64,000 nucleotides of DNA from Actinocrinis puniceicyclus (GTDB lineage Bacteria; Actinomycetota; Actinomycetes; Streptomycetales; Catenulisporaceae), in contig NZ_JAGSXH010000002.1 of NCBI RefSeq assembly GCF_018283645.1, forward strand, positions 62,001 to 126,000, read 5' to 3'. Positions 1-64,000 of this stretch are shown piece after piece. The translations under genes were made by a program, and so were the position numbers. Numbering within the stretch: the stretch's first letter is position 1; each line of letters starts with the position of its first letter. The notes beneath the pieces were generated by a model, which was given only the letters and a program-made list of their open reading frames with translations, was not told where the DNA came from and did not search any database.

Positions 1-1
1 C

Positions 2-424
2 GTGTACGTACTCGACACCAACGTACTTTCCGAGGCGAGAAGACCGTCGCCGAATCGGCGCATGCTCGCCTGGCTCGCCTCCGTACCGGACCACCGGTTA
101 CACATCAGCGTGATCGTCATCGGCGAGATCCGGCGCGGGATCTTGATGCGCGCCAAGACCAATCCGCACGACGCTCAGCGGCTGGACCTGTGGCTCGACG
201 AACTCATCGACGACTACGCGTTCGGCGACCGACTGCTGCCGGTGACCCTCGAAGACGCCCTGACCTGGGGCCGGATCACGGCGGGCAACAAGCATCTGCC
301 GGAGGCGGACGCGCTGATCGCCGCGCAGGCGCTCTCCCGGGACTGGACCGTCGTGACGCGCAACGCCCGGGACTTCGAGCGCACCGGAGCCCGGCTGCTC
401 AACCCGTTCGAATTCGAAGGCTGA
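2..424 (+). CDS. PIN-domain ribonuclease toxin, VapC/FitB-like
   Basis: A 140-residue PIN-domain protein, the family of Mg-dependent RNases that act as toxins of VapBC/FitAB pairs. The N-terminal VLDTNVLSE supplies the first acidic residue, a central Glu lies in VIGEIRRG, and EADALIAAQA plus TRNARDFE give the C-terminal acidic cluster, so the catalytic set looks complete. GTG at base 2 fits the usual PIN N-terminus, but the window edge hides any upstream start, ribosome site and the expected antitoxin gene. Toxin class is well supported; target RNA and partner cannot be inferred. Confidence 0.85.
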   Translation: MYVLDTNVLSEARRPSPNRRMLAWLASVPDHRLHISVIVIGEIRRGILMRAKTNPHDAQRLDLWLDELIDDYAFGDRLLPVTLEDALTWGRITAGNKHLPEADALIAAQALSRDWTVVTRNARDFERTGARLLNPFEFEG

Positions 425-592
425 CAATCGGTGTTCCCGGCACGGAGCACCGCGGGCCGGCGAGCCGCTCGCCGATCCCGCCGATGATTCTCTCCTGAAA
501 AGCGCTGCCGGTCTTTTCTCGGTATCCTGGCACCTGAGCCGGGCCGCCCCAGCAAGGAGCAGGCCAGTCGTGACGGCGACGGGTGGGATCGG

Positions 593-1024
593 ATGGCCAT
601 CTTCCGGGCATATGCCAAGGTGCTGGAGCCCGATGACCCGGCGATGCGGATCTACGAAGCAGGCCTGCGCACCTGCCCTGGGCCACCGGGAGTCCTTCTC
701 GCCGACGTGCTGCTGCGGACCGGCGGCGTCTACGAGACGATGGCCGCGCTGTCGCCGAGGTTACGCGATGACATCCGCGAGGTCGCTGAACTGACGTCGG
801 ACTCGCACCTGCTCGCGATCGCGGATCTGACCGAGGTGCCCGTGTCCCTCGGTCACCTGCGCGGCCTGGACCCGCGTACGCGCATCGTCATGAGAACAGA
901 GCTCTGCTATGAGGGCGACGAGGGCGTACGGGTGAGCAGGCCCAGACGGCGCCGGCCGGCCGTGGCTACGATCATGCCGGACGGTACGGTCGTCGCCGGG
1001 GACGCGTTTCCGCATCATCGGTGA
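593..1024 (+). CDS. hypothetical protein
   Basis: A 143-residue ORF that I do not recognise. It starts at an ATG preceded by a purine-rich GGGTGGGATCGG and has no obvious signal peptide or membrane segment. The first 100 residues are mixed helix-like sequence, and a basic RPRRRRP stretch follows near residues 118-124. It lies alone between the PIN toxin and the convergent PAC2 gene. An overlapping reverse-strand ORF is possible but has weaker codon character. It may be a strain-specific gene, or a remnant. Confidence 0.45.
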   Translation: MAIFRAYAKVLEPDDPAMRIYEAGLRTCPGPPGVLLADVLLRTGGVYETMAALSPRLRDDIREVAELTSDSHLLAIADLTEVPVSLGHLRGLDPRTRIVMRTELCYEGDEGVRVSRPRRRRPAVATIMPDGTVVAGDAFPHHR

Positions 1025-1105
1025 CGTCGTGACGAGCCGGGCTCACCGCCCAGCGATCCGGCTGGTGGCCGGTCCACGCCCATGGCCCGAGCCCAGAGTC
1101 CGGTG

Positions 1106-2074
1106 TTACGCCGGGCCGTCCTCCGCGGAACCGCCCCGTCGGCGCCGCTCGTGCCGACGCAGATACCGCTCGAACTCACGGGCGATCGCCTCCCCGCTGG
1201 CCTCGGGAAGCTCAGCGGTGTCCTTGGCTTCTTCCAGGGTGCGGACGTACTCGGCGACCTCCGAGTCCTCCGCCGCCAGTTCGTCCACCCCGCTCTCCCA
1301 GGCGCGCGCCTCCTCGGGCAGATCGCCCAGCGGGATCGTCAGATCCAGCACGTCCTCGATGCGCCGGATCAGCGCCAAAGTCGCCTTCGGGCACGGGGCC
1401 TGCGCCACGTAGTGCGGAACCGCCGCCCAGAAGGAGACCAGGTCGATCTCCTCCTGCCGGGCCATCTCCTGCATGACCCCGTTGATCCCGGTCGGGCCCT
1501 GCAGGGTCGGCTTGTCCAGCCCGTGCGCGCCCTGGAGTTCGTCGTTGTTCGACGAGCCGCTCACCGGCACCGGCCGGGTGTGCGGCACGTCCGCCAGCAG
1601 AGCGCCCAGCGTCACGATCGTGCGCACGCCCAGGTCGCGGGCGAGGTCGAACAGTTCCTCGCAGAAGGAGCGCCACCGCATGTTCGGCTCGATGCCGTGC
1701 ACCAGGACGACGTCGCGCAAGCCCGTCGTCTCGCCCGCCTCGTCGTTCTGCTGGACGCCGGCCGGATCCGGCGCGTGCGGCTCCGGCTGCGCCGACTCCG
1801 CCTGGGCGCTGGCGATGCGCACCCGGGCCACCGAGAACCGGGTGGTCGGCCAGACGATCTCCCGCTCGCCGTCGTCGTCCAGGGCCAGCACGGGGCGGTT
1901 TACCTGGAAGTCGTAGTACTCCTCGGCGTCCATCGCGCCGAACAGGTCCGCATCCAGGACCTCGGCCAGATGCCGGACCGCGTTGGACGCGGCGTCCGCG
2001 GCGTCGTTCCACCCCTCGAACGCCGCGACCATCACCGGGTCGACCAGCTCGGGCAGCTCCTCGAGCTCGATCAC
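1106..2074 (-). CDS. PAC2 (proteasome-assembly-chaperone-like) family protein
   Basis: A 322-residue PAC2-family protein. In eukaryotes and archaea this fold assists proteasome assembly; in actinobacteria its role is unproven. Family hallmarks visible are VMVAAFEGWNDAADAAS near the N-terminus, the central LVHGIEPNMRW, and SFWAAVPHYVA in the C-terminal half. The tail is charged and Arg-rich. GTG at 2074 is chosen because it has an AGGAGG ribosome site 6 bases upstream and begins at the conserved VIELEELPELV; the longer ORF adds a Cys-rich stretch unlike the family. It is divergent from metH and 8 kb from the proteasome genes, an order I recall from mycobacteria. Confidence 0.85.
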   Translation of the reverse strand: MIELEELPELVDPVMVAAFEGWNDAADAASNAVRHLAEVLDADLFGAMDAEEYYDFQVNRPVLALDDDGEREIVWPTTRFSVARVRIASAQAESAQPEPHAPDPAGVQQNDEAGETTGLRDVVLVHGIEPNMRWRSFCEELFDLARDLGVRTIVTLGALLADVPHTRPVPVSGSSNNDELQGAHGLDKPTLQGPTGINGVMQEMARQEEIDLVSFWAAVPHYVAQAPCPKATLALIRRIEDVLDLTIPLGDLPEEARAWESGVDELAAEDSEVAEYVRTLEEAKDTAELPEASGEAIAREFERYLRRHERRRRGGSAEDGPA

Positions 2075-2293
2075 CCGCGCCTCCTCGTCCTTCTCGGCCC
2101 TGCGCGACGCACGCCCAAGGCAGCAGCAGTACACGATCTCATACACAAAACACACTGCCAGGCGTTACGCCGCCACGGCGCGCGCCGCTCTCAGCCTACG
2201 CCCGTGAGACGCTTCGCCGCTGAGCGCGCGCTCGCCGCTACCCTTGATGAGCTAAGCACGGGGGGGGTTTCCCAGGCACGGAAAGGACTGCCC
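2075..2293. promoter_or_regulatory. divergent intergenic region between PAC2 gene and metH
   Basis: This 219-bp spacer must hold the promoters for both genes. I see no convincing -35/-10 pair and no B12-box-like cobalamin riboswitch. The only notable feature is an eight-G run at 2260-2267, 27 bases before the metH ATG, and a GAAAGGA ribosome site at 2280-2286. Confidence 0.4.
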
Positions 2294-5200
2294 ATGGTTT
2301 CCACCGCAGCGCAACTGCGCCGCGCGTTGGCCGAGCGCGTCGTCGTGGCCGACGGGGCGATGGGCACGATGCTGCACGCCCAGAACCCCACCCTCGACGA
2401 CTACGAAGGCCTGGAGGGTTGCAACGAGGTCCTGAACGCCACGCGGCCGGACATCGTCCGCTCCGTACACGACGCCTACTTCGCCGTCGGCGTGGACTGC
2501 GTGGAAACCAACACCTTCGGCGTGAACCTGACCGCGCTCGGAGAGTACGACATTGCGCACCGGATCTACGAACTGTCCGAAACCGGCGCGCGCCTGGCCC
2601 GCGAAGTCGCCGACGGTTACAGCACCCCGGACCGCCCGCGCTGGGTGATCGGCTCGATCGGACCCGGCACCAAACTGCCCAGCCTCGGACACATCTCCTA
2701 CTCGGCTGTACGCGACGGGTACGAGCAGGAGGCCGCGGGCCTGATCGCCGGCGGCGCGCACGCCCTGCTCATCGAGACCAGCCAAGACCTGCTGCAGACC
2801 AAGGCCGCGATCATCGGCGCTCGCCGCGCGCTCAAAGCAGCCGGAACCGACCTGCCGATCTTCGCGCAGGTCACGGTCGAGACCACCGGCACCATGCTGC
2901 TCGGCAGCGAGATCGGCGCCGCGCTGACCAGTCTTGAATCGCTCGGCGTCGAGCTGATCGGGCTCAACTGCGCCACCGGGCCGGCCGAAATGAGCGAACA
3001 CCTGCGCTATCTGGCCAAGCAGGCGCATATCGGCCTTTCCTGCATGCCCAACGCGGGCCTGCCGATCCTGACCAAGGACGGCTCGGCCTATCCGCTCAGC
3101 CCGTCCGAGTTGGCCGACGCGCACGAGACTTTCACACGCGAATACGGGCTCTCCCTCGTCGGCGGCTGCTGCGGCACCACCCCCGAGCACCTTCGCCACG
3201 TCGTCGAGCGGGTTCGCGGACGCGAACTGGCCCGCCGCGCGCCCAAGCCCGAGCCCGGCGCCTCCTCGCTCTACCAGAGCGTCCCCTTCCGGCAGGACAC
3301 CTCCTACCTGGCGATCGGCGAGCGCACCAACGCCAACGGCTCCAAGGCGTTCCGCGAGGCGCTGCTGGCCGAGGACTGGAACGCCTGCGTCGAGATCGCC
3401 CGGGCACAGATCCGCGACGGCGCCCACATGCTCGACCTGTGCGTCGACTACGTCGGCCGCGACGGGGTCGCCGACATGCGGGAGGTCGCCGGGCGGATGG
3501 CCACCGCATCCACCCTGCCGATCGTCCTGGACTCCACCGAGCCCGCGGTGCTGCGCGCCGGGCTGGAACTGCTCGGCGGCCGCAGCGTGGTCAACTCCGT
3601 CAACTATGAGGACGGCGACGGCCCCGACTCGCGTTTCGCCCGCATCGCCGCCCTGGCGGCCGAGCACGGCGCCGGGGTCGTCGCGCTGACCATCGACGAA
3701 CAGGGCCAGGCGCGCACCGCCGAGCACAAGGTGGCCATCGCCGAGCGGCTGATCGCCGACCTCACCGGGAACTGGGGGATCCCCGAGTCCGCCATCCTGG
3801 TCGACTGCCTCACCTTCACCATCGCCACCGGCCAGGAGGAGTCCCGCCGCGACGGCCTGGAGACCATCGGGGCGATCCGCGAACTCAAGCGCCGGCACCC
3901 GGACGTGCAGACCACCCTCGGCCTGTCCAACATCTCCTTCGGCCTCAACCCCGCCGCCCGGCAGGTGCTCAACTCGGTCTTCCTGCACGAGTGCGTCGAA
4001 GCCGGCCTCGACTCGGCCATCGTGCACGCCTCCAAGATCCTGCCGATCTCCCGCATCCCGCAGGAGCAACTGCAGGTCGCCCTCGACCTGGTCTACGACC
4101 GGCGGCGCCCGGAAACCGCGGACGAGCCCGGCTACGACCCGCTCGGCCGCTTCCTCGATCTGTTCGAGGGGGTCTCGGCGGCCTCGGCGAAGGCCACCCG
4201 CGCGCAGGAACTGGCCGCGCTGCCGCTGGAGGAGCGGCTTCAGCGGCGCATCATCGACGGTGAACGCAACGGGCTCGAAGCGGACCTCGACGAGGCGTTG
4301 ACCGTCCGCCCGGCCATCGCGATCGTCAACGAGGTGCTGCTCGAAGGCATGAAGACCGTAGGCGAACTGTTCGGTTCCGGGCAGATGCAGCTGCCGTTCG
4401 TGCTCCAGTCCGCCGAAGTCATGAAGACCGCCGTGGCGCACCTCGAACCGCACATGGAGAAGACGGACTCCTCGGGCAAGGCCACCATCGTGCTGGCCAC
4501 GGTCAAGGGCGACGTGCACGACATCGGCAAGAACCTGGTCGACATCATCCTGACCAACAACGGCTACACCGTCGTCAACCTCGGCATCAAGCAGCCGGTC
4601 TCCGCGATCCTGCAGGCCGCCGAGGAGCACGCCGCGGACGCGATCGGCATGTCCGGCCTGCTGGTGAAGTCCACCGTGGTGATGAAGGAGAACCTGCAGG
4701 AGATGAACCAGCGCGGCGTGGCCGCGCGCTGGCCGGTGCTGCTCGGCGGCGCCGCCCTCACCCGCGCCTACGTCGAGCAGGACCTCGCCGAGATCTACGA
4801 GGGCGAGGTGCGTTACGCCCGCGACGCCTTCGAGGGGCTGCGGCTCATGGACGCCGTCGCCGCGGTCAAGACCGGAGCCCCCGGCGCGGCCCTGCCCGAG
4901 CTGCGCAAGCGCCGGGTTGCGCAGCGGGCCTCGGCCGTGCTCGCAGAGCCGGACGAAATGCCCGCGCGCTCGGACGTGGCCACCGACAACCCGCTCCCCA
5001 CCCCGCCGTTCTGGGGTACCCGCGTGGTCAAGGGCATCCAGCTGGCCGACTACGCCTCCTGGCTCGACGAGCGCGCCACCTTCCTCGGCCAGTGGGGTCT
5101 GCGCGGCAGCCGCGGACCCGAGGACGGCCCCTCGTACGATGAGCTCGTGGAAACGGAGGGCCGGCCGCGGCTGCGCATGTGGCTCGACCGGCTGCACACC

Positions 5201-5803
5201 GACAACCTGCTCGAAGCGGCCGTCGTCTACGGCTACTTCCCCGCGGTCTCCAAGGGCGACGACCTGATCATCCTGGACGAGGGCGGCAACGAACGCACCC
5301 GGTTCACCTTCCCGAGGCAGCGGCGCGACCGGCACCTGTGCCTCGCAGACTTCTTCCGCCCGAGCGACAGCGTCGACGTGCAGGGCGGCCAGAGCGATGT
5401 GGTGGCCTTCCAACTGGTCACCGTCGGCTCCCGGATCGCCGAGGAGACCGCGAAACTCTTTGCGGCCAACGCCTACCGCGATTACCTCGAACTGCACGGC
5501 CTTTCCGTCCAGCTGACGGAGGCGCTGGCCGAGTACTGGCACGCGCGGGTGCGCGCCGAACTCGGCTTCTCGGGACAGGACCCGGCCACCATCGACGGGA
5601 TGCTCAAGCTCGAATACCGCGGCGCGCGTTTCTCCCTCGGCTACGGGGCCTGCCCCAACCTGGAGGACCGCGCGAAGATCGTCGAGCTGCTCGATCCCGC
5701 CCGGATCGGCGTCACACTCTCCGAGGAGTACCAGCTGCACCCCGAGCAGGCCACCGACGCCATCGTGGTGCACCACCCCGAGGCGAAGTACTTCAACACC
5801 TGA
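2294..5803 (+). CDS. metH: cobalamin-dependent methionine synthase
   Basis: A 1169-residue MetH, full length for the family. It transfers a methyl group from methyltetrahydrofolate through cobalamin to homocysteine in the cytosol. Four modules are in order: homocysteine domain (about 1-310) with zinc ligands C226, C292 and C293; pterin domain (about 340-610, opening with AIGERTNANGSKAF); cap and B12 domain (about 650-880) with the D740-x-H742-x-x-G745 cobalt-ligand motif; and the SAM-binding reactivation domain to the C-terminus. ATG 2294 has GAAAGGA upstream and starts at the family N-terminus, although the frame stays open far upstream. A strong hairpin follows the stop. Confidence 0.98.
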   Translation: MVSTAAQLRRALAERVVVADGAMGTMLHAQNPTLDDYEGLEGCNEVLNATRPDIVRSVHDAYFAVGVDCVETNTFGVNLTALGEYDIAHRIYELSETGARLAREVADGYSTPDRPRWVIGSIGPGTKLPSLGHISYSAVRDGYEQEAAGLIAGGAHALLIETSQDLLQTKAAIIGARRALKAAGTDLPIFAQVTVETTGTMLLGSEIGAALTSLESLGVELIGLNCATGPAEMSEHLRYLAKQAHIGLSCMPNAGLPILTKDGSAYPLSPSELADAHETFTREYGLSLVGGCCGTTPEHLRHVVERVRGRELARRAPKPEPGASSLYQSVPFRQDTSYLAIGERTNANGSKAFREALLAEDWNACVEIARAQIRDGAHMLDLCVDYVGRDGVADMREVAGRMATASTLPIVLDSTEPAVLRAGLELLGGRSVVNSVNYEDGDGPDSRFARIAALAAEHGAGVVALTIDEQGQARTAEHKVAIAERLIADLTGNWGIPESAILVDCLTFTIATGQEESRRDGLETIGAIRELKRRHPDVQTTLGLSNISFGLNPAARQVLNSVFLHECVEAGLDSAIVHASKILPISRIPQEQLQVALDLVYDRRRPETADEPGYDPLGRFLDLFEGVSAASAKATRAQELAALPLEERLQRRIIDGERNGLEADLDEALTVRPAIAIVNEVLLEGMKTVGELFGSGQMQLPFVLQSAEVMKTAVAHLEPHMEKTDSSGKATIVLATVKGDVHDIGKNLVDIILTNNGYTVVNLGIKQPVSAILQAAEEHAADAIGMSGLLVKSTVVMKENLQEMNQRGVAARWPVLLGGAALTRAYVEQDLAEIYEGEVRYARDAFEGLRLMDAVAAVKTGAPGAALPELRKRRVAQRASAVLAEPDEMPARSDVATDNPLPTPPFWGTRVVKGIQLADYASWLDERATFLGQWGLRGSRGPEDGPSYDELVETEGRPRLRMWLDRLHTDNLLEAAVVYGYFPAVSKGDDLIILDEGGNERTRFTFPRQRRDRHLCLADFFRPSDSVDVQGGQSDVVAFQLVTVGSRIAEETAKLFAANAYRDYLELHGLSVQLTEALAEYWHARVRAELGFSGQDPATIDGMLKLEYRGARFSLGYGACPNLEDRAKIVELLDPARIGVTLSEEYQLHPEQATDAIVVHHPEAKYFNT

Positions 5804-5823
5804 TCCCGCAGCGAGAACGGGTG

Positions 5824-5876
5824 CGGTCGGGGCGCCGCGCGCAGAACGCCGCGCGCGGAACGCCGCGCCCCGACCG
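5824..5876 (+). terminator. hairpin terminator or attenuator after metH
   Basis: A perfect 12-bp inverted repeat (5824-5835 with 5865-5876) encloses a 29-base GC-rich loop that can itself fold. It starts 21 bases after the metH stop and ends 31 bases before the HAD start. There is no U-tract, as is usual in actinobacteria. Confidence 0.6.
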
Positions 5877-5907
5877 AGCGCGGCGCGACCGACCGGAAAG
5901 CAGAACC

Positions 5908-6561
5908 TTGCCCACACCGCCCGAGGCAGTGCTGTTCGACATGGACGGCACCCTGATCGACTCAGAGCCGCTGTGGTTCGACACCGAGATGTCCATCCTC
6001 GCCGACCACGGCTTCCTGCTCGGCCGGGAGCACTGGGTCAACGTGCTCGGCAAGCCCAACGATGTGGCCGTCCGGTACCTGCTGGACATCAGTGGCATCG
6101 CGCTGACCCCCGAACAGTTGAACCAGCGCATCGAGGACGCCATGGTCGCGCGCCTGAGCGAAGGGATCGAGCTGGTCCCGGGCGCGAAGGAGCTGTTCAT
6201 CGAGCTCGAGGCGGCCGGCGTCCCCACCGCGCTGGTCACGGCCTCCTCGCGGCGCATCGTCGAGGCGAGCCTCGGCTCGATCGGTGCGGACCGCTTCCGG
6301 CTGACCATCTCGGGCGACGACGTCACGAACGGCAAGCCGCACCCGGAGCCCTACCTGGCCGCCGCGCGCGAACTCGGCGTGCATCCGACCCGCTGCGTCG
6401 TGATCGAGGACTCGCCCAACGGATCGCGCTCGGCGACCGCCGCCGGCTGCCGGGTCCTGGTGGTTCCGCACGCGGCGCCGATCGAGCCGCACCCGCTGAT
6501 CTCAGTGGCCGGCTCGCTCGCCGAGGTCGGCATCGACCGGCTGCGCGGCCTGTTCGCCTGA
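5908..6561 (+). CDS. HAD-superfamily phosphatase (beta-phosphoglucomutase-like)
   Basis: A 217-residue HAD hydrolase. Motif I is FDMDGTLIDSE, with nucleophile D11 and acid/base D13. Motif II is TASS, the motif III lysine is in NGKPHPEP, and motif IV is VIEDSPNG. The helical cap between motifs I and II places it in the beta-phosphoglucomutase-like subclass that removes phosphate from sugar phosphates and similar small molecules; the substrate is unknown. The start is a TTG at 5908 with GAAAG 8 bases upstream; no ATG or GTG lies near the conserved N-terminus. It follows metH on the same strand, an adjacency common in actinomycetes, but a hairpin separates them. Confidence 0.9.
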   Translation: MPTPPEAVLFDMDGTLIDSEPLWFDTEMSILADHGFLLGREHWVNVLGKPNDVAVRYLLDISGIALTPEQLNQRIEDAMVARLSEGIELVPGAKELFIELEAAGVPTALVTASSRRIVEASLGSIGADRFRLTISGDDVTNGKPHPEPYLAAARELGVHPTRCVVIEDSPNGSRSATAAGCRVLVVPHAAPIEPHPLISVAGSLAEVGIDRLRGLFA

Positions 6562-6573
6562 TGACGGGCCCGG

Positions 6574-7587
6574 TCACGAAGCCGGAGTGAACTCCACGAC
6601 CGGCGCGGGCGGCACCTGGCCGCCGTGCGCCGGGCACCCGGCCTTGAACGAGCACCAGTCGCACAGTCGCGACGGACTGGCGGGCCACTCGCGCCGCTGC
6701 GCCGCCGCGCGGATCGCCGCCCACACCGCGGTGATCTTCTGTTCCATGCCGCGCAGATCCTGCTCGTCCGGATCGTAGGTGAGGACGTCGCCGCTGCCGA
6801 GGAAGATCAACTGGAGCCGCTTGGGCACCACGTCGCGCAACTTCCACAGCACCAGGGCGTAGAACTTCATCTGGAACAGGTTCTTGGCCTCGTAGGCCGC
6901 CGACGGGGCCTTGCCTGTCTTGTAGTCCACCACGCGCAGCAGTCCGTTCGGCGCGACGTCCAGCCGATCCACCACGCCGTGCAGGACGAAGCGCTCGTCC
7001 CCCTCGCCGACCACGGCCCGCACGAACCACTCCCGCCGGGCCGGTTCGAGCCGGTTCGGATCCTCCAGGGTGAAATAGCGCCCGAGCAGAGACTTCGCCG
7101 TGGCCAGCCAGTCCGCCAGGTCCTCAGGCGCGCCGAACAGCTGCCCCAACCGCGGATCCTTCACCAGCAGCCGGTCCCATTCCGGCTGCAACAGCGCCGC
7201 GGCCTCGTCCGGTGTGCGCCCGCCGGCCGGCAGGTCGAACAGCCGGTCCAGCACCGCGTGCACGAGGGTTCCACGCGCCGCGGCGGCGTTCGGCGGCTCC
7301 GGCGACTTGTCCACCACGCGCAGCCGGTACAGCAGCGGACACTGCATGAAATCCCCGGCCCGGGAGGGCGAGAGCGCCGAAGGCAGGCGCACCGGGACAT
7401 CCACATCGAACAGCGTGCCGGATTCGGTCCCGCCACAGCCGGGTGACTTGATGACCGCCGGAGCTTCGGCTGCGACTGCCGCCGGTGCGCCGCCGCGCTG
7501 CGCGTCACCCCTTGCCGCCGTGGCGGACTCCGCCGCCGGGCCGCGCTCCGCCGCCGGGTCGTCCTCCGCCGTCACTGTGCCCTCCAT
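6574..7587 (-). CDS. RecB-family PD-(D/E)XK nuclease with AddB-type Fe-S cysteines
   Basis: A 337-residue standalone nuclease of the RecB/Cas4 family, comparable to mycobacterial Rv2119. Catalytic elements are H110 (RGTLVHAV), D207, and D221-x-K223 in VVDYKTGK, followed by the QxxxY motif at Q239-Y243. C83 together with C309, C312 and C318 gives a Cys-Xn-Cys-X2-Cys-X5-Cys pattern like the 4Fe-4S staple of AddB and Cas4, so an iron-sulfur cluster is likely. The first 60 residues are Ala-rich and probably disordered. The ATG follows a TAGTGT box by 7 bases, suggesting a leaderless mRNA. It is divergent from the site-2 protease gene. The in vivo role (DNA repair) is inferred. Confidence 0.88.
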   Translation of the reverse strand: MEGTVTAEDDPAAERGPAAESATAARGDAQRGGAPAAVAAEAPAVIKSPGCGGTESGTLFDVDVPVRLPSALSPSRAGDFMQCPLLYRLRVVDKSPEPPNAAAARGTLVHAVLDRLFDLPAGGRTPDEAAALLQPEWDRLLVKDPRLGQLFGAPEDLADWLATAKSLLGRYFTLEDPNRLEPARREWFVRAVVGEGDERFVLHGVVDRLDVAPNGLLRVVDYKTGKAPSAAYEAKNLFQMKFYALVLWKLRDVVPKRLQLIFLGSGDVLTYDPDEQDLRGMEQKITAVWAAIRAAAQRREWPASPSRLCDWCSFKAGCPAHGGQVPPAPVVEFTPAS

Positions 7588-7594
7588 GCCGGGA

Positions 7595-7659
7595 ACACTA
7601 GCTCAGGGCACCGACAATCCCTGCCCGCCACAGCCCGCGCCGCCATATCCACGTAGCAT
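7595..7659. promoter_or_regulatory. divergent -10 boxes for the nuclease and site-2 protease genes
   Basis: On the minus strand TAGTGT (7600-7595) ends 7 bases before the nuclease ATG. On the plus strand TAGCAT (7654-7659) ends 7 bases before the protease GTG. Neither gene has a Shine-Dalgarno, so both look leaderless. -35 elements are not obvious. Confidence 0.55.
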
Positions 7660-7666
7660 CGCCTAC

Positions 7667-8884
7667 GTGAGCGACACGAATCCGAACGAGGGCGATTCCA
7701 GCGGCAACCCGGAGCAGACCCCGCCGCCCGGCGCCGGAAGGCCCTCGGGCGGCGGTCTGGCCATGGGCCGCCCCTTCGGTATTCCGATCGTCGTCTCCCC
7801 GACCTGGTTTCTGATCGCGGCCTTCATCACCTTCTACTTCGGTGAGCAGTTCAAGAACACCAGGCTCGGCGACCGCGTGGGGGAGGGCCGCTACCTGGTC
7901 GCGTTCGGCTTCGCCGTGCTGCTCTACCTGTCCGTGCTGCTGCACGAGCTGGCGCACTCGGTCGTGGCCAAGCACTTCGGTCTGCCGGTGCGCCGCATCG
8001 TGATCTACTTCCTGGGCGGGGTCTCCGAGATCGAGCGGGAACCCGAGTCGCCCGGCCAGGAGTTCGCGGTCGCGATCGCGGGTCCCGCGCTCTCCTTCAC
8101 GCTCGCCGGCGCCTTCTGGGGCATCTGGGAGGCTCTGCCGTCCACCTCGGACGACACTCCCACCGCGCTGATGGTGGTCATCTACCTCGTTTCCGCGGTG
8201 TGGACTGCGAACCTGGTGGTCGGCGTGTTCAACATGCTGCCCGGACTGCCGCTGGACGGCGGCCGGGTGCTGCGCTCCGCGGTCTGGGCGGTGACCAAGA
8301 AGCCCATGAACGGCACCGTCGCCGCGGCCTGGGCCGGCCGGGGCCTTGCGGTCTTCGTCCTGCTCTTCTCCATCTGGCAGGGCCGGGGCCAGTCCGGAAC
8401 CGGCGCCGACCTGTACACGATCATGTGGGCCGCGTTCATCGCCTCCTTCATCTGGATCGGCGCGAGCCAGTCGCTCACCGTCGCGCGGCTGCGCGACCGC
8501 ATCCCGCGGCTCCAGGTGCGCGCCCTCACCCGCCGGGCCATCCCGGTGAACGCGGACATGCCGCTGGCCGAGGCGCTGCGCCGGGCGGCAGCCGCCGGTG
8601 CCCGCGCGGTCATCGTGGTGGATCACGCGGGCAAACCCACCGCGATCGTGCACGAAGCCTCGGTGACCGCGACGCCGCCGGAGCGGCATCCCTGGGTCCA
8701 AGTCGGGGCGCTCTCCAGGGCGCTGCGCCCCGGGATGACGCTGACCACGGACCTGTCCGGCGAGCGGCTTCTGGCCGCGCTGCGCGCCGCGCCCGCGCCT
8801 GAGTACCTCGTCACCGAGCCCGGCGGGTCGATCTACGGCGTGCTGGCCGCAGCCGACGTCGAGCACGCCTTTCTCAACGGCTGA
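7667..8884 (+). CDS. site-2 protease (M50 family) with tandem CBS domains
   Basis: A 405-residue intramembrane zinc metalloprotease resembling mycobacterial Rip3 (Rv2625c). H93-E94-x-x-H97 in LLHELAHS and D197 in NMLPGLPLDGG supply the zinc ligands inside membrane helices. Roughly six hydrophobic segments span residues 40-270, and a pair of CBS domains (about 280-405) may sense adenosine ligands. Such enzymes cut membrane-bound anti-sigma factors or other transmembrane substrates; the substrate here is unknown. The first 30 residues are Pro/Gly-rich and cytosolic. GTG 7667 is preferred because the TAGCAT box lies 7 bases upstream and there is no ribosome site, fitting leaderless expression. 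Confidence 0.92.
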   Translation: MSDTNPNEGDSSGNPEQTPPPGAGRPSGGGLAMGRPFGIPIVVSPTWFLIAAFITFYFGEQFKNTRLGDRVGEGRYLVAFGFAVLLYLSVLLHELAHSVVAKHFGLPVRRIVIYFLGGVSEIEREPESPGQEFAVAIAGPALSFTLAGAFWGIWEALPSTSDDTPTALMVVIYLVSAVWTANLVVGVFNMLPGLPLDGGRVLRSAVWAVTKKPMNGTVAAAWAGRGLAVFVLLFSIWQGRGQSGTGADLYTIMWAAFIASFIWIGASQSLTVARLRDRIPRLQVRALTRRAIPVNADMPLAEALRRAAAAGARAVIVVDHAGKPTAIVHEASVTATPPERHPWVQVGALSRALRPGMTLTTDLSGERLLAALRAAPAPEYLVTEPGGSIYGVLAAADVEHAFLNG

Positions 8885-8949
8885 GCCTGAACCGTTCGGC
8901 CGTCGCTGTGCGGTACCTCCGGCACGGCACCTACAGTCATATCCGTGCC

Positions 8950-8976
8950 TTGACGTCGATGTCCCGCGGGTAGACT
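8950..8976 (+). promoter_or_regulatory. trmI promoter (leaderless)
   Basis: TTGACG (8950-8955) and TAGACT (8971-8976) are spaced by 15 bases, and the GTG start lies 7 bases after the -10 box. The geometry predicts transcription starting on or next to the start codon. Confidence 0.65.
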
Positions 8977-8983
8977 CCCGCCC

Positions 8984-9949
8984 GTGAGTGAAACCCCCAG
9001 CGCACCGCACGGAGCCGAGCACCGCCGCGGCCCCTTCAAGCCCGGCGACCTCGTTCAACTGACCGACACCAAGGGCCGGCACCACACCTTCCCGCTCCAG
9101 CCGGGCAGGCAGTTTCACACTCACAAGGGCTCCGTCGACCACGATGCCCTCATCGGAGCGGTTGAAGGCGTCCTGGTGCGGTCCAGCGGCGGTATGGACT
9201 ACCTAGCCCTGCGGCCACTGCTGGCCGATTACGTGCTGTCGATGCCCCGCGGCGCAGCCGTCGTCTATCCCAAGGACGCCGCACAGATCGTGTCCATGGC
9301 CGACATATACCCGGGCGCGCGGGTCCTGGAAGCCGGGGTCGGCTCCGGCGCTCTGACCTGCACGCTCCTGCGTGCGGTAGGCGACAGCGGTGCGGTGTAC
9401 TCCTACGAGCGGCGCGAGGACTTCGCGATGATCGCCGCGAAGAACGTGCGCACCTTCTTCGGCGGGGAACACCCGGCCTGGACCCTCTGCGTCGGCGACC
9501 TGGTCTCGGCGATCCGGCCTCAGGAGGTGGACCGCGTGGTGCTCGACATGCTCGCACCGTGGGAGTGCATCGACTCGGTCGCCAAGGTGCTCGTGCCCGG
9601 AGGCGCGCTGATCTGCTACGTCGCGACGACGACGCAGCTGTCGCGGACGGTTGAGACCCTTCGGGACCATGGCCGCTTCGCGGAACCGGCCGCGACCGAG
9701 ACCCTGTTGCGCACCTGGCACGTCGAGGGTCTCGCGGTCCGTCCCGACCACCGCATGGTCGGGCACACCGGTTTCCTGGTCACCGCCCGGCGTATAGCCG
9801 ACGGCGTGGACCTGCCACCGCGCCGGCGTCGGCCCGCGAAAGGCGCGGACGGAGAAGACACCTGGGCGCCGGACGCTCCAGGCGACGACCGCGAGGCGCA
9901 GTCCGCCGCGCGGGAGGCCCGCCTCGCCCGCCGTGGCGAGCTGCCCTAG
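8984..9949 (+). CDS. trmI: tRNA (adenine-58-N1)-methyltransferase
   Basis: A 321-residue Class I SAM methyltransferase that makes m1A58 in the T-loop of tRNAs, usually as a homotetramer. The N-terminal RNA-binding small domain covers about 1-75. The SAM motif follows at YPGARVLEAGVGSG, with VLDMLAPWECI as the motif IV region. The C-terminal tail after residue 270 is basic then acidic and is longer than in mycobacterial TrmI. GTG 8984 has no Shine-Dalgarno but a -10 box 7 bases upstream. The position next to the ferredoxin and arc genes matches the conserved actinobacterial proteasome neighbourhood. Confidence 0.94.
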   Translation: MSETPSAPHGAEHRRGPFKPGDLVQLTDTKGRHHTFPLQPGRQFHTHKGSVDHDALIGAVEGVLVRSSGGMDYLALRPLLADYVLSMPRGAAVVYPKDAAQIVSMADIYPGARVLEAGVGSGALTCTLLRAVGDSGAVYSYERREDFAMIAAKNVRTFFGGEHPAWTLCVGDLVSAIRPQEVDRVVLDMLAPWECIDSVAKVLVPGGALICYVATTTQLSRTVETLRDHGRFAEPAATETLLRTWHVEGLAVRPDHRMVGHTGFLVTARRIADGVDLPPRRRRPAKGADGEDTWAPDAPGDDREAQSAAREARLARRGELP

Positions 9950-10020
9950 ACACAGCGTTGGGGAACGTGTCCGGGCCTCGGCTTACCGCCGCCTTCGGCC
10001 ACGTTCCCAAGGCTGCCTAG
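9946..10020. terminator. inverted repeat between convergent trmI and ferredoxin genes
   Basis: Imperfect inverted arms (about 9952-9971 and 9998-10016) share a GTTGGGGAACGTG-type core and are bounded on both sides by CTAG. The left CTAG contains the trmI stop TAG. The position between convergent genes suggests a bidirectional terminator. The CTAG borders and GTTGGGGAA core resemble the ends of the 46948-47158 element. Confidence 0.6.
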
Positions 10021-10028
10021 AAGGGCGG

Positions 10029-10310
10029 TTACTCCGCGTCCGGGCCGGCGACCATCTTCCCGTCACCGGCCCGGCGCACGTGAATGCAGTCGCCCGGGCA
10101 TTCCTTCGCCGAATCGATCACATTCAGTACCAGGTCGCCCGGAACGGGAACTCTGGACCCCGGCGCGCTCTGCAACTCGCCCGCGCCGTCTTTCACGTAC
10201 GCGAGCCCGTCGATGTCGAGTTCGAACACATCGGCGGCGTATTGGGCGCACAGGCCGTCGCCGGTGCACAGGTCCTGGTCGATCCAAACCTCAAGCTCTT
10301 CGCCGCTCAT
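10029..10310 (-). CDS. single-cluster ferredoxin (3Fe-4S or 4Fe-4S)
   Basis: A 93-residue acidic ferredoxin. Cysteines C15 and C21 (in CTGDGLC) and C71 (followed by Pro) with C75 form the cluster site; the DG in the first loop is typical of the actinobacterial small ferredoxins that serve P450s or other oxidoreductases. The redox partner is not encoded nearby. ATG 10310 starts the conserved domain but has no ribosome site. An in-frame GTG at 10346 lies 5 bases after a TAGGGT box (10357-10352), so a leaderless 105-residue form is equally possible. A ferredoxin beside arc is a recurrent actinomycete arrangement in my memory. Confidence 0.9.
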   Translation of the reverse strand: MSGEELEVWIDQDLCTGDGLCAQYAADVFELDIDGLAYVKDGAGELQSAPGSRVPVPGDLVLNVIDSAKECPGDCIHVRRAGDGKMVAGPDAE

Positions 10311-10734
10311 CCGGAACGCCAACCATCCCATCCGCGTTGTGGTCACCAACGACCCTAACAAGTCGAACCCGGACGGCGTCGCGCGCGTGTCCCGTACGCC
10401 GGGACGCCGCTCCGGAAGCACCGCCCGGACAAATAAGCATGGACACACGACGAACGGGGGAGTAATGATCGAGTCCCGCAACCGATCACGCCCGCCGGAA
10501 GGCAGGCGCACTGATCCGAACGGGTGCCCGCCATGTCACATGAACGAGCACTGAAGGGGGAATCGTGTTGATGGCAGTGTTGCCGGCTCAACGGGGGACG
10601 ACCGAGGTGGCGACCCGGCCACGAGGAGTCCCCGGAACCGCCGAAACCCGAGCTGTGAGCGAGTCTTCAGTTTGGGCCGGGCGTACTCCAGGTAGGGTCG
10701 TAACGTCGCAACACTCCGCGAGGAGGTGAGGACC
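10311..10734 (+). other. intergenic leader region upstream of arc
   Basis: This 424-bp stretch has no convincing gene. Two very short ORFs do have strong ribosome sites: 10465-10554 (29 codons, after GGGGGAG) and 10565-10729 (54 codons, after AAGGGGG). The second ORF's TGA overlaps the arc ribosome site AGGAGG (10721-10726). Third-position GC in both is lower than in real genes here, so coding is doubtful. A TAGGGT box at 10693-10698 may be the arc -10 element. Confidence 0.4.
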
Positions 10735-12525
10735 GTGCCAGCCCACGAAGACGACAAGCCGTTGCGCAATCCCGGTTCCCGGTCTGGTCGCGGCGGACCG
10801 ATGGGTTCCGATCCCGATCCGATGGCCCAGGTCGCGTACCTCGAACAGGAGATCGCCGTGCTGCGGCGGCGCCTGGCCGAGGTGCCCAGGGGCGGCCGCG
10901 CGCTCGAAGAGCGCGTCGGCGAGCTCCAAGCCACGGTCGCCGGACTGACCGCACAGAACGAGCGTCTCGTCGCGACCCTCCGCGACGCGCGCGACCAGAT
11001 CGTCGCGCTCAAGGAGGAGATCGACAGGCTCGCTCAGCCTCCCTCCGGTTTCGGCGTGTTCCTGCAGGCCAACGAGGACGGCACCGCCGACATCTTCACC
11101 GGCGGACGCAAGCTTCGGGTCACCGTGACGCCGAACATCGAGCTGGCCGAGCTGCGTCCCGGCCAGGAGGTCATGCTCAACGAGGCCCTGAACATCGTGG
11201 CCGGCTTCGGCTACGAACGGGTCGGCGAGATCGTGATGCTCAAGGAGTTGCTTGAGGACGGCGAGCGGGCGCTGGTGATCGGCCACACCGACGAGGAGCG
11301 CGTGGTGCGCCTCGCCGAGCCGCTGCTGGACTCGGTCATCCGGGCCGGCGATGCCCTGCTGCTCGAACCGCGCTCCGGCTACGTCTACGAGCGGGTGCCG
11401 AAGTCCGAGGTCGAGGAGCTGGTGCTCGAAGAGGTCCCGGACATCGACTACCACGACATCGGCGGGCTGAGCGGCCAGATCGAGCAGATCCGCGACGCGG
11501 TGGAACTGCCGTACCTGCACGCGGACCTCTTCCGCGAGCACGAGTTGCGCCCGCCCAAGGGCGTGCTGCTCTACGGCCCTCCCGGCTGCGGCAAGACCCT
11601 CATCGCCAAGGCGGTGGCCAATTCGCTGGCCAAGAAGGTCGCCGAGATCAACGGCAAGGACAAGGGCAAGAGCTACTTCCTGAACATCAAGGGCCCCGAA
11701 CTGCTCAACAAGTACGTCGGCGAGACCGAGCGGCACATCCGCCTGGTCTTCCAGCGGGCGCGCGAGAAGGCCAGCGAGGGCACCCCGGTCATCGTCTTCT
11801 TCGACGAGATGGACTCGCTCTTCCGCACCCGCGGCTCCGGCGTGTCCTCCGACGTGGAGAACACCATCGTGCCGCAGTTGCTCTCGGAGATCGACGGCGT
11901 CGAGGGCCTGGAGAACGTCATCGTCATCGGCGCGTCGAACCGCGAGGACATGATCGACCCGGCGATCCTGCGGCCCGGCCGGCTGGACGTCAAGATCAAG
12001 ATCGAGCGGCCGGACGCCGAGGCGGCCAAGGACATCTTCTCCAAGTACGTCACCACGACCCTTCCGCTGCACCCGGACGACATCAAGGAGCACGGCGGCG
12101 ACGAGAGCGCCTGCGTCTCCGCGATGATCCAGAGCACCGTGGAGCGGATGTACTCGGAGACCGACGAGAACCGCTTCCTGGAGGTCACTTACGCCAACGG
12201 CGACAAGGAGGTCCTCTACTTCAAGGACTTCAACTCCGGCGCGATGATCCAGAACATCGTGGACCGGGCGAAGAAGTCCGCGATCAAGGACTTCCTGGAC
12301 CACGGGCAGAAGGGCCTGCGGGTCTCCCACCTGCTGGGCGCCTGCGTGGACGAGTTCAAGGAGAACGAGGACCTGCCCAACACCACCAACCCGGACGACT
12401 GGGCCCGCATCTCCGGCAAGAAGGGCGAGCGGATCGTGTTCATCCGCACCCTGGTGTCCGGGAAGAAGGGCGCTGAGACGGGTCGCTCGATCGATACCGT
12501 CAGCAACACCGGGCAGTACCTCTGA
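10735..12525 (+). CDS. arc: proteasome-associated AAA ATPase Arc/Mpa
   Basis: A 596-residue hexameric ATPase that captures pupylated proteins, unfolds them and feeds them into the 20S proteasome. An N-terminal coiled coil (about 25-100) binds the Pup helix, two OB domains follow (about 105-240), then the AAA domain with Walker A G281-T288 (K287), Walker B D357-E358 and an arginine-finger region. The extreme C-terminus is GQYL, the motif that docks into PrcA pockets and opens the gate. GTG 10735 is chosen for the AGGAGG 8 bases upstream. A 13-bp hairpin follows before dop, so arc is probably its own transcript. Confidence 0.97.
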
Positions 12526-12578
12526 GCACGTGGCCGGCGCATCCATAGCCCCAACCGCGCCGCGTGTCGCATCCGTCT

Positions 12579-12608
12579 CCGGCGTGGGACGCCCGCGTCC
12601 CACGCCGG
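12579..12608 (+). terminator. terminator between arc and dop
   Basis: A perfect 13-bp stem (12579-12591 with 12596-12608) closes a four-base CCCG loop 53 bases after the arc stop. Confidence 0.75.
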
Positions 12609-12665
12609 GTTCGACCAAGGGAGAACTCGTGCCCGTACTCGGTCCCGATCGTCGGCGCGGCGGCA

Positions 12666-12671
12666 TAGGCT
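12666..12671 (+). promoter_or_regulatory. dop -10 box (leaderless)
   Basis: TAGGCT ends 7 bases before the dop ATG, with no Shine-Dalgarno between. The same hexamer precedes trmB at 56001-56006. No clear -35 box is seen. Confidence 0.5.
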
Positions 12672-12678
12672 TGTCGTC

Positions 12679-14190
12679 ATGAGCGTACAGCGCGTGATGG
12701 GCAGCGAGACGGAGTACGGGATCTCGGTACCGGGACACCCGAACGCCAACGCGATGCTCACCTCCTCCCAGATCGTCAACGCCTACGCGACCGCGATGCA
12801 CCGGGCCCGCCGGGCGCGCTGGGACTTCGAGGAGGAGAACCCGCTGCGCGACGCCCGGGGCTTCGACCTGGCCCGCGAGCTGGCCGACGCCAGCCAGTTG
12901 ACCGACGAGGATTCCGGCCTGGCCAACGTGATCCTGACCAACGGCGCCCGCCTCTACGTGGACCACGCACATCCCGAGTACTCGACGCCGGAGGTCACCA
13001 ATCCGCGGGACGCGGTGATCTGGGACAAGGCCGGGGAGTGGATCATGGCCGAGGCGGCGCGGCACGCGGCCACCGTGCCCGGTTCGCTGCCGATCAACCT
13101 GTACAAGAACAACACGGACAACAAGGGCGCCTCCTACGGCTCCCACGAGAACTACCTGATGGCCCGCACCACGCCGTTCGCGGACATCGTGCGGCACCTG
13201 ACGCCCTTCTTCGTCAGCCGGCAGGTGGTCGCGGGGGCCGGGCGCGTCGGCCTCGGCCAGGACGGGCGCGCCAACGGGTTCCAGATCTCTCAGCGCGCCG
13301 ACTACTTCGAGGTCGAGGTCGGGCTGGAGACCACCCTCAAGCGCCCGATCATCAACACCCGCGACGAGCCGCACGCGGACCCGGAGCGCTACCGCCGACT
13401 TCACGTGATCATCGGCGACGCGAACCTGTCCGAGATCTCGATGTACCTGAAGATGGGCACCACCAGCCTGGTGCTGGCCATGATCGAGGACCGGTTCGTC
13501 TCGGTCGACTTCTCGGTGGACCAGCCGGTCAGGACGCTGCACCAGATCAGCCACGATCCGAGCCTCAAGCAGTTGGTGACGCTGCGCTCGGGCCGGAAAC
13601 TGACGGCGGTCCAACTGCAGATGGAGTACTTCGAGCAGGCGCGCAAGTACGTCGAGGACAAGTACGGCGCGGACGTCGACGAGATCACCAAGGACGTGCT
13701 GGAGCGCTGGGAGTCCGTGCTCAGCCGGCTGGAGAGCGACCCGATGTCGCTGAACCGGGAGCTGGACTGGGTCGCCAAGCTGGAGATCCTGGAGGGCTAC
13801 CGCAAGCGCGACGGGATCGACTGGGACAACGCGCGGCTGCACCTGGTCGACCTCCAGTACGCGGACGTGCGCCCGGCCAAGGGCCTGTACCAGCGGCTGG
13901 CGGCGCGCGGCCGCTTCGAGCGCATCACCACGGACGAGGAGATCCGCCGGGCCGTGGACCAGCCTCCGGTGGACACCCGGGCCTATTTCCGGGGCCGCTG
14001 CCTGGACAAGTACGCGGACTCGGTGGCGGCGGCGTCCTGGGACTCGGTGATCTTCGACCTGCCGGACCGCGAGTCCCTGCAGCGCGTGCCGACGCTCGAT
14101 CCGCTGCGCGGGACCAAGCAGCACGTCGAGACTCTGATCGACCGCTGCCGCACAGCCTCGGACCTGGTGCGCGAGATCACCGGAAGTTAG
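12679..14190 (+). CDS. dop: Pup deamidase/depupylase Dop
   Basis: A 503-residue carboxylate-amine-ligase-fold enzyme that converts the C-terminal Gln of Pup to Glu and also removes Pup from substrates. The N-terminal GSETEYG carries the Mg/ATP-binding glutamates. D95 in [15 protein letters not shown] is the catalytic Asp. The insertion at about 42-78, absent from PafA, is the Dop loop. [17 protein letters not shown] is shared with PafA. A Gln-ending Pup encoded next door makes the deamidase activity necessary. ATG 12679 follows the TAGGCT box by 7 bases, suggesting leaderless expression after the arc terminator. Confidence 0.96.
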
Positions 14191-14343
14191 ACGGTGTTCT
14201 CGCCGGCATTCCCGGACACGGCCGAGTTCGCCCACAGCGTCCGAACGTGTGAACCGTTCAGGCATGGGGAAGCTGTGATCAAAGGCCCAGGGTCGGCCCG
14301 CCGCGGCATCGCAAATTCGCCTCCGCATGTCGGTGCTGCGGCG

Positions 14344-14421
14344 TAGTGTCTGATCATGGCCTCCGGTCCCTTCGTACGGCCCGGAAGCGTCGCACAACCC
14401 GGCACGAGCGTGTCTCAATGA
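14344..14421 (+). promoter_or_regulatory. putative pup promoter with leaderless 21-codon upstream ORF
   Basis: TAGTGT (14344-14349) lies 6 bases before an ATG at 14356 that opens a 21-codon frame ending at TGA 14419-14421. That stop is 24 bases before the pup GTG. A transcript starting at 14356 would carry pup with a short translated leader. The short ORF has no recognisable product and may be chance. Confidence 0.35.
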
Positions 14422-14445
14422 GCAGAAGAAATGCGGGTGATCACC

Positions 14446-14655
14446 GTGGCGGCCAAGGACAGCGGCGGGCAGGAGCGCGCCTCCAAGCAGAGCGAGCAGG
14501 TCGACGATGAACTCGTCGACGAGACCGGCGACTTGAAGGAGCGTCACGCGAAGCTCTCCGAGGACGTCGACGACGTCCTGGACGAGATCGACGAGGTCCT
14601 GGAGACGGACGCGGAGAGCTTCGTCCGCTCGTTCGTGCAGAAGGGCGGTCAATGA
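14446..14655 (+). CDS. pup: prokaryotic ubiquitin-like protein Pup
   Basis: A 69-residue, acidic, largely disordered tag protein. The helix that binds Arc and PafA/Dop includes residues 38-58 (core D43-E53, DVLDEIDEVLE), and the C-terminus is FVRSFVQKGGQ. It ends in Gln, so Dop must deamidate it before PafA ligates it to substrate lysines. GTG 14446 is chosen because the product then begins VAAKDSGG, matching the MATKD-type start of Streptomyces Pup; ATG 14431 would add five residues and has only a weak purine tract. It precedes the endonuclease-like remnant and prcBA on the same strand. Confidence 0.95.
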   Translation: MAAKDSGGQERASKQSEQVDDELVDETGDLKERHAKLSEDVDDVLDEIDEVLETDAESFVRSFVQKGGQ

Positions 14656-14725
14656 CCTGCGGTTCGGTCATCGCCGCCGGCGATCACGACGCGGATGAGG
14701 CCGGCATGACGCAACTCGCGGACTG

Positions 14726-14986
14726 GTGAGGATCGGCGGCGGCCTTGGCGGGTGCGCGCGGATTCCACGTGCGCCGACGTCACGCGCCCGGGCCAAAGCT
14801 TTCGCGGCGCTGCTCGCCGAGCAGGACGGCAAACGCCTGATCCGCGAGCGGCCCGGTCCGGAACACGCCGACCGCGACCACCGGGCGGGTAAGGTACGAG
14901 GCATCCTGCGCTTCAGCTGTGACCAAGGGCTCGGCAACTTCCGGGACGACATACGCAGTCTGATCCGCGCGGTCAACTATTTCTGA
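14726..14986 (+). pseudogene. decayed or repurposed endonuclease-VII-like (HNH/zinc) ORF
   Basis: An 86-residue ORF whose C-terminal 55 residues align by eye with recombination-endonuclease-VII proteins: LLAEQ, a PEHxDxDH block, GKVRGIL and a CxxGLGNFRDD end. Three of four expected zinc cysteines are arginine (positions 37, 40, 62; only C65 remains), and the first His of the DHDH motif is R50. All four codons are CGC, one transition from TGC or CAC. The frame and stop are intact. As I recall, an endonuclease VII gene sits between pup and prcB in Streptomyces, so this is probably its vertically inherited, catalytically dead version. The N-terminal 25 residues may not be coding; the start is uncertain. 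Confidence 0.55.
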
Positions 14987-14996
14987 GAGGGAGCTC

Positions 14997-15884
14997 GTGG
15001 AAGGCCAAGGGGCAGGGCGGTTTCCAGGACGGGCGGCCGGGATCGGCGGCGGCCTGATGGGTGGCGCCTTCATGCAATCCGGTACGTCCTCGTTCACCGA
15101 GTTCCTCGCGGCGTACAACCCCGAGTATCTGCCGGGTCGCCGGATGGCCGCGCTCGGTGCGCCGGGCGGCGCGGTGCCTCTCGACGTGCCGCACGGCACC
15201 ACCATCGTGGCGCTCACCTTCCCCGGCGGGGTGCTGATGGCCGGTGACCGGCGCGCGACCGCGGGGAACATGATCGCGCAGCGGGACATCGAGAAGGTCT
15301 TCCCCGCGGACGAGTACTCCGTCGTCGGCATCGCGGGCACGGCCGGCATCGCGGTCGAGATGGTCAAGCTCTTCCAGGTCGAGCTGGAGCACTACGAGAA
15401 GATCGAGGGCGTGGAGCTGTCCCTGGACGGCAAGGCCAACCGGCTGGCCACCATGATCCGCGGGAACCTGGGCCTGGCCATGCAGGGCCTGGCGGTGGTG
15501 CCGCTGTTCGCCGGGTACGACCTTGAGACCGGCGAGAGCCGGATCTTCAGCTACGACCCGGTGGGCGGACAGTACCCGGAGCACGGCTTCCACTCGGTGG
15601 GCTCGGGTTCGGTCTTCGCCCGCGGCGCGCTCAAGAAGCTCTACCGCTCCGACCTGGACGTCCGAGGAGCGGCCACGGCGGCCATTCAGGCGCTCTACGA
15701 CGCGGCCGACGACGATTCGGCCACCGGCGGTCCGGACATGACCCGCCGCATCTACCCGGTGATCGCCGCGGTGACCGAGGAGGGCTACCGCCGGCTGCCC
15801 GAGGACGAGGTCTCCGAACTGGTTCACGAGGTCGTCGACGCGAGGCACCGCCAGCCCGACGGACCGCAGGCCCCGCTGCGCTAG
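14997..15884 (+). CDS. prcB: 20S proteasome beta subunit
   Basis: A 295-residue precursor of the catalytic subunit. A 67-residue propeptide ends at HG before T68, the N-terminal threonine nucleophile after self-cleavage (HG|TTIVAL). D84 and K100 correspond to mature Asp17 and Lys33 of the active site, and SVGSGS supplies the C-terminal catalytic serine region. GTG 14997 has a GAGGGAG site just upstream and lies 10 bases after the endonuclease-like ORF, so the two are probably cotranscribed. It is followed 45 bases later by prcA, with which it forms the alpha7-beta7-beta7-alpha7 barrel. Confidence 0.97.
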
Positions 15885-15929
15885 CGCGGCCGCCTCCCGC
15901 CCTCTCAGACCGACAGACGACGAGGAAAC

Positions 15930-16775
15930 ATGACGACCCCGTTCTACGTGTCGCCCGAGCAGTTGATGAAGGACCGGGCCGACTATGTGCGCAAGAACAT
16001 CGCGCGCGGCGGCTCGGTGGCCGTGCTCAACTACGACGGCGGCATCCTGTTCGTCGCGGAGAACCGCTCCCGGGTGCTGCACAAGATCAGCGAGATATAC
16101 GACCGGGTGGGTTTCGCCGCGGCCGGCAAGTACAACGAGTTCGAGAACCTGCGGCAGGCGGGGGTGCGGCTCGCGGACACCCGCGGCTACCTTTACGACC
16201 GGCGCGACGTCTCGGCACTCGGGCTGGCGAACGCCTACGCCCAGACCCTGGGCACCATCTTCTCCGAGGCCGGCGGCAAGCCCTACGAGGTGGAGCTGAT
16301 CATCGCCGAGGTGGGCGATCGGCCCGCGCAGGACCAGATCTACCGGCTCACCTACGACGGCTCGGTTGCCGACGCGCACGGCTTCGTGGTGATCGGCGGC
16401 GCGGCCGAGGAGGTCAGCCGGGTACTGGAGGGCAGCTACACCGAGGGCGCTCACCTCAGTGCCGCGCTGCGCACGGCCGTCGCCGCGCTCGGGCGCGACG
16501 GGAGCGAGACCCGGGAGCTGTCCCCGACCCAACTCGAGGTCGCGGTGCTGGACCGGGGGCGCAAGCGCGACCGCAAGTTCCGCCGCCTGGTCGGCGACCA
16601 CCTGGTCCGGCTGCTGGCCGACGAGCCCGGCGCCGAGGAGGCCGCGATCGCGGAGAACGGCGACGGTGACGGCGCGCAGCCCGAGGCGCCCGAGCCGGCG
16701 CAGGGCGACATCCTGGACGACATCGACGAGGTGCTCGAGGACGGCGAAGACGGCGAGGACGACGCTGGTGACTGA
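15930..16775 (+). CDS. prcA: 20S proteasome alpha subunit with Pup-like C-terminal tail
   Basis: A 281-residue alpha subunit that forms the outer rings and the gate. The N-terminal gating segment is [20 protein letters not shown]. The conserved KYNEFENLR and [11 protein letters not shown] blocks lie in the core, which ends near residue 235. A highly acidic, lysine-free tail (about 236-281) follows. Within it D260-E270 reads [11 protein letters not shown], identical at 9 of 11 positions to Pup D43-E53 encoded 2.1 kb upstream, with the two differences conservative. I do not know this feature from other PrcA proteins. A tail on the outer ring could contact Arc, PafA or Dop. ATG 15930 has GACGAGGAAAC upstream. 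Confidence 0.97.
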
Positions 16776-16861
16776 GGCGGGTTGGCAGGTCGCGAGGGTG
16801 GATAGGTACTTGTAAGAGTCCACATACTCCCCCTAGGGACAGTTGAGGCGGTGGGGAACCG

Positions 16862-18223
16862 ATGGACCGTCGGATTTTCGGACTGGAGAACGAATATGGG
16901 GTCACCTGTACGTTCCGTGGGCAGCGGCGGCTGTCTCCGGACGAAGTGGCCCGGTACCTGTTCCGCCGCGTCGTGTCCTGGGGCCGTTCATCCAACGTGT
17001 TCCTGCGCAATGGCGCCCGGCTCTACCTGGACGTCGGCTCGCACCCGGAGTACGCCACCCCGGAGTGCGATTCCATCGAGGAACTCGTGGTGCACGACAA
17101 GGCCGGCGAGCGGATACTGGAGGGGCTGCTCGTCGACGCCGAACGCCGGCTGCACGAAGAGGGCATCGCCGGGGACGTGTACCTGTTCAAGAACAACACG
17201 GACTCGGCCGGCAACTCCTACGGCTGCCACGAGAACTACCTGGTCACCCGGCATGGAGAGTTCTCCAGGCTGGCGGACGTGCTCATCCCGTTCCTGGTCA
17301 CCCGTCAGCTGATCTGCGGGGCGGGCAAGGTGCTGCCGACCCCGCGCGGCGCGGTCTACTGCGTAAGCCAGCGCGCCGAGCACATCTGGGAGGGTGTCAG
17401 CTCCGCGACGACCCGCTCCCGCCCGATCATCAACACCCGCGACGAGCCGCACGCCGACGCCGAGCGCTACCGGCGCCTGCACGTCATCGTGGGCGACTCG
17501 AACATGAGCGAGACCACGATGATGCTCAAGGTCGGGGCGACCGACCTGGTGCTGCGCATGGTCGAGGCGGGCCTGGTGATGCGTGACCTGACCCTGGAGA
17601 ACCCGATCCGGGCGATCCGCGAGGTCAGTCACGATCTGACCGGGCAGCGGCGCATCCGGCTGGCCAACGGGCGCGAGGTCTCCGCCCTGGAGATCCAGCG
17701 CGAGTACCTGAGCAAGGCCGCGGACTTCGCCGACCGGCGCGACCTGCGCACGAACTCGGTGGCGCGGGTGCTGGACCTGTGGGAGCGCACGCTGGACGCG
17801 ATCGAGCTGGGCGACCTGTCCAAGATCGAGCGCGAGATCGACTGGGTGATCAAGTACCGGCTGATCCAGCGCTACCAGGAGAAGTACGACCTGGCGATCT
17901 CGCACCCGCGGGTCGCGCAGCTGGATCTGGCCTACCACGACATCAGCCGCCGCCGCGGCCTGTACTACCTGCTGGAGCGGCGCGGGATGGTCGATCGCAC
18001 GGCGCGGGACCTGGACATCTTCGCGGCCAAGTCGGTGCCGCCGCAGAACACGCGGGCCAAGCTGCGCGGCGAGTTCATCAAGCGGGCCCAGGAGCAGCGC
18101 CGGGACTTCACGGTGGACTGGGTGCATCTGAAGCTGAACGACCAGGCGCAGCGCACGGTGCTGTGCAAGGATCCGTTCCGCTCCGTGGACGAACGCGTGG
18201 AGAAACTCATCGCCTCCATGTAG
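16862..18223 (+). CDS. pafA: Pup ligase PafA
   Basis: A 453-residue ATP-dependent ligase that joins the C-terminal Glu of Pup to substrate lysines via a phospho-Pup intermediate. E9 in IFGLENEYG binds Mg, D57 in [16 protein letters not shown] is the catalytic base, and [18 protein letters not shown] and [17 protein letters not shown] are family signatures. It lacks the Dop loop and is a typical PafA length. ATG 16862 follows a GAGGCGGTGGGGAACC purine-rich leader. It lies 86 bases after prcA on the same strand; the spacer could hold its own promoter but I see no convincing box. Confidence 0.97.
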
Positions 18224-18230
18224 GGCCTTG

Positions 18231-18236
18231 TAGGGT
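18231..18236 (+). promoter_or_regulatory. -10 box for the FKBP lipoprotein gene
   Basis: TAGGGT ends 7 bases before the GTG at 18244. It lies just after the pafA stop, so the lipoprotein gene may have a separate leaderless transcript. Confidence 0.45.
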
Positions 18237-18243
18237 TGGGCCC

Positions 18244-19230
18244 GTGGTACACAAAAGGAAGATGATCGTCCGGCGGGCCGTCGCGCCGCTGGCGCTGGCC
18301 GCGGCATTCGCGGCGGGCTGCAGCTCGGGCTCCGGTCCCAAGCAGTCCCCGGGTTCCGGGCTGCCCCAGGTGACGGGAGCGGTAGGCCAGAAGGCGGTCA
18401 TCACGCTGCCGAGCGGGGTGGCCGCGCCGGCCAAGTTGGAGACCAGGACGCTGGTTCAGGGCAGCGGGGCAACTCTGGTCAGCGGACAGCTCGCGGCGGT
18501 CAACTACACCGTCGTGAACTGGACCGGGGACAAGGCACTCGGCGACACCTATTCCGCCGACGGCGGTAAGACGCCGAACCAGCCGCAGGTCGTCACGCTC
18601 GGTTCCACCGGCCTGCTGCCGGCCTGGAACACGGCGCTGACCGGCGCGCGCATCGGCAGCCGGATCGAGATCGTGGCGCCGCCCGCGGACGCGTTCGGCA
18701 GCCAGGGCAACGCGCAGGCCGGCGTCGGGCCGAAGGACGACCTGGTTTTCGTGCTCGACGTGATCGGCGGCTACGAGGCGTCCGCCGACATCACGGGCAA
18801 GCAGGCCACCCAGGCCGGCGCCGGGCTGCCGACGGTGGCCGGTGATCCGGGTGGCGGGAACCCGAAGGTCACCATCCCCGCGGGCGCCAAGCCGCCCGCT
18901 TCGCTCGTCGCCGACACGCTGATTCACGGCAGCGGTGAGGCGGTGCAGAGCGGTCGGACGCTCCTTATGCAGTACACCGGCGTGGACTGGAACACGGGCA
19001 AGAACTTCGATTCCTCGTTCACCCGCAAGCAGGCGTTCAGCACCACGATCGGCGCGGGCAAAGTGATCAAGGGTTGGGACGACGGCCTGGTCGGCAAGCA
19101 TGTCGGCGACCGGGTTCTGCTGGTGATCCCGCCTTCGCTCGGCTATGGGCCGTCCGGCGGCCAATCCTCGGCGGGCATCGGCGCCAACGACACTCTCGTC
19201 TTCGTCGTCGACATCGTCGACGCTCTCTGA
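18244..19230 (+). CDS. secreted lipoprotein with two FKBP peptidyl-prolyl isomerase domains
   Basis: A 328-residue lipoprotein. A basic n-region and hydrophobic core end in a lipobox AAGC with lipidated C26, anchoring it outside the membrane. Two FKBP-type domains follow (about 60-175 and 215-328). The second keeps more consensus (YTGVDWNTGKNFDSSF, VIKGWDDGLVG, LGYG); the first is more divergent and may be inactive. Such proteins help fold exported proteins. GTG 18244 sits 7 bases after a TAGGGT box; ATG 18262, behind AAAAGGAAG, is an alternative giving a shorter signal peptide. It is convergent with the cytosolic FKBP gene across a shared terminator. Confidence 0.9.
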   Translation: MVHKRKMIVRRAVAPLALAAAFAAGCSSGSGPKQSPGSGLPQVTGAVGQKAVITLPSGVAAPAKLETRTLVQGSGATLVSGQLAAVNYTVVNWTGDKALGDTYSADGGKTPNQPQVVTLGSTGLLPAWNTALTGARIGSRIEIVAPPADAFGSQGNAQAGVGPKDDLVFVLDVIGGYEASADITGKQATQAGAGLPTVAGDPGGGNPKVTIPAGAKPPASLVADTLIHGSGEAVQSGRTLLMQYTGVDWNTGKNFDSSFTRKQAFSTTIGAGKVIKGWDDGLVGKHVGDRVLLVIPPSLGYGPSGGQSSAGIGANDTLVFVVDIVDAL

Positions 19231-19254
19231 GAGACGCCCTCTGACGCCCGGTAA

Positions 19255-19293
19255 CCAGGCGGTCGCATCCCTCCCCGGGAGGCGACCGCCTGG
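19255..19293. terminator. bidirectional terminator between the two FKBP genes
   Basis: A perfect 12-bp stem (19255-19266 with 19282-19293) and 15-base loop lie between the converging genes, 25 bases after one stop and 9 bases after the other. Confidence 0.75.
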
Positions 19294-19301
19294 CTGCCGT
19301 G

Positions 19302-19676
19302 TCAGCCGACGCCGAGCAGGTCCACCACGAAGATCAGAGTCTCGCCCGGCTTGATGACCGGCGGCGCGCCGCGGTCTCCGTAGGCCAGGTGCGCCGGGAT
19401 GGTCAACTGGCGGCGGCCGCCTACCTTCATCCCGGCCACGCCGCGGTCCCAGCCCGCGATGACCCGGCCCTTGCCGAGCGGGAACTGGAACGGGGCGTTG
19501 CGGTTCCAGGAGGCGTCGAACTCTTCGCCGGTCGAGTGCGAAACCCCCACATAATGCACGGTGACGTTGTGGCCCGCGGCGGCCTCCGGGCCGTCGCCCT
19601 CCCACAGATCCCTGATTTCGAGGTCGCTCGGCGGCGGACCCTCCGGGAAGTCGATCTCCGGCTTCTGCAGCGTCAT
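19302..19676 (-). CDS. cytosolic FKBP-type peptidyl-prolyl cis-trans isomerase
   Basis: A 124-residue single-domain FKBP without signal peptide, very close to the small Streptomyces FK506-binding protein in layout. Active-site elements include VHYVGVSHSTGEEFDASWNR, the VIAGWDRGVAGMKVGG loop with its conserved Trp, and IPAHLAYGDRG. It catalyses proline isomerisation in protein folding. ATG 19676 is chosen because it begins the conserved MTLQKPEIDFPEG and has AGAGGA about 10 bases upstream. FKBP genes beside pafA are typical of this neighbourhood. Confidence 0.95.
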   Translation of the reverse strand: MTLQKPEIDFPEGPPPSDLEIRDLWEGDGPEAAAGHNVTVHYVGVSHSTGEEFDASWNRNAPFQFPLGKGRVIAGWDRGVAGMKVGGRRQLTIPAHLAYGDRGAPPVIKPGETLIFVVDLLGVG

Positions 19677-19788
19677 CTCGGCTCGTTCCTCTCTCAATGC
19701 TTCCGTCTTTCCGTTCCCTACCCTGCCACAGCGGGCCGGTCGGGGTGGGCGCCCGGTGCGCGCGGTGCGCGAGCCGTCCGGGCCCGGA

Positions 19789-20862
19789 TCAGGCCGCCAG
19801 CAGCGCCGCGGCCAGGCGTCCCGCGGCCGCCGCGGCCAGGAAGTTGGCCCGATCGCGCTGCGGCCCGCGGCCCATCGTCGACAGGCCGACCGGGCTGGCG
19901 GCCAGCGCCTCGTCCAGCCCCGCGCAGTCGACCTCGCGCACCGCGTGCCGCGCTGTCAGCGCCCTGGCCTGCTCGCGGACCGCATCCCAGAACGGCCCGG
20001 CCTCGTCCGGCACGGCCAAGTCCGCGCGGCACAGCGCCACGCGGCCGTAGGAGGTGAGGCTGTGGTGACTCAAACCCCGGTGCCGTTCTCGCGCGTCGGC
20101 CTCGGAGACGCGCAGCACGCCGACCGGCCTGCCGCCGAGCACCCCGGCCGCGTTGACCGCCTCGCCGCAGGCCACCCCGGAGAAACCCCAGCGGGTGCCG
20201 GTGCCGAGATTGCCCGGGCCCTGCGTCACCACGGCGATGTCGGCGTGCAGGATCAAGCGCGCCGCCAACAGGCCGGTGTGCACGGTAACGGTCTCCAGAT
20301 CCCCGCCCAACGCCTGGCCGACGGTGACCGAGCCGGCCAGCCAACCGGCGTCGCGCAGGCCCGCGACCGTTCGGGAGAACCAGAGCGGCAGCGCCCCGCC
20401 GTCGCTCATCACGTACGCGATCCGGGTGCCGGGCCGGTCGGCCAGGATCGCCGCGCACACGGCGGGTAGCGCCGAGTGAAGGTCGGCGGTGATCACCGGC
20501 ATGCCGTCGAGAGAGTCGGCGTCTTCCAGCAGCGCATGGTGCGGGGAGTCCTGCTCGTCCGCGCCCAACACGATGGCTTGCAGCGGTGTGTAGCGCGCCT
20601 TGACCAGGTGGCCCGGACCCGGCGGGGCGTCCTCGGGCAGCCGGTCCGGCACCGCCACGACCATTGCGTATCCGCCGGTGCCCAGGCCCATCGTCTGCGC
20701 GGTGGTGTTGAGCAGTACCCGGTCCCCGAGCACGGGTTCGCCGGTCAGCAGCGGATAGGCCAGCGCCTTGACCGCGGAACCGTCCACGTCGACGGTCAAC
20801 TCGCGGGCTCCGCGCCACGCGCGGCCGAAGGCGGTCACTCGCCCTGCTCGCCAACTGATCAC
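19789..20862 (-). CDS. DUF3866 family protein
   Basis: A 357-residue protein of the DUF3866 family, function unknown. It begins VISWRAGRVTAFGRAWRGA and contains VLLNTTAQTMGLGTGGYAMVV, TPLQAIVLGADEQDSPHH and TQGPGNLGTGTRWGFSGVA, blocks I recognise as family hallmarks. There is no signal peptide or membrane helix. GTG 20862 matches the conserved N-terminus; the frame extends 90 residues further without family similarity. It is divergent from pafB, and this pairing is common in actinobacteria. Confidence 0.85.
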   Translation of the reverse strand: MISWRAGRVTAFGRAWRGARELTVDVDGSAVKALAYPLLTGEPVLGDRVLLNTTAQTMGLGTGGYAMVVAVPDRLPEDAPPGPGHLVKARYTPLQAIVLGADEQDSPHHALLEDADSLDGMPVITADLHSALPAVCAAILADRPGTRIAYVMSDGGALPLWFSRTVAGLRDAGWLAGSVTVGQALGGDLETVTVHTGLLAARLILHADIAVVTQGPGNLGTGTRWGFSGVACGEAVNAAGVLGGRPVGVLRVSEADARERHRGLSHHSLTSYGRVALCRADLAVPDEAGPFWDAVREQARALTARHAVREVDCAGLDEALAASPVGLSTMGRGPQRDRANFLAAAAAGRLAAALLAA

Positions 20863-20980
20863 GGCGGACAAGCCTATTCGGTATTGTGCGTCCTTTGGTG
20901 CGAAAGCACATGCGGACGCAGTAGCGTCGGAGACGCACCGTTGGCACGGGGCGCAGCGGCGACGAGGAGGGAGCCGGCGT

Positions 20981-22033
20981 ATGCCAGCGAGCAAGACCGA
21001 GCGGCTGGTCAACCTTGTGATCTGCCTGCTCGCGTCGCGGACCTTCGTGACGAAGGAGCGGTTGCGCACGACCTTGGAGCCGTACCGCAACTGCCCGACG
21101 GACGAGGCATTCGAGCGAATGTTCGAGCGGGACAAGGAGGAGTTGCGCGAACTCGGTATCCCACTCGAAGTGGGAACAGTCAGCGCACTGTTCGAAGACG
21201 AGGTCGGTTACCGCATCGCCCCGGGGGAGTACGCGCTTCCGGAGTTGCACCTGGAGCCGGACGAGGCTGCGGCGATCGGGATCGCAGCGCGGTTCTGGCA
21301 GCAGGCGACGCTGGCACAGGCCGCCTCTTCGGCGCTGCTCAAGCTGAAGGCGGCGGGACTGGACGTGGGGGAGGCCGCGCCCGCCGGGATCGAACCGAGG
21401 GTGCGCGCGGAGGCCCCGGCCTTCGAACCGCTGCTGGAGGCGGTCTACGACCGTCAGGTGGTGCGCTTCTCCTACCGTCGTTCGGACGGCGAGGTGCGCG
21501 CCCGCGAGGTCGAGCCGTGGACCATCGACTCGTGGCGCGGACGCTGGTACCTGGCCGGCTACGACCTGGGCCGGGACGACGCGCGGGTCTTCCGGCTCGA
21601 CCGGATCACCAGCCCGGTCCTGCTCACCGGTCGTGCGCCGCAGCACAAGGTGCCGGACCGGCTCGACGTGCGCGCGCAGGTGGACGCCTTCGCCGTGCGC
21701 AGCAGCGGCGACCTGGGCCCGGCGACGCTGCGCGTGCGAGAGGGCACCTGCTTCCCGTTGCGGCGCGGGGCCGGCTCGGTGGTCGAGGGCGAGGACGGCT
21801 GGGACACGATCGTGATCACCGCTTACGCGGACACGGCGGGCTGGCTGGCCGAGTACGGCCCGGACGTGGTCGTGCTGGACCCGCCCTCGCTGCGCGCCGC
21901 GGTGATCGCCAGGCTGCGCGCGATCGCCCGGCCCGAAGCGACGTCCGCCGGCGCGGCGGTCGCCGGACCCATCCCGCCGGCCAGGCACGCCGGCCCGGCC
22001 GAGCGCCGCAAACCGCTGGAGGTGGCGTCGTGA
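20981..22033 (+). CDS. pafB: WYL-domain transcriptional regulator PafB
   Basis: A 350-residue regulator with an N-terminal winged helix (about 5-60), a WYL domain (about 145-215, with the RGRWYLAGYD signature and VFRLDRI) and a C-terminal WCX domain. With PafC it forms a heterodimer that activates the LexA-independent DNA-damage regulon in mycobacteria; WYL domains are thought to sense nucleic-acid ligands. ATG 20981 has GAGGAGGG 9 bases upstream. The stop overlaps the pafC GTG by 4 bases, indicating translational coupling. Confidence 0.94.
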   Translation: MPASKTERLVNLVICLLASRTFVTKERLRTTLEPYRNCPTDEAFERMFERDKEELRELGIPLEVGTVSALFEDEVGYRIAPGEYALPELHLEPDEAAAIGIAARFWQQATLAQAASSALLKLKAAGLDVGEAAPAGIEPRVRAEAPAFEPLLEAVYDRQVVRFSYRRSDGEVRAREVEPWTIDSWRGRWYLAGYDLGRDDARVFRLDRITSPVLLTGRAPQHKVPDRLDVRAQVDAFAVRSSGDLGPATLRVREGTCFPLRRGAGSVVEGEDGWDTIVITAYADTAGWLAEYGPDVVVLDPPSLRAAVIARLRAIARPEATSAGAAVAGPIPPARHAGPAERRKPLEVAS

Positions 22034-23016
22034 GCACCGCGGTCTCGCAGGTCGAGCGGCTGCTGAACCTGGTGCCGTACCTGCTCAGCCACCCCGGCAG
22101 CACGGTGGAGCAGGTCGCGCAGGAGTTCGGGGTCAACGCGAAGCAGGTCGCCAAGGATCTCAACGTGCTGTGGTTCTGCGGGCTGCCCGGGGGCTTCGCG
22201 GACGACCTGATGGAGGCGCACGTCGAGGAGGGCGGCGCGATCCATCTGGAGAACGCCGCCGAGCCGATCGTGCGTCCGCTGCGGCTGTCCACCCGGGAGG
22301 CGGTGGCGTTGCTGGTGGCGCTGCGCGCGCTGGCGCAGGTGCCGGGGATCGCGGACCGGGACGCGCTGGACCGCGCGCTGGCGAAGCTGGAGAGCGCGAC
22401 CGGGGAGGCGGCGCGGGTCGCGGAACGGCTTTCGGTCGCGTTCGAGGCCCGCGACGTGGTCTTCGAGGCGGCTCAGCGCGCGCTGGCCGAGAAGCGGCTG
22501 GTGCACCTGCGGTACTACGTCCCCTCGCGGGACGAGGTGACCGAGCGGGACGTGGACCCGATGCGGGTCGCGCTGCTGGCCGGGCGGGCTTACCTGGAGG
22601 GCTGGTGCCGGGCGTCCGGCGCGGTGCGCGTTTTCCGCCTGGACCGCATCGTCGGCATAGAGGTGCTGGACCAGCCGGCGCAACCGCCCGCGGACGCCAA
22701 GGGCCTGGACCTGACCGAGGAAGCGCCCGCCTCGGCGTTGCGGGTCGGCCAGGACGCGCCGCTGGTGACCCTGGAACTGGCCGCGGAGGCCCGTTGGGTA
22801 CCCGAGTACTACCCCTGCGAGAGCGTCGCGGAGGACCCCGGCGTTGACGGGTTTCTGCGCGTGACGCTGCGCGCGGCCGACCAGGACCGCATCAGAAGGC
22901 TGGTGTTGCGGCTCGGCGGCGCGGCACGGGTGCTCGGCCCGCAGGAGTTCGCCGACAAGGTCCGCGACACGGCCGCGCTCGCGCTCGCGGCGTATGGAGC
23001 GGACGCGCCGGCGTGA
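22030..23016 (+). CDS. pafC: WYL-domain transcriptional regulator PafC
   Basis: A 328-residue paralogue and partner of PafB. The N-terminal winged helix carries STVEQVAQEFGVNAKQVAKDL, the WYL domain has GRAYLEGWCRASGAVRVFRLDRI (AYL in place of WYL), and a WCX domain ends the protein. GTG 22030 overlaps the pafB TGA (GTGA), and its own stop overlaps the next start the same way, so three genes are coupled. The DNA-damage role follows from the mycobacterial pair. Confidence 0.93.
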   Translation: MSTAVSQVERLLNLVPYLLSHPGSTVEQVAQEFGVNAKQVAKDLNVLWFCGLPGGFADDLMEAHVEEGGAIHLENAAEPIVRPLRLSTREAVALLVALRALAQVPGIADRDALDRALAKLESATGEAARVAERLSVAFEARDVVFEAAQRALAEKRLVHLRYYVPSRDEVTERDVDPMRVALLAGRAYLEGWCRASGAVRVFRLDRIVGIEVLDQPAQPPADAKGLDLTEEAPASALRVGQDAPLVTLELAAEARWVPEYYPCESVAEDPGVDGFLRVTLRAADQDRIRRLVLRLGGAARVLGPQEFADKVRDTAALALAAYGADAPA

Positions 23017-23309
23017 GCGGGCATTCGGCCGACGCCGGCACGCCACAGGGCAGTGCGGAGGTCGGCGGCACGGCACACGCGAGCGGCACAGTAGCTCTGC
23101 GCGTGCGCTGCGAGTCCTGCGGCCCGCGCGTCGTCACCCTGTCCTCGGTGCGGCTGGTGGGGCGGTCCGGGCGCTGGGAATACGTGTTCACGTGCCCGGG
23201 CTGCAGGGCGCGCGTGCACAGGTCTGCCGACGAGGCGTTGCGGGCGGCGCTGCGCGGAGCCGGGGTGGCCGAACTGAGCTCCCCGGATACCGGCGACTGC
23301 GCGTCTTAA
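23013..23309 (+). CDS. small zinc-ribbon protein coupled to pafC
   Basis: A 98-residue protein with two CxxC knuckles, C33/C36 and C61/C64, separated by about 24 residues of predicted beta strands (VTLSSVRLV, WEYVFTCPGC). This is a classic zinc ribbon of the type found in RNA-polymerase-like and regulatory proteins. The first 25 residues and the C-terminal 15 look disordered. GTG 23013 overlaps the pafC stop by 4 bases. Coupling to pafBC suggests a role linked to that regulator, but nothing in the sequence proves it. Confidence 0.75.
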   Translation: MSGHSADAGTPQGSAEVGGTAHASGTVALRVRCESCGPRVVTLSSVRLVGRSGRWEYVFTCPGCRARVHRSADEALRAALRGAGVAELSSPDTGDCAS

Positions 23310-23325
23310 GGCAGCAGCTACCAGG

Positions 23326-23331
23326 TAAGGT
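23326..23331 (+). promoter_or_regulatory. -10 box for the small membrane protein gene
   Basis: TAAGGT ends 6 bases before GTG 23338, with no Shine-Dalgarno, so a leaderless transcript is likely here. Confidence 0.5.
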
Positions 23332-23337
23332 CGTCTC

Positions 23338-23571
23338 GTGATGGTCTGGGTGATCGTCGGGGTGAGTCTCGCCGTACTGGCACTCGCCGCGATCGGCTAT
23401 TTCGCGTTCGGCGTTTTTCTCGCCGCCAAGGGCCTGTCGCGCGAACTCGGGCGGGCCTCGCGGCTGCTGGCCGATGCGGCCGCGCCCGTCACGTCCGCGC
23501 TGGCGCAGTTGTCGCTCGGCGAGGGCTCCGGGGCCGGTGCCGGGGCCGGCCGGCAACGGGCGGACCGTTGA
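23338..23571 (+). CDS. small single-pass membrane protein
   Basis: A 77-residue protein with one strong transmembrane helix (about residues 2-32, VWVIVGVSLAVLALAAIGYF) followed by an amphipathic segment and a Gly/Ala-rich tail. The layout resembles TatA/TatB-type or other short membrane proteins but lacks the FGxxKLP hinge of Tat subunits. The start is GTG 23338 or the next ATG at 23341. It lies between pafC/zinc ribbon and tatA, so a link to secretion is possible but unproven. Confidence 0.7.
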   Translation: MMVWVIVGVSLAVLALAAIGYFAFGVFLAAKGLSRELGRASRLLADAAAPVTSALAQLSLGEGSGAGAGAGRQRADR

Positions 23572-23659
23572 CAACAGCCGCGACCGGCTGAAACCTTAAG
23601 GCGGCGTGGCGGTGCGTCGCACCGCGCCCACGTACTGGCCGTCGAAAGGGCGCGTCACG

Positions 23660-23881
23660 ATGTTGCTGCGTGCTGAGGGACTCTTCCTGCTCATCGCGAT
23701 CGGCCTGATCCTGTTCGGCTGGAGGCGGTTGCCCGGAGCGATGCGCGACCTGGGCAGGACCCGCCGTATCCTCAAAGCCGAGGCGCAGGCGCTGCGCGAC
23801 GACGTCCCGCCGCCGCCGAAGCGCACGGTCGTGGCGGATCCGCAGGATGTGGTCGACCGCACCCCGGGGCGCCCGCAATAG
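23660..23881 (+). CDS. tatA: Sec-independent translocase subunit TatA/TatB-like
   Basis: A 73-residue Tat subunit. A transmembrane helix (about 7-20) leads into the hinge FGWRRLPGAMRDLGRTRRILKAE, which matches the FGxxKLP plus amphipathic helix of TatA. A charged Pro-rich tail ends the protein. ATG 23660 has GAAAGGG 9 bases upstream; a longer frame begins at 23606 but adds no family sequence. With TatC it forms the twin-arginine export pore for folded proteins. It is 32 bases from tatC. Confidence 0.88.
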   Translation: MLLRAEGLFLLIAIGLILFGWRRLPGAMRDLGRTRRILKAEAQALRDDVPPPPKRTVVADPQDVVDRTPGRPQ

Positions 23882-23913
23882 CAGGCTGTAAACGATCACG
23901 ACGACGAGAACGG

Positions 23914-24816
23914 GTGGCACGGGACGTGGCTGGTAAGGCCGGACGCTCGGCGGACGACGCGGCGCGGATGCCGCTCATGGAGCACATCCGTGAGCTGCGC
24001 TCGCGGCTGATCAAGTCGGCGCTGGCGCTCGTCGTCGCCGGTATCGTCGGCTTCGTCTTCTACCGCCACATCGTCAACATCCTGGAAACCCCGATCTGCG
24101 ACATCAAGGGTGTGCACGGGGTCGGGACGCCCAACAAGGACTGCAAGAACGGCGTGCTGGTCCTGGTCGGCGTGAGCGCGGGCATCACCCTGGCGTTCAA
24201 GATCGCGATGTTCTCCGGCATCGTGCTGGCCGCGCCGGTCTGGATGTACCAGATGTGGGCCTTCCTGGCGCCGGGGCTGTACAAGAACGAGAAGAAGTAC
24301 GGCCTGACCTTCGTCGGCGCGGCCATCCCGCTGTTCGCGGCGGGCGCGGCGTTGTGTTACGTGTTCTTCCCGACCATCCTGCGGGTGCTGATGGGCTTCG
24401 TGCCCTCGGGGGTCGCGGCGCAGCTGCCGCTGGACCAGACCCTGGTGTTCTTCCTGCGGATGATGGTGGTCTTCGGCGCCTCGTTCGTGCTGCCGCTGAT
24501 CCTGGTCCTGTTCAACTTCCTCGGGGTCCTCAGCGGCGATCGGATGCGCCGGCACTGGCGCGTGGTGGTGCTGGCGATCTTCGTGTTCGCGGCGATCGCG
24601 GTGCCCACGGGCGACCCGATCGGCATGAGCGTGCTGGCCATCCCGATCTGCGTGCTCTACTTCGGCGCCATCGGCATCGCGCTGGCCAACGACAAGCGCC
24701 GCGCCGCGCGGCGTGCCGCCGACCCGATCCACCAGCTCTCCCCGGACGAAGCCTCCTCGCTCGACCTGAACCCGCTGCCGGTCGAGCACGCGAGCAGTCT
24801 CGAAGACATCTCGTGA
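23914..24816 (+). CDS. tatC: Sec-independent translocase subunit TatC
   Basis: A 300-residue, six-helix membrane protein that recognises twin-arginine signal peptides. The N-terminal MEHIRELRSRLIKS is the conserved cytosolic signal-binding segment, FLAPGLYKNEKKY is the first-loop signature, and VPTGDPIGM lies before the last helices. The first periplasmic loop (about 55-80) carries two cysteines. GTG 23914 is used and lies in the tatA-tatC arrangement that precedes helY in mycobacteria. A lipid kinase gene follows 13 bases after the stop. Confidence 0.96.
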   Translation: MARDVAGKAGRSADDAARMPLMEHIRELRSRLIKSALALVVAGIVGFVFYRHIVNILETPICDIKGVHGVGTPNKDCKNGVLVLVGVSAGITLAFKIAMFSGIVLAAPVWMYQMWAFLAPGLYKNEKKYGLTFVGAAIPLFAAGAALCYVFFPTILRVLMGFVPSGVAAQLPLDQTLVFFLRMMVVFGASFVLPLILVLFNFLGVLSGDRMRRHWRVVVLAIFVFAAIAVPTGDPIGMSVLAIPICVLYFGAIGIALANDKRRAARRAADPIHQLSPDEASSLDLNPLPVEHASSLEDIS

Positions 24817-24829
24817 CCGCGGAGCGGGG

Positions 24830-25765
24830 GTGAGCGCGCCTTCGCGGCCCGCGCTGGTGGTCAACCCGACCTCCGGCAAGGGCAGGGGCTGGGAGTACGG
24901 GAAGCGGGCCAGGGCCGCGCTCGAAGAGGCCGGCCACGACGTGCTGTTCGTGGTCGAGCACACCGCGGAGCAGGCCGCGAAGAAGGCCCGCGCGATGCTG
25001 GAGCACGACGCCGACAGCGTCGTGGTGGTCGGCGGTGACGGCATGGTCAGTCTCGGCCTGCAACTGGTCGCGGGAACCGGCATCCCCCTGGGAGTCATAC
25101 CCGCCGGAACGGGCAACGACGTGGCGCGATATCTCGGGCTGCCGCTGCGTGACCCGGACGCGGCCGTCGCGGTCGTCACCGCGGGCCACACCGACACCTT
25201 CGACCTGGGCCGCATCACCGGTCCCGGTTCGCCCGACCCGCGCTGGTTCGGCGCAGTGCTGGCCTGCGGCCTGGACTCGAAGGTCAACGAGCGGGCGAAC
25301 CGGATGCGCCGGCCGCGCGGACCGTCCCGGTACACCATCGCCCTGCTCGCCGAACTCGGGCCGTTCAGCGCCATCCCGTTCGTGCTCGACGGGCCGGATG
25401 CGCGCCTGGAACTGGACGGCATGCTCATCGCGGTGGGCAACGGCCCGACTTACGGCGGCGGGATGCGCATCTGCCCGCAGGCCGACCCGCGTGACGGGAA
25501 GTTCCAGATCACCGCCGTGGACCGGGTGTCCAAGCCGACGCTGCTGCGGATCTTCCCGAAGGTGTTCTCCGGTCGCCACGTCGAGCACCCCAAGGTGCGT
25601 GTGCTGCACGCCGCCGCAGTCGACCTTTCCTGCCGCGACGAGCCGGGGCGGCCGGAACGGACCGTGTCGATCTGGGCCGACGGCGAATGGGCGGGAATTC
25701 TGCCGGCTCGTATCGAGACCGTGCCCGGGGCGCTGCGGGCGTACGTGCGGGTTGCAGAACGCTAG
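24830..25765 (+). CDS. diacylglycerol kinase family lipid kinase
   Basis: A 311-residue soluble lipid kinase of the DAGK/sphingosine-kinase type. The catalytic domain shows NPTSGKGRG at the N-terminus, the VVGGDGM nucleotide loop near residue 70, and PAGTGND near residue 90. The C-terminal beta domain has the GNGPTYGGGM and DGKFQI blocks. It likely phosphorylates a membrane lipid such as diacylglycerol, but the substrate cannot be read from sequence. GTG 24830 is 13 bases from the tatC stop, so they probably share a transcript. This gene is an insertion relative to the mycobacterial tatC-helY order. Confidence 0.9.
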   Translation: MSAPSRPALVVNPTSGKGRGWEYGKRARAALEEAGHDVLFVVEHTAEQAAKKARAMLEHDADSVVVVGGDGMVSLGLQLVAGTGIPLGVIPAGTGNDVARYLGLPLRDPDAAVAVVTAGHTDTFDLGRITGPGSPDPRWFGAVLACGLDSKVNERANRMRRPRGPSRYTIALLAELGPFSAIPFVLDGPDARLELDGMLIAVGNGPTYGGGMRICPQADPRDGKFQITAVDRVSKPTLLRIFPKVFSGRHVEHPKVRVLHAAAVDLSCRDEPGRPERTVSIWADGEWAGILPARIETVPGALRAYVRVAER

Positions 25766-25782
25766 CGAGAGCGATTGACCGT

Positions 25783-25811
25783 GTAGCACATTACGTGCAC
25801 TGTGCTACGCT
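25783..25811 (+). promoter_or_regulatory. operator palindrome and -10 box for the toxin-antitoxin operon
   Basis: A perfect 8-bp inverted repeat GTAGCACA/TGTGCTAC (25783-25790, 25801-25808) with a 10-base spacer overlaps a TACGCT -10 box (25806-25811) that lies 6 bases before the antitoxin ATG. The layout fits autorepression of a leaderless toxin-antitoxin mRNA. Confidence 0.6.
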
Positions 25812-25817
25812 ACTTAT

Positions 25818-26087
25818 ATGAGTGCAATGACCACGCAGCGTACTATCACACAGCGCGAATTGCGCAATGAGAGCGCCGCTGTCATGGATGCGGTCGAGGC
25901 CGGCGAAACTATGATCATCACCCGCAACGGCGTCCCGGTGGCTCAACTCGGTCCGATCAAGCGTTACCGGCTCACGGCGGTCAGCGAGCTTCGGCAAGCG
26001 TTCGCAGCCGGCCCGGATCCGGACTATGCGGCGATGCGCGCAGAGATCGATGCCTATTTCGGGGAGGACCGGATCGGTGATGACTGA
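25818..26087 (+). CDS. Phd/YefM-type antitoxin
   Basis: An 89-residue antitoxin. The N-terminal ITQRELRNESAAVMDAVEAGETMIITRNG is the DNA-binding Phd/YefM fold, and the acidic C-terminal third would wrap the toxin. ATG 25818 has no ribosome site but a -10 box 6 bases upstream; ATG 25827 is an alternative. It overlaps the downstream PIN gene. The palindrome covering the promoter is the expected autoregulatory operator. The pair is typical mobile or accessory cargo placed between the lipid kinase and helY genes. Confidence 0.9.
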   Translation: MSAMTTQRTITQRELRNESAAVMDAVEAGETMIITRNGVPVAQLGPIKRYRLTAVSELRQAFAAGPDPDYAAMRAEIDAYFGEDRIGDD

Positions 26088-26490
26088 GCCCGGGCGGTTG
26101 CGTGCCGGACTGCTCGACACTTGCGTCATCATCGATTTTCGCAAGATCCCCGACGAAGTGCTGCCGGTGAGCGCCGGCGTCTCGACCGTGACGCTCGCAG
26201 AACTCTCGGCGGGTGTCCATCTGGCCAAGGACGGGCTTGAGCGTTCGGCGAGGATCACTCGGCTCATTTCGGCCGAGGCGAATTTCGAGCCGCTGCCCTT
26301 CGACTCGGTCACGGCTCGCGCCTACGGCAACCTGGTCGCCTTGATCCTCGCGATCGGCCGTAACCCCAAGCCGCGCAAGAACGATCTGATGATCGCCGCG
26401 ACCGCCGTCGTTCACGGGCTGCCGCTATATACCCGCAACGTCGATGACTTCAAGGGCCTGGAGTCGCAGCTGAACATCGTTGCGGTGTAG
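26077..26490 (+). CDS. PIN-domain ribonuclease toxin (VapC-like)
   Basis: A 137-residue PIN toxin paired with the preceding antitoxin. GLLDTCVIID supplies the first catalytic Asp, VTLAELSAG the central Glu, and NDLMIAATA plus TRNVDDFKGL the later acidic residues. It presumably cleaves a specific RNA when the antitoxin is degraded. GTG 26077 lies 9 bases after GGGGAGG and overlaps the antitoxin stop by 11 bases; ATG 26080 is the other candidate. It is a different lineage from the PIN protein at the window start. Confidence 0.9.
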   Translation: MMTEPGRLRAGLLDTCVIIDFRKIPDEVLPVSAGVSTVTLAELSAGVHLAKDGLERSARITRLISAEANFEPLPFDSVTARAYGNLVALILAIGRNPKPRKNDLMIAATAVVHGLPLYTRNVDDFKGLESQLNIVAV

Positions 26491-26535
26491 TCACCCGCCG
26501 CCGGAAACGATCAGCGGGTTGTCTGCGCTGTCGCC

Positions 26536-26541
26536 TAGGAT
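26536..26541 (+). promoter_or_regulatory. helY -10 box (leaderless)
   Basis: TAGGAT ends 6 bases before the helY ATG, with no Shine-Dalgarno. Confidence 0.55.
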
Positions 26542-26547
26542 TGCGGT

Positions 26548-29307
26548 ATGACCTCGCCCGCCGAGCGGTTCGCCGCCGCCCGCCGCCGCCAGGCCGAGGA
26601 GCGGACGCAGCTGAGCGGCTTCGCCAAGCTCTATTCATTCGGCCTCGACCAGTTCCAGCTCGACGGGTGCAGGGCGCTTGAGGAGGGACGCGGCGTGCTG
26701 GTCGCCGCGCCCACCGGCGCCGGCAAGACCGTGGTCGGCGAGTTCGCCGTGCACCTCGCGCTGGCGCAGGGCCGCAAGTGCTTCTACACCACACCCATCA
26801 AGGCCCTGTCGAACCAGAAGTACGCGGACCTGGTCAAGCGGCACGGCGCGGACCGGGTCGGCCTGCTGACCGGGGACAACTCGATCAACGGCGACGCGCC
26901 CGTGGTGGTGATGACGACCGAGGTGCTGCGCAACATGCTCTACGCCGGCTCCTCGGCGCTCGACGGCCTCGGCTACGTGGTGATGGACGAGGTGCACTAC
27001 CTCGCCGACCGGTTCCGCGGCGCGGTGTGGGAGGAGGTGATCATCCACCTGCCCGAGTCGGTGCAGCTGGTGTCGCTCTCCGCCACCGTGTCCAATGCCG
27101 AGGAGTTCGGCGAGTGGCTGGAGACGGTGCGCGGTGAGACGCAGATCATAGTCTCCGAGCATCGGCCGGTCCCGCTCTGGCAGCACGTGCTGGCCGGCGG
27201 CAAGCTCTACGACCTTTACGCGGGTGCCGATCCGCACGAGGCGGACGTCGCACGGGTCAATCCGGAGCTGGTGCGGTTCGCCCGCGAGGAGGAGCGCTTC
27301 GGGTTCTCGCCGCGCACAGGGGCGCGCGGCGGACGGCCGCGCCGGATGCCCCCGCCGCCGAGCCGGGTCGACGTGATCGAGCGGCTCGACGCCTCCGGGC
27401 TGCTGCCCGCGATCACCTTCATCTTCTCCCGCGCCGGCTGCGACGCGGCGGTGCAGCAGTTCCTGCGTTCCGGGGTGCGGCTGCTGACCGAGCAGCAGCG
27501 GGTGCGGGTGCGCGCGCACGTCTCCGCGCGCTGCGCGCAACTGCCCGCCGAGGATCTCAATATCCTGGGATATCACGACTTCGCGGACGGCCTTGAGCGC
27601 GGGGTCGCGGCCCACCACGCCGGGATGCTGCCGACCTTCAAGGAGATCGTCGAGGAACTGTTCGCGGCCGGGCTGGTCAAGGCGGTGTTCGCGACCGAGA
27701 CCCTGGCGCTGGGCATCAACATGCCGGCCCGCAGCGTGGTGCTCGAAGCGCTGGTGAAGTGGAACGGCGAGTTCCACGCCGACATCACGCCGGGGGAGTA
27801 CACGCAGCTGACCGGCCGCGCGGGTCGGCGCGGCATCGACATCGAGGGCCACGCGGTCGTGGTCTGGCGGCCGGGCCTCGACCCACGCGCGCTGGCCGGG
27901 CTCGCCTCGACCCGCACCTATCCGCTGCGCTCCTCCTTCAAGCCCTCGTACAACATGGCGGTGAACCTGGTCGGCCAGGTCGGCAAGGTGCGCGCCAGGG
28001 CGCTGCTGGAAAGCTCCTTCGCGCAGTTCCAGGCGGACAAGGCGGTGGTCGGGCTGACCCGGCAGTTGCGGCGCAACCAGGAGGCCCTTGACGGCTACCG
28101 CGAGGCGATGAGCTGTCATCTGGGTGACTTCGACGAGTACATGGGCCTGCGCCGCGCGCTGTCCGAGCGGGAGGCCGAGCTGTCCCGGCAGGGCGCCACC
28201 CAGCGTCGTGCCGCGGCGGCCTCGGCCCTCGAAACGCTCAAGACCGGGGACATCATCGTGGTGCCCTCCGGCCGCAAGGCCGGGCTCGCGGTGGTTCTGG
28301 ATCCGGGCCTGGACGCGGGACGCGACGGTCCGAGGCCGCGGGTGCTGACCGCCGAGCGGCAGGTCGTCACGCTCTCCCTGCTCGACTTCCCGGTGCCGGT
28401 GGAGCCGACCGGCTGGATGCGGGTGCCCAAGAACTTCAACGCCAAGTCGCCGCAGGCCCGGCGCGACCTCGCTGCCACGCTGCGCGACAAGGCGGGGTTC
28501 GCCGACGGGGAGAAGCCGCCGCGACCGCGCCGGGAGCGTTCGGCCGCCGCGGAGGACGCGGACGTCGCCCGGCTTCGCAGGGCTCTGCGGGCGCACCCCT
28601 GCCACGGCTGCGAGGATCGGGAGAACCACGCGCGCTGGGCGGAGCGCCATGCCCGGCTGGAGCGGGAGACCGAGGGCCTGGACCGGCGAGTCAAGGGTCG
28701 TACACACTCGATCGCGCGCACCTTCGACCGGGTGTGCTCGGTGCTCACCGTGCTCGGCTACCTCGACGGCGAGCGGGTCACCGCGGAGGGCAGGCGCCTG
28801 GCGCGCATCTATTCGGAGCTGGACCTGCTGGCCGCCGAGTGCCTGCGCGAGCGGGTGTGGGACGGGCTGAGCCCGGCGGAACTGGCCTCGGCCGTCTCGC
28901 TGCTGGTGTACGAGTCGCGCAGCGCCGAGGATTCGGGGCCGCCGCGGCTGCCCAAGGGCCTGGCGCGCGAGGCGATCGAGCGCACGGTGCGGCTGTGGAT
29001 CAGCGTGCACGACCTGGAGGGCGACCACGCGGTCGACTTCCAGCGCGAACCGGACGCCGGGTTCGCCTGGGCCGCGTACCAGTGGGCCGAGGGGCACCGG
29101 CTGGACAAGGTGCTGGAGGAGTGCGCCCTGCCCGCGGGTGACTTCGTGCGCTGGTGCAAGCAGTTGATCGACCTGCTCGGCCAGCTCGCCGACGCCGCCG
29201 GGACGATGGCACAGCAGAGCCCGGACAGCGCCAGGATCCGTGAGACCGCGTTCGCCGCCGTGGAGTTGCTGCGCCGCGGCGTCGTCGCCTACTCGTCCGT
29301 GAGCTGA
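26548..29307 (+). CDS. helY: Ski2/Mtr4-like DExH-box RNA helicase HelY
   Basis: A 919-residue superfamily 2 helicase like mycobacterial HelY (Rv2092c). Walker A is APTGAGKT (K60), and the DExH box is D147-E148-V-H150. SAT lies in LVSLSATVSN, and motif VI is QLTGRAGRRGID. The C-terminal third contains a stalk-like region with a CHGCEDRENHARW motif and a DSHCT-type helical domain. It probably unwinds structured RNA with the degradation machinery. ATG 26548 follows the TAGGAT box by 6 bases. It is the far end of the conserved proteasome-Tat neighbourhood, with a terminator 22 bases after the stop. Confidence 0.94.
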   Translation: MTSPAERFAAARRRQAEERTQLSGFAKLYSFGLDQFQLDGCRALEEGRGVLVAAPTGAGKTVVGEFAVHLALAQGRKCFYTTPIKALSNQKYADLVKRHGADRVGLLTGDNSINGDAPVVVMTTEVLRNMLYAGSSALDGLGYVVMDEVHYLADRFRGAVWEEVIIHLPESVQLVSLSATVSNAEEFGEWLETVRGETQIIVSEHRPVPLWQHVLAGGKLYDLYAGADPHEADVARVNPELVRFAREEERFGFSPRTGARGGRPRRMPPPPSRVDVIERLDASGLLPAITFIFSRAGCDAAVQQFLRSGVRLLTEQQRVRVRAHVSARCAQLPAEDLNILGYHDFADGLERGVAAHHAGMLPTFKEIVEELFAAGLVKAVFATETLALGINMPARSVVLEALVKWNGEFHADITPGEYTQLTGRAGRRGIDIEGHAVVVWRPGLDPRALAGLASTRTYPLRSSFKPSYNMAVNLVGQVGKVRARALLESSFAQFQADKAVVGLTRQLRRNQEALDGYREAMSCHLGDFDEYMGLRRALSEREAELSRQGATQRRAAAASALETLKTGDIIVVPSGRKAGLAVVLDPGLDAGRDGPRPRVLTAERQVVTLSLLDFPVPVEPTGWMRVPKNFNAKSPQARRDLAATLRDKAGFADGEKPPRPRRERSAAAEDADVARLRRALRAHPCHGCEDRENHARWAERHARLERETEGLDRRVKGRTHSIARTFDRVCSVLTVLGYLDGERVTAEGRRLARIYSELDLLAAECLRERVWDGLSPAELASAVSLLVYESRSAEDSGPPRLPKGLAREAIERTVRLWISVHDLEGDHAVDFQREPDAGFAWAAYQWAEGHRLDKVLEECALPAGDFVRWCKQLIDLLGQLADAAGTMAQQSPDSARIRETAFAAVELLRRGVVAYSSVS

Positions 29308-29328
29308 CGCGATCGCCTGTGGGAACGG

Positions 29329-29360
29329 CTGAGCCGGGCCGCCTGCGCGGCCCGGCTCAG
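29329..29360. terminator. terminator between helY and the convergent surface-protein gene
   Basis: A perfect 12-bp GC-rich stem (29329-29340 with 29349-29360) closes an 8-base loop 21 bases after helY. Confidence 0.75.
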
Positions 29361-29456
29361 CTGCTCCCTCCTGCTTCCCCTCCCTGTTCCTCGTCGGCGG
29401 TCAGCTCTGCGCCGTCACGAGGACGCCCGCGTCACCGTGTCACGAGGACGCCCGTG

Positions 29457-31853
29457 TCACGAGGAAACTCCGCGCCGGCTCTGCTTCGCCGGCCTGGGCC
29501 TGCGCCGATACAGCAGTGAGACGCACAGCACGAGCAGCGCTCCGCCGAGCGCCCAGAACACCCGCGAGTTCATGACGCTGAATCCGGCGGAGGCCATCGG
29601 GTCCGGCCCGGCCAGCGCGCTGTCCGGGTTCTTGGATGAGGCCGCGAACTTGTGCTCGAAGCCTGTGACGCTGATCGGGGTGCTGGTGACCGCGGTGATC
29701 GGCTTGACCGCGCTCGAGGCGCCGGGGTCGTTGCCGGGACCGGCCGCGCCCATCGCGCCCGGCGACGAGGGGGTCGCGCCGTCGCGGGGCCGCCCGGTCT
29801 GTTGGGCCGGCGCGCCGGGCGAGCCGGGGGCCGCGGCCCCCGCGCTCGGAGAACTCCCCGTGTTGTGCGAGCCGGGACCGCCTGCCGCGGCGCTCGCCGG
29901 GGGCGGCGGGACCGCCTGAGCGGACGTGGCCGGCGGCGTGGTGATCGGGATCGCGGGTGTGCTGGACTGGACCGTGGGAGCAGGGGTGCGCGTCGACGTC
30001 ACCGGTTTGCCGCTGGCGCCCGACCCGCCGCCGGAGGCGGGAACGCTCGGGCTCACCGAAACCGCGGCGCTCACGCTCGCGCTCGGGCTGACCACCGCAC
30101 TCGCGCTCGTACTCGCACTCGCAGTCGTACTCGCGCCGACGCTCGCGCTCGCGCTCGCCGAAACACCCGCGGTGACTTGATCGAATGCCGCATCGACGAC
30201 GAGACCGTTCCCATTCACCTTCAGGTGCACGGGGTTGCGCATGTTCAGCAGCCGAGCGCACCCGAGGTTCACGTACGACTGTTGCAGCCGCATGGCGAGG
30301 AACGTGAACAGATTGGATGCCGCACCCGTGTCCGGGGAGACGGTGGTGTCCGTCAGGCTGTGGTCCATCTTGGTGCGCGTCACGCCGATCGTGCGCAGTT
30401 GCTCGCAGTACTGCGCGGCTGAGCCGGGCACCTGCGCCAGCGCGGGCTGATCCACGCCGGCGCGGTAGAGGTCCGTCTTCTGATCGTCCTGGGCGCCGTT
30501 GCCGTCGAGCACCATCGGGTCGTTGAGCGGCACGTAGGCGACGGGCGCGGCTTGGTCGGCGGCGGCCTGCAGTTCGTTGAGGCCGAGCGCGGTGGCGGCG
30601 AATCCGTTGTCGGCCAGGTCCGGCGCCGTGAACGGCGTACAGCCGAGGGCCGGGTCGATGAAGTGGTCCAGCAGCAGGTTGTCGCTGCCGTTGGCCACCA
30701 CGCTCGGCGCCTTGCCGCGCAGGCTCTTCACGGCGGTCTGGGTGTTCTGGGCGGTGCGGCCGTCGGCCAGGACCAGGTATGTGGTGGTCACGTTGTCGCT
30801 CTGGTCCTGGTCGACCATGCCGAAGTCGCGCGTCGTCGGGCACGGCTGTTTGTCGGCCGCGGTGCCCAGCGGCGGGATCGAGAGCCTGCCCTGCTGGACC
30901 GCGGTGCGGGCCGCGGTGAAGAGCGCGGGCGCGTTGCAGTACGCGAACTGTCCGAACGGCGAGTTGTCCGTGCCGTTGACGCAGGCGCCCGCCTGCACGC
31001 CGCTGCCCCGCAGGGTCAGCACGTTGCCGTTGAAACCGAACCAGAGCGCGACGATCGCGTTCGCGGGCAGCGTCGGCACGACCGGGGCGACGGCCGGTTC
31101 GCTGCCCGCGTCTACGACCAAGGGGTCGTAGACGGACAGCCGGCCGGTCGCCGGGTCGAGGACGAGCCCCTGCACGAAGGCCGCGGTGCCCGCGTCGGCT
31201 TCGTGGCAGGCGTTGCCGCCGACGCCGGAGAGCTGATAGGGCGTGGCCAGGCCCTGAGCCGTCAACGGCTGGTCGGGCACGGTGAGCGCGCAGGCGACCG
31301 CGGCGGGCTCGGCCGCCACCGGGGCATTGGCCGGCGCGGCGAATGCGGCCACCGCGCCGCCGACCGCCATCGCCAGGGCGAGCGGCCCGGCCTTGGCGAG
31401 GCGCCCGGAAAGGCGCCCGCGGGTGACGTCGGCGTCGGGTGCGCGCCGCCGCCCGGGGGTGCGCGCTCCGGCCGCCGGGCGCCGCGTGGCGTGCTGCGCG
31501 CCCGCCGCGGTCGCGGCGGTGTCAGAAAGGCCGGCGGTGGGGTGTTTCGGACCGGTGCGGTAGCGGGTAACGGTAGCGGTGTCGGCCGGAGACCGCAGCA
31601 GTTGTCCGCCTTCGTCGATGCCGGTGTGGTCGGTGTCGAACCTCGCACGCCGCCTGCCCGTGTACCGGTTCGCGCTGTGCTGATCCGCGTTGTCCGAGTG
31701 GTGCGGTAAATCGCCGTATTGATTCATTCCACGCTGATTCGTGTCGGCGGGACCATGACTTGTGACGGAGGGCGTGTCGCTGGTCTGACCGCGATGCTGC
31801 GTGGCGGCCCGGTTCCCGACCCGGTCCGCCGGCGTGCGTTTGTGCCCAGGCAT
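29457..31853 (-). CDS. large cell-surface or secreted protein, unknown function
   Basis: A 798-residue protein I do not recognise. An unusually long, charged N-terminal region (about 1-152) precedes a hydrophobic segment ending APANA (cleavage possible after residue 177). An extracellular region of about 390 residues follows, with paired cysteines and motifs such as VVDAGSEPAVAPVVPTLP and RTIGVTRTKMDHSLTDTT. Then come a Ser/Ala/Val repeat linker (about 562-610), a Pro/Thr/Gly-rich stalk, a transmembrane helix (about 765-782) and a basic tail. This suggests a membrane-anchored surface protein. ATG 31853 has AAGGGG 7 bases upstream, supporting the long N-terminus. Confidence 0.8.
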   Translation of the reverse strand: MPGHKRTPADRVGNRAATQHRGQTSDTPSVTSHGPADTNQRGMNQYGDLPHHSDNADQHSANRYTGRRRARFDTDHTGIDEGGQLLRSPADTATVTRYRTGPKHPTAGLSDTAATAAGAQHATRRPAAGARTPGRRRAPDADVTRGRLSGRLAKAGPLALAMAVGGAVAAFAAPANAPVAAEPAAVACALTVPDQPLTAQGLATPYQLSGVGGNACHEADAGTAAFVQGLVLDPATGRLSVYDPLVVDAGSEPAVAPVVPTLPANAIVALWFGFNGNVLTLRGSGVQAGACVNGTDNSPFGQFAYCNAPALFTAARTAVQQGRLSIPPLGTAADKQPCPTTRDFGMVDQDQSDNVTTTYLVLADGRTAQNTQTAVKSLRGKAPSVVANGSDNLLLDHFIDPALGCTPFTAPDLADNGFAATALGLNELQAAADQAAPVAYVPLNDPMVLDGNGAQDDQKTDLYRAGVDQPALAQVPGSAAQYCEQLRTIGVTRTKMDHSLTDTTVSPDTGAASNLFTFLAMRLQQSYVNLGCARLLNMRNPVHLKVNGNGLVVDAAFDQVTAGVSASASASVGASTTASASTSASAVVSPSASVSAAVSVSPSVPASGGGSGASGKPVTSTRTPAPTVQSSTPAIPITTPPATSAQAVPPPPASAAAGGPGSHNTGSSPSAGAAAPGSPGAPAQQTGRPRDGATPSSPGAMGAAGPGNDPGASSAVKPITAVTSTPISVTGFEHKFAASSKNPDSALAGPDPMASAGFSVMNSRVFWALGGALLVLCVSLLYRRRPRPAKQSRRGVSS
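30061..30163. repeat. degenerate GCTCGC-type tandem repeat encoding a Ser/Ala linker
   Basis: Short degenerate 6-bp units (GCTCGC, ACTCGC, GCTCGT) are repeated across about 100 bp. On the minus strand they encode alternating Ala/Ser residues of the surface protein linker. Length variation by slippage is plausible. Confidence 0.7.
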
Positions 31854-32288
31854 GGTGTGACCCCTTGCGGTCCGGTGCCGCGGCGACGGCCGTCAAGGCT
31901 CTGCAACCGCCGCGGACCCTATTGGCGTCCCTACCTTGCCAGGCCGGGCACTCGGGGCGACAGGGCTTCGTTGAAAATATTACGTTCGAATAACCTTGAC
32001 GCCTGAGAGTGTAACCGGGGCGATACGAGCCGATCGGGACGAACGGGACGAGCTCGATCACGCACATGTCCACGGTCATCACCACGAGTGACGCGGCGTC
32101 AGGCGTGCTGTTTTCCGGTCGACCCGGCATCGCGTCGAAGGCGTCGTACTCGAACCAGCGTGCACCCGCGCGACCCGGTGTCTGGCGTATGTCCGGTTCT
32201 GACTTGGTTGTTCACTACAAAATCGATCTCGGGATACTGGCGGTATCGCTCGGTGGTGAGCCGGGTCACATCTGATGAACTGTCAGGT
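31854..32288. other. intergenic region with AT-rich promoter-like segment
   Basis: I find no gene in this 435 bp; the ORFs here lack codon bias. An AT-rich patch at 31971-31996 includes a minus-strand TAATAT (31982-31977) that could be the -10 box of the surface-protein gene. A GATAC/GTATC inverted repeat with 5-base spacer lies at 32233-32247, just before the small membrane protein gene. Confidence 0.4.
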
Positions 32289-32666
32289 ATGCGGAACGCA
32301 AAAGAGCGTGGCCCGATCGACGGGGGTCTGAAAGCGCCCACACTCCGGCAGTTGTTCGACAGGAGCGGACTGCGGTGGTCTGTGCTCGGTGCGTTGCTCC
32401 TGGTGGTCACGACCTTCGGGATCTGGACAGCGCACAGCCGGCCGCTAGCCGTCGCAGGGCTTTTCATGGCTCTCGCGGGAATCCTGCGCGCCGTTCCCGA
32501 AATCATGAAAGCGCGAACGTACATCCTTCGCGGACATGCTTGCCCGCATTCGCAATGCGCTTCAGGTGCCGAAGCGACCGGACGGACCCCGCGGGATCCT
32601 GAGCGTCGGGCCGAGGCGGACTGCGCGCCCGCGGGGGAAGCCGGCCACGGCCGCGGAACCGGCTGA
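32289..32666 (+). CDS. hypothetical small membrane protein
   Basis: A 125-residue ORF with two hydrophobic segments (WSVLGALLLVVTTFGIW and PLAVAGLFMALAGILRAV) after a charged 30-residue N-terminus, consistent with a two-pass membrane protein. The last 50 residues are polar and Cys/Arg-rich and may be disordered. The start is uncertain: ATG 32289 has little ribosome site, and in-frame GTGs at 32253/32256 are alternatives. I do not recognise a family. Confidence 0.5.
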   Translation: MRNAKERGPIDGGLKAPTLRQLFDRSGLRWSVLGALLLVVTTFGIWTAHSRPLAVAGLFMALAGILRAVPEIMKARTYILRGHACPHSQCASGAEATGRTPRDPERRAEADCAPAGEAGHGRGTG

Positions 32667-32759
32667 CGCGGTTCGCGGACCTGGCGCCGAACGTCGAGAG
32701 GCTGCGGAGGTAGCGCAACTGCGAGGGGGGTCGCGCATTTACTCTCGCAGATGCCAGTC

Positions 32760-32765
32760 TACACT
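32760..32765 (+). promoter_or_regulatory. -10 box for the HTH-TOBE gene
   Basis: TACACT ends 6 bases before GTG 32772 with no ribosome site, fitting a leaderless start. Confidence 0.5.
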
Positions 32766-32771
32766 GCGGGG

Positions 32772-33191
32772 GTGACGACTTTCCGGATCGGCGAGGCGGC
32801 CGAACTGCTGGGGGTGAGCCCGGACACGGCCCGACGCTGGGTCGACAGCGGCAGGCTGCCGGCGGCCCGCGACGAGCACGGGCACCGCGCGATCCAGGGC
32901 GCCGACCTGGCCGCCTTCGCGCGCGGCCTGGCCGACACCGAGGAGCACGAACGGGCCGGTGCGCACTCGTCCGCGCGCAACCGCTTCCGCGGCATCGTCA
33001 CCCGGGTCATGCGCGACGGCGTCATGGCGCAGGTGGAGATCCAGGCCGGGCCGCACCGGATCGTCTCGCTGCTCAGCCGCGAGGCCGCCGACGAACTCGG
33101 ACTCGAACCCGGCGTCGTGACGGTGGCGGTCGTCAAATCCACCAACGTCGTCGTGGAGCGCGGCGAGGCGATGCCTCCCGCCTTGGGATGA
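32772..33191 (+). CDS. MerR-like HTH plus TOBE (molybdate-binding) regulator
   Basis: A 139-residue protein. A MerR/excisionase-type helix-turn-helix (FRIGEAAELLGVSPDTARRWVDSGRLPA) occupies residues 3-31, a linker follows, and a C-terminal TOBE/molbindin domain (about 70-135) begins at RNRFRGIVTRV. TOBE domains bind molybdate or related oxyanions, so this is probably a molybdate-responsive regulator of the adjacent transporter. GTG 32772 follows a TACACT box by 6 bases and matches the usual VTTFRI start; ATG 32751 would add seven residues. The stop overlaps the modA ATG (ATGA). Confidence 0.88.
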   Translation: MTTFRIGEAAELLGVSPDTARRWVDSGRLPAARDEHGHRAIQGADLAAFARGLADTEEHERAGAHSSARNRFRGIVTRVMRDGVMAQVEIQAGPHRIVSLLSREAADELGLEPGVVTVAVVKSTNVVVERGEAMPPALG

Positions 33192-34102
33192 GGGAAGCGG
33201 GCATGGGGATTCGGGGAACGGGATCTGCTTCGGGTGCGGGGTCGGGTGCGGCGCGCACGAGCCGCCGAGGCCGCGGAATCGGTGCGGCGGGCCCCTTGGC
33301 GGCCGCGGCGGTTCTCGCGGCGGTACTGGCCGGCTGCGGTTCGAACGCGGGTACCACGTCGACGGCGCACGACTCCACGGTGCGCCCCGCGGTCGAGGCG
33401 GCCTCCGGCGGCGCCGGGCAGGCGCTGTCCGGGACGGTGACGGTGTTCGCCGCGGCCTCGCTCGACAGGACTTTCACGGAACTGGGCAAGCGCTTCGAGG
33501 CGGCGCACCCGGGCGTGAACGTGAAGTTCTCCTTCGGCGGCAGTGACAGCCTGGCCGCGCAGATCACCGAGGGCGCGCCCGCCGACGTGTTCGCCGCGGC
33601 CAGCACGACGACGATGGGCATCGTGACAAAGGCCGGCGACGCGGCCGGTGACCCGGTGGTGTTCGTCAGGAACGAGCTGGAGATCGCGGTGGCGCCGGGC
33701 GACCCGCTCAGGATCGCCACCCTGGCCGACCTGGCCGGGCCCGGGGTCAAGGTGGCGCTGTGCGCACCGAGCGTGCCGTGCGGCGCGGCGGCGCAGAAGG
33801 CGCTGAAGGCCGCCAGGGTGCACCTGACGCCGGTCACCCAGGAACAGGACGTCACCAGTGCTCTGACCAAGGTGGAGCTCGGCTCCGTCGACGCCGCTCT
33901 CGTGTACCACACCGATGTGGCCGGAGCCGCCGGCAAGGTCTCCGGGATCGACTTCGCCGCGGCGGCGTCGGCGATCAACACCTACCCCGTCACCGTGCTG
34001 AAGGACGCTCCGAATCCGGCCGCCGCGCAGGCTTTCGAGCAGTACCTGCTCTCGAGCGCGGGGGAGAGCGTGCTGCTTCAGGCGGGCTTCCTGAAGCCGT
34101 GA
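33188..34102 (+). CDS. modA: molybdate ABC transporter substrate-binding lipoprotein
   Basis: A 304-residue ModA. The N-terminus is long and Arg-rich, followed by a hydrophobic core and lipobox LAGC with lipidated C50. The binding domain starts at GTVTVFAAASLDRTF, and FSFGGSDSLAAQI and GAPADVFAAAS carry the Ser residues that hold the oxyanion; VYHTDV lies at the C-terminal binding loop. It delivers molybdate to ModB. ATG 33188 overlaps the regulator stop; ATG 33203 is a possible shorter start. modB follows 13 bases after the stop. Confidence 0.94.
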   Translation: MREAGMGIRGTGSASGAGSGAARTSRRGRGIGAAGPLAAAAVLAAVLAGCGSNAGTTSTAHDSTVRPAVEAASGGAGQALSGTVTVFAAASLDRTFTELGKRFEAAHPGVNVKFSFGGSDSLAAQITEGAPADVFAAASTTTMGIVTKAGDAAGDPVVFVRNELEIAVAPGDPLRIATLADLAGPGVKVALCAPSVPCGAAAQKALKAARVHLTPVTQEQDVTSALTKVELGSVDAALVYHTDVAGAAGKVSGIDFAAAASAINTYPVTVLKDAPNPAAAQAFEQYLLSSAGESVLLQAGFLKP

Positions 34103-34115
34103 CGGGTGGCCGCGG

Positions 34116-34913
34116 ATGAAACCGCGCAAGTCGGACACATCGCACGCCGTGCTGGTCGTGCCGGGACTGCTCGCGCTCGGCTTCCTCGTCCTGCCGGTGA
34201 TCGGACTGCTGGCCAAGACCCCGTGGCGGCGGCTGCCCGCGCTGCTGGCGCAGGACAGCTCATGGACCGCGCTGCGGCTCTCGCTGGAGTGCGCGACGCT
34301 GGCGATGGGCGTCGCTTTGGCCCTCGGCGTGCCGCTGGCCTGGCTGCTGGCGCGTACCCGGCTGCCCGCGCGCAGGCTGGTGCGGGCGCTGGTGACGGTG
34401 CCGCTGGTGCTGCCTCCGGTGGTGGCGGGCCTCGCGCTGCTGCTGGTACTGGGGCGGCACGGGCTGATCGGCGGCTGGCTCGACCGCGAGTTCGGCGTCA
34501 CGCTGCCCTTCACCATGCCCGGCGTCGTCGTCGCCGAGTCCTTCGTCGCGCTGCCGTTCCTGGTGGTCTCAGTGGAGTCCGCGCTGCGGCTGACCGACCC
34601 GCAGTTGGAGGAGGCCGCGGCCACCTGCGGGGCGAACCAGTGGCAGATCTTCCGCTGGGTCACGCTGCCGTCGCTCGCCCCCGGCATCGCGGCCGGGGCG
34701 GTGCTGGCCTGGGCGCGTGCGCTCGGCGAGTTCGGCGCGACGATCACCTTCGCCGGCAACTTCCCGGGCACGACGCAGACGATGCCGCTCGCGGTCTACC
34801 TACAGCTGCAACAGGACCCTGAGTCCGCGGTGGCGCTGAGCCTGGTGCTGCTGGCCGTCTCCGTCACGGTGCTGGCACTGCTGCGCGACCGGTGGTGGAC
34901 CGGGGTGCGCTGA
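34116..34913 (+). CDS. modB: molybdate ABC transporter permease
   Basis: A 265-residue permease with about six transmembrane helices. The EAAxxxGA coupling motif appears as EEAAATCGANQWQIFRWV, where the ATPase docks, and VPLVLPPVVAGLALL is typical of ModB. It forms the channel for molybdate import with ModA and an ATPase ModC. No modC is encoded beside it: the next gene is convergent and unrelated, and ModB is too short to carry a fused ATPase. The ATPase must lie elsewhere or be shared. Confidence 0.94.
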   Translation: MKPRKSDTSHAVLVVPGLLALGFLVLPVIGLLAKTPWRRLPALLAQDSSWTALRLSLECATLAMGVALALGVPLAWLLARTRLPARRLVRALVTVPLVLPPVVAGLALLLVLGRHGLIGGWLDREFGVTLPFTMPGVVVAESFVALPFLVVSVESALRLTDPQLEEAAATCGANQWQIFRWVTLPSLAPGIAAGAVLAWARALGEFGATITFAGNFPGTTQTMPLAVYLQLQQDPESAVALSLVLLAVSVTVLALLRDRWWTGVR

Positions 34914-34987
34914 CTTCGTGCTGGTGCTGTTGCTGTTCGGTTCTGTGCGGTGCCGGCGGGTTCCCCCGGCGACCGCGCTCGGCCGGT

Positions 34988-36577
34988 TCACTCGCCCCCG
35001 AGGGTGAGGTCTTCGAGGTCGAGCATCCGCTGGAGCTTGCGCCGGGTGCGGTCGGTGATCTCCCCGTCCGCGTGCAACCGGTCCAGTTCGCTCTGCTCCA
35101 CCTCGATCAGGTCGCGGCGCAGCAGCCGGTACACGGTCACGATCGCGGGTGTCTCGCCGAAATCCGCCTTGTCGGCGGTGTACGCCAGGCGCGTGTCGTA
35201 TTCGCCGCGCAGGCGTTCGAGGACCGCCGGGGGCGCGGAATCGTCGTCCGTCAGTTCGTCGAGCCGGGCGAGCGCCGCCCGGGCCAGCTTGATGCGCGCG
35301 AGGGTGTCCTCCTGGTGCAGCACGCCCGGGGTGACGGCCACGCCGGCCCAGGCGACCATCGGCGCGAGGGTGAAGCCCTGCACCAGCAGCGTGATCACGA
35401 CGGTGCCGGTCACCAGGACCAGCAGCAGGCCGCGGTCGGGCAGCGGGGCGCCGCTGTCCGTGACCAGCGGCAGGGAGAGCGCGGCGGCCAGCGGTACGAC
35501 CCCGCGGGTGCCGGACCAGGAGATGACGACCGGCACGCGCAGCGACAGCCGCTGTTCGCCCGGTCCCGCGCGCCGGCCCAGGCGCGCACCGCCGCGCAGT
35601 TGGGCGGCGGCGGACAGCGGGAAGACGCCGAGGAAGCGCGTGGCCACCAGCGTCGCGGTGATGCCCAGCACCGGCAGCACCCAGGGCTGGTCCTGCGCCG
35701 GCAGGTCGCGCACCAGTACCGGCAACTGCAGGCCGATCAGGCCGAAGACGGTGGACTCGAGCAGGAAGATGAGCGTCTCGTAGACCGCGTGCCGCTGGAT
35801 GCGGGTGTGCGCGTTGGTCACCTTCGTCACCTGAGTGCCGAGGATCACCGCGGTGACCACGACGGCGGTCACCCCCGAGGTGCCCAGCCCTTCGCCGATC
35901 ACATAGGCGGCGTACGGCGTGACCAGTGAGATCACGGTGTCCACCTGCGGATCCTCGACCCGGCGGCGCACCAGCCGGGCGGCCGCCGCGACGGCGGCGC
36001 CGACCCCCGCGCCGCCCGCGGCCAGCTTCACGAACTCCACGGTCACCTTGCCGCCCGAGGTGGCGCCGCCCGCGACCGCGACCGAGAGCGCCACCTTGTA
36101 CAGCAGCAGCGAGGTCGCGTCGTTGAACAGCGACTCGGCCTGCACCAGGGTCTGCATGCGCGGCGGCAGGGACAGGCGGCGGGCCAGGGCGGTGACCGCG
36201 ACCGGGTCGGTGGAGGCCAGAATCGCGCCGAGCACGAAGGCCAGCGCGCTGCTGAGCGGGGTCAGCGCGGCGGCCACGAACGCGACGGCGACGGCGGAGA
36301 CGAGCACCAGCCCGACTGCCAGGATCGCCACGGGCCGCCACACCGCGCGCAGATCCCGTACGGAAAGTTCCTCACCCGAGGCATACAACAGCGGGGGCAG
36401 CACGACCAGGCTGATGACCTCCGGGGAGACGCGCACGGTCGGCACCCCGGGAACCAGGCCCGCCACCACGCCGACGGCCACGAGCAGTGAGGGCGCCGGG
36501 ATGGCGAGCCGGTTGGCGAACGCGGCGACCACGGTGGCCACCGCCACCAGCAGTAACACCGTTTCGACGCTGCGCAC
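34988..36577 (-). CDS. Na+/H+ antiporter, CPA1 family
   Basis: A 529-residue membrane protein with about twelve helices in residues 5-410 and a cytosolic tail of about 110 residues. The ion-binding ESLFNDATSLLLY, the DPVAVTALA motif and SWSGTRGVVPLAAAL are signatures of the NhaP/NhaE-type CPA1 exchangers. It probably exports Na+ or K+ in exchange for protons and maintains pH. GTG 36577 is chosen for AAGGAGG 5 bases upstream. It is divergent from the anti-sigma-like kinase gene across a spacer that carries a dre-like palindrome. Confidence 0.93.
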   Translation of the reverse strand: MRSVETVLLLVAVATVVAAFANRLAIPAPSLLVAVGVVAGLVPGVPTVRVSPEVISLVVLPPLLYASGEELSVRDLRAVWRPVAILAVGLVLVSAVAVAFVAAALTPLSSALAFVLGAILASTDPVAVTALARRLSLPPRMQTLVQAESLFNDATSLLLYKVALSVAVAGGATSGGKVTVEFVKLAAGGAGVGAAVAAAARLVRRRVEDPQVDTVISLVTPYAAYVIGEGLGTSGVTAVVVTAVILGTQVTKVTNAHTRIQRHAVYETLIFLLESTVFGLIGLQLPVLVRDLPAQDQPWVLPVLGITATLVATRFLGVFPLSAAAQLRGGARLGRRAGPGEQRLSLRVPVVISWSGTRGVVPLAAALSLPLVTDSGAPLPDRGLLLVLVTGTVVITLLVQGFTLAPMVAWAGVAVTPGVLHQEDTLARIKLARAALARLDELTDDDSAPPAVLERLRGEYDTRLAYTADKADFGETPAIVTVYRLLRRDLIEVEQSELDRLHADGEITDRTRRKLQRMLDLEDLTLGGE

Positions 36578-36712
36578 GCCGCCTCCTTCTCGCCCGGGCC
36601 TGACGATCACGATATCGGTGCGCGGGCGGCGGTAGTGGGGGCGCGGGCGGCGGTCACGCGCTTTCCCGCGCGCGATGTACAGGCGTGATTGTCAACTCAC
36701 ACTCGGTGATAA

Positions 36713-36728
36713 ATTGGTCTAGACCTTG
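36713..36728. promoter_or_regulatory. DasR dre-like palindrome
   Basis: The 16-mer centred on CTAG contains the perfect palindrome GGTCTAGACC (36716-36725) and matches the DasR consensus ACTGGTCTAGACCAGT at 12 of 16 positions. A TTGACG -35-like element directly follows (36726-36731). The site lies between the antiporter and the kinase-like gene. Confidence 0.5.
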
Positions 36729-36825
36729 ACGTTTGGGTAAAGGTAGCGCAGAGTGACCGTTGACGGAGTTGGTACACGGCGATCGAGTGCGGCGATCAAC
36801 TGAAGCGAAACCGAGGTGATCGGCC

Positions 36826-37347
36826 GTGCGGCGCGAAGCCCGCCGTCTGGCCCGCCGGATGCTCACAGCGGTCGGGCCCTCCCTGACCACGTACGTCCCG
36901 GACCGTGCCCGGTGGATCATGCCTGTGCCTCTCGACCGGCTCGTGGTGACCACCCTTCCCGGGCCCACGGCCGTGGCGGACGCTCGTCGTCTCACCGTAC
37001 GGACCCTGGACCAGTGGGGTCTGGCCGAACGCTCCTCGGACGCCGCGATGGTGGTCAGCGAACTGGCCGGCAACGCGTTCCGGCACGGGCGCGGTCCGGT
37101 GCGTCTGGTGCTGCGCTGCGAACCCTCGGCCTACGGACCGGCCGCCGCGTGCACGGTGCGGGACGCGGGACGCTGGACCGGCGCACAGATACCCGACCGC
37201 GCCGCGATCGAAGCGGCGGCCTGCGACGAGGGCGGGCGCGGGCTCTACATAGCGCGGGAGCTTGCTGACTCGCTCACGGTCCGCGCGGCCCGCTACCGGC
37301 CCGGGACCGCGGTGACCGCGACCTTCGTCACGCGGGTGCTCGCGTAG
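36826..37347 (+). CDS. SpoIIAB/RsbW-like ATP-binding protein (HATPase)
   Basis: A 173-residue histidine-kinase-like ATPase of the anti-sigma-factor/serine-kinase type abundant in streptomycetes. The N-box is VVSELAGNAFRHGRGPVRL, and the G-box region GGRGLYIARELAD follows. It may bind an anti-sigma antagonist or sigma factor; no partner gene is adjacent. The N-terminal 40 residues are basic and not typical of RsbW. GTG 36826 follows GAGGTGAT. Transcription may start downstream of the dre-like site. Confidence 0.85.
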   Translation: MRREARRLARRMLTAVGPSLTTYVPDRARWIMPVPLDRLVVTTLPGPTAVADARRLTVRTLDQWGLAERSSDAAMVVSELAGNAFRHGRGPVRLVLRCEPSAYGPAAACTVRDAGRWTGAQIPDRAAIEAAACDEGGRGLYIARELADSLTVRAARYRPGTAVTATFVTRVLA

Positions 37348-37560
37348 GCGGCCGGAGAGTTGATCGCATGAGCCGCGCAGGCGGCGCCGGCGGCATTGGC
37401 CGTCACACCCCTCAACCTCGCGCGGGATCTTGAGCGCGGTGCGGGGGACGGCTCAGGGCCGGATGATGATTCTTCCACGGCGTCCGGCCCCGAGGTTCGC
37501 GGTCTCACCTGCGGCCGAGCGGATATCCGGGTTCGGCCGGTACCACCCGCCGGGACCACC

Positions 37561-37812
37561 ATGTACCTTGATGAGGTGAGCATCTTCTTCGACCTGTTCA
37601 GTCCCGGCAATCGGCACCGCACCGAGGAGTTGCGCCGGTTGGAGAACACGCGCGAGGAGGAGACACCGGGGGAACCGGGCCGCGGCCCGATCGACTTGAA
37701 CTCCGGCACCGTGTTCATCAAGGCGCCCGGCAACCGGCCCGCGGCAGCTCCCGCCGAGATCGTGTCAGCAGACGAAGACGCCGCCGTCCGCGAAGAGGAC
37801 GGCGGCGTCTAG
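37561..37812 (+). CDS. DUF6191-like small protein
   Basis: An 83-residue charged protein. SIFFDLFSPGNRHRTEELRRLE followed by GPIDLNSGTV is the pattern I associate with the small actinomycete family DUF6191, function unknown. There is no signal or membrane segment. ATG 37561 gives the annotated form; GTG 37576 (beginning VSIFFDLF) is equally possible. The frame continues upstream to 37396 without family similarity. Its TAG stop forms part of a CTAG and is followed by an intergenic 36-bp repeat copy, then the convergent lon gene. Confidence 0.7.
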   Translation: MYLDEVSIFFDLFSPGNRHRTEELRRLENTREEETPGEPGRGPIDLNSGTVFIKAPGNRPAAAPAEIVSADEDAAVREEDGGV

Positions 37813-37824
37813 AGGCCCCGGTAT

Positions 37825-37860
37825 GAGGACGCTCCGGCCGCGCGCCCATGCTCGTCGCTG
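37825..37860. repeat. 36-bp exact intergenic repeat, copy 1
   Basis: These 36 bases are identical to 47052-47087, in the same orientation, 9.2 kb away. Both copies lie between convergent genes, and this one sits between CTAG at 37809-37812 and CTAG at 37874-37877. It begins GAGGACGCTCCGG. Confidence 0.9.
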
Positions 37861-37962
37861 CCGGCGCGGGACACTAGCATCCGACGCCGGGCGGCGCCGG
37901 GGAGTGTCCGCGGGGCCCTGATCCGAGCCTGAGCGTCTCCCGGCACCGCCTCCAGCGGCGCG

Positions 37963-40341
37963 TTACGCGCCCGCGGCGAGCGTCACCGGCCGCGGGGCGT
38001 TGGCGGGCGACAGGGCCAGTTCGAGCACCTCGCGCACGTCCGAGACCAGGTGGATCTCCAGCGCCTCGCGCACCTCGGCCGGCACGTCGTCCAGGTCCGG
38101 TTCGTTGCGCTTCGGCAGCAGCACCGTGCTCGCCCCGGCGCGCTGTGCCGCCAGCAGCTTCTGCTTGACCCCGCCGATCGGCAGCACCCGCCCGGTCAGC
38201 GAGACCTCTCCGGTCATCGCCACCTCGGCGCGCACCGGACGGCCAGAGAGCAGCGAACCGAGGGCGGTCACCATCGTCACTCCGGCGCTCGGCCCGTCCT
38301 TCGGGACCGCCCCGGCGGGCACGTGGACGTGCACGCCGCGGTCCTTCAGGTCGCTCACCGGCAGTTCCAGCTCCGCGCCGTGCGAACGCAGGTAGGACAA
38401 CGCGATCTGCGCCGACTCCTTCATCACCTCGCCGAGCTGGCCGGTCAGGCTCACCCCAGTCGACCCGGTCTCCGGGTCGGCCAGCGACGCCTCCACGAAG
38501 AGCACCTCGCCACCCGCGCCGGTGACCGCCAGGCCCGTGGCGACGCCCGGTACCGCCGTGCGCTCCGCGGTCTCCGGGGTGTGCCGCGGCCTGCCCAGGT
38601 AGTCGCGCAGCGCGTCCGGGCCGACCGTCACCGGCAGCTGCGACTCGCCGGTCGCGCTGCGGGCCGCGACCTTGCGCAGCACGCGCGCGATGCCGCGCTC
38701 GAGGTCGCGCACGCCCGCCTCGCGGGTGTACTCGGCGGCCAGCCGGCGCAGCGCCGCGTCCTCGAACGTGACCTCCTGCGCCGAGAGCCCCGCGCGGTCC
38801 AACTGGCGGCGCAGCAGGTGGTCGCGGGCGATGGTGACCTTCTCGTCCTCGGTGTAACCGTCGAGGCGCACCAACTCCATCCGGTCCAGCAACGGTCCGG
38901 GGATGGATTCGAGCACGTTCGCGGTCGCCAGGAACACCACGTCGGACAGGTCGAGCTCGACCTCCAGGTAGTGGTCGCGGAAGGTGTGGTTCTGCGCCGG
39001 GTCGAGCACTTCGAGCAGCGCCGCGGTCGGGTCGCCGCGGTAGTCGGCGCCCACCTTGTCGATCTCGTCGAGCAGGACCACCGGGTTCATCGTCCCGGCC
39101 TCCTTGATCGCGCGCACGATCCGCCCCGGCATGGCTCCGACGTAGGTACGCCGGTGTCCGCGGATCTCCGCCTCGTCGCGCACGCCGCCGAGGGCGACGC
39201 GGGTGAACTTGCGGCCCATGGCGCGGGCCACCGACTCGCCCAGCGAGGTCTTGCCGACCCCGGGCGGTCCGACCAGCGCGAGCACGGCCCCGGAGCGACG
39301 GCCCTCCACGACGCCAAGGCCGCGGTCGGCCCGGCGTTTGCGCACCGCCAGGTACTCGACGATGCGTTCCTTGACGTCGTCCAGCCCGGAGTGGTCGGCG
39401 TCCAGGACGGCGCGCGCGGCCGGGATGTCATACGCGTCCTCGGTGCGTTCGTTCCAGGGCAGCTCAAGCACCGTGTCCAGCCAGGTGCGGATCCAGCCGG
39501 CCTCGGGGGACTGCTCGCTGCCGCGTTCGAGCTTGTCGACCTCCTTGACGGCCGCCTCGAACACCTTCTCGGGCAGGTTCGCCGCCTCGACCCGGGCGCG
39601 GTAGTCCTCCTTCTCGTCGGCGGGGCGGCCCTCCAGCTCGGCCAGTTCCTTGCGGATGGCCTCCAGCTGGCGGCGCAGCAGGAACTCGCGCTGCTGCTTC
39701 TCCATGCCCTCGTTCACGTCGTTGCGGATGGTCTCGGCGACCTCCAGCTCGGCCAGCTGCTCGCGGGCCCAGGTCAGCACGGTCTCCAGCCGCTCGGCCG
39801 GATCGGCGGTCTCCAGCAGGGAGGTCTTCTGCTCCAGCGTCAGGTACGGCGCGTAGCCGGCCGAGTCGGCCAGGGCGGAGGGGTCCTGGATCTGCCGTAT
39901 GACGTCGACGACCTGGAAGGCGCCGCGGTGCTGGAGGATCTTGACCGCGATCTCGCGGTAGGTCTCGGCCAGCTCGCGGGTGCGCTCGGTGGCGGGGGTC
40001 TCGGGCAGGATCTCGGCCAGCACCCACAGCGCCGCGCCGGGACCGGTGGTGCCGCGGCCGATGCGGGCGCGGTGCGTGCCGCGCACGACGGCGACCTGCT
40101 GGCCGCCGCGCAGCCGGCCGGTCTGCTCGATCACGGCCAGGGTGCCGTAAGCGGCGTACCTGCCGTCCGGGCGCGGGACCAGGAGCAGTTCGGGGGATTC
40201 CGAGCGTTCGGCGCGGGCCGCGTCCACTGCGGCGCTCACCTCGCGGTCGGTCAGGTCGAGCGGCACGACCATGCCGGGGAGCACCACCGCGTCGTCGAGG
40301 GGCAGGACCGGCAGCGCACGGGTGGTCGGGGCAAGGGCCAT
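37963..40341 (-). CDS. lon: ATP-dependent protease Lon
   Basis: A 792-residue LonA. The N-terminal substrate-binding domain (about 10-200, [20 protein letters not shown]) is followed by a coiled helical linker, the AAA module with Walker A GPPGVGKT, and the protease domain. The catalytic Ser685 lies in PKDGPSAG and Lys728 in GGVKQKL. It degrades damaged and regulatory proteins in the cytosol, in parallel with the proteasome. ATG 40341 has TAGGAG upstream. An inverted repeat at 40366-40386 resembles the HspR operator HAIR, and lon belongs to the HspR regulon in Streptomyces, so heat-shock repression is likely. Confidence 0.96.
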
Positions 40342-40365
40342 CGGGTAACTCCTAGCGGACGCGAG

Positions 40366-40386
40366 GTTGAGTCTGCTGAGCTCAAC
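40366..40386 (-). promoter_or_regulatory. HAIR-like operator upstream of lon
   Basis: GTTGAGT-N7-GCTCAAC matches the HspR-associated inverted repeat CTTGAGT-N7-ACTCAAG at 11 of 14 arm positions with the exact 7-base spacing, starting 25 bases upstream of the lon ATG. Confidence 0.65.
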
Positions 40387-40425
40387 TTCCCGTCGCGCCG
40401 GAGTGTTCCGCCCGCATGTTCGCTC

Positions 40426-40737
40426 TCAGCGAGCAGCCGGCTGCGTGGCGATCGCCTCGTTGATCTGCTCGGCCAGGCGCACGTCCGCCATGGTGACCCG
40501 GCCCCCGGCGTCGTGGGTGCTCAAGGTGAAGGTGAGTGTGCGCCAGCGGATGTCGATGTCCGGGTGGTGGCGCGCCTGCTCGGCAAGCACGGCGACCACG
40601 TTGACCAGGTGGATGGCACCGGGGAAGTCCTCGGCCTGGTACACCCGCCGGATCGTGTCGCCCTCGCGGGTCCAGCCTTCCAGCGAGCCGAGCAGGCGCT
40701 CGACCGTGTCTTGGTCGAGCGGGGCGTGCTGTGCCAT
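40426..40737 (-). CDS. pterin-4a-carbinolamine dehydratase-like protein
   Basis: A 103-residue DCoH/PhhB-fold protein. The RHHPDIDIRW motif holds the paired histidines that dehydrate 4a-hydroxytetrahydrobiopterin in the true enzyme, and the GWTREGDTIRRVY start and LTTHDAGG-like LSTHDAGGRVTMAD end match the family. Whether it recycles a pterin here or acts as a cofactor-binding stabiliser is unknown; no aromatic amino acid hydroxylase is adjacent. ATG 40737 has GGAGGAG about 5 bases upstream. Confidence 0.9.
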   Translation of the reverse strand: MAQHAPLDQDTVERLLGSLEGWTREGDTIRRVYQAEDFPGAIHLVNVVAVLAEQARHHPDIDIRWRTLTFTLSTHDAGGRVTMADVRLAEQINEAIATQPAAR

Positions 40738-40765
40738 CGGGACTCCTCCGTCGTGTCTCTGCCGG

Positions 40766-42022
40766 TCAGCCATCCGGTCGCCCGTCGGCCGCTTCGTGTT
40801 CGTGCTGGTCATCGTCGCTGCGCGGGTGTGCCGCAGCGCCCGGGTCGGGCAACGCGACCGGTACCCCGTGCGCCGCGGCCCATCCGCGCGCATGCGCGAT
40901 CCGCGCCGGTATCGCGGGGTGAGTGCCGAGCCACAGCTGCGCCAGCGGATGCGGTTCCAGGTCGGAGATGCTCTGCACGGCCAGGGTGCGCCACGCGGAC
41001 ACGACGGCGGCCGGGTTCCGTGTCAGGTTGAGCGCGTACTCGTCCGCGCGGGCCTCGATGCGTCGGCTGTGGGCATTGAACAGGGGGGCGCTGAAAGTGC
41101 TGAACACGGCTGCGATGCCGATGATCAGCGGCAGCGTGCGGGGGTCGGCGGCACCCGGCGTCCCCGCGGCTTCGAGCAGCGCGCGCCAGTGCAGCGCCCC
41201 GGCGAGCAGCAGGGTGCCGGCGATCATGCCGAGCGCGCCGAGCGCGGTGCCGGTGGGCACGTCGCGCCGGGCGGCGTGTCCGAGTTCGTGGGCCGTGATC
41301 GCGGCGACCTCGTCCGGCTCGCCCTGCGTGAGAGTGGTGTCCCAGACCACGATGCGCCGGGTGCGGCCCATCCCGGAGACGTAGGCGTTCATGGCGTTGG
41401 TCCGGCGCGATGCGTCGCTGACCATGATGTCCCGTACCGCCACCCCGCTGCGCGCCGCGACGTGCAGCAACCGCTCGCGCAGCGGACCGGCCTCCAGCGG
41501 CCGGAACCGGTTGAACAAGGGCTCGAAGACCACCGGCACCAGGAAGGAGAGCACGAACACCAGTGCCGCCGCGGCCGCGGCGGCCGCAATCCACCAGGTG
41601 CCGGGCAGCGCGCGGATCAGCGCGAACAGCCCGAGGCTCGCCGAGGCCAGCAGCAGCGCACCGATCAGCAGGCCCTTGGCCGTGTCGGCCCAGAACAGCC
41701 GCCACGACCGGTTCGACAGCCGCCACCGGCGGTTGACGCTCTCCATGCGGGCGCCGGCCGGCAGGCCGACGAGGGTCAGCGCCAGATCGAGGGCCACCGC
41801 GCCGAGCAGGGCCTGTGCGATCCAGCCGCCGCCGGCCAGCGAACCGGCACCGCGGACGAGGTCCGCGCCGAGGGGAGTGAATGCGAGCACGCACACCGCC
41901 GCGAAACCGGTCGCCGCCGAGGCCAGGCGCAGCGGCAGCACGGCGCGCTTGCGGCGGCGCGAGCGCTCGATCTGCCGCTCGGTGAAGTCCCGCAGCAGGG
42001 CCTGCGTGGTCATGGCGACCAT
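40766..42022 (-). CDS. M48-family (Ste24/HtpX-like) membrane metalloprotease
   Basis: A 418-residue Ste24/CAAX-prenyl-protease-like M48 peptidase. The zinc site HELGHAARRD sits mid-protein, and EARADEYAL supplies the third ligand. About six to seven transmembrane helices precede and flank it. The N-terminal FTERQIERSRRRKR is cytosolic. It may process membrane proteins in quality control; the substrate is unknown. ATG 42022 or ATG 42013 are the candidate starts; the former has GGCGGA close upstream, the latter better spacing. It is divergent from the GMC oxidoreductase. Confidence 0.88.
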   Translation of the reverse strand: MVAMTTQALLRDFTERQIERSRRRKRAVLPLRLASAATGFAAVCVLAFTPLGADLVRGAGSLAGGGWIAQALLGAVALDLALTLVGLPAGARMESVNRRWRLSNRSWRLFWADTAKGLLIGALLLASASLGLFALIRALPGTWWIAAAAAAAALVFVLSFLVPVVFEPLFNRFRPLEAGPLRERLLHVAARSGVAVRDIMVSDASRRTNAMNAYVSGMGRTRRIVVWDTTLTQGEPDEVAAITAHELGHAARRDVPTGTALGALGMIAGTLLLAGALHWRALLEAAGTPGAADPRTLPLIIGIAAVFSTFSAPLFNAHSRRIEARADEYALNLTRNPAAVVSAWRTLAVQSISDLEPHPLAQLWLGTHPAIPARIAHARGWAAAHGVPVALPDPGAAAHPRSDDDQHEHEAADGRPDG

Positions 42023-42077
42023 TGTCCGCCATCGCGGCCCGCCAGGACGGAAAACAGCGCGCGGGCCGTCGCCAAAC

Positions 42078-42097
42078 CTACCGGTCGGTAGTAACAT
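42078..42097. promoter_or_regulatory. TetR-type operator-like palindrome and -10 box
   Basis: A perfect CTACCG-GT-CGGTAG inverted repeat (42078-42091) resembles operators of TetR-family regulators. TAACAT (42092-42097) ends 7 bases before the GMC oxidoreductase ATG and could be its -10 box. No TetR gene is in the window. Confidence 0.5.
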
Positions 42098-42104
42098 CCG
42101 CGGC

Positions 42105-43865
42105 ATGACTGACCCGGTGCCGGTGCAGGATCCCGCCGACCGCGCGGCCGCGGACGGTTTCGACTACGACGTGCTCGTGATCGGCTCGGGCTTCGGCGGC
42201 TCGGTGACCGCGCTGCGGCTTACCGAGAAGGGCTACCGGGTCGCCGTCCTGGAGGCCGGGCGGCGCTTCGCCGACCGGGAGTTCGCCGAGAACTCCTGGC
42301 ATCTGCGCGACTTCCTGTTCGCCCCCGCGCTGGGCTGCACCGGGATCCAGCGCATCCACCGCCTCGACAACGCGCTGATCCTGGCCGGAGCGGGAGTCGG
42401 GGGCGGCTCGCTGGTGTACGCGAACACGCTCTACAAACCGCCGCGCGCCTTCTTCGAGGACCCGCAGTGGCGCGGCATCGCCGATTGGGAGAGCGAACTC
42501 GACCCGTACTACGACCAGGCGCGCCGCATGCTGGGCGTGGTGACGTACCGTCGGATGACTCCCGCGGACGAGGAGATGCGGCTCGTCGCGGACCGGATGG
42601 GTGTCGCCGCGACGTATCACCAGGCGCCAGTCGGCGTCTTCTTCGGCGCGAACGACGAGCCCCCGGGCACCGAGGTCGCGGACCCCTACTTCGGCGGAGC
42701 CGGGCCCTCGCGGCGCACCTGCACGCACTGCGGCGAGTGCATGACCGGCTGCCGGCACAACGCCAAGAACACCTTGGTGAAGAACTATCTGCATCTCGCC
42801 GAGCAGGCGGGGGCGCAGATCCATCCGCTCACCACGGTCACCGACGTGGAACCGCTCGGCGGCGGCGGATACCGGGTCACCGCGCGCCCGACCGTCGGGT
42901 TCCGTCGACGCTCGCGCAAGGCACGCAAGACCTTCACCGCCGAGCACGTGGTGTTCTGCGCGGGTGCCTACAACACGCAGCGGCTGTTGCACACTCTGCG
43001 CGTGAACGGCAGGCTGCCCGCCCTGTCGGCGACACTCGGCGAACTGACGCGCACCAACTCCGAAGCGCTGCTCGGGGCCACCGCGCGCGACGACCGCCAC
43101 GACTTCACCGAGGGCGTCGCGATCACCTCGTCGATCCATCCTGACGAACACACTCACATCGAGCCGGTGCGCTACGGCAAAGGCAGCAACGCGATGGGCC
43201 TGTTGCGCGCCCCGCTCACCGACGGAGGCGGCCGCGTCCCGCGCGTGATCAAGGCGCTCGGCGAGGCCCTAAGGCATCCGACCCAGGTCCCGGTGCTGTT
43301 GACGACGCGCAAGTTCGCCGAGCGCACCGTCATCCTTTTGGTCATGCAGTCGCTCGACAACTCGCTGACGGTTTATCCGCGGCGCACGCGCACCGGCCGG
43401 ATCAAGATCCACAGCCGGCAGGGGCACGGTGAGCCGAATCCCACCTGGATCCCGGCGGCGAACCAGGCCGCGCGCCTGCTGGCCGACAACCTCGGCGGCG
43501 TGTCCGGAGGCACGGTGGGGGACCTGTTCGGGATGCCGTTGACGGCGCACATCCTCGGCGGCGCGGTGATGGGCGCCGGCCCGGACCGGGGCGTCGTAGA
43601 CCCTTACCACCGCGTCTTCGGGTACGAAGGGCTGCATGTCGTCGACGGGTCGGCGGTCCCGGCGAACCTCGGGGTGAATCCCTCGCTGACCATCACGGCG
43701 ATGGCCGAGCGGGCGATGTCCTTCTGGCCGAACAAGGGCGAGGCGGACCGCCGGCCGCGGGTCGGCGAAGCGTACCGCCGGCTCGAACCCGTCCCGCCGC
43801 GCCGGCCGGCCGTACCCGAGTCGGCTCCCGGCGCGCTGCGGTTGCCCATCGTCGGCGTGTCCTGA
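42105..43865 (+). CDS. GMC-family FAD oxidoreductase, ChoD/cholesterol-oxidase-like
   Basis: A 586-residue flavoprotein. The FAD-binding GSGFGGS (27-33) lies near the N-terminus, and the C-terminal block HVVDGSAVPANLGVNPSLTI holds the second flavin motif. It resembles the ChoD-type cholesterol-oxidase homologues of mycobacteria. C206, C209, C212 and C216 form CxxCxxCxxxC in RRTCTHCGECMTGCRHNAK, a pattern of 4Fe-4S sites that I associate with this subgroup. There is no signal peptide, so it is cytosolic. The substrate (sterol or other alcohol) is not shown. ATG 42105 follows a TAACAT box by 7 bases. Confidence 0.88.
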   Translation: MTDPVPVQDPADRAAADGFDYDVLVIGSGFGGSVTALRLTEKGYRVAVLEAGRRFADREFAENSWHLRDFLFAPALGCTGIQRIHRLDNALILAGAGVGGGSLVYANTLYKPPRAFFEDPQWRGIADWESELDPYYDQARRMLGVVTYRRMTPADEEMRLVADRMGVAATYHQAPVGVFFGANDEPPGTEVADPYFGGAGPSRRTCTHCGECMTGCRHNAKNTLVKNYLHLAEQAGAQIHPLTTVTDVEPLGGGGYRVTARPTVGFRRRSRKARKTFTAEHVVFCAGAYNTQRLLHTLRVNGRLPALSATLGELTRTNSEALLGATARDDRHDFTEGVAITSSIHPDEHTHIEPVRYGKGSNAMGLLRAPLTDGGGRVPRVIKALGEALRHPTQVPVLLTTRKFAERTVILLVMQSLDNSLTVYPRRTRTGRIKIHSRQGHGEPNPTWIPAANQAARLLADNLGGVSGGTVGDLFGMPLTAHILGGAVMGAGPDRGVVDPYHRVFGYEGLHVVDGSAVPANLGVNPSLTITAMAERAMSFWPNKGEADRRPRVGEAYRRLEPVPPRRPAVPESAPGALRLPIVGVS

Positions 43866-43898
43866 CACACCACGCCGGAAAACGCCACGCGGCGCTGC

Positions 43899-44396
43899 TT
43901 ATTGCGGCGCGTAGTCGGCGCCGGGTGCCGGCGGCGCGACGGTATCGCGCAGTCCGAAGGCATAGGGCGTCGTGCCGTGTTTGCGCAGGTGCTCCAGCCG
44001 CTCCTGCGCCTCGGCCACCGTCGGCCGGCTGCCTGCCGGAACCCACCACAGCACGGTGACCGCCTCCGCGAGGTGCTCGAACCAGTCCCGGCGCTGGCGC
44101 AGCACCGCGCGGTGCAGTTCGTCGTACACGAAGGCGTGCAGCGCCTCGTGCGTCGTCCAGACGGACATGTTCACCAGCAGCCAGTCGTCCTCGAATATCC
44201 GGAACGAAGTCGCGTCGGCCGTGGACTCGTCCTTCAGCCTCCACACGAAGCCCGGTGCCGCGTCGGCGGCCGCGTTCACCGGTTCGAGTCCCGCGACGAA
44301 GCCCGCCAGTCGCGGCGAGTCGAGGGGTTCGAGCAGACGGGCGATGTTGAGCTCTGCGAGTTCGAAGCCGTGTGCTTCGCGCGTCCGGTTGACCAC
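43899..44396 (-). CDS. DUF3291 family protein
   Basis: A 165-residue dimeric alpha/beta-barrel-like (ABM-superfamily) protein. ELAELNIARLLEPLDSPRLAGF at the start and SVWTTHEALHAFVYDELHRAVLRQRRDWFE in the middle are the DUF3291 signature. WWVPAGSRPTVAEAQERLEHL ends the domain. It may be a small monooxygenase-like or ligand-binding protein; function is unknown. GTG 44396 lies 12 bases after the acyltransferase-like gene's stop, so the two form an operon. Confidence 0.85.
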   Translation of the reverse strand: MVNRTREAHGFELAELNIARLLEPLDSPRLAGFVAGLEPVNAAADAAPGFVWRLKDESTADATSFRIFEDDWLLVNMSVWTTHEALHAFVYDELHRAVLRQRRDWFEHLAEAVTVLWWVPAGSRPTVAEAQERLEHLRKHGTTPYAFGLRDTVAPPAPGADYAPQ

Positions 44397-44408
44397 GGGT
44401 TCACGCGA

Positions 44409-45428
44409 TCAGAGCTCGAACCAGCCGTGTCCGACGTGCCAGTGCCCTCCGCGGAGCAGGTGGTCGGCTACGGCGCGTTGCAGGGTACTGCGGCGTGGCA
44501 GGCAGTCCAGCGGCAGGTCCGGATCGCCGAAGACGAAACCGATCGTCTCGCGGTCGCAATCCTCGGGCGAGACGTACGCGGTGCGGAAACGGCGCTGGAA
44601 GCCGACGATGTTCGAATCCCGCGGAAGGTGTTCGCGCAACTGCGGATCGAGCAGCCACGAGTGGCAGGTCGCGACGGCGTAGCGCTCCTCGGGGTAGCAG
44701 CGTTCGAAGAACGCGCGAGCCAGCTCCAGCGACCGGTCGCACGCCGCGGGGCCGAGCGGGCCGCAGAAGTCCGGGACGTGCAGCGCGAGCGTCGTGCTGC
44801 CCGGGCCCAGCGGCAGGCCGGCCCGGGCGACGGCGTTGCCGGTGCGGCCGCCGAGCGTCGTGCGCTGGAACTGCAAGCGCCCGAGCTGGTAGAGCTCGCC
44901 GCGCAGGTGCAGCACCGGCCACCAGGGATTCAGCAGGCCGCCGGCGCCGTGCCGTCTGCGGTAGGCGGCCATGTTGCGGCCGATGTCAGCGAGCGTGCGG
45001 CGCGAGACCTCCGGCGGCACACCGCGCCGGCGGTGGTAGTCGAGCGTGTGCGGCAGTACCGCGATATATACGAACACGTAGAAGTACCGGCCGAGCGCGC
45101 CCCACGAGCCGGGCGGCGCCGGAGCCCGCACCGGATGGTTGATCGTTCCGACGCGCCCGATCAGCGAGCGCGTGACGCGCTCGAACAGCCAGCGCGCCTC
45201 GTCGTCGCCGGTGACGCGCGGCCGCAGCGCGACGATCTCGTTGATGTCCTCGTGCGCGACGGCCAGATCGAGCAGGATCTCGGGCAGGTCGCTCATGTCC
45301 GGCAGCGCGACCTCGACGTGCGGCTGGTCCAGCGCGTCGAGATCCCGCAGCCAGCGGTCGAGCGCGCGGTCCGAGCGCAGGTTCTCGGGTACGGTCGCGC
45401 GATCGGGCACCACTCCATGATCCGTCAT
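44409..45428 (-). CDS. acyltransferase-domain protein (NAT_N/GNAT_C type)
   Basis: A 339-residue protein of the two-domain acyltransferase family with a helical N-terminal part (about 1-170) and a GNAT-like C-terminal domain (about 175-339). Motifs seen are YLGRLQFQ-like YQLGRLQFQRTTL, ALHVPDFCGPLGP and ATCHSWLLDPQLREHLP. The family is proposed to transfer acyl groups, but substrates are unknown. ATG 45428 is divergent from the alpha/beta hydrolase gene at 45510. It precedes the DUF3291 gene by 12 bases, suggesting cotranscription. Confidence 0.8.
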   Translation of the reverse strand: MTDHGVVPDRATVPENLRSDRALDRWLRDLDALDQPHVEVALPDMSDLPEILLDLAVAHEDINEIVALRPRVTGDDEARWLFERVTRSLIGRVGTINHPVRAPAPPGSWGALGRYFYVFVYIAVLPHTLDYHRRRGVPPEVSRRTLADIGRNMAAYRRRHGAGGLLNPWWPVLHLRGELYQLGRLQFQRTTLGGRTGNAVARAGLPLGPGSTTLALHVPDFCGPLGPAACDRSLELARAFFERCYPEERYAVATCHSWLLDPQLREHLPRDSNIVGFQRRFRTAYVSPEDCDRETIGFVFGDPDLPLDCLPRRSTLQRAVADHLLRGGHWHVGHGWFEL

Positions 45429-45509
45429 CGCGGCGTCGTGCCGGTGTACGTGAGATCATCCGTTGGGATGAACCGGCGGACGGCTGGTCCGCTTGAGTGA
45501 AGGAGCACC

Positions 45510-46391
45510 ATGCCCCGGGCCGCGGCCAACGGAATCGAACTCGAGTACGACACCTTCGGCTCCCCGGCGCACCCCGCGCTTCTGCTGATCATGGGTCTGG
45601 GCACGCAGATGACCGCGTGGGACCCTCGGTTCTGCGGAAAGCTCGCCGAGCGCGGCTTCCACGTCATCCGCTTCGACAACCGGGACATCGGGCTGTCCAC
45701 GCAGTTCGACGGGCTTCCCGAGCCGGACCTGGTCGCCATCCTCGGCGGCGACCGCGGTTGCGTTCCCTACATGCTGGCGGACATGGCCGATGACGCCGCC
45801 GGGCTGTTGGACACCCTCGAAGTCGACCGCGCGCACGTGGTCGGCGCCTCGATGGGCGGGATGATCGCCCAGGAGTTGGCGATAAGGCACGGCGAGCGGG
45901 TGCTGTCGCTGTGCTCGATCATGTCGACGTCCGGGAATCGCGACGTCGGTTACCCCACGCAGGAGGCGATGGCGGCCCTCATGGCGCCGCGCGGAGCGGA
46001 CCGGGAGCAGGCGATAAGCCGCGCAGTGCAGGTGCAGCGCATCATCGGCTCCGGCGCCCCGCAGTACGCCGTGTCGGACGAGGTGCGCTATGAGCGCGCC
46101 GCGGCCGCCTACGACCGCGCGTACCGGCCCGACGGCGGCATCCGCCAACTGGCCGCCATCGCGGCCTCACCGGACCGCACCGAAGCGCTCGGCGCCCTGA
46201 AACTCCCCGTGCTCGTCATGCACGGTGACCAGGATCCGCTGGTCGATGTCAGCGGCGGGCGCGCCACCGCGGCGGCTGTACCGGGCGCTGAATTGCGTAT
46301 CTTCCCGGGCATGGGGCACGACCTTCCCGAGCCGTTGTGGAACGAGTTCGTCGAGGCGATCTCGCGCAACGCCGCGAGGGCCGCACGGTGA
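45510..46391 (+). CDS. alpha/beta hydrolase
   Basis: A 293-residue alpha/beta-fold hydrolase. The oxyanion LLIMGLGTQM block, FDNRDIGLST, nucleophile S114 in GASMGGM, the acid in VMHGDQDPLV and the final His in GMGHDLP complete the catalytic set. It is similar to many esterase-like proteins in actinomycetes; the substrate is unknown. ATG 45510 has GAAGGAG 6 bases upstream. It may serve as an esterase or dehalogenase-like enzyme, but I see no specific signature. A Nudix gene follows 52 bases later on the same strand. Confidence 0.9.
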   Translation: MPRAAANGIELEYDTFGSPAHPALLLIMGLGTQMTAWDPRFCGKLAERGFHVIRFDNRDIGLSTQFDGLPEPDLVAILGGDRGCVPYMLADMADDAAGLLDTLEVDRAHVVGASMGGMIAQELAIRHGERVLSLCSIMSTSGNRDVGYPTQEAMAALMAPRGADREQAISRAVQVQRIIGSGAPQYAVSDEVRYERAAAAYDRAYRPDGGIRQLAAIAASPDRTEALGALKLPVLVMHGDQDPLVDVSGGRATAAAVPGAELRIFPGMGHDLPEPLWNEFVEAISRNAARAAR

Positions 46392-46443
46392 TCGGGTGCC
46401 GGGGGGCGTGCGGCGCGGCGGCCGTCTGGCAGACTCGGTCTCC

Positions 46444-46947
46444 GTGAGTACGTTCAGCCCGAACGAGTCAGCCCAGTGGTTCGCGAGCCTGCCGAAGCTG
46501 GCGCTCTCCGCCAACGCGGTGTTGCGCGACCCGCACGGCAGGGTGGCGCTGGTACGCAACACCTATCGCGACGGCTGGTCGCTGCCGGGCGGTGTGGTGG
46601 ACGACAACGAGCCGCCCGCGGTCGCCTGCGTGCGCGAACTGGCCGAGGAACTGGGATTCGTCGCCGAGCGGCTCGGCCCGCTGCTGGCGGTGCAGTGGGC
46701 GCAGCGCTCCGACGGCAGCCCGGTGCAGTTCCTGAGCCTCACCTTCGACGCGGGAGTGTGTCAGGCGCCGCATACGCTGCGGGCGCAGCCGGAGGAGATC
46801 GCCGAGATCGGGTTCTTCGAACCCGGCGATCTGCCGCGGGGCACGCGGCCTTTCATCGCGCGCAGGCTCGCCGCCATCCGTAGCGCGCCCGGAACCGTGG
46901 TCTACCTCGAAGAGACCTGGCCGCCGGACGGCGCCACCCCGCTCTAG
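46444..46947 (+). CDS. Nudix hydrolase
   Basis: A 167-residue Nudix enzyme. The Nudix box GGVVDDNEPPAVACVRELAEELGF matches GX5EX7REUXEEXGU with one loose position (N in place of the first Glu), so activity is likely but the first residue is atypical. Such enzymes hydrolyse nucleoside diphosphate derivatives. GTG 46444 follows the frame's first plausible start; the ribosome site is weak. The TAG stop (46945-46947) coincides with the left CTAG of the mobile element that follows. Confidence 0.85.
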   Translation: MSTFSPNESAQWFASLPKLALSANAVLRDPHGRVALVRNTYRDGWSLPGGVVDDNEPPAVACVRELAEELGFVAERLGPLLAVQWAQRSDGSPVQFLSLTFDAGVCQAPHTLRAQPEEIAEIGFFEPGDLPRGTRPFIARRLAAIRSAPGTVVYLEETWPPDGATPL

Positions 46948-47158
46948 GCAGTGTTGCGGAATGCCTCAAGGGGCGAATCCGGTGATCGACTTCGCCTGGA
47001 CGCACGGCCGAAACGTCCACAGACGACCGCTGTGTTGAATCATGAACGCGCGAGGACGCTCCGGCCGCGCGCCCATGCTCGTCGCTGACCGGATTCGCCA
47101 TTACGATTCCGACAAAGCGGCGGCCGAATCGTTGCCTTGATACATTCCCCAACACCGC
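46948..47158. mobile_element. MITE-like element, 211 bp
   Basis: Imperfect 24-bp terminal inverted repeats (46948-46971 and 47135-47158; 20 of 24 positions match) are flanked by CTAG on both sides (46944-46947 and 47159-47162). CTAG fits the YTAR target duplicated by IS5-type elements. There is no transposase ORF. A nested 12-bp perfect inverted repeat lies at 46972-46983 and 47088-47099. It fills most of the 286 bp between Nudix and phyH. Confidence 0.6.
47052..47087. repeat. 36-bp exact intergenic repeat, copy 2
   Basis: These 36 bases are identical to 37825-37860, in the same orientation, and lie inside the MITE-like element, bordered by its inner inverted repeat. Confidence 0.9.
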
Positions 47159-47233
47159 CTAGAAGCGATCCGGAAGCGAGCGACAAGCCCACCGGGCTCG
47201 CGGCCGGGCGCGGCGCCGTCGTGGCGACCCGGA

Positions 47234-48190
47234 CTACCTGTTGTTGTTCACGGCCGGATCCAGCAGCCCGCGCTCGGACAGGTACTCGCGCAGCGGGAAG
47301 CGGTCCTCACCCAGGCCCCAGTACGAGATCGCGTCGCGGCCGCCGCCGAGCAACTGCCGCTGGATCGGCGTCAACCGCTCCCACCACGGATGCCCCGGGG
47401 TGATCACCCGGTCCTCGTGCGGAGCGATCCAGCGGTACGTCCACCCGACGAACAGCACCCTGCGAGTGATCTGCGAGTAGTTGTCGGACCGGCCGTGGTA
47501 GATGCGCCGGTCGAAGACGACGACGTCGCCGCGGTTCGGGCAGACCTCGATCGCCCCCTGCGGATCCTCGAAGCCGAGTTCCGGACGCTGCGGGCGTGGC
47601 AGCCGGCCGGTCTTGTGCGAGCCGGGAATGCACATGAAGTTGCCGCGGCCCGGCTCGGAGGCGTCGGAGAGCCAGAACGAGGTGCGGATGGACAGCAGTG
47701 GGCGCACCGGCTCGGTCTCGATTTCCAGGTTCTGCCGCCCGCCGTCCTGATGCCAGCGCCAGACCTTCCCGCGCGGCCGCGGGATCGGCGGGTGCACGTC
47801 CAGGTGGTGGTGATAGGCGTGGATGTTCCAGCCGAGGATCCCCCAGACCAGCGGGAAGACGGTGGGCAGCTCCAACAGTTCCAGGAAGCTGTTGTCCCGG
47901 TGCAGGAAACCCATCAGGTGCAGGCTCTGGTCGTCCGGGTGCAGGCCGCCGGACTGCTTCTCCGCGGCGTACACCCGGTCCATCGCCTCGTCGAGCCGGC
48001 CCAGCAGCTCTTCGGGCACCGCGTCGCGGACGATGAAGTAACCGTCCCGGTCGAAGTCGGCGCGCTGCTGTTCGGAGAGCAGGACGCCGTCGTACGGCAC
48101 CGCCCCTGCCGCGTGCACGCCGTCCCGCGCCCCGGACCGGCCCCCAGCCGTCTCGTGTGCGCTCATGCTGCCCAAGGTCGTGGCGCTCAA
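47234..48190 (-). CDS. phytanoyl-CoA dioxygenase family (Fe(II)/2-oxoglutarate) enzyme
   Basis: A 318-residue member of the PhyH superfamily. The iron ligands are H147-x-D149 in RWHQDGG and H232 in YHGRSDN, and the Arg downstream that anchors 2-oxoglutarate is in ITRRVLF. The family hydroxylates varied small molecules, including secondary metabolites and osmolytes; the substrate is unknown. TTG 48190 is preferred because GGGAGGGA lies 4 bases upstream; the ATG at 48166 has none. It converges on the Nudix gene across the MITE-like element. Confidence 0.9.
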   Translation of the reverse strand: MSATTLGSMSAHETAGGRSGARDGVHAAGAVPYDGVLLSEQQRADFDRDGYFIVRDAVPEELLGRLDEAMDRVYAAEKQSGGLHPDDQSLHLMGFLHRDNSFLELLELPTVFPLVWGILGWNIHAYHHHLDVHPPIPRPRGKVWRWHQDGGRQNLEIETEPVRPLLSIRTSFWLSDASEPGRGNFMCIPGSHKTGRLPRPQRPELGFEDPQGAIEVCPNRGDVVVFDRRIYHGRSDNYSQITRRVLFVGWTYRWIAPHEDRVITPGHPWWERLTPIQRQLLGGGRDAISYWGLGEDRFPLREYLSERGLLDPAVNNNR

Positions 48191-48377
48191 GGTTCCCTCC
48201 CGATGTGCGGCCCCAATGTCGCAGATACTGACTCCTCCAAACCCCGGTCAGGGTGCGCGCGCACCGCATCAGCTTCGTGACATCTCTACCGGTTTCGCCA
48301 CCGGGCGGTCCCGGGTTCGTTTCGCGCGGAGCGCGAACACCGTTGCCCTCGCCGGGCGCGCGGCCGAGGATGAACGG

Positions 48378-49397
48378 GTGCGTATTCTCGTTCTAGGCGG
48401 CAGCCGCTTCCTCGGCCGTGCGTTCGCGGCCGAAGCCCTCGCCGCAGGTCATGACGTCACCGTGTTCAACCGGGGCTTGTCCGGTCCCGATCTTCCCGGC
48501 GTCCAGGCGATACGCGGCGACCGCGAGGATCCCGCGGACCTCGGGAGGCTGGTCGCGGAGGGAACCGCGGCCGGGCCGTGGGATGCGGTCGTCGACACCT
48601 CCGGCTACGTGCCTAAGGTCGTCGGCGACGGCGCACGCGCGCTGGCCGGCGCGGCCGGCGCGTATCTGTTCGTCTCCAGCGTCTCCGCCTTCGCGCACTT
48701 CCCCGCCCGGAGCATCACCGACGGTTCGCCGCTGCTCGCGTGCGAGCCCGACGCGACCGAGGGCGAGTACGGTCCGTTGAAGGCGGGCTGTGAACGCGCG
48801 CTCCGCGCGGCCTTCCCCGGTAGAGTGCTGATTCACTCGCCGGGGATCATCCTCGGCCCGCACGAGAACGCCGGCCGCCTGACCTGGTGGCTCAGCCGCA
48901 TAGCGCGCGGCGGCGACGTGCTGGCCCCCGGCGAACCGGAGCGTGAGATGCAGCTGATCGACGCCCGGGACATCGCCCGGTTCGGCCTGCGTTGCCTGCA
49001 AGAGGGACGCACCGAGCCGTATCTGCTCACCGGCCCGAAGGGCCACACCACCTTCGGCGGCTGGCTGGCCGCGTGCGTGGAAGCCACCGGCGCGCACGCG
49101 CGCCTCGTCTGGGCTCCGGATGAGTTGCTGCTGGAGCGGGGCGTGCCGGTCTGGTCGGGTCTCCCGCTCTGGTCGCCCCGGCGCGAACCGTTCGCGGGGG
49201 TCTGGGACACGGACGTGTCGAACGCGCTCAAGGCGGGTCTGGAGTGCCGCCCGATCGCCGAAACCGTGCGGGACACCTGGGCCTGGCTCAGGGATGCGCC
49301 GTCTCTCGCGGACGACGACGGCCGCATCAACGGCCACGGCCTGCCGCCGGCCGACGAACAGCGGATACTGGAGGCACTGCGCGACGGCGGCCATTGA
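48378..49397 (+). CDS. NAD-dependent epimerase/dehydratase family protein
   Basis: A 339-residue extended short-chain dehydrogenase. The Rossmann motif is GGSRFLGR (7-14), and DTSGYVPK and SSVSAF correspond to strands around the active site. The usual YxxxK is replaced by a loose EYGPLKAGCE (Tyr and Lys four apart), which fits. It likely acts on an NDP-sugar or similar metabolite. GTG 48378 has GAGGA 7 bases upstream; the open frame begins at 48165 without family sequence. It converges on the phospholipase-like gene over a 22-bp stem terminator. Confidence 0.85.
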   Translation: MRILVLGGSRFLGRAFAAEALAAGHDVTVFNRGLSGPDLPGVQAIRGDREDPADLGRLVAEGTAAGPWDAVVDTSGYVPKVVGDGARALAGAAGAYLFVSSVSAFAHFPARSITDGSPLLACEPDATEGEYGPLKAGCERALRAAFPGRVLIHSPGIILGPHENAGRLTWWLSRIARGGDVLAPGEPEREMQLIDARDIARFGLRCLQEGRTEPYLLTGPKGHTTFGGWLAACVEATGAHARLVWAPDELLLERGVPVWSGLPLWSPRREPFAGVWDTDVSNALKAGLECRPIAETVRDTWAWLRDAPSLADDDGRINGHGLPPADEQRILEALRDGGH

Positions 49398-49490
49398 ACT
49401 ACGGGGGCTGATGAAGCCGGCCGCTGCCGGATCGCTGTCCGGGCCCGTATACGTAAGCCGGGCCGGCCGGCGCCCGCGGCGACTCGGACA

Positions 49491-49537
49491 CGCCCGCCAC
49501 CCCACACCGCGGCCACCGCGGTGTGGGGTGGCGGGCG
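49491..49537. terminator. 22-bp perfect stem, bidirectional terminator
   Basis: A perfect 22-bp inverted repeat (49491-49512 with 49516-49537) with a 3-base loop sits between convergent genes. It is the strongest hairpin in the window. Confidence 0.85.
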
Positions 49538-49566
49538 CGGACGCAGACAGCCCCTGACTCCGGCCG

Positions 49567-51015
49567 CTATCGGTGCTCCGTTTCGGCCTCGGACCGCTCG
49601 CGGATGAAGGACTGCGCCTCCTCGTTCGTGTGCGGCGCCGGGACGTGCTCGCCGGCCGGGACCTCGCGTGCCATCAGGTCCACCAGGACCTCCTGCAGGT
49701 GGCTGATCCTGTCGGCCGCCGGCGTGATGCCGCCGGACACCGGCACGACGACGCCCGCGAGGACGTCGTCGGTGCGCGGCGTGGTCAGCGTCACCACCGC
49801 GCCGACGTGCCCGGCCGCCGCGTCGCGCGCGGTGAGCGGGGCGAGGTTCCAGCGCGTCTCGACCGTCTTGAGGATCGAGGTGTGGTCCAGCGGGGTGGCC
49901 CCGTCCCCGACCCGGAACACCGTGCCCGGCGCGATGAGCGGCGATATCAGCACCGTGGGCACGCGCGGCCCGAACCGGGTGAAGTCGAACCCGAACTCGC
50001 CGGTCGTGTTGTCCGGCGCCGTCGCCCCCCACGGCGGTGGCACATGGTCGTAGCACCCGCCGTGCTCGTCGTAGGTGATGATCAGCAGGGTGCTGTTCCA
50101 CTGCGGACCGGCGCGCAGCGCCTCGTAGACGTCGTGGATCAACTGCTCTCCGAGCGCCACGTCGTAGTTCGGGTGCTGACTGTTCCCGGTGCTGCTCCAG
50201 GACGGTTCCACGAAGGTGAACGCGGCGAGCGAGCCGTCCGCGGCGGCCGCGCGCAGGTCCGCGAACCGGCCGAAGTGCGAGGCCGGGGCGTTGCTGATGT
50301 CCGGGAAGTTGTGCCTGGTCAGCGGCTGCGCGTCGTAGCCGTACACGCTCCAGCTGATTCCCGCGGCGCTCAGCGAGCCGAAGATCGACGGACAGGTGAA
50401 GGTGCGGGTCTTGTCGTCCATGTGGCCCTGGCTCGTGCCGGCCAGCGCGAAAGCCCGGTTCGGCAGCGTCTCGGTCGGGGCCGAGCAGAACCAGTGGTCG
50501 CACACGGCGTACCCGCGGGCCAGCGCCGATAGGACCGGCAGCGTCTCCGGCGTGAAGCAGCCCATGATGTCCTGCGGCCGCGTGCCCGGGACGATCGACC
50601 AGCCCTCGCGTGACTCCCAGCCCAGCGAGTACGCGTAGTCGGACACGAAGCCCCGCATCGCCGGCGCGGTCGGCGCGCTCGGCGCCGTGGTCGCCCCGAA
50701 CAGCTGGCTGTTGGTGGCCATGTACCCCTCGCCGGGGTCCGCGCCCGGCATGAAGTAGGCGTTCGCAGTGCTCGCCGTGATCGGGAAGACGGGCACCGGC
50801 CGGCCATCAGTGCCCGGATTCGACTCGCCACCGGTCAGTCCCTCGAAGCTCTGACCCGTCGGCGTGACGTTGCCGGCACCGTGGTACAGGTAGCCGAGCA
50901 TGTGGTCGAAGGACCGGTTCTCCAGCATCAGGACGACGATGTGGTCTATGGCCTGCAGACCCGCGGCGCCGTCCGCGCCTGAACCGGCTTGCTCCGTAGC
51001 GCCGCCTGCCGTCAT
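49567..51015 (-). CDS. phosphoesterase family protein (phospholipase C / acid phosphatase-like)
   Basis: A 482-residue member of the PLC/AcpA phosphoesterase family. The N-terminal IDHIVVLMLENRSFDHMLGYL contains the conserved E-N metal-binding and nucleophile region, DEHGG(C)YDHVPPP holds the later metal ligands, and HTSILKTVETRW closes the domain. Family members usually carry a Tat signal; here the ATG 51015 start gives only a Gly/Ala-rich 18-residue leader, and the 28-residue upstream extension is not a signal either. A cytosolic enzyme or another export route is therefore possible. The substrate is unknown. Confidence 0.85.
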   Translation of the reverse strand: MTAGGATEQAGSGADGAAGLQAIDHIVVLMLENRSFDHMLGYLYHGAGNVTPTGQSFEGLTGGESNPGTDGRPVPVFPITASTANAYFMPGADPGEGYMATNSQLFGATTAPSAPTAPAMRGFVSDYAYSLGWESREGWSIVPGTRPQDIMGCFTPETLPVLSALARGYAVCDHWFCSAPTETLPNRAFALAGTSQGHMDDKTRTFTCPSIFGSLSAAGISWSVYGYDAQPLTRHNFPDISNAPASHFGRFADLRAAAADGSLAAFTFVEPSWSSTGNSQHPNYDVALGEQLIHDVYEALRAGPQWNSTLLIITYDEHGGCYDHVPPPWGATAPDNTTGEFGFDFTRFGPRVPTVLISPLIAPGTVFRVGDGATPLDHTSILKTVETRWNLAPLTARDAAAGHVGAVVTLTTPRTDDVLAGVVVPVSGGITPAADRISHLQEVLVDLMAREVPAGEHVPAPHTNEEAQSFIRERSEAETEHR

Positions 51016-51136
51016 GGTCCCCGCCTTCCGCCGCGCCGCCCCTTGCGCAGCAGTCTGGCAGAACCCGAGACCTTCGCCAGCGCTTTCGAAGCACGTCACC
51101 CGGATGGGTCCGCGCGCCTGTTCGAGCGGGGACGGA

Positions 51137-51598
51137 TCATCCCGAGGGCCGCACCGGGCGCCAGGCCAGCGGAGAGGACAGCACCATCGTCGAGGACGGC
51201 TGGCCGTGATCGGCGAGCCGGTCGATCAACGCCTCGAACTGGGGCATCGACTCCACCGCGACCCGCAGCAGGCAGCAGGCGTCGCCGGTGAGCCGGTGCA
51301 CCTCCAGGATCTGCGGGCTCTCGTCCACCACTTCCGGGTGCCGCAGCAGGCAGCGGGGCCCGTAGCAGGCCATCCGCACCAGCGCCTCGACCGTCCGCCC
51401 GGCGCGCGCGGGGTTGACGTGGGCGTGGTAACCGGTGATCACCCCGCCCTGCTCCAGTCGGCGCACCCGCTCGGCGACGGCCGGCGCGGACAGGTTGATC
51501 CGGCGGGCCAGCTCGTTGAACGAGAGCCGCCCGTCCTGCTGCAACTGCTCGAGCAGCAACCAGTCGACGGCATCCGGAAACTCGGCGCGGGTATTCAC
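51137..51598 (-). CDS. Lrp/AsnC-family regulator
   Basis: A 153-residue Lrp-type regulator. The N-terminal helix-turn-helix (VDWLLLEQLQQDGRLSFNELARRINLS) is followed by the AsnC/RAM ligand domain (about 60-140). GTG 51598 has no Shine-Dalgarno but a TACGAT box 6 bases upstream, consistent with leaderless expression. It is divergent from kynA, so it very likely controls the kynurenine genes in response to tryptophan or a metabolite; the ligand is inferred. Confidence 0.9.
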   Translation of the reverse strand: MNTRAEFPDAVDWLLLEQLQQDGRLSFNELARRINLSAPAVAERVRRLEQGGVITGYHAHVNPARAGRTVEALVRMACYGPRCLLRHPEVVDESPQILEVHRLTGDACCLLRVAVESMPQFEALIDRLADHGQPSSTMVLSSPLAWRPVRPSG

Positions 51599-51678
51599 GT
51601 TGCGATCGTAAGCCCATGTCCGCCGACGCGGTGGCATCGGCCATTCCGAGCCGACGTCCGCGGTAGTTCTATAGTCGG
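51599..51678. promoter_or_regulatory. divergent promoter region of lrp-like gene and kynA
   Basis: On the minus strand TACGAT (51610-51605) ends 6 bases before the lrp GTG. On the plus strand TATAGT (51670-51675) ends only 3 bases before the kynA GTG. The 80-bp spacer is the natural place for Lrp binding. Confidence 0.55.
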
Positions 51679-52509
51679 GTGCCTGCGAATGCGACCGCCC
51701 CCCCGAGAACGGACCTGAACGAGTACGAGGACTACGCCCGGCTTGGCGCCTTGCTGACTCTGCAGCAACCGCGCACCGACGCCCCGGCCGAGCTCTCGTT
51801 CCTCGTGGTCACCCAGATCATGGAGTTGTACTTCACGCTCCTGCGCCACGAGTGGGAGAGCGCACGCGACGTGTTGACCCGTCCCGGCGCCGATGTGCAC
51901 CGCGCTGTACGCACCCTGCGGCGGGCCCACGGGGCGCAGGACGCGCTGCTCGCCTCCTGGGAGGCGCTGCGCACGCTGACGCCGGCCGAGTTCGACGAGT
52001 TCCGCGACGCGTTCGGTGTCGCGTCGGGCATCCAGTCCTACCAATATCGGCACATCGAGTTCCTCCTCGGCGCCCGGCACCCGCGTGCACTGGCCGTACA
52101 CGAGCAGACTCCCCGTATCCACGCCGAACTGGCCGCACAGGCCGCCGCGCCCTCCTTGTACGACGCGGCGCTCAAGCTGCTGCGCGGGCGCGGCTTCGCG
52201 GTCCCGGAGGGGCTGGCCGAGCGCGACCCGCGCACCGAGTACCAGGGCGACGACCGCTTGGTGGCGGTGTGGCGCGCGGTGTACTGCGACCAGCCGCGGC
52301 ACGGTGACCTGGCGGACCTCGGCGACGCGCTGTTCGACACCGCGGAGCGGCACGTGCGCTGGAAGCAGCGGCACCTGCTGTCCGTCTGGCGCTCGATGGG
52401 CGACAAGCCGGGCTCGGCGGGCACTTCAGGAGCCCAGTGGCTGGAGCGCGGCGTGCACCGCAAGTACTTCCCGGATCTGTGGACTGTGCGGGACCAGGGA
52501 TGGGCATAG
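51679..52509 (+). CDS. kynA: tryptophan 2,3-dioxygenase
   Basis: A 276-residue heme dioxygenase that opens the indole ring of L-tryptophan to N-formylkynurenine. FLVVTQIMELYFTLLRHEWESAR and GIQSYQYRHIEFLLG match the substrate- and heme-pocket helices of the family. The C-terminal KYFPDLWTVR is typical. GTG 51679 has no ribosome site and sits just after a TATAGT box. It overlaps kynU by 10 bases, so the two are coupled. A formamidase gene for the middle step is not adjacent. Confidence 0.94.
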   Translation: MPANATAPPRTDLNEYEDYARLGALLTLQQPRTDAPAELSFLVVTQIMELYFTLLRHEWESARDVLTRPGADVHRAVRTLRRAHGAQDALLASWEALRTLTPAEFDEFRDAFGVASGIQSYQYRHIEFLLGARHPRALAVHEQTPRIHAELAAQAAAPSLYDAALKLLRGRGFAVPEGLAERDPRTEYQGDDRLVAVWRAVYCDQPRHGDLADLGDALFDTAERHVRWKQRHLLSVWRSMGDKPGSAGTSGAQWLERGVHRKYFPDLWTVRDQGWA

Positions 52510-53729
52510 TCGTGGATGTGACTCCCGGTGAACTCGCCGAGCGGGCCGCGAAGCTCGACGCGCTCAACCCGCTGGCGCACACCCGCGACCGGTTTCTGAT
52601 CCCGCCGGATCTGGTCTACCTCGACGGCAACTCGCTCGGCGTGCTGCCGGCGGCCGTGCCCGCGGCGCTCGAAGACGCGGTGCGCCGCCAGTGGGGCCGC
52701 GGCCTGATCTCCTCCTGGTTCGACGAGGGCTGGTGGGACGCGCCGTTGCGGATCGGCGACCGGATCGGCGCGCTGCTCGGCGCCGCGCCGGGCCAGGTGG
52801 TCACGGGCGACTCGACCTCGGTGCAGCTTTTCAACACGCTGACCGCGGCCGCCCGCCTGCGGCCGGATCGCAGGGTGCTGCTGACCGATCCGGGGCACTT
52901 CCCGACCGACGCCTACCTCACCGACTCGGTCGCTCAACTGCTCGGCCTTGAGGTGCGGCGCGTGCCTGCATCGCAGGTCGGCGCGGCGCTCGGTGAATAC
53001 GGCCGCGACGTGTGCGTGCTCTCCTATCCGGCCGTGGACTACCGCACCGGCGAACTATGGGACCTTTCCGCTGTCACCCGGGCCGCGCACGAAGCCGGGG
53101 CCGTGACGGTCTGGGACCTGTGCCACGCCGCCGGCGCGGTGCCTCTCGCGCTGGACGAAACAGGGGTCGATTTCGCGGTCGGGTGTACGTACAAGTACCT
53201 GTCCGGGGGCCCCGGATCGCCCGCGTACGTCTACATCGCGCGGCGCCATCACGCGGATGTCCGGCACCCGCTCACGGGCTGGCACGGCCACGCCGACCCC
53301 TTCGCGATGCAGGACGCGTACACCGCGGCCGAAGGGATCTCGCGGGCGCGCATCGGCTGCCCGCCGATGCTCTCGCTGCTCGCGCTGGAGGCCGCGCTCA
53401 CCGCGTTCGACGGCGTGGATCTGCGCGAGCTTCGGTCGGCCGGCCTGAGCCTGACGAGTTTCTTCATCGAGGCCTGCGACCTGCTGCTGGCGGGGCGGGG
53501 TTTCGAAGTGGCGACGCCGCGCGCGGCGTCGCGGCGCGGAAGCCAGGTGGCGCTGCGGCACCGCGACGCGGCCCGCCTCGTGCCCGAGTTGGCGCGGCGG
53601 CGGATCGTGGGCGACAAGCGCGAGCCGGACATCCTGCGCTTCGGCTTCAACGCGCTCTACAACACTCACGCCGACGCGCTCGCCGCGGTCAATGCTCTGA
53701 GAGAACTCACGATCGCCGTCACGGCGTGA
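52500..53729 (+). CDS. kynU: kynureninase
   Basis: A 409-residue PLP-dependent hydrolase that splits kynurenine into anthranilate and alanine. K232 in GCTYKYLSGGPGSPAYVY binds PLP, GDSTSVQLFNTLTAA and DLCHAAGAVPLAL supply phosphate and pyridine contacts, and RFGFNALYNTHAD is near the C-terminus. ATG 52500 overlaps the kynA stop by 10 bases; GTG 52512 is an alternative. With kynA it gives a route from tryptophan toward anthranilate, for catabolism or a secondary metabolite. Its 3' end overlaps the convergent DUF3592 gene by 11 bases. Confidence 0.95.
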   Translation: MGIVVDVTPGELAERAAKLDALNPLAHTRDRFLIPPDLVYLDGNSLGVLPAAVPAALEDAVRRQWGRGLISSWFDEGWWDAPLRIGDRIGALLGAAPGQVVTGDSTSVQLFNTLTAAARLRPDRRVLLTDPGHFPTDAYLTDSVAQLLGLEVRRVPASQVGAALGEYGRDVCVLSYPAVDYRTGELWDLSAVTRAAHEAGAVTVWDLCHAAGAVPLALDETGVDFAVGCTYKYLSGGPGSPAYVYIARRHHADVRHPLTGWHGHADPFAMQDAYTAAEGISRARIGCPPMLSLLALEAALTAFDGVDLRELRSAGLSLTSFFIEACDLLLAGRGFEVATPRAASRRGSQVALRHRDAARLVPELARRRIVGDKREPDILRFGFNALYNTHADALAAVNALRELTIAVTA

Positions 53730-54174
53730 GCGCGTGCACGGACAGCATGATGAACAGCGGCAAAGCGGCGAGTATGACCAGCACCGCGCCGGCGATCTGC
53801 TCGATCGTCCCGTAGGCGATGTTGGGCTCCTCGTCGGTACGCACGTGCGGCGGGCGGCCGCATCCGGCCATGACCTCCAGTTCGTCTCCGACGTGGTAAC
53901 TGTCCTGCGAGGTGCGGGCGAGCACGATCGTCTCGCGGTGGGTGGTCGCACCGATCTCGTACTCCACCACGATTCGTGCCGCGTCCGACGGGAACGCCTG
54001 CCCCGCGGGATGCCGGGGGATCGCCTCCACCACGCGGGCCGTCACGTGCGATCCGCGCTGGAGCAGCCGCCGTGAGCGGGTGAACTGGGAGCCGCACATC
54101 AGCGCCCCGGCGACAGCGGTGACGATGCTCGCTCCCGCTGCGATCACGAACGCCGCGACATGGCCCGCCGCCAC
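53719..54174 (-). CDS. DUF3592 membrane protein
   Basis: A 151-residue protein with an N-terminal transmembrane helix (about 5-28), an extramembrane domain including VTARVVEAIPRH and IVVEYEIGATTHRETI (the DUF3592 core), and a second transmembrane helix at the C-terminus (about 124-148). Its role is unknown. GTG 54174 has AGGAGG 6 bases upstream. Its 3' end overlaps kynU by 11 bases in convergent orientation. Confidence 0.8.
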   Translation of the reverse strand: MAAGHVAAFVIAAGASIVTAVAGALMCGSQFTRSRRLLQRGSHVTARVVEAIPRHPAGQAFPSDAARIVVEYEIGATTHRETIVLARTSQDSYHVGDELEVMAGCGRPPHVRTDEEPNIAYGTIEQIAGAVLVILAALPLFIMLSVHALTP

Positions 54175-54333
54175 GATCCGCCTCCTGGCGCAGAACCTCT
54201 TCGGTGACCTGTTGTCACGTTAGCGCGCAAAATCTTCCCCCGCATGATCGGGGGCTAAGAAAGCGTCCGTCCGAGGGCGCCCCTGGCTACCGTGCGGCGC
54301 TGCGGCGGCGCCGTGCCCGCGCCGTGGCGGCTG

Positions 54334-55011
54334 TTACGGCAGCCGCCAGTCGACGGGCTCGGCGCCCTGTCGTGCCAGCAGATCGTTCGCGCGGCTGAAC
54401 GGCCGGGAGCCGAAGAAACCCCGGTCCGCGGACATCGGGCTCGGGTGCGCGGATTCGATGCACGGTACGCCGGTGCCGAGCAGTGGCTTGACATCCCGGG
54501 CGTCGCGGCCCCACAGGATCGCCACCAGCGGGGTGCCGCGCTGCGCCAGAGCGCTGATGGCCTGCGCGGTCACCGCCTCCCAGCCCTTGCCGCGATGCGC
54601 TCCAGGCTTGCCGGGAGCGGTGGTCAGCGCCCTGTTGAGCAGGAGCACGCCGCGCTCGGTCCACGGCGTGAGGTCTCCGTTCGACGGTATGGGCAGGCGC
54701 AGGTCCTGGCTGTACTCGCGGAAGACGTTCACCAGGCTGGCGGGCAGCGGCTGCACGCCCGCGGCAACCGAGAAACAAAGCCCCACCGCGTGGCCGGGGG
54801 TGGGGTAAGGGTCCTGTCCCATGATCAGGACCCGCACCGACTCGAAGGGCTGCTGGAAGGCCCGCAGCACGTTCGAGCCCGCCGGGAGGTAGGTGCGGCC
54901 CGCAGCCACCTCCGCACGCAGGAAATCGCCCATGGCGGCGATCCGGTCGGCGACGGGCTCCAGGGCCTTCGCCCATCCGGGCTCCACGACTTCACTCAGG
55001 GGGCGCGCCAT
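54334..55011 (-). CDS. ung: uracil-DNA glycosylase
   Basis: A 225-residue family 1 UDG that removes uracil from DNA as the first step of base-excision repair. The catalytic water-activating D67 lies in GQDPYP, NVFREY precedes the uracil pocket, and H189 in HPSPMSA is the second catalytic loop. It is full length for the family. ATG 55011 is used. It is followed by short intergenic DNA and is downstream of the padR terminator region on the same strand. Confidence 0.96.
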
Positions 55012-55042
55012 GGCGCATCACTGTACCCGGCCCGATACCGGG

Positions 55043-55082
55043 CCCGGGCCGGATCCGGGGATGCGGCCGGATCCGGCCCGGG
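55043..55082 (-). terminator. terminator after the PadR gene
   Basis: A perfect 14-bp stem (55043-55056 with 55069-55082) and 12-base loop lie 40 bases after the padR stop and upstream of ung. Confidence 0.7.
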
Positions 55083-55122
55083 CGAGCTGAAGCTGAGCTG
55101 AAGCGGCCTTGGGTGACCCGGC

Positions 55123-55908
55123 CTACTCGCCCGGCTCCGCATCGTGGGGCTCCTCGTCCGCGGCGAGGATCTTGTACAGCGACTGGCGCGCCTTGGTCAG
55201 CACTGCTCGCGCCTCCTCGCGCTGCGCGCCGCTGCCCACGTGCGTGACCTGCCGGTAGGCCATGATCAGCTGGGTGACCAGATCCCGGTCGCGTGCGAAC
55301 TCACCGAAGCGCTCACCCGGCCCGGCAGCCTCCTGCCAGAGCCGGGAGAGGTGTTCGGCGTGCTGCTCGGCATGCTCTCGGCCCGCCTCGGTCAGCGTGA
55401 ACAGCTTGCGCCCGCCCTCGCCGGCCTGCTCGATCAGGCCCTCGTCCTCAAGCTGCGCGAGCGCCGGGTACACCGAGCCGGAACTGGCCCGCCACGCCCC
55501 GTCGGTGCGCTGCTCGATCTCCTGGATGATCTGGTAGCCGTTGCGGGGTTCCTCGGCCAGCAGGGCGACGATCGCCGCGCGCACGTCGCCGCGCCCGGCC
55601 CGGCCGCGTCCGCGACGATGCCCGCGCGGACCGAACCCGGGGCCGTCCCAGAACTCGGGGCCGCCGAAACCGAAGGGGCCGGGCGGCACCGGGGGCAGCG
55701 GCGGGTTTCCGAAGCCGCCGCGCCGGCCGCGGCCATGGCCGCGATGCTCGTGCGGGCCTTCGTGGGGCTCCGGGTGCTCGCCGTGCTCCCAGCGTGCGTG
55801 CCGCTCCTCGCGGCCGCCCTGGTCGACACGGCCGCGCCGGTCCCGGCCCCGGCGCTCACGGAACGGGCCGTCCATGGGGAAGGAAGGGAAAGTCATCGTC
55901 ATCTCCAT
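55123..55908 (-). CDS. PadR-family transcriptional regulator
   Basis: A 261-residue regulator. The first ~105 residues are a low-complexity Arg/Gly/His/Pro tail (RGHGRGRRGGFGNPPLPPVPP) seen in many streptomycete PadR proteins. The winged helix follows (about 106-180): VRAAIVALLAEEPRNGYQII, SSGSVYPALAQLEDEGLI and KLFTLTEAGRE. A helical dimerisation tail ends the protein. The start is ambiguous: ATG 55908, 55902 and 55896 are in frame, and a near-consensus promoter runs into them. Autorepression through the CGATATATCG palindrome is likely. Target and inducer are unknown. Confidence 0.9.
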   Translation of the reverse strand: MEMTMTFPSFPMDGPFRERRGRDRRGRVDQGGREERHARWEHGEHPEPHEGPHEHRGHGRGRRGGFGNPPLPPVPPGPFGFGGPEFWDGPGFGPRGHRRGRGRAGRGDVRAAIVALLAEEPRNGYQIIQEIEQRTDGAWRASSGSVYPALAQLEDEGLIEQAGEGGRKLFTLTEAGREHAEQHAEHLSRLWQEAAGPGERFGEFARDRDLVTQLIMAYRQVTHVGSGAQREEARAVLTKARQSLYKILAADEEPHDAEPGE

Positions 55909-55909
55909 G

Positions 55910-55948
55910 ATAGTTTAAAGACTTACTCGACGTGTCAACGATATATCG
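55910..55948 (-). promoter_or_regulatory. padR promoter and operator palindrome
   Basis: On the minus strand TTGACA (55938-55933) and AACTAT (55915-55910) are 17 bases apart. The 10-bp palindrome CGATATATCG (55939-55948) abuts the -35 box. It is the most consensus-like promoter I found in the window. Confidence 0.75.
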
Positions 55949-56013
55949 CTAACTTTCGGTTCGCAAGTCCCGCAGGTCCCGCGCGGCCCCCGCCGCCCGT
56001 TAGGCTGGTACGG

Positions 56014-56712
56014 ATGTTCACCCAGGAGAAGGAATCGCAGGTCGCACCGCATATACGCACGTTCCATCCGCGTCGCGGCCGAATAGGCGCCGGGCGCGCG
56101 CAGGCTCTGGCCAGGCTCTGGCCGCAGTACGGCTACGAGATCGAGCCGGGCGGGCCGCCTTTCGACGCGGCCGCGCTGTTCGGGCGCCGCGCGCCGCTTG
56201 TGATCGAGATCGGCTGCGGCATGGGCGAGGCGGTGGCGGCCATGGCCGCGAGCGACCCGGGCCGCGACTACCTCGGCGTGGACGTGCACACGCCGGGCCT
56301 GGCCAACCTGCTGGCCACAGCCGAGCGCGGCGCGCTGCGCAACGTGCGCGCCGCCCGCGGCGACGCCGTCGAACTGCTCAGGGACCTGCTGGCGCCGGAC
56401 TCACTCGACGCCGTGCACGTCTTCTTCCCGGATCCGTGGCCCAAGGCCAGGCACCACAAGCGACGGATCATCCGGTCCGACGTCGTCGCCCTGATCCGCG
56501 GGCGGCTGCGCCCGGACGGAACGCTGCGCTGCGCGACCGACTGGGCGCCGTATGCGGCGCGGATGCTGGAAGTTCTGACCGCGGACGCGGGCTTGTCGAA
56601 CCGGCACGCCGGCTATGCGCCCCGGCCCGGCGACCGGCCGCAGACCAAGTTCGAGCGGCGCGCGCTGGCCGCCGGCCGACCGGTCTTCGACCTCGAATTC
56701 ACACGCCGGTGA
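56014..56712 (+). CDS. trmB: tRNA (guanine-46-N7)-methyltransferase
   Basis: A 232-residue SAM methyltransferase. VIEIGCGMGEAVAAMA is the SAM motif, YLGVDVHTPGLANLL follows, and HVFFPDPWPKARHHKRRII is the diagnostic TrmB block. The C-terminal RPQTKFERRA is conserved. It makes m7G46 in the variable loop of tRNA. ATG 56014 follows TAGGCT (56001-56006) by 7 bases with no ribosome site, fitting leaderless expression. It is divergent from padR. Confidence 0.95.
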   Translation: MFTQEKESQVAPHIRTFHPRRGRIGAGRAQALARLWPQYGYEIEPGGPPFDAAALFGRRAPLVIEIGCGMGEAVAAMAASDPGRDYLGVDVHTPGLANLLATAERGALRNVRAARGDAVELLRDLLAPDSLDAVHVFFPDPWPKARHHKRRIIRSDVVALIRGRLRPDGTLRCATDWAPYAARMLEVLTADAGLSNRHAGYAPRPGDRPQTKFERRALAAGRPVFDLEFTRR

Positions 56713-56883
56713 CCGGGCCCTGAGCGATGGTTTGGCAAGAATCGGCCAGGATGCCCGCTATGGACCCTTGCGCCGGGCCGGCGGTTTCCCGCGCGGCACG
56801 CGGGTACTCGGTCCGCACTGAACGCGGCCGGCACTCGTGCCAGCCGCGCGCATCGTTGGACGGCCGATTGGAGGATGGCAGGC

Positions 56884-57612
56884 ATGGGAGCGCACCGTGC
56901 CGAAACGGGATTGGCGCAGCGGCTTGTGGCGGCGGCCCGCTCGCTGCAACAGCAGGAATCGGTCGAGCAGACCTTCCGTGTCGTGGTGGACACCGCTCCC
57001 GAACTGGTCGATGCCGCAGAACATGCCGGGGTCACGGCGTTGCGCCGCGACCGAACCGTCCAGAGCCGCGCATATACCGGCGAATTGGCGCTGTTGCTCG
57101 ACGAGGTGCAGCGCGAGGAGGGAGAAGGGCCGTGTCTCGCGGCGGCGGAGCGGAACGTCGTCGTGCGCATCGACGACATGACGGCTGAGACGCGTTGGCC
57201 GAAATTCGCGGCTCGGGCCGCCGAACTGGGTGTGCGCAGCCTGATCTCCTGCGGCCTCGGTCTGGTCGACGGTTGGCGGGTCGCGCTCAACTTCCAAGCG
57301 CGCCGCCCCGGCGCCTTCGGAGGCGTGTCAGGGCAGGTCGCCGCGCTCTACGCAGAGCACGCCGCGCTCGCGCTGGGGAACGCGGCCACCGTCGACTCGC
57401 TGCGCGGCGCGATGAACCGGCGCCAGGCCATCGGCGAGGCGACCGGAATCCTCATGGAGCGCCACCGCACTGGTTCGGGGCATGCCTTCGGCCGGCTCGT
57501 ACGCGCATCGCAGCGACTGAACACCAAGCTCGGCGTCGTCGCGGAGTACGTCACGCTCACCGGCAAGGAGCCGGATCTGATCACGGCGGACGATCTGTCG
57601 CCAGCGCCCTGA
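56884..57612 (+). CDS. GAF-ANTAR RNA-binding regulator
   Basis: A 242-residue protein with a GAF sensor domain (about 10-160) and a C-terminal ANTAR domain (about 170-230, AMNRRQAIGEATGILMERH). ANTAR proteins bind paired hairpins in mRNA leaders and act as antiterminators. ATG 56884 has GGAGG 9 bases upstream; ATG 56875 is too close to it. The 3' end overlaps the convergent STAS gene by 32 bases. No ANTAR-type hairpin pair was recognised nearby. Confidence 0.9.
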   Translation: MGAHRAETGLAQRLVAAARSLQQQESVEQTFRVVVDTAPELVDAAEHAGVTALRRDRTVQSRAYTGELALLLDEVQREEGEGPCLAAAERNVVVRIDDMTAETRWPKFAARAAELGVRSLISCGLGLVDGWRVALNFQARRPGAFGGVSGQVAALYAEHAALALGNAATVDSLRGAMNRRQAIGEATGILMERHRTGSGHAFGRLVRASQRLNTKLGVVAEYVTLTGKEPDLITADDLSPAP

Positions 57613-57952
57613 GCGCGGCGTCCGGGCCCTCGTACACCGTCACCCGAGCTCCCGCCAGGTGCAGCAGCCGCTGCACCGGAGGGCTCGGTGCAACAACCGC
57701 GAATCGGTCGTGTGCGCGATGGACGGTCTGGAGCACGCGCAGCGCGGAGCAGTCGATGAAAGTGACCTGCGAGAGGTCGAGCAGCAGCGGGCGCCTGTCG
57801 CTGAACAGCGACGTCAGCGCGGCCAGCAGCCGGTCCCTGGTGGACAGGTCGATCTCGCCGCAGGCTGCGAGGACGGCCGCAGCGGTGTCGTCGCGCACTA
57901 CGCGGCAGTCGAACGGGCCTGAGTCGGCAGACGCGGGAGGGTCAAGCGGCAT
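57581..57952 (-). CDS. STAS-domain anti-sigma factor antagonist
   Basis: A 123-residue SpoIIAA/RsbV-like STAS protein. The VLAACGEIDLSTRDRLL start and VTFIDCSALRVL contain the conserved D-x-S, with Ser the site phosphorylated by an anti-sigma kinase. It would regulate a sigma factor by partner switching with an ATPase such as the one at 58126. ATG 57952 has GAGGGAG 5 bases upstream. Its 3' end overlaps the ANTAR gene. Confidence 0.92.
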   Translation of the reverse strand: MPLDPPASADSGPFDCRVVRDDTAAAVLAACGEIDLSTRDRLLAALTSLFSDRRPLLLDLSQVTFIDCSALRVLQTVHRAHDRFAVVAPSPPVQRLLHLAGARVTVYEGPDAALRALATDRPP

Positions 57953-58125
57953 GATGCGGCTCCCTCGACGACAGGAGCGGCGTCGTGCCCGGGACGTCCG
58001 GCTGCTTGCTCAACCGGGGCTGTCCGCTGGTCAGTATGCCATTTTTCGGGTTCGGGGGCGCCGCATCGCGCGCCGCGGCGGTCTCAGCCGGTTGGCGTGC
58101 TCATCCGGTCGCGGCGCCGAGCCGA

Positions 58126-58596
58126 TTACGACAAGTACCAGGTCGCCGTGTGCTGCGCCGGCGGCGCGAGAACGCACCATACGTCTTTGCCGCCGTGCAT
58201 GTCCGGCGTAACACCCCAGGACTGGGCGACCCGGGATACCAGGTCCAGACCGACCCCGCCGACCGTGCGCCGCGCCGTGGGGACCACCTGTGGCATGCCG
58301 CCGCCGTCGTCGTGCACGCGCAACAGCAGCCGGTCCGCGTCGACACGCAGTTCGACCTCGATCGCGGTCCCCGCGTCCGAATGCAGGACCGCGTTGCTGA
58401 CCAGCTCGCTGATCACCAACTGGGCCAGTTCGGCGAGCGGCTCCCGGTGCCAGGCCGCACAAGCCTCGGCGACCAGGTCGCGGGCACGCCGCGGCGCGGT
58501 CGTCTCCGGGTTCAGCCGAGCCAGCCGCCGTGGGGAAAGTTCCACCACACACTCCACACCTGTCGCACCACGCGCGGCGTCCTCCCCTCCGCGCAT
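58126..58596 (-). CDS. anti-sigma-like ATP-binding (HATPase) protein
   Basis: A 156-residue RsbW/SpoIIAB-type ATPase. The N-box is LAQLVISELVSNAVLHSDAG, the G1 region is VHDDGGGMP, and GGVGLDLVSRVAQSWG is the G2-like region. It probably phosphorylates a STAS antagonist such as its neighbour, and sequesters a sigma factor. The start is uncertain: ATG 58596, GTG 58557 and a TTG at 58665 are all in frame and none has a clear ribosome site. Same strand as the STAS gene, separated by 173 bp. Confidence 0.85.
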   Translation of the reverse strand: MRGGEDAARGATGVECVVELSPRRLARLNPETTAPRRARDLVAEACAAWHREPLAELAQLVISELVSNAVLHSDAGTAIEVELRVDADRLLLRVHDDGGGMPQVVPTARRTVGGVGLDLVSRVAQSWGVTPDMHGGKDVWCVLAPPAQHTATWYLS

Positions 58597-58728
58597 GCGC
58601 GTTGCGTACACGACCGCGTGCAAACCGGTCGTCGGGCCACGGCTGCCCGGTCGGGTCGGCCTCAAACGATGTGACCCGGGTGACGCGCTGACGATTGGTC
58701 CGATCGGTCCTTCAGGCGGCTTGATCCT

Positions 58729-59739
58729 TCAGGCAGCGCCGAGCAGGGTCTTGCGTAACCGGCGCACCGGGCTGTTCAGGCCGAAACGCTCGGCCAGAGC
58801 GTCCAGGCCGTCCGGGTCGGCCGGGGAGCGCGGCAACCTGGAATCGACGGCGACAGTCGGCGCGTCGACGCGGACCCGCACCACCTGTGGCGCCACGGCC
58901 AGATAATCGCGCGCCGCGGCGAGGCGACGGCGCGCAGCCGGCTTGATCGGGCTGCCCGGATCGTCGAGCGCCGTGAGGATCGCCGCCACCGAGCCGAACT
59001 CGGCCACCAGCGCGGCCGCGCTCTTCTCGCCGATTCCGGCCACCCCGGGCAACCCGTCGCTCGGGTCGCCGCGCAGCGTCGCGAAATCCGCGTAACCGCG
59101 TCCCGGGATGCCGTACTTGGCGACCAGGACGCCGTCGTCCACGACCTCGAGTTTGGACACTCCCCGCGCGATGTTCAGGACCCGCACGTCGCTTGCGTCG
59201 TCGACCAGCTGGTAAAGATCCCGGTCGCCGGTGACCACGTCGACCGGCCCTTCGTGCGCCGCGCAGTACGCGGCGATGGCGTCGTCGGCCTCGAACTGCT
59301 CCGCCCACCCGCGCGCGATCCCGAAAGCGTCGAGCACCGCCTCCAGCACCGGCACCTGGGGACCGAGCGCGTCCGGCACCACCTCGGCCGAGGCGCTCGC
59401 GGGCCGCCCGGTCACCGGGTCCTGCCCGCTCGGCCGATCGCCGTCCACCGCGCTGTCAACCGCGCTGTCAACCGCGCCGTCCGCGGGGACCTCCAGCACC
59501 CGATGTGCCTTGTACGACGGGATCGCCGCCACCCGGAACGCCGGCCGCCAGTCCGCGTCGAAGACCGCGATCAATCGGTCCGGCCGGTGGGCGGCGACCA
59601 GCGCCGAAATGAAGTCCACAGTTCCGCGCACCGCGTTGACCGGCATTCCGTCCGGAGCGGCGATCGACTCGGGCAGGCCGAAGAACGCCCGGAAGTAGAG
59701 CGTCGGGGTGTCGAGGAGCATCAGCCGGTCAGCCACCAC
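58729..59739 (-). CDS. 5'-3' exonuclease (PolI N-terminal/FEN-like)
   Basis: A 336-residue standalone 5' nuclease. LLDTPTLYFRAFFGLP opens the domain, AVFDADWRPAFRVAAIPSYKAHR and TGDRDLYQLVDD provide metal-binding acids, and GDPSDGLPGVAGIGEKSAAALV is the helix-hairpin DNA-binding motif. It may process flaps and RNA primers alongside PolI. A 12-bp triplicated repeat adds AVDS units in a loop near residues 86-97. GTG 59739 has GGGAGG 5 bases upstream; a second GTG at 59736 follows it. Confidence 0.9.
   Translation of the reverse strand: MVADRLMLLDTPTLYFRAFFGLPESIAAPDGMPVNAVRGTVDFISALVAAHRPDRLIAVFDADWRPAFRVAAIPSYKAHRVLEVPADGAVDSAVDSAVDGDRPSGQDPVTGRPASASAEVVPDALGPQVPVLEAVLDAFGIARGWAEQFEADDAIAAYCAAHEGPVDVVTGDRDLYQLVDDASDVRVLNIARGVSKLEVVDDGVLVAKYGIPGRGYADFATLRGDPSDGLPGVAGIGEKSAAALVAEFGSVAAILTALDDPGSPIKPAARRRLAAARDYLAVAPQVVRVRVDAPTVAVDSRLPRSPADPDGLDALAERFGLNSPVRRLRKTLLGAA
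59447..59482. repeat. 12-bp tandem triplication in the exonuclease gene
   Basis: Two exact ACCGCGCTGTCA units and a third with two mismatches encode AVDS repeats in a surface loop of the exonuclease. Confidence 0.8.
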
Positions 59740-59759
59740 ATCAGCCTCCCACACGCCAC

Positions 59760-60953
59760 CTACAGGAACGCGCGACCCTCGCCGCGGTACGTCGGTACCG
59801 TCGCCGTCACGCTGTCGTCCTGTACCAGGTGCAATTCGGCGAAGTGCTCGCACATCTCGCCCGCCTTCGCGTGCCGGAACCACACCCGGTCGCCGACCGC
59901 CAAGTTGTCCGCGGCCGCACCCAGCAGCGGGGTCTGTACCTCACCCGCCGCTTCTTGCGGGTCATAGCGAAGACCGGAGGGTAGATACGGCTGCGGTAAC
60001 CGGTCGGAGCCGGGTGGGCCCGACGCGATGTACCCGCCACCGAGCGCCGTGACGACTCCTGGACCGGGCCGCCGCACCACGGACAGCGCGAAGAGCGCCG
60101 CGGGTCTCCCGGTCACCGCCCGATATCCGTCGAACAACCGCGGCTGGAACAACCCCGAACCCGCGCCGATCTCGGTCACCGCGTCCTCGGCGGCCGTACG
60201 CTCGACCGAACCGGTGCCCCCGCCGTTGACGAACTCCAGCTGCGCGATCTCCTTGACCGCAGCCACGATCGCGGCCCGTCGCTCGGCCAGTTCCGCCATG
60301 CTGCCGCGCTGCATCGCGCGCACCGCCAAGGCGCGCGCGGGGCGTCCCGGCGGCGCGTCGCCGACCCCGGCGATCTGCGCCTCGTACGCCATCAGCCCGA
60401 CGAGCCGGAATCCGTGCCGGTCGGCGGCCTCGCGCGCCACCGCGGCTACGGCGGCGGGGGAGTGCAACGGCGATCTGCGCGCCCCCACCCGCATCCGTCC
60501 GCCGAGCGGACGCCACGAGGCGTCGATGTCCACGCAGACCCGGATCGGCGCTGCCTCCGCGACGTCGGCGGTGACCTTCTCGATCAGGTCGAGCTGCTCC
60601 GTCGAGTCGATCGTCACGGTGACCGCGTGCGCGGCGCGGGAATTCGCGGCGAGGCGCCGCAGTGCCGCGCGGTCGACCGTCGGATAGCCCACCAACACGT
60701 CGTCGAAGCCTGAGCCGGCCAGCCACAGGGCTTCCGGAAGGGTGAAGGCGAGCACCCCCGCGAAGCCGTCCAGCGCGAGTACCGCGCGCAGCACTTCCCG
60801 GCTGCGCACCGACTTCGAGGCGATTCTGATCGGCTTGCCCGCGGCGCGTCTGACCAGCTCCGTAGCGTTGTGGCGCAGGGCCGCCAGGTCCACGACCGCC
60901 AGCGCGGGATCCAGGTGCGCGGTGGCGTGGTTCAGGCGGTCCAGGTCGGTCAC
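59760..60953 (-). CDS. PLP-dependent amino acid aldolase/deaminase, alanine-racemase fold
   Basis: A 397-residue fold-type III PLP enzyme of the D-threonine aldolase / D-serine dehydratase-like family. K47 in IRIASKSVRS would bind PLP, FVNGGGTGSVERTA is near the phosphate, and the C-terminal AGEMCEHF (C368, H370) lies where this family binds zinc. It likely acts on a D- or beta-hydroxy amino acid; the exact reaction cannot be read from sequence. GTG 60953 is divergent from the mycosin-linked gene pair. Confidence 0.85.
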   Translation of the reverse strand: MTDLDRLNHATAHLDPALAVVDLAALRHNATELVRRAAGKPIRIASKSVRSREVLRAVLALDGFAGVLAFTLPEALWLAGSGFDDVLVGYPTVDRAALRRLAANSRAAHAVTVTIDSTEQLDLIEKVTADVAEAAPIRVCVDIDASWRPLGGRMRVGARRSPLHSPAAVAAVAREAADRHGFRLVGLMAYEAQIAGVGDAPPGRPARALAVRAMQRGSMAELAERRAAIVAAVKEIAQLEFVNGGGTGSVERTAAEDAVTEIGAGSGLFQPRLFDGYRAVTGRPAALFALSVVRRPGPGVVTALGGGYIASGPPGSDRLPQPYLPSGLRYDPQEAAGEVQTPLLGAAADNLAVGDRVWFRHAKAGEMCEHFAELHLVQDDSVTATVPTYRGEGRAFL

Positions 60954-60970
60954 ACGCCGAACCCTTGCAT

Positions 60971-60987
60971 ACCCGGGTCGCCCGGGT
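60971..60987. promoter_or_regulatory. palindromic operator-like site
   Basis: A perfect ACCCGGG-TCG-CCCGGGT inverted repeat lies in the divergent spacer between the PLP enzyme and the mycosin-linked gene. A TAAGGT box at 61086-61091 could be the -10 element for the plus-strand gene. Confidence 0.4.
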
Positions 60988-61147
60988 AAGACCGATTAGA
61001 TCCCGGAAAGGTATCGACCTGATGACCTCCCTTCGGGCCCGCGTCCGGTCGGCTCAACCGGCTGTCCGACCCCCTTGGGTTGCACTAAGGTTCAACCTGA
61101 TCAAAGCCGCCGGTCGGTGTGCCGGGGTAACAGAACTGGGGGCGATC

Positions 61148-62302
61148 ATGGCAGCGCAGGACCCGGGAGATCCCCGGGTGACGCACCCGGCGCATGAGGG
61201 CACGCCGACCCAGCCTGAGATAACCCGACTGGACGTAACGGAGACCGCCGAGGTTGGTCCGGAGGGCGTCGCAGAGCTGGAAATCGTCGAGAGGTCGGAG
61301 ACCTTTCAAGCGGCTGCCGGGCCGCAGCCGTACGGCCAGGCACCCCACTCCCAGACGCAGGCGCCCGCACAACCGCAGCCGCCCTACGCGTCGCAGTCCT
61401 ACGCACAGCCCAACCCGCTTCAGCCCAACCCGTTGGAGCACCCGCAGGCCCGGGGACAGCAGCCGGCGTACCCCCAGATGGCGTACCCCCAGATGGCATA
61501 CCCGCAGCCGGCCTATTACGGCTGGGGAGTGCCGACTGCTCCGGTGCCGCCTCCGCAGCCGAAGGTTTCCCTGCCACCTCGGACGTTGATCGCCGCTTCC
61601 GCCCTCGTCGGAGCCGCAGTGGTCGCGCTCGTGGCCGGATTCATGATGGCCGCACCCTCCGGTGGCTCAGCAGCCAAACGCACGACCGGCGCGGCGGCTC
61701 GGGACCAGACCATCCGGGCGGTGTGGCGGACCGCCACCGTCGAACAACTCCTGCCGGCTGCGATCAAGCGGGAAGGCACCGAGACATACGTAAGGCTCGG
61801 CGTCAACCCGGACCAGTCCTGTGCGAAGCTCCCCGGTGCTTTCGTGTCCGCGCTGGCTCCCGACAGGTGCGCGCACTTGCTCACAGCCACCTACGCGGAC
61901 CGCACCCAGACCGTCACGGCCACCGTCGGGATCGTCGTGATCGGCGGAAGCAGCGCGGACCGGCTTCGGCTCTTCCAGTCTTGGACACCCGACTCCAACG
62001 CCGACAACGCGGCGATGATGCCCCACACCTACCCCGTACCGGGCACCGTGGCCGCGCGCTTCAGCGACAGCGAACGGGTCGCCTGGCAGTCTCAGGCGTC
62101 CTCAGACGGCACGTACCTGGTTTACGTGGTGGCCGGATTCACCGACGGACGGACCGGTCCCGGCGCGGCGGCCGTCGCCGCCGGTTCCGGTTCCGCGCTG
62201 AGCTCAAGCTCTCCGGCGGTGCAGGTCGCCGGGGACCTGCCTGCCGCGATCCAGGACCTGATCACCGCTCGGACCAACAGCGCCGAGGCGGGTGTGTCGT
62301 GA
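61148..62302 (+). CDS. membrane protein linked to mycosin gene, Pro/Gln-rich N-terminus
   Basis: A 384-residue protein with a cytosolic Pro/Gln/Tyr-rich region (about 60-145), including YPQMA repeats, a transmembrane helix (about 149-171) and a C-terminal extracellular domain with paired cysteines (C at about 222 and 239). The function is unknown; its coupling to the mycosin gene suggests a type VII secretion-related or cell-envelope role. ATG 61148 has a GGGGG ribosome site. Its stop overlaps the next start (GTGA). Confidence 0.75.
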   Translation: MAAQDPGDPRVTHPAHEGTPTQPEITRLDVTETAEVGPEGVAELEIVERSETFQAAAGPQPYGQAPHSQTQAPAQPQPPYASQSYAQPNPLQPNPLEHPQARGQQPAYPQMAYPQMAYPQPAYYGWGVPTAPVPPPQPKVSLPPRTLIAASALVGAAVVALVAGFMMAAPSGGSAAKRTTGAAARDQTIRAVWRTATVEQLLPAAIKREGTETYVRLGVNPDQSCAKLPGAFVSALAPDRCAHLLTATYADRTQTVTATVGIVVIGGSSADRLRLFQSWTPDSNADNAAMMPHTYPVPGTVAARFSDSERVAWQSQASSDGTYLVYVVAGFTDGRTGPGAAAVAAGSGSALSSSSPAVQVAGDLPAAIQDLITARTNSAEAGVS

Positions 62303-63765
62303 CCACCCTGTGGCGAAACCGGATCCCCAGCACTTCGAGCGCACGGCCCCGGCCCCGCCGCGACAAGCGCCGACTGTCGGCCGCCGCCGTTCTCGGCTGC
62401 GTGGTCGCCTCGGCCGTCGCCGGCGCGGCCCCGGCGCACGCGGACGAGTTGCGGGACCGGGAATGGCCCCTGGCCTTCCTGCACGCGGCGCAGTCCAACA
62501 GGATCAGCACCGGTTCGGGTGTCACGGTCGCATTGCTCGACTCGGGCGTGGTCAACCGCCGGGCGGACTTGACCGGCCAGGTGACTACCGGACCCGACTA
62601 CGCCGGGGGAGTGGAACGCCCGGGGCAGACGGGCTGGGGCGAACACGGCACCTGCATGGCCTCGATCATCGCGGGGCACGGCCGTGGCGGAGGCGACGGG
62701 ATGCTGGGTATCGCCCCGGGCGCCCACGTGCTGTCCGTGCGTGTCATCCGTGACGACGACGCACCCGACATCGATCGGCCGACCACCAGCAACACGCCGA
62801 TCTCCGACGGCATCCGGTACGCAGTCGACCACGGCGCACAAGTCATATCGATGTCGCTCGGCGGCAGCGACGCCGGCGCCGACACCGATTCCACGCCCGA
62901 GGCCGACGCCATCCGTTACGCACTCGACCACAACGTCGTCGTCGTGGCGGCAGCCGGCAATTCCGCGGACAAGGGCGACGCGATCCAGTTCCCGGGCGCG
63001 GAACGCGGCGTGATCAGCGTGGCCGCCGTGGACTCCGCCGGGCGCCACGCCGCGTTCTCCACCACCAGCTGGGACGTGGCGGTCGCCGCACCGGGAGTCA
63101 ACCTGCCCTGTGACGCGGCGGTGAGCGACGACGAGTTCCTGCTCGGCGACGGGACCAGCCAGGCGACCGCTTACGTGGCCGGGATCGCCGCGCTGCTCAA
63201 GTCCGAGAACCGGGCGTTGAGCCCGGCGCAGGTGCGCGACATCCTCGAACAGACCGCCCGGGACAAGCCGGCCGGCGGGCGCGACGACCGGCTCGGCTTC
63301 GGCATCGTCGACCCGGTCGCCGCGCTCAAGGCCGCCGTCGCGGTCAAGGGCAAGGCCGAAGCGCCCGCCGCCGCGCGTTCCCAGCCGGCCGGGGGCCACT
63401 TCGGCTATGGGCCGGCCGCGGTGGTCAGCGAAGCAGCGCCGGCCTTCGGGGCACTGCCGCGTGCGATCGCCGGCGGCCTGGTGCTGCTGCTGGGCGCCGC
63501 GGCGGTCGGGTACAGACTGCTGCGCCGCGCTCGCCGCGACGCGCTCGCCGCGCTGCCGCCGTACCCGGTCTACCCGGTCGCCTACCCGCCGCCTGCGGGT
63601 GGATGGCCGCCTCCTCCGCAGCAACAGCCGGACCCGACGCAGCCGCAGTCCGGCATCCCATTTCACCCGGGAGCGCAGCCTCCTTCCGCGTCTGCGCGGC
63701 CGCCCTTCGCCCAACCGCCTCTCGCGCAGCCGCCCGGCGATTCGCGCATGTTTCCACCCGACTGA
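62299..63765 (+). CDS. mycP: mycosin-type subtilisin protease (S8)
   Basis: A 488-residue membrane-anchored subtilase. A signal peptide ends APAHA (48) before DELRDREW. The catalytic triad is D81 (LLDSG), H116 (GEHGTCMAS) and S287 (GDGTSQATAY). A single C-terminal helix (about 390-412) is followed by an unusual Pro-rich cytosolic tail of about 60 residues. Mycosins process substrates of type VII secretion systems; no ecc genes are visible here. GTG 62299 overlaps the preceding stop by 4 bases. Confidence 0.92.
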   Translation: MTTLWRNRIPSTSSARPRPRRDKRRLSAAAVLGCVVASAVAGAAPAHADELRDREWPLAFLHAAQSNRISTGSGVTVALLDSGVVNRRADLTGQVTTGPDYAGGVERPGQTGWGEHGTCMASIIAGHGRGGGDGMLGIAPGAHVLSVRVIRDDDAPDIDRPTTSNTPISDGIRYAVDHGAQVISMSLGGSDAGADTDSTPEADAIRYALDHNVVVVAAAGNSADKGDAIQFPGAERGVISVAAVDSAGRHAAFSTTSWDVAVAAPGVNLPCDAAVSDDEFLLGDGTSQATAYVAGIAALLKSENRALSPAQVRDILEQTARDKPAGGRDDRLGFGIVDPVAALKAAVAVKGKAEAPAAARSQPAGGHFGYGPAAVVSEAAPAFGALPRAIAGGLVLLLGAAAVGYRLLRRARRDALAALPPYPVYPVAYPPPAGGWPPPPQQQPDPTQPQSGIPFHPGAQPPSASARPPFAQPPLAQPPGDSRMFPPD

Positions 63766-63807
63766 CGTCGGCAGGGAGGATCTGGCACGGCGCAGACGCC
63801 GAATGGT

Positions 63808-63813
63808 TAAGCT
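63808..63813 (+). promoter_or_regulatory. -10 box for the SseB-like gene
   Basis: TAAGCT ends 6 bases before GTG 63820, with no ribosome site, fitting a leaderless start. Confidence 0.45.
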
Positions 63814-63819
63814 CAACGG

Positions 63820-64000
63820 GTGACTGACTTCCGCGGCCGTACGATCCAGCCCACCGGCTTCGAGGACGACGACGGGTCCGCCGACGAGGCGTTGACCCAG
63901 GCGTTGGCGGCACATCGGCGCGGCGAACTAGACCGTTACGCCCTCTACCCGGTGATGGCCGGCAAGCGCGTCCTCGCGCCGGTCGTCGCGCTGCTCGGCG
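63820..64000 (+). CDS. SseB-family protein, partial (runs off the window)
   Basis: The first 60 codons of a gene cut by the window end. GFEDDDGSADEALTQALAAH and MAGKRVLAPVVALLG match the N-terminus of actinomycete SseB-domain proteins, usually small proteins of unknown function encoded near infC. GTG 63820 follows a TAAGCT box by 6 bases. Confidence 0.7.
   Translation, partial: MTDFRGRTIQPTGFEDDDGSADEALTQALAAHRRGELDRYALYPVMAGKRVLAPVVALLG

Follow-up and report, generated by a model that had tools for sequence, protein, structure and literature searches.

An endonuclease VII-like reading frame between pup and prcB

We analysed a stretch of 64,000 nucleotides from Actinocrinis puniceicyclus (the window), in which a short open reading frame lies between two genes of the proteasome locus. 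The frame occupies positions 14726–14986 of the forward strand, begins with GTG, ends with TGA and encodes 86 amino acids. Upstream of it is pup (14431–14655, forward strand), encoding the 74-residue prokaryotic ubiquitin-like protein (Pfam Pup, 87.3 bits), and downstream is prcB (14997–15884, forward strand), encoding the proteasome beta subunit from a GTG start (Pfam Proteasome, 132.1 bits). By PrcB, the closest named relative of the window organism is Actinospica durhamensis (84%); a search for nearer relatives that would allow a dN/dS comparison yielded none.

An earlier note, made from the letters of the window, had aligned the frame by eye with endonuclease VII (EndoVII) proteins, and profile and pairwise comparisons bear this out. 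The frame is matched by Pfam Endonuclease_7 (PF02945) at 38.5 bits with an E-value of 1.1e-9, above the family cut-off of 23.6, and its best local alignment is 55.6% over 63 amino acids. Its location between pup and prcB, on the same strand, is that of a family of EndoVII genes at this junction. The match is confined to profile positions 40–79 of 82. The frame corresponds to about the 3′ third of a gene of approximately 200 codons, and the N-terminal zinc-ribbon half (approximately 110 residues) is missing. What remains is an eroded 3′ part at approximately 14789–14983 of the forward strand. The preservation of surrounding residues stated in the earlier note applies to residues ~22–86 only; residues 1–~21 show no homology. 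Base composition divides the frame in a similar place: codons 1–26 have a flat GC content by codon position, whereas codons 27–86 are coding-like (0.75/0.45/0.82), which implies either that decay is recent or that some protein constraint is left. The frame stops 10 nt short of prcB and lacks the +1-frame overlap with prcB seen in Streptomyces. No second EndoVII copy or intact paralogue was found elsewhere in the genome of the window organism.

Reference columns for the metal-binding and catalytic residues were taken from a set of 36 intact EndoVII domains, nearly all of which lie at pup–prcB junctions in other genomes. Across this set, cysteine in the columns of residues 37, 40 and 62 and histidine in that of residue 50 are 100% invariant, with majority codons TGC, TGC, TGC and CAC, respectively. 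All four codons are CGC in the window, each one transition away from the majority codon, and the four arginine substitutions described previously are thus correct. In phage T4 EndoVII numbering, C37R (14834–14836), C40R (14843–14845) and C62R (14909–14911) fall on the zinc ligands C23, C26 and C58, and H50R (14873–14875) falls on H41, the catalytic histidine (PMC6083498). A fifth substitution had been overlooked: N66D (14921–14923, AAC to GAC) lies in the column of the metal ligand N62. All five are on the forward strand. In T4 EndoVII, N62D is recorded as inactive (PMC6083498), and PDB sequences of the T4 enzyme include both N and D at this position.

In total, five of the eight zinc and catalytic residues of the window frame are changed; D49, H52 and C65 are kept. 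Only C65 is left of the four zinc cysteines, which form two CxxC pairs, and in the catalytic and metal-binding set (D40, H41, H43 and N62 in T4) D49 and H52 are retained, with H50R and N66D changed. The window frame departs from the conserved residue in 7 columns out of 22, compared with 0–2 for the intact genes (36 domains). As read from its sequence, the frame is by descent an EndoVII of the pup–prcB junction and is not classed as a nuclease, because its defining residues fail. A dead nuclease, one of two options put forward in the earlier note, is supported by the changed residues, the absent zinc-ribbon half, the deviating columns and the lack of any other copy.

The second option was a retained non-catalytic protein, DNA-binding or regulatory, serving in the proteasome operon. 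The open frame and the coding-like composition of residues 27–86 speak for such a protein, as does the observation that the T4 mutants N62D and H41T are inactive yet still bind DNA (PMC6083498). Against it, DNA binding is lost in T4 C23S, C61S and the C26S/C58S double mutant (PMC6083498), and only one of the four cysteines is left in the window frame. The frame also has no N-terminal zinc ribbons, residues 1–~21 are non-homologous, and the conserved columns deviate far beyond those of any intact gene. The frame and its stop codon are indeed preserved, as the earlier note stated, but their value as evidence of use does not hold: a stop-free run of at least 86 codons occurs in 79% of simulated intervals of matching composition, and we rejected the open frame as a sign of use because a run of that length is expected by chance. 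We regard a retained non-catalytic protein as very improbable. The relic protein appears to be non-functional and is probably not made.

Intact, relic and absent genes at the junction

The pup–prcB junction was compared across 58 genomes of the same order, the window included. A full-length gene is present in 16 genomes, a relic in 25, and 17 have nothing between pup and prcB. The full-length gene encodes approximately 196–208 amino acids, with CxxC pairs at the N-terminus of the protein. The pup–prcB gap measures 508–576 nt with an intact gene, 130–550 nt with a relic and 50–171 nt when empty; it is 341 nt in the window. Homologues in other actinomycetes do therefore share this locus, a point on which the earlier note had staked its reading. 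Sequencing error, which it had also raised, cannot account for the missing N-terminal half, nor for the recurrence of this decay across dozens of further genomes.

An intact EndoVII gene occurs at pup–prcB in other families of the class as well, which indicates an old arrangement and repeated loss of the gene. A prcB–prcA tree of 55 rows (the window plus 54 named genomes) requires at least 18 changes of state among intact, relic and none. The 3′ tail of the intact Streptomyces endoVII gene, ~19 codons long, runs into the start of prcB in the +1 frame (for example in L054 and L105), and because of this overlap the tail survives where the gene is gone (G027 and G053).

Several further features of the family were noted. 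Two EndoVII domains stand in tandem in the junction gene of one family of the class (G154, G164, G183, G243, G282; L126, L131, L133). In Actinomadura macrotermitis (L213), pup and prcB are 1392 nt apart, far more than elsewhere, and an intact EndoVII domain is encoded between them. Three near full-length copies (G019, also L102; L195; L146) are missing the ligand pattern or the open frame and appear to be early stages of decay. Four endoVII-less Streptomyces-type genomes (G027, G030, G039 and G053) have a GC-rich inverted repeat just 3′ of pup and upstream of the conserved element described below, which is possibly the pup terminator. Intact endoVII alleles look mosaic when G047 is compared with G014/G037 and G029/G031, and endoVII identity tracks prcB identity less closely (rho 0.40) than pup identity does (0.66). 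The lower correlation and the mosaic alleles hint at exchange between species; homing or mobility of the junction nuclease is suggested only.

We found no description of an EndoVII gene at the proteasome locus in the literature searched, outside which most subscription papers lie, and a search of papers on SCO1644–SCO1646 likewise yielded no report of such a gene.

Decay of the frame and a conserved DNA element within it

The earlier note had proposed that loss in the window frame is focused on the metal-binding residues. Decay rates were measured at codon positions 1 and 2 in 23 Streptomyces-type relics aligned to 16 intact genes, in fixed columns in which small insertions are invisible. The changed relic cells number 75 of 362 (20.7%) for ligand codons and 222 of 1076 (20.6%) for the remaining conserved codons, so the proposed focus finds no support. 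We rejected selective loss of the ligands, through toxicity or neofunctionalisation, on these equal rates. The enrichment of ligand changes in the window alone has a Fisher p of 0.017–0.052 depending on the cut-off, and weakens to a non-significant p = 0.17 when only AT sites are counted (5 of 9 ligand sites changed versus 2 of 10 others).

The direction of change is toward GC. All seven window changes at columns conserved at 90% or more run from AT to GC, as do 206 of the 297 changes in the relics. Cysteine TGC, histidine CAC and asparagine AAC need A or T at codon positions 1–2, and an unconstrained copy in a GC-rich genome will therefore drift to CGC and GAC. Similar changes occur in other relics, for example C26 to arginine in G019. 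Lengths also drift: the distance from the conserved element to prcB differs from that of the intact genes in 11 of the 23 Streptomyces-type relics, and most of these differences shift the reading frame.

A short segment of the relic does not follow this pattern. A 20-nt conserved element, delimited by eye in the alignment, lies at 14887–14906 of the forward strand, where the window form CGGGTAAGGTACGAGGCATC aligns to CGGGTARGGTCCGWGGCRTA. In its 15-nt core, which encodes G-R/K-V-R-G, 4 of the 299 relic cells are changed, compared with ~21% at conserved positions 1–2 elsewhere; within relics of this gene, the core thus changes ~15 times less than the codons beside it. Because the relic genomes are related, the counts do not represent independent events; the contrast between element and flank was made within the same genomes. 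The intact genes carry the same signal at the level of DNA. In the 16 Streptomyces-type intact genes, 8 of 9 element codons are synonymously invariant versus 2 of 35 elsewhere (p = 2e-6), and mean synonymous entropy is 0.09 bits in the element versus 0.85 bits elsewhere. The codons GTA, AGG, CGA and GGT, all found in the element, are uncommon in such genomes.

The element also outlasts the gene. In a first set of endoVII-less Streptomyces-type genomes, GGTANNNT is kept at the same place in five of five, three of them with an exact GGTARGGTNCG, and the GGTANNNT site is also present in two of three endoVII-less genomes of Actinospica type. Among the named Streptomycetaceae without endoVII, 17 of 18 keep the element (partly read from printed sequences): 13 have GGTARGGTNC, one has TAATGTCC, and three Kitasatospora-type genomes have GGGTAGGGTGCG. 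The only one of the 18 without it is a Streptacidiphilus with a 10-nt gap. The numbered and named genome sets share some genomes and are not fully independent. Catenulispora-type intervals contain CTAGGGTCGC, as judged by eye. As background, GGTARGGTNCG has no match in 251,544 strand-bases. Where other families of the class have an intact gene, the corresponding codons mostly do not form TANNNT, and the element thus appears to be specific to this order.

These observations bear on whether the frame is a plain pseudogene with no retained function, its 3′ part left over for want of time and its motif incidental. Decay is clearly under way, the GC content by codon position is still coding-like and the open frame is expected by chance, all of which suit a plain pseudogene. 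The ~15-fold lower rate of change in the element than in neighbouring codons does not, nor does the persistence of the element where all other traces of the gene are gone, and we consider this explanation quite unlikely. The feature that has been retained is a DNA element, and the retained protein role offered in the earlier note finds no support here.

A candidate promoter for prcBA

The element contains TAAGGT (14890–14895, forward strand), a candidate −10 hexamer with GG directly upstream. It fits the TANNNT −10 motif of 80% of mapped Streptomyces coelicolor transcription starts (PMC4895711) as a motif match only. The Streptomyces HrdB-type promoter consensus combines this −10 with a −35 of NTGACC (PMC4895711), and a G or GG preceding the −10 is reported to stabilise holoenzyme binding (PMC6344877). 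Here GGG stands directly before TARGGT, and in relics a purine mostly follows 7 nt after it. The putative transcription start in the window is the A at 14903 (forward strand), 7 nt after TAAGGT, at an aligned position that is mostly G or A in relics. A weak candidate −35, CCGACC (14868–14873, forward strand), agrees with 4 of the 5 specified bases of NTGACC at a 16-nt spacing, though it is not conserved as such; elsewhere the −35 region is loosely GTGGAY-like and variable. In the window the hexamer precedes the start codon of prcB by 107 nt; the distance is 105 nt in Streptomyces, as in each of the 15 intact genes that could be measured. A probable prcB ribosome-binding site, GAGAGGGAG (14985–14993, forward strand), read from the sequence, overlaps the stop codon of the frame. 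No published transcript start for prcB in these genomes was found in the main texts searched.

We infer that the conserved element is the −10 and start region of a prcBA promoter, an assignment that draws on motif, spacing and conservation. The frame could instead be a dead relic whose element acts as an operator or as an RNA-level signal for prcB, such as a leader structure or a processing site. Conservation that extends past the hexamer (CGGGTARGGTCCGWGGCRTA) would suit such a signal, as would the empty result of a generic sigma-70 scan of 14600–15050, which found no promoter, as expected for the actinobacterial TANNNT motif. An Rfam search found no structured RNA family at the locus, and GG-TANNNT with a purine 7 nt downstream resembles a Streptomyces housekeeping promoter; an operator or RNA signal is, in our judgement, unlikely.

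Overall, we think it likely that the frame is a dead EndoVII relic with a 3′ end kept as the −10 and start region of the prcBA promoter and as the prcB ribosome-binding site. A nuclease gene of the EndoVII family (beta-beta-alpha-Me, Hpy99I-like) would once have been whole between pup and prcB. Its former G-K-V-R-G codons would carry the −10 (GGG-TARGGT) and the start site for prcBA, and its last codons the prcB ribosome-binding site. In Streptomycetales, selection would keep this short control DNA while the surrounding frame drifts from AT to GC and cysteine and histidine codons become CGC arginine. The 3′ part of the relic would still be present because it doubles as control DNA for the proteasome operon. 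More tentatively, the prcBA promoter may have arisen in the nuclease codons and so permitted many independent losses with pieces kept, and the nuclease may cycle through gain, decay and loss like homing endonucleases, with alleles exchanged; we hold this wider scenario to be possible but rather doubtful.

Pseudogenes are well known, as are promoters within genes. We found no description in the literature searched of what is proposed here, namely a promoter in the codons of one gene that would outlive that gene through many independent losses, at the proteasome locus. If the proposal is correct, the small "conserved hypothetical" or "EndoVII" reading frames at pup–prcB in many Streptomycetales are not genes and are not to be mistaken for proteasome partners. 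prcBA would be driven by a separate promoter that does not depend on pup and is placed to the base, which bears on the separate setting of proteasome and pupylation levels. The locus would also provide a clean, replicated case of the codons of one gene becoming the promoter of another and outliving the first. It raises the question of why an EndoVII nuclease occupies the proteasome locus across much of the class and is so readily lost.

Among known systems, phage T4 endonuclease VII (PF02945) has a homologous zinc and beta-beta-alpha-Me core, and by alignment N66D of the window frame corresponds to the inactive N62D. The window frame differs in lacking three of four zinc cysteines and the counterparts of H41 and N62, and T4 EndoVII is a phage Holliday-junction resolvase. 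Among solved structures, the closest to the intact junction protein is that of the restriction endonuclease Hpy99I (3fc3, 3gox), which aligns over residues 65–178 (E 1.1e-7), better than T4 EndoVII does; by comparison, the zinc-ribbon part at the N-terminus is missing from the window relic. The homing endonuclease F-CphI shares the EndoVII catalytic motif, and the corresponding mutations abolish its cleavage (PMC6083498); it is mobile, intron-linked and from a cyanophage, whereas the junction EndoVII is a proteasome-operon gene. With Streptomyces HrdB-type promoters (PMC4895711), the window and its relatives share GGG-TARGGT, placed ~105 nt before prcB and followed after 7 nt by a purine. The candidate site differs from these promoters in being embedded in coding or formerly coding sequence, with a weak −35 and a putative start position.

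Follow-up and report, generated by a model that had tools for sequence, protein, structure and literature searches.

The window, a stretch of 64,000 nucleotides from Actinocrinis puniceicyclus, contains a short inverted-repeat element between the 3' end of a Nudix gene and that of a convergent dioxygenase gene. The element belongs to a group of miniature inverted-repeat transposable elements (MITEs) that we call family A, and a truncated relative lies some 9 kb away. The features are as follows.

37817–37877, plus strand: truncated chimera in which half of an A-type core (the right one) is fused to the right end of a B element (B ends GTGTCCCGCG...); a covariance-model match covers 37760–37869 (E 0.03)
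46444–46947, plus strand: Nudix gene (open reading frame; Pfam NUDIX, 2e-17) with a TAG stop that is the insertion site
46945–46946, no strand: left TA target duplication, which doubles as the first two bases of the Nudix TAG stop (junction comparison)
46947–47159, no strand: MITE of family A, 213 bp; 21 copies with both ends and junctions
46947–46971, plus strand: left terminal inverted repeat, 25 bp, GGCAGTGTTGCGGAATGCCTCAAGG
46972–47099, plus strand: hairpin core common to MITEs with other ends (covariance model, fold z, covariation)
46973–47098: match of the window core to covariance model R1, 118.5 bits
47135–47159, minus strand: right terminal inverted repeat, 25 bp, matching the left one at 21/25 positions
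47160–47161, no strand: right TA target duplication (junction comparison)
47234–48190, minus strand: PhyH-type dioxygenase gene, convergent, with its gene end 74 bp past the element

An earlier note had described a 211-bp MITE-like insertion here, and most of its anatomy was borne out. The left end pairs with the reverse complement of the right end at 21 of 25 positions (20 of 24 on the note's shorter span), and the family A end pattern, with up to three mismatches, occurs at these two places only in the 64 kb and in 0 of 100 shuffles. The perfect 12-bp inverted repeat nested within the element (GGCGAATCCGGT/ACCGGATTCGCC) forms part of a longer 19-nt pair with 89% identity, and the interior fits no transposase open reading frame, in keeping with the claim that the element encodes none. 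Insertion at a stop codon also held, as the Nudix frame ends with TAG at 46945–46947, and this siting proved general among family copies. The 36-bp internal block that the note had seen at a second locus corresponds to window positions 37825–37864 (98% identical) and comes from the chimera at 37817–37877.

What did not survive was the proposed four-base, YTAR-type duplication of CTAG. TA flanks both sides in 20 of the 21 family A copies; the outer letters are mostly C and G, which gives CTAG, and the four-mers differ between the two sides in 7 of the 21. At one locus (L008), a family A and a family B element abut with TA alone between them (A|TA|B). The unequal outer four-mers and this junction speak against the four-base duplication, and we therefore take the duplication to be TA within a CTAG-like site. 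Because the duplicated target is TA, both ends extend a base further than in the note and the element measures 213 bp; the element itself stands and its bounds move. Among core-bearing loci of all kinds with ends matching at 14/18 or better (n = 100), 76 had TA at either flank and 71 had CTA..TAG.

Copies elsewhere in the genome, which the note had proposed to look for, were plentiful. BLAST against the 6.77-Mb draft assembly (430 contigs) gave five full-length copies at 98–100% identity, including the window element, three further long copies at 86–90% with interiors 17–18 bases shorter, and many short copies or fragments. The 21 copies with both ends comprise 8 long forms, 12 of 83–84 bp, and one of 97 bp, so that 13 of the 21 carry family A ends without the core. 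Deletion of 130 bp from the long form, at a CGGA microhomology (a direct repeat of 4 bases), gives the 83-bp form; the short copies are therefore deletion derivatives that have themselves spread, and their existence makes the core dispensable for jumping. A full-length copy was found in the window's own genome only, among 99 genomes including that one, with the best 8 candidates per genome scored. A look for empty sites in relatives yielded none at this locus: the nearest Nudix orthologues (59–69% identity) lie in other contexts with no insert; one of the three that were read ends in CTAG, and the window's genus is represented by one genome. Short, without a transposase, bounded by terminal inverted repeats and a TA duplication, and scattered through the genome in several copies that share its ends, 46947–47159 is confirmed as a genuine MITE. 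Family A copies at two loci (L004 and L021) adjoin sequence of the GTTCGGATCAT type, which family C (L024) likewise has in its ends; these may be nested insertions.

The note's assignment to the IS5 type was supported by a partner insertion sequence (IS) in a sister genus. The right end of the element was matched at 92% in three Catenulispora-type genomes, where it belongs to a 1121-bp IS bordered by CTA and TAG, with copies in G008 and G009 identical at 1120 of 1121 positions. Its transposase has a DDE domain (PF01609, 2e-17; PF13586, 1e-11), and its ends match those of the family A MITEs at 20 of 22 positions. As a query, this transposase was found at 100% in G008 and G009 and in more distant form in eight others of 14 genomes. 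The search for an IS with matching inverted repeats thus succeeded in Catenulispora-type genomes and failed at home: the transposase had no match at E≤0.01 in the window's own assembly, with G008 and G009 positive as controls. As this assembly is a 430-contig draft, the source IS may have been lost or may have gone unassembled. IS5 itself makes a 4-bp YTAR duplication, which the 7 of 21 copies with unequal four-mers do not show; on the basis of the partner's transposase, we file family A with the wider IS5 family and not with IS5 proper.

Several candidate partners were set aside. No partner in the window's own genome was accepted by its ends among the IS630-type and DDE_Tnp_1 transposases, and a 502-aa transposase (contig C81, L086) with 14/19 end matches at 1.5 kb was judged a chance hit after its ends were read. 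A scan of genome contigs with the end pattern gave 10 loci, from which the Catenulispora rubra locus was used, a Streptomyces hygroscopicus locus had only one good end, and the remaining eight were taken as chance without being read. The window's own draft assembly also contains a DDE_Tnp_1 transposase gene between inverted repeats of unusual length (106 bp, 92%; L092 1383–1487 and 2832–2937, G000:C115).

The family A copies sit at the ends of genes. TA plus the first G of the element forms the in-frame stop of a coding-like frame in 13 of 21 copies, and the remaining 8 joined sites all fall outside such frames (0/21 inside overall). As background, we used 64 CTAG sites in 459 kb of one genome, excluding sites near known ends and stretch ends; 18 of these were such stops and 18 lay inside coding-like frames. 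The differences were significant both for stops (13/21 vs 18/64; p = 0.008) and for in-frame positions (0/21 vs 18/64; p = 0.0045). Against non-coding CTAG sites alone, the family A contrast looks weak (13/21 vs 18/46). When core-bearing elements of every type are taken together, wherever the flanks are long, 29 of 42 lie exactly at a stop (30 of 43 rows, with L064 counted twice), a higher share than in the full background (p = 5e-5) or among non-coding CTAG sites (p = 0.006). Within family A, lack of the core does not make a stop-codon site less frequent (core-less, 9/13; core-bearing, 4/8), and the siting thus follows target and selection, not the core.

The interior of the element is not confined to family A. 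BLAST against the window's own genome matched it at places with other ends, and the same central hairpin is present in families B, C, and D and in further families from two sister genera. We built one covariance model from 12 cores and a second from 36. The first found the core in 31 of 60 genomes (E≤0.01), and in 459 kb of own sequence it matched the element on both strands and the 37.8-kb remnant (E 0.03), with everything else at E≥0.18; because so little else matched, we regard this model as specific. The second found the core in 27 of 32 chosen genomes (E≤1e-4), including 13 of 14 genomes of the same family, with 57 matches over the two strands of the window's own genome and 40 and 37 in two genomes of a genus that we take to be Streptomyces-type. 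It found no core in the complete same-family genome G002 or in four Streptomyces-type genomes picked as previously matchless. A class-wide search, in which the best 9 candidates per genome were scored and negatives are weak, placed the core in 19 of 394 genomes and 4 of 138 genera. The core is therefore common in one order and patchy. Viral contigs searched with the exact core pattern gave no match, nor did phages. Searches of Rfam gave 0 matches at E≤1 for the window part and, for 8 other loci, mir-K12-10 only, whose 29 bits fall below its gathering score of 70; a tRNA search found none.

Multiple measures indicate that the core, which spans ~110–128 bp and has a conserved apical loop around ACAGACGACC..GTATGAGG, is structured. 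The fold z score was −5.6 for the window core and −5.1 to −8.5 for five single cores compared with shuffles. Pairing across cores was scored in alignment A3, a structure-blind MAFFT alignment of 36 cores hand-picked from 118, from which long-loop and insertion-bearing cores were excluded. For 44 pairs, 80.7% of cells were paired, compared with 32–41% when the structure was slid and with 65.0% (sd 0.7) after shuffling, a control that is too easy given the relatedness of the cores and applied to a structure that came from the same sequences. Both sides had changed in 32 of the 44 pairs, and the covariation score was 0.374 compared with 0.154; further pair types numbered 63 vs 62.2 in shuffles, which is no excess. 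Symmetric mismatches recur at fixed places in several genera. In one core (L198 301–465, G012:C903), ~58 additional bases lie close to the loop, which thus tolerates or carries inserts, and seven loci in two genera (L100, L101, L102, L201, L215, L216, and L220) have an extra insert of ~24–27 bases in the 5' arm.

The ends vary widely. Of 118 core loci, 108 have ends that match at no fewer than 13/18 positions, and 100 reach at least 14/18; after L102, L201, and L255 were dropped by hand, the 97 remaining loci fell into 13 end classes at a 14/18 threshold, 7 at 12/18, and 17 at 15/18. The automatic caller placed wrong ends in some rows (L147, L152, L173, and L201, for example). Two of the 13 classes are one-base register shifts (L144 and L218), and the caller overlooked family C (L024); we therefore speak of about a dozen end types. 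Family B ends (GTGTCCCGCGCCGGAAATCCG) resemble those of an IS630-family IS that the window's genome carries (CTAGTGTCCTGCGTC...). Between N and O elements of a Catenulispora-type genus, the cores are 82–87% identical in the top pairs and the ends 33% (null mean 35%), whereas between O and R elements from two genera the ends are 83–89% identical and the cores 43–46%. Judged from these identities, cores and ends have separate histories. The 37.8-kb chimera and a second A/B recombinant in the same genome, which starts as A and ends as B (L011), have the sequences expected as the trace of end exchange around a kept core. Adjacent A–B pairs at two loci (L005 and L008) suggest a route for such exchange, in which a new insertion enters the TA beside an older element.

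Some related arrangements were seen along the way. An IS630-family IS with a 361-aa open frame and ends CTAGTGTCCTGCGTCTTAAATTCG, like family B ends, lies at L078 1368–2511 (G000:C120) and is possibly a relative of the driver of family B. Six N elements (L189–L192, L208, and L209) have a replaced 5' arm (CGCGCTGTATCCGTTGGC...), a partial exchange within one family. In G051, a single-contig Streptomyces-type genome, two end pairs 65 and 55 bp apart (C1:956432–956496 and 4193160–4193214) leave no room for a core and, from their spacing, appear to be core-less minis of the P family. A partner for P ends was sought there, and the 95 end matches (two mismatches or fewer) contained, among the matches listed, short pairs only and none spaced as in an IS.

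We interpret these elements as modular MITEs that have in common one structured passenger, an explanation to which, taken whole, we assign a probability of about 0.8. Family A is non-autonomous, with 25-bp ends of the IS5 family on which an IS5-type transposase would act in trans. This enzyme would excise the MITE and join it to the TA of a rare CTAG site, duplicating the TA. At a TAG stop, TA would come from the target and G from the first base of the element; the stop would remain intact, and insertions at gene ends would therefore be harmless and survive, with insertions within genes presumably lost. A TA within a CTAG target combined with an element that starts with G would thus provide a rule for harmless insertion in high-GC genomes. 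The interior would be a separate hairpin module that moves among MITEs with unrelated ends, probably through recombination between neighboring or nested elements. MITEs are normally regarded as passive deletion products with uninformative interiors. In the present set, a single covarying hairpin is found between ends of about a dozen unrelated types, in no fewer than four genera, and one genome contains chimeras. If our explanation is correct, the core is the unit of survival and the ends are replaceable tickets, and it becomes testable why MITEs retain an interior.

The interior could instead be meaningless filler from an internal deletion in an ordinary IS5-derived MITE. MITEs commonly are deletion derivatives, and the core-less copies have spread too, but beyond the ends the interior has no clear similarity to the 1121-bp IS and it is conserved across genera and among MITEs with other ends, which makes this explanation very improbable. 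A single ancient MITE lineage, with a static core and ends that drifted stepwise toward different IS5-type transposases, would account for the GGG-CTGT-like skeleton seen in many end types, and drift between IS5 relatives is conceivable. Such a lineage is hard to reconcile with N and O ends that are at chance level despite cores up to 87% identical, with the reverse situation for O and R (ends up to 89%), with the A/B chimeras, or with family B ends that resemble an IS630-family IS and not IS5, and we consider it quite improbable.

Two further alternatives accept the core and dispute what has kept it. Template switching during replication corrects quasi-palindromes and yields paired changes, and so covariation might, wholly or in part, be a by-product that involves no selection for structure; the core is indeed an imperfect palindrome, and both of its strands match the model. 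Correction of this type should, however, remove internal mismatches, which instead persist at fixed positions across several genera, and letters of the loop are conserved; we view a mutational origin as unlikely, if worth serious consideration. A structured RNA or terminator that is useful to the host and kept by it is, as a model, less likely again. It would suit the large fraction of core elements directly at stop codons and the 11 of 43 rows in which the core lies between convergent genes, but core-less copies also occupy stops, and the core is absent from the complete genome of G002 and from several Streptomyces-type genomes. The earlier note had raised a terminator between convergent genes for the window element, and its position between Nudix (plus) and PhyH (minus) fits. 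No U-tract terminator was found at the element, and the core has no orientation bias relative to genes: genes read into it from the plus side only in 13 rows, the minus side only in 14, both in 11, and neither in 5. Without such a bias or U-tract, an RNA or terminator role lacks positive support.

Within the modular explanation that we favor, the most likely role for the core can be proposed tentatively, at less than even odds: as a bidirectional RNA or DNA hairpin just behind stops, it might prevent insertions from doing harm, in the manner of a terminator or 3'-end insulator. Also at less than even odds, the core may be a structured parasite, or a functional nucleic acid, in its own right: an obligate hitchhiker that changes carriers across the order and is kept because its fold acts. 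If so, the core would outlive any one IS through recapture between the ends of the next, and its fold might act as a processed RNA, by ending transcription behind stops, or by recruiting a host protein.

Family A resembles known IS5-family MITEs of the IS427-like subgroup in being short, multicopy, and without open reading frames, with IS5-type inverted ends and a TA-containing target, and differs from them in its hairpin module, common to MITEs with unrelated ends, and in duplicating TA and not four bases. IS630 prefers CTAG, and MITEs of the IS630/Tc1-mariner group share the TA duplication in CTAG, with family B ends like those of the own IS630-type copy, but family A ends match an IS with PF01609/PF13586 (IS5-type) and not PF13358. 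Correia/NEMIS, RU, and Rickettsia palindromic elements are each generally described as one repeat with one set of ends, unlike the core described here with its many end types, a distinction drawn by description and not by sequence. They do resemble core MITEs in size (~100–150 bp), in long stem-loops, and in TA at some ends (PMC2229807). The portions available of this and other articles (including PMC10969869 and PMC1590033), located by blunt searches, mention no core common to MITEs with different ends and no such elements in actinomycetes, and their absence from print is weakly supported; a common core under exchangeable ends may thus not have been described previously, a claim with the same weak support. 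Finally, plasmids yielded one core element (L243), which has AGGGCTGTCCCGTAATCC ends and is carried by a linear plasmid of Streptomyces sp. NBC_01001 (NZ_CP108712.1); this plasmid is mobilizable and is a possible route of spread between species.
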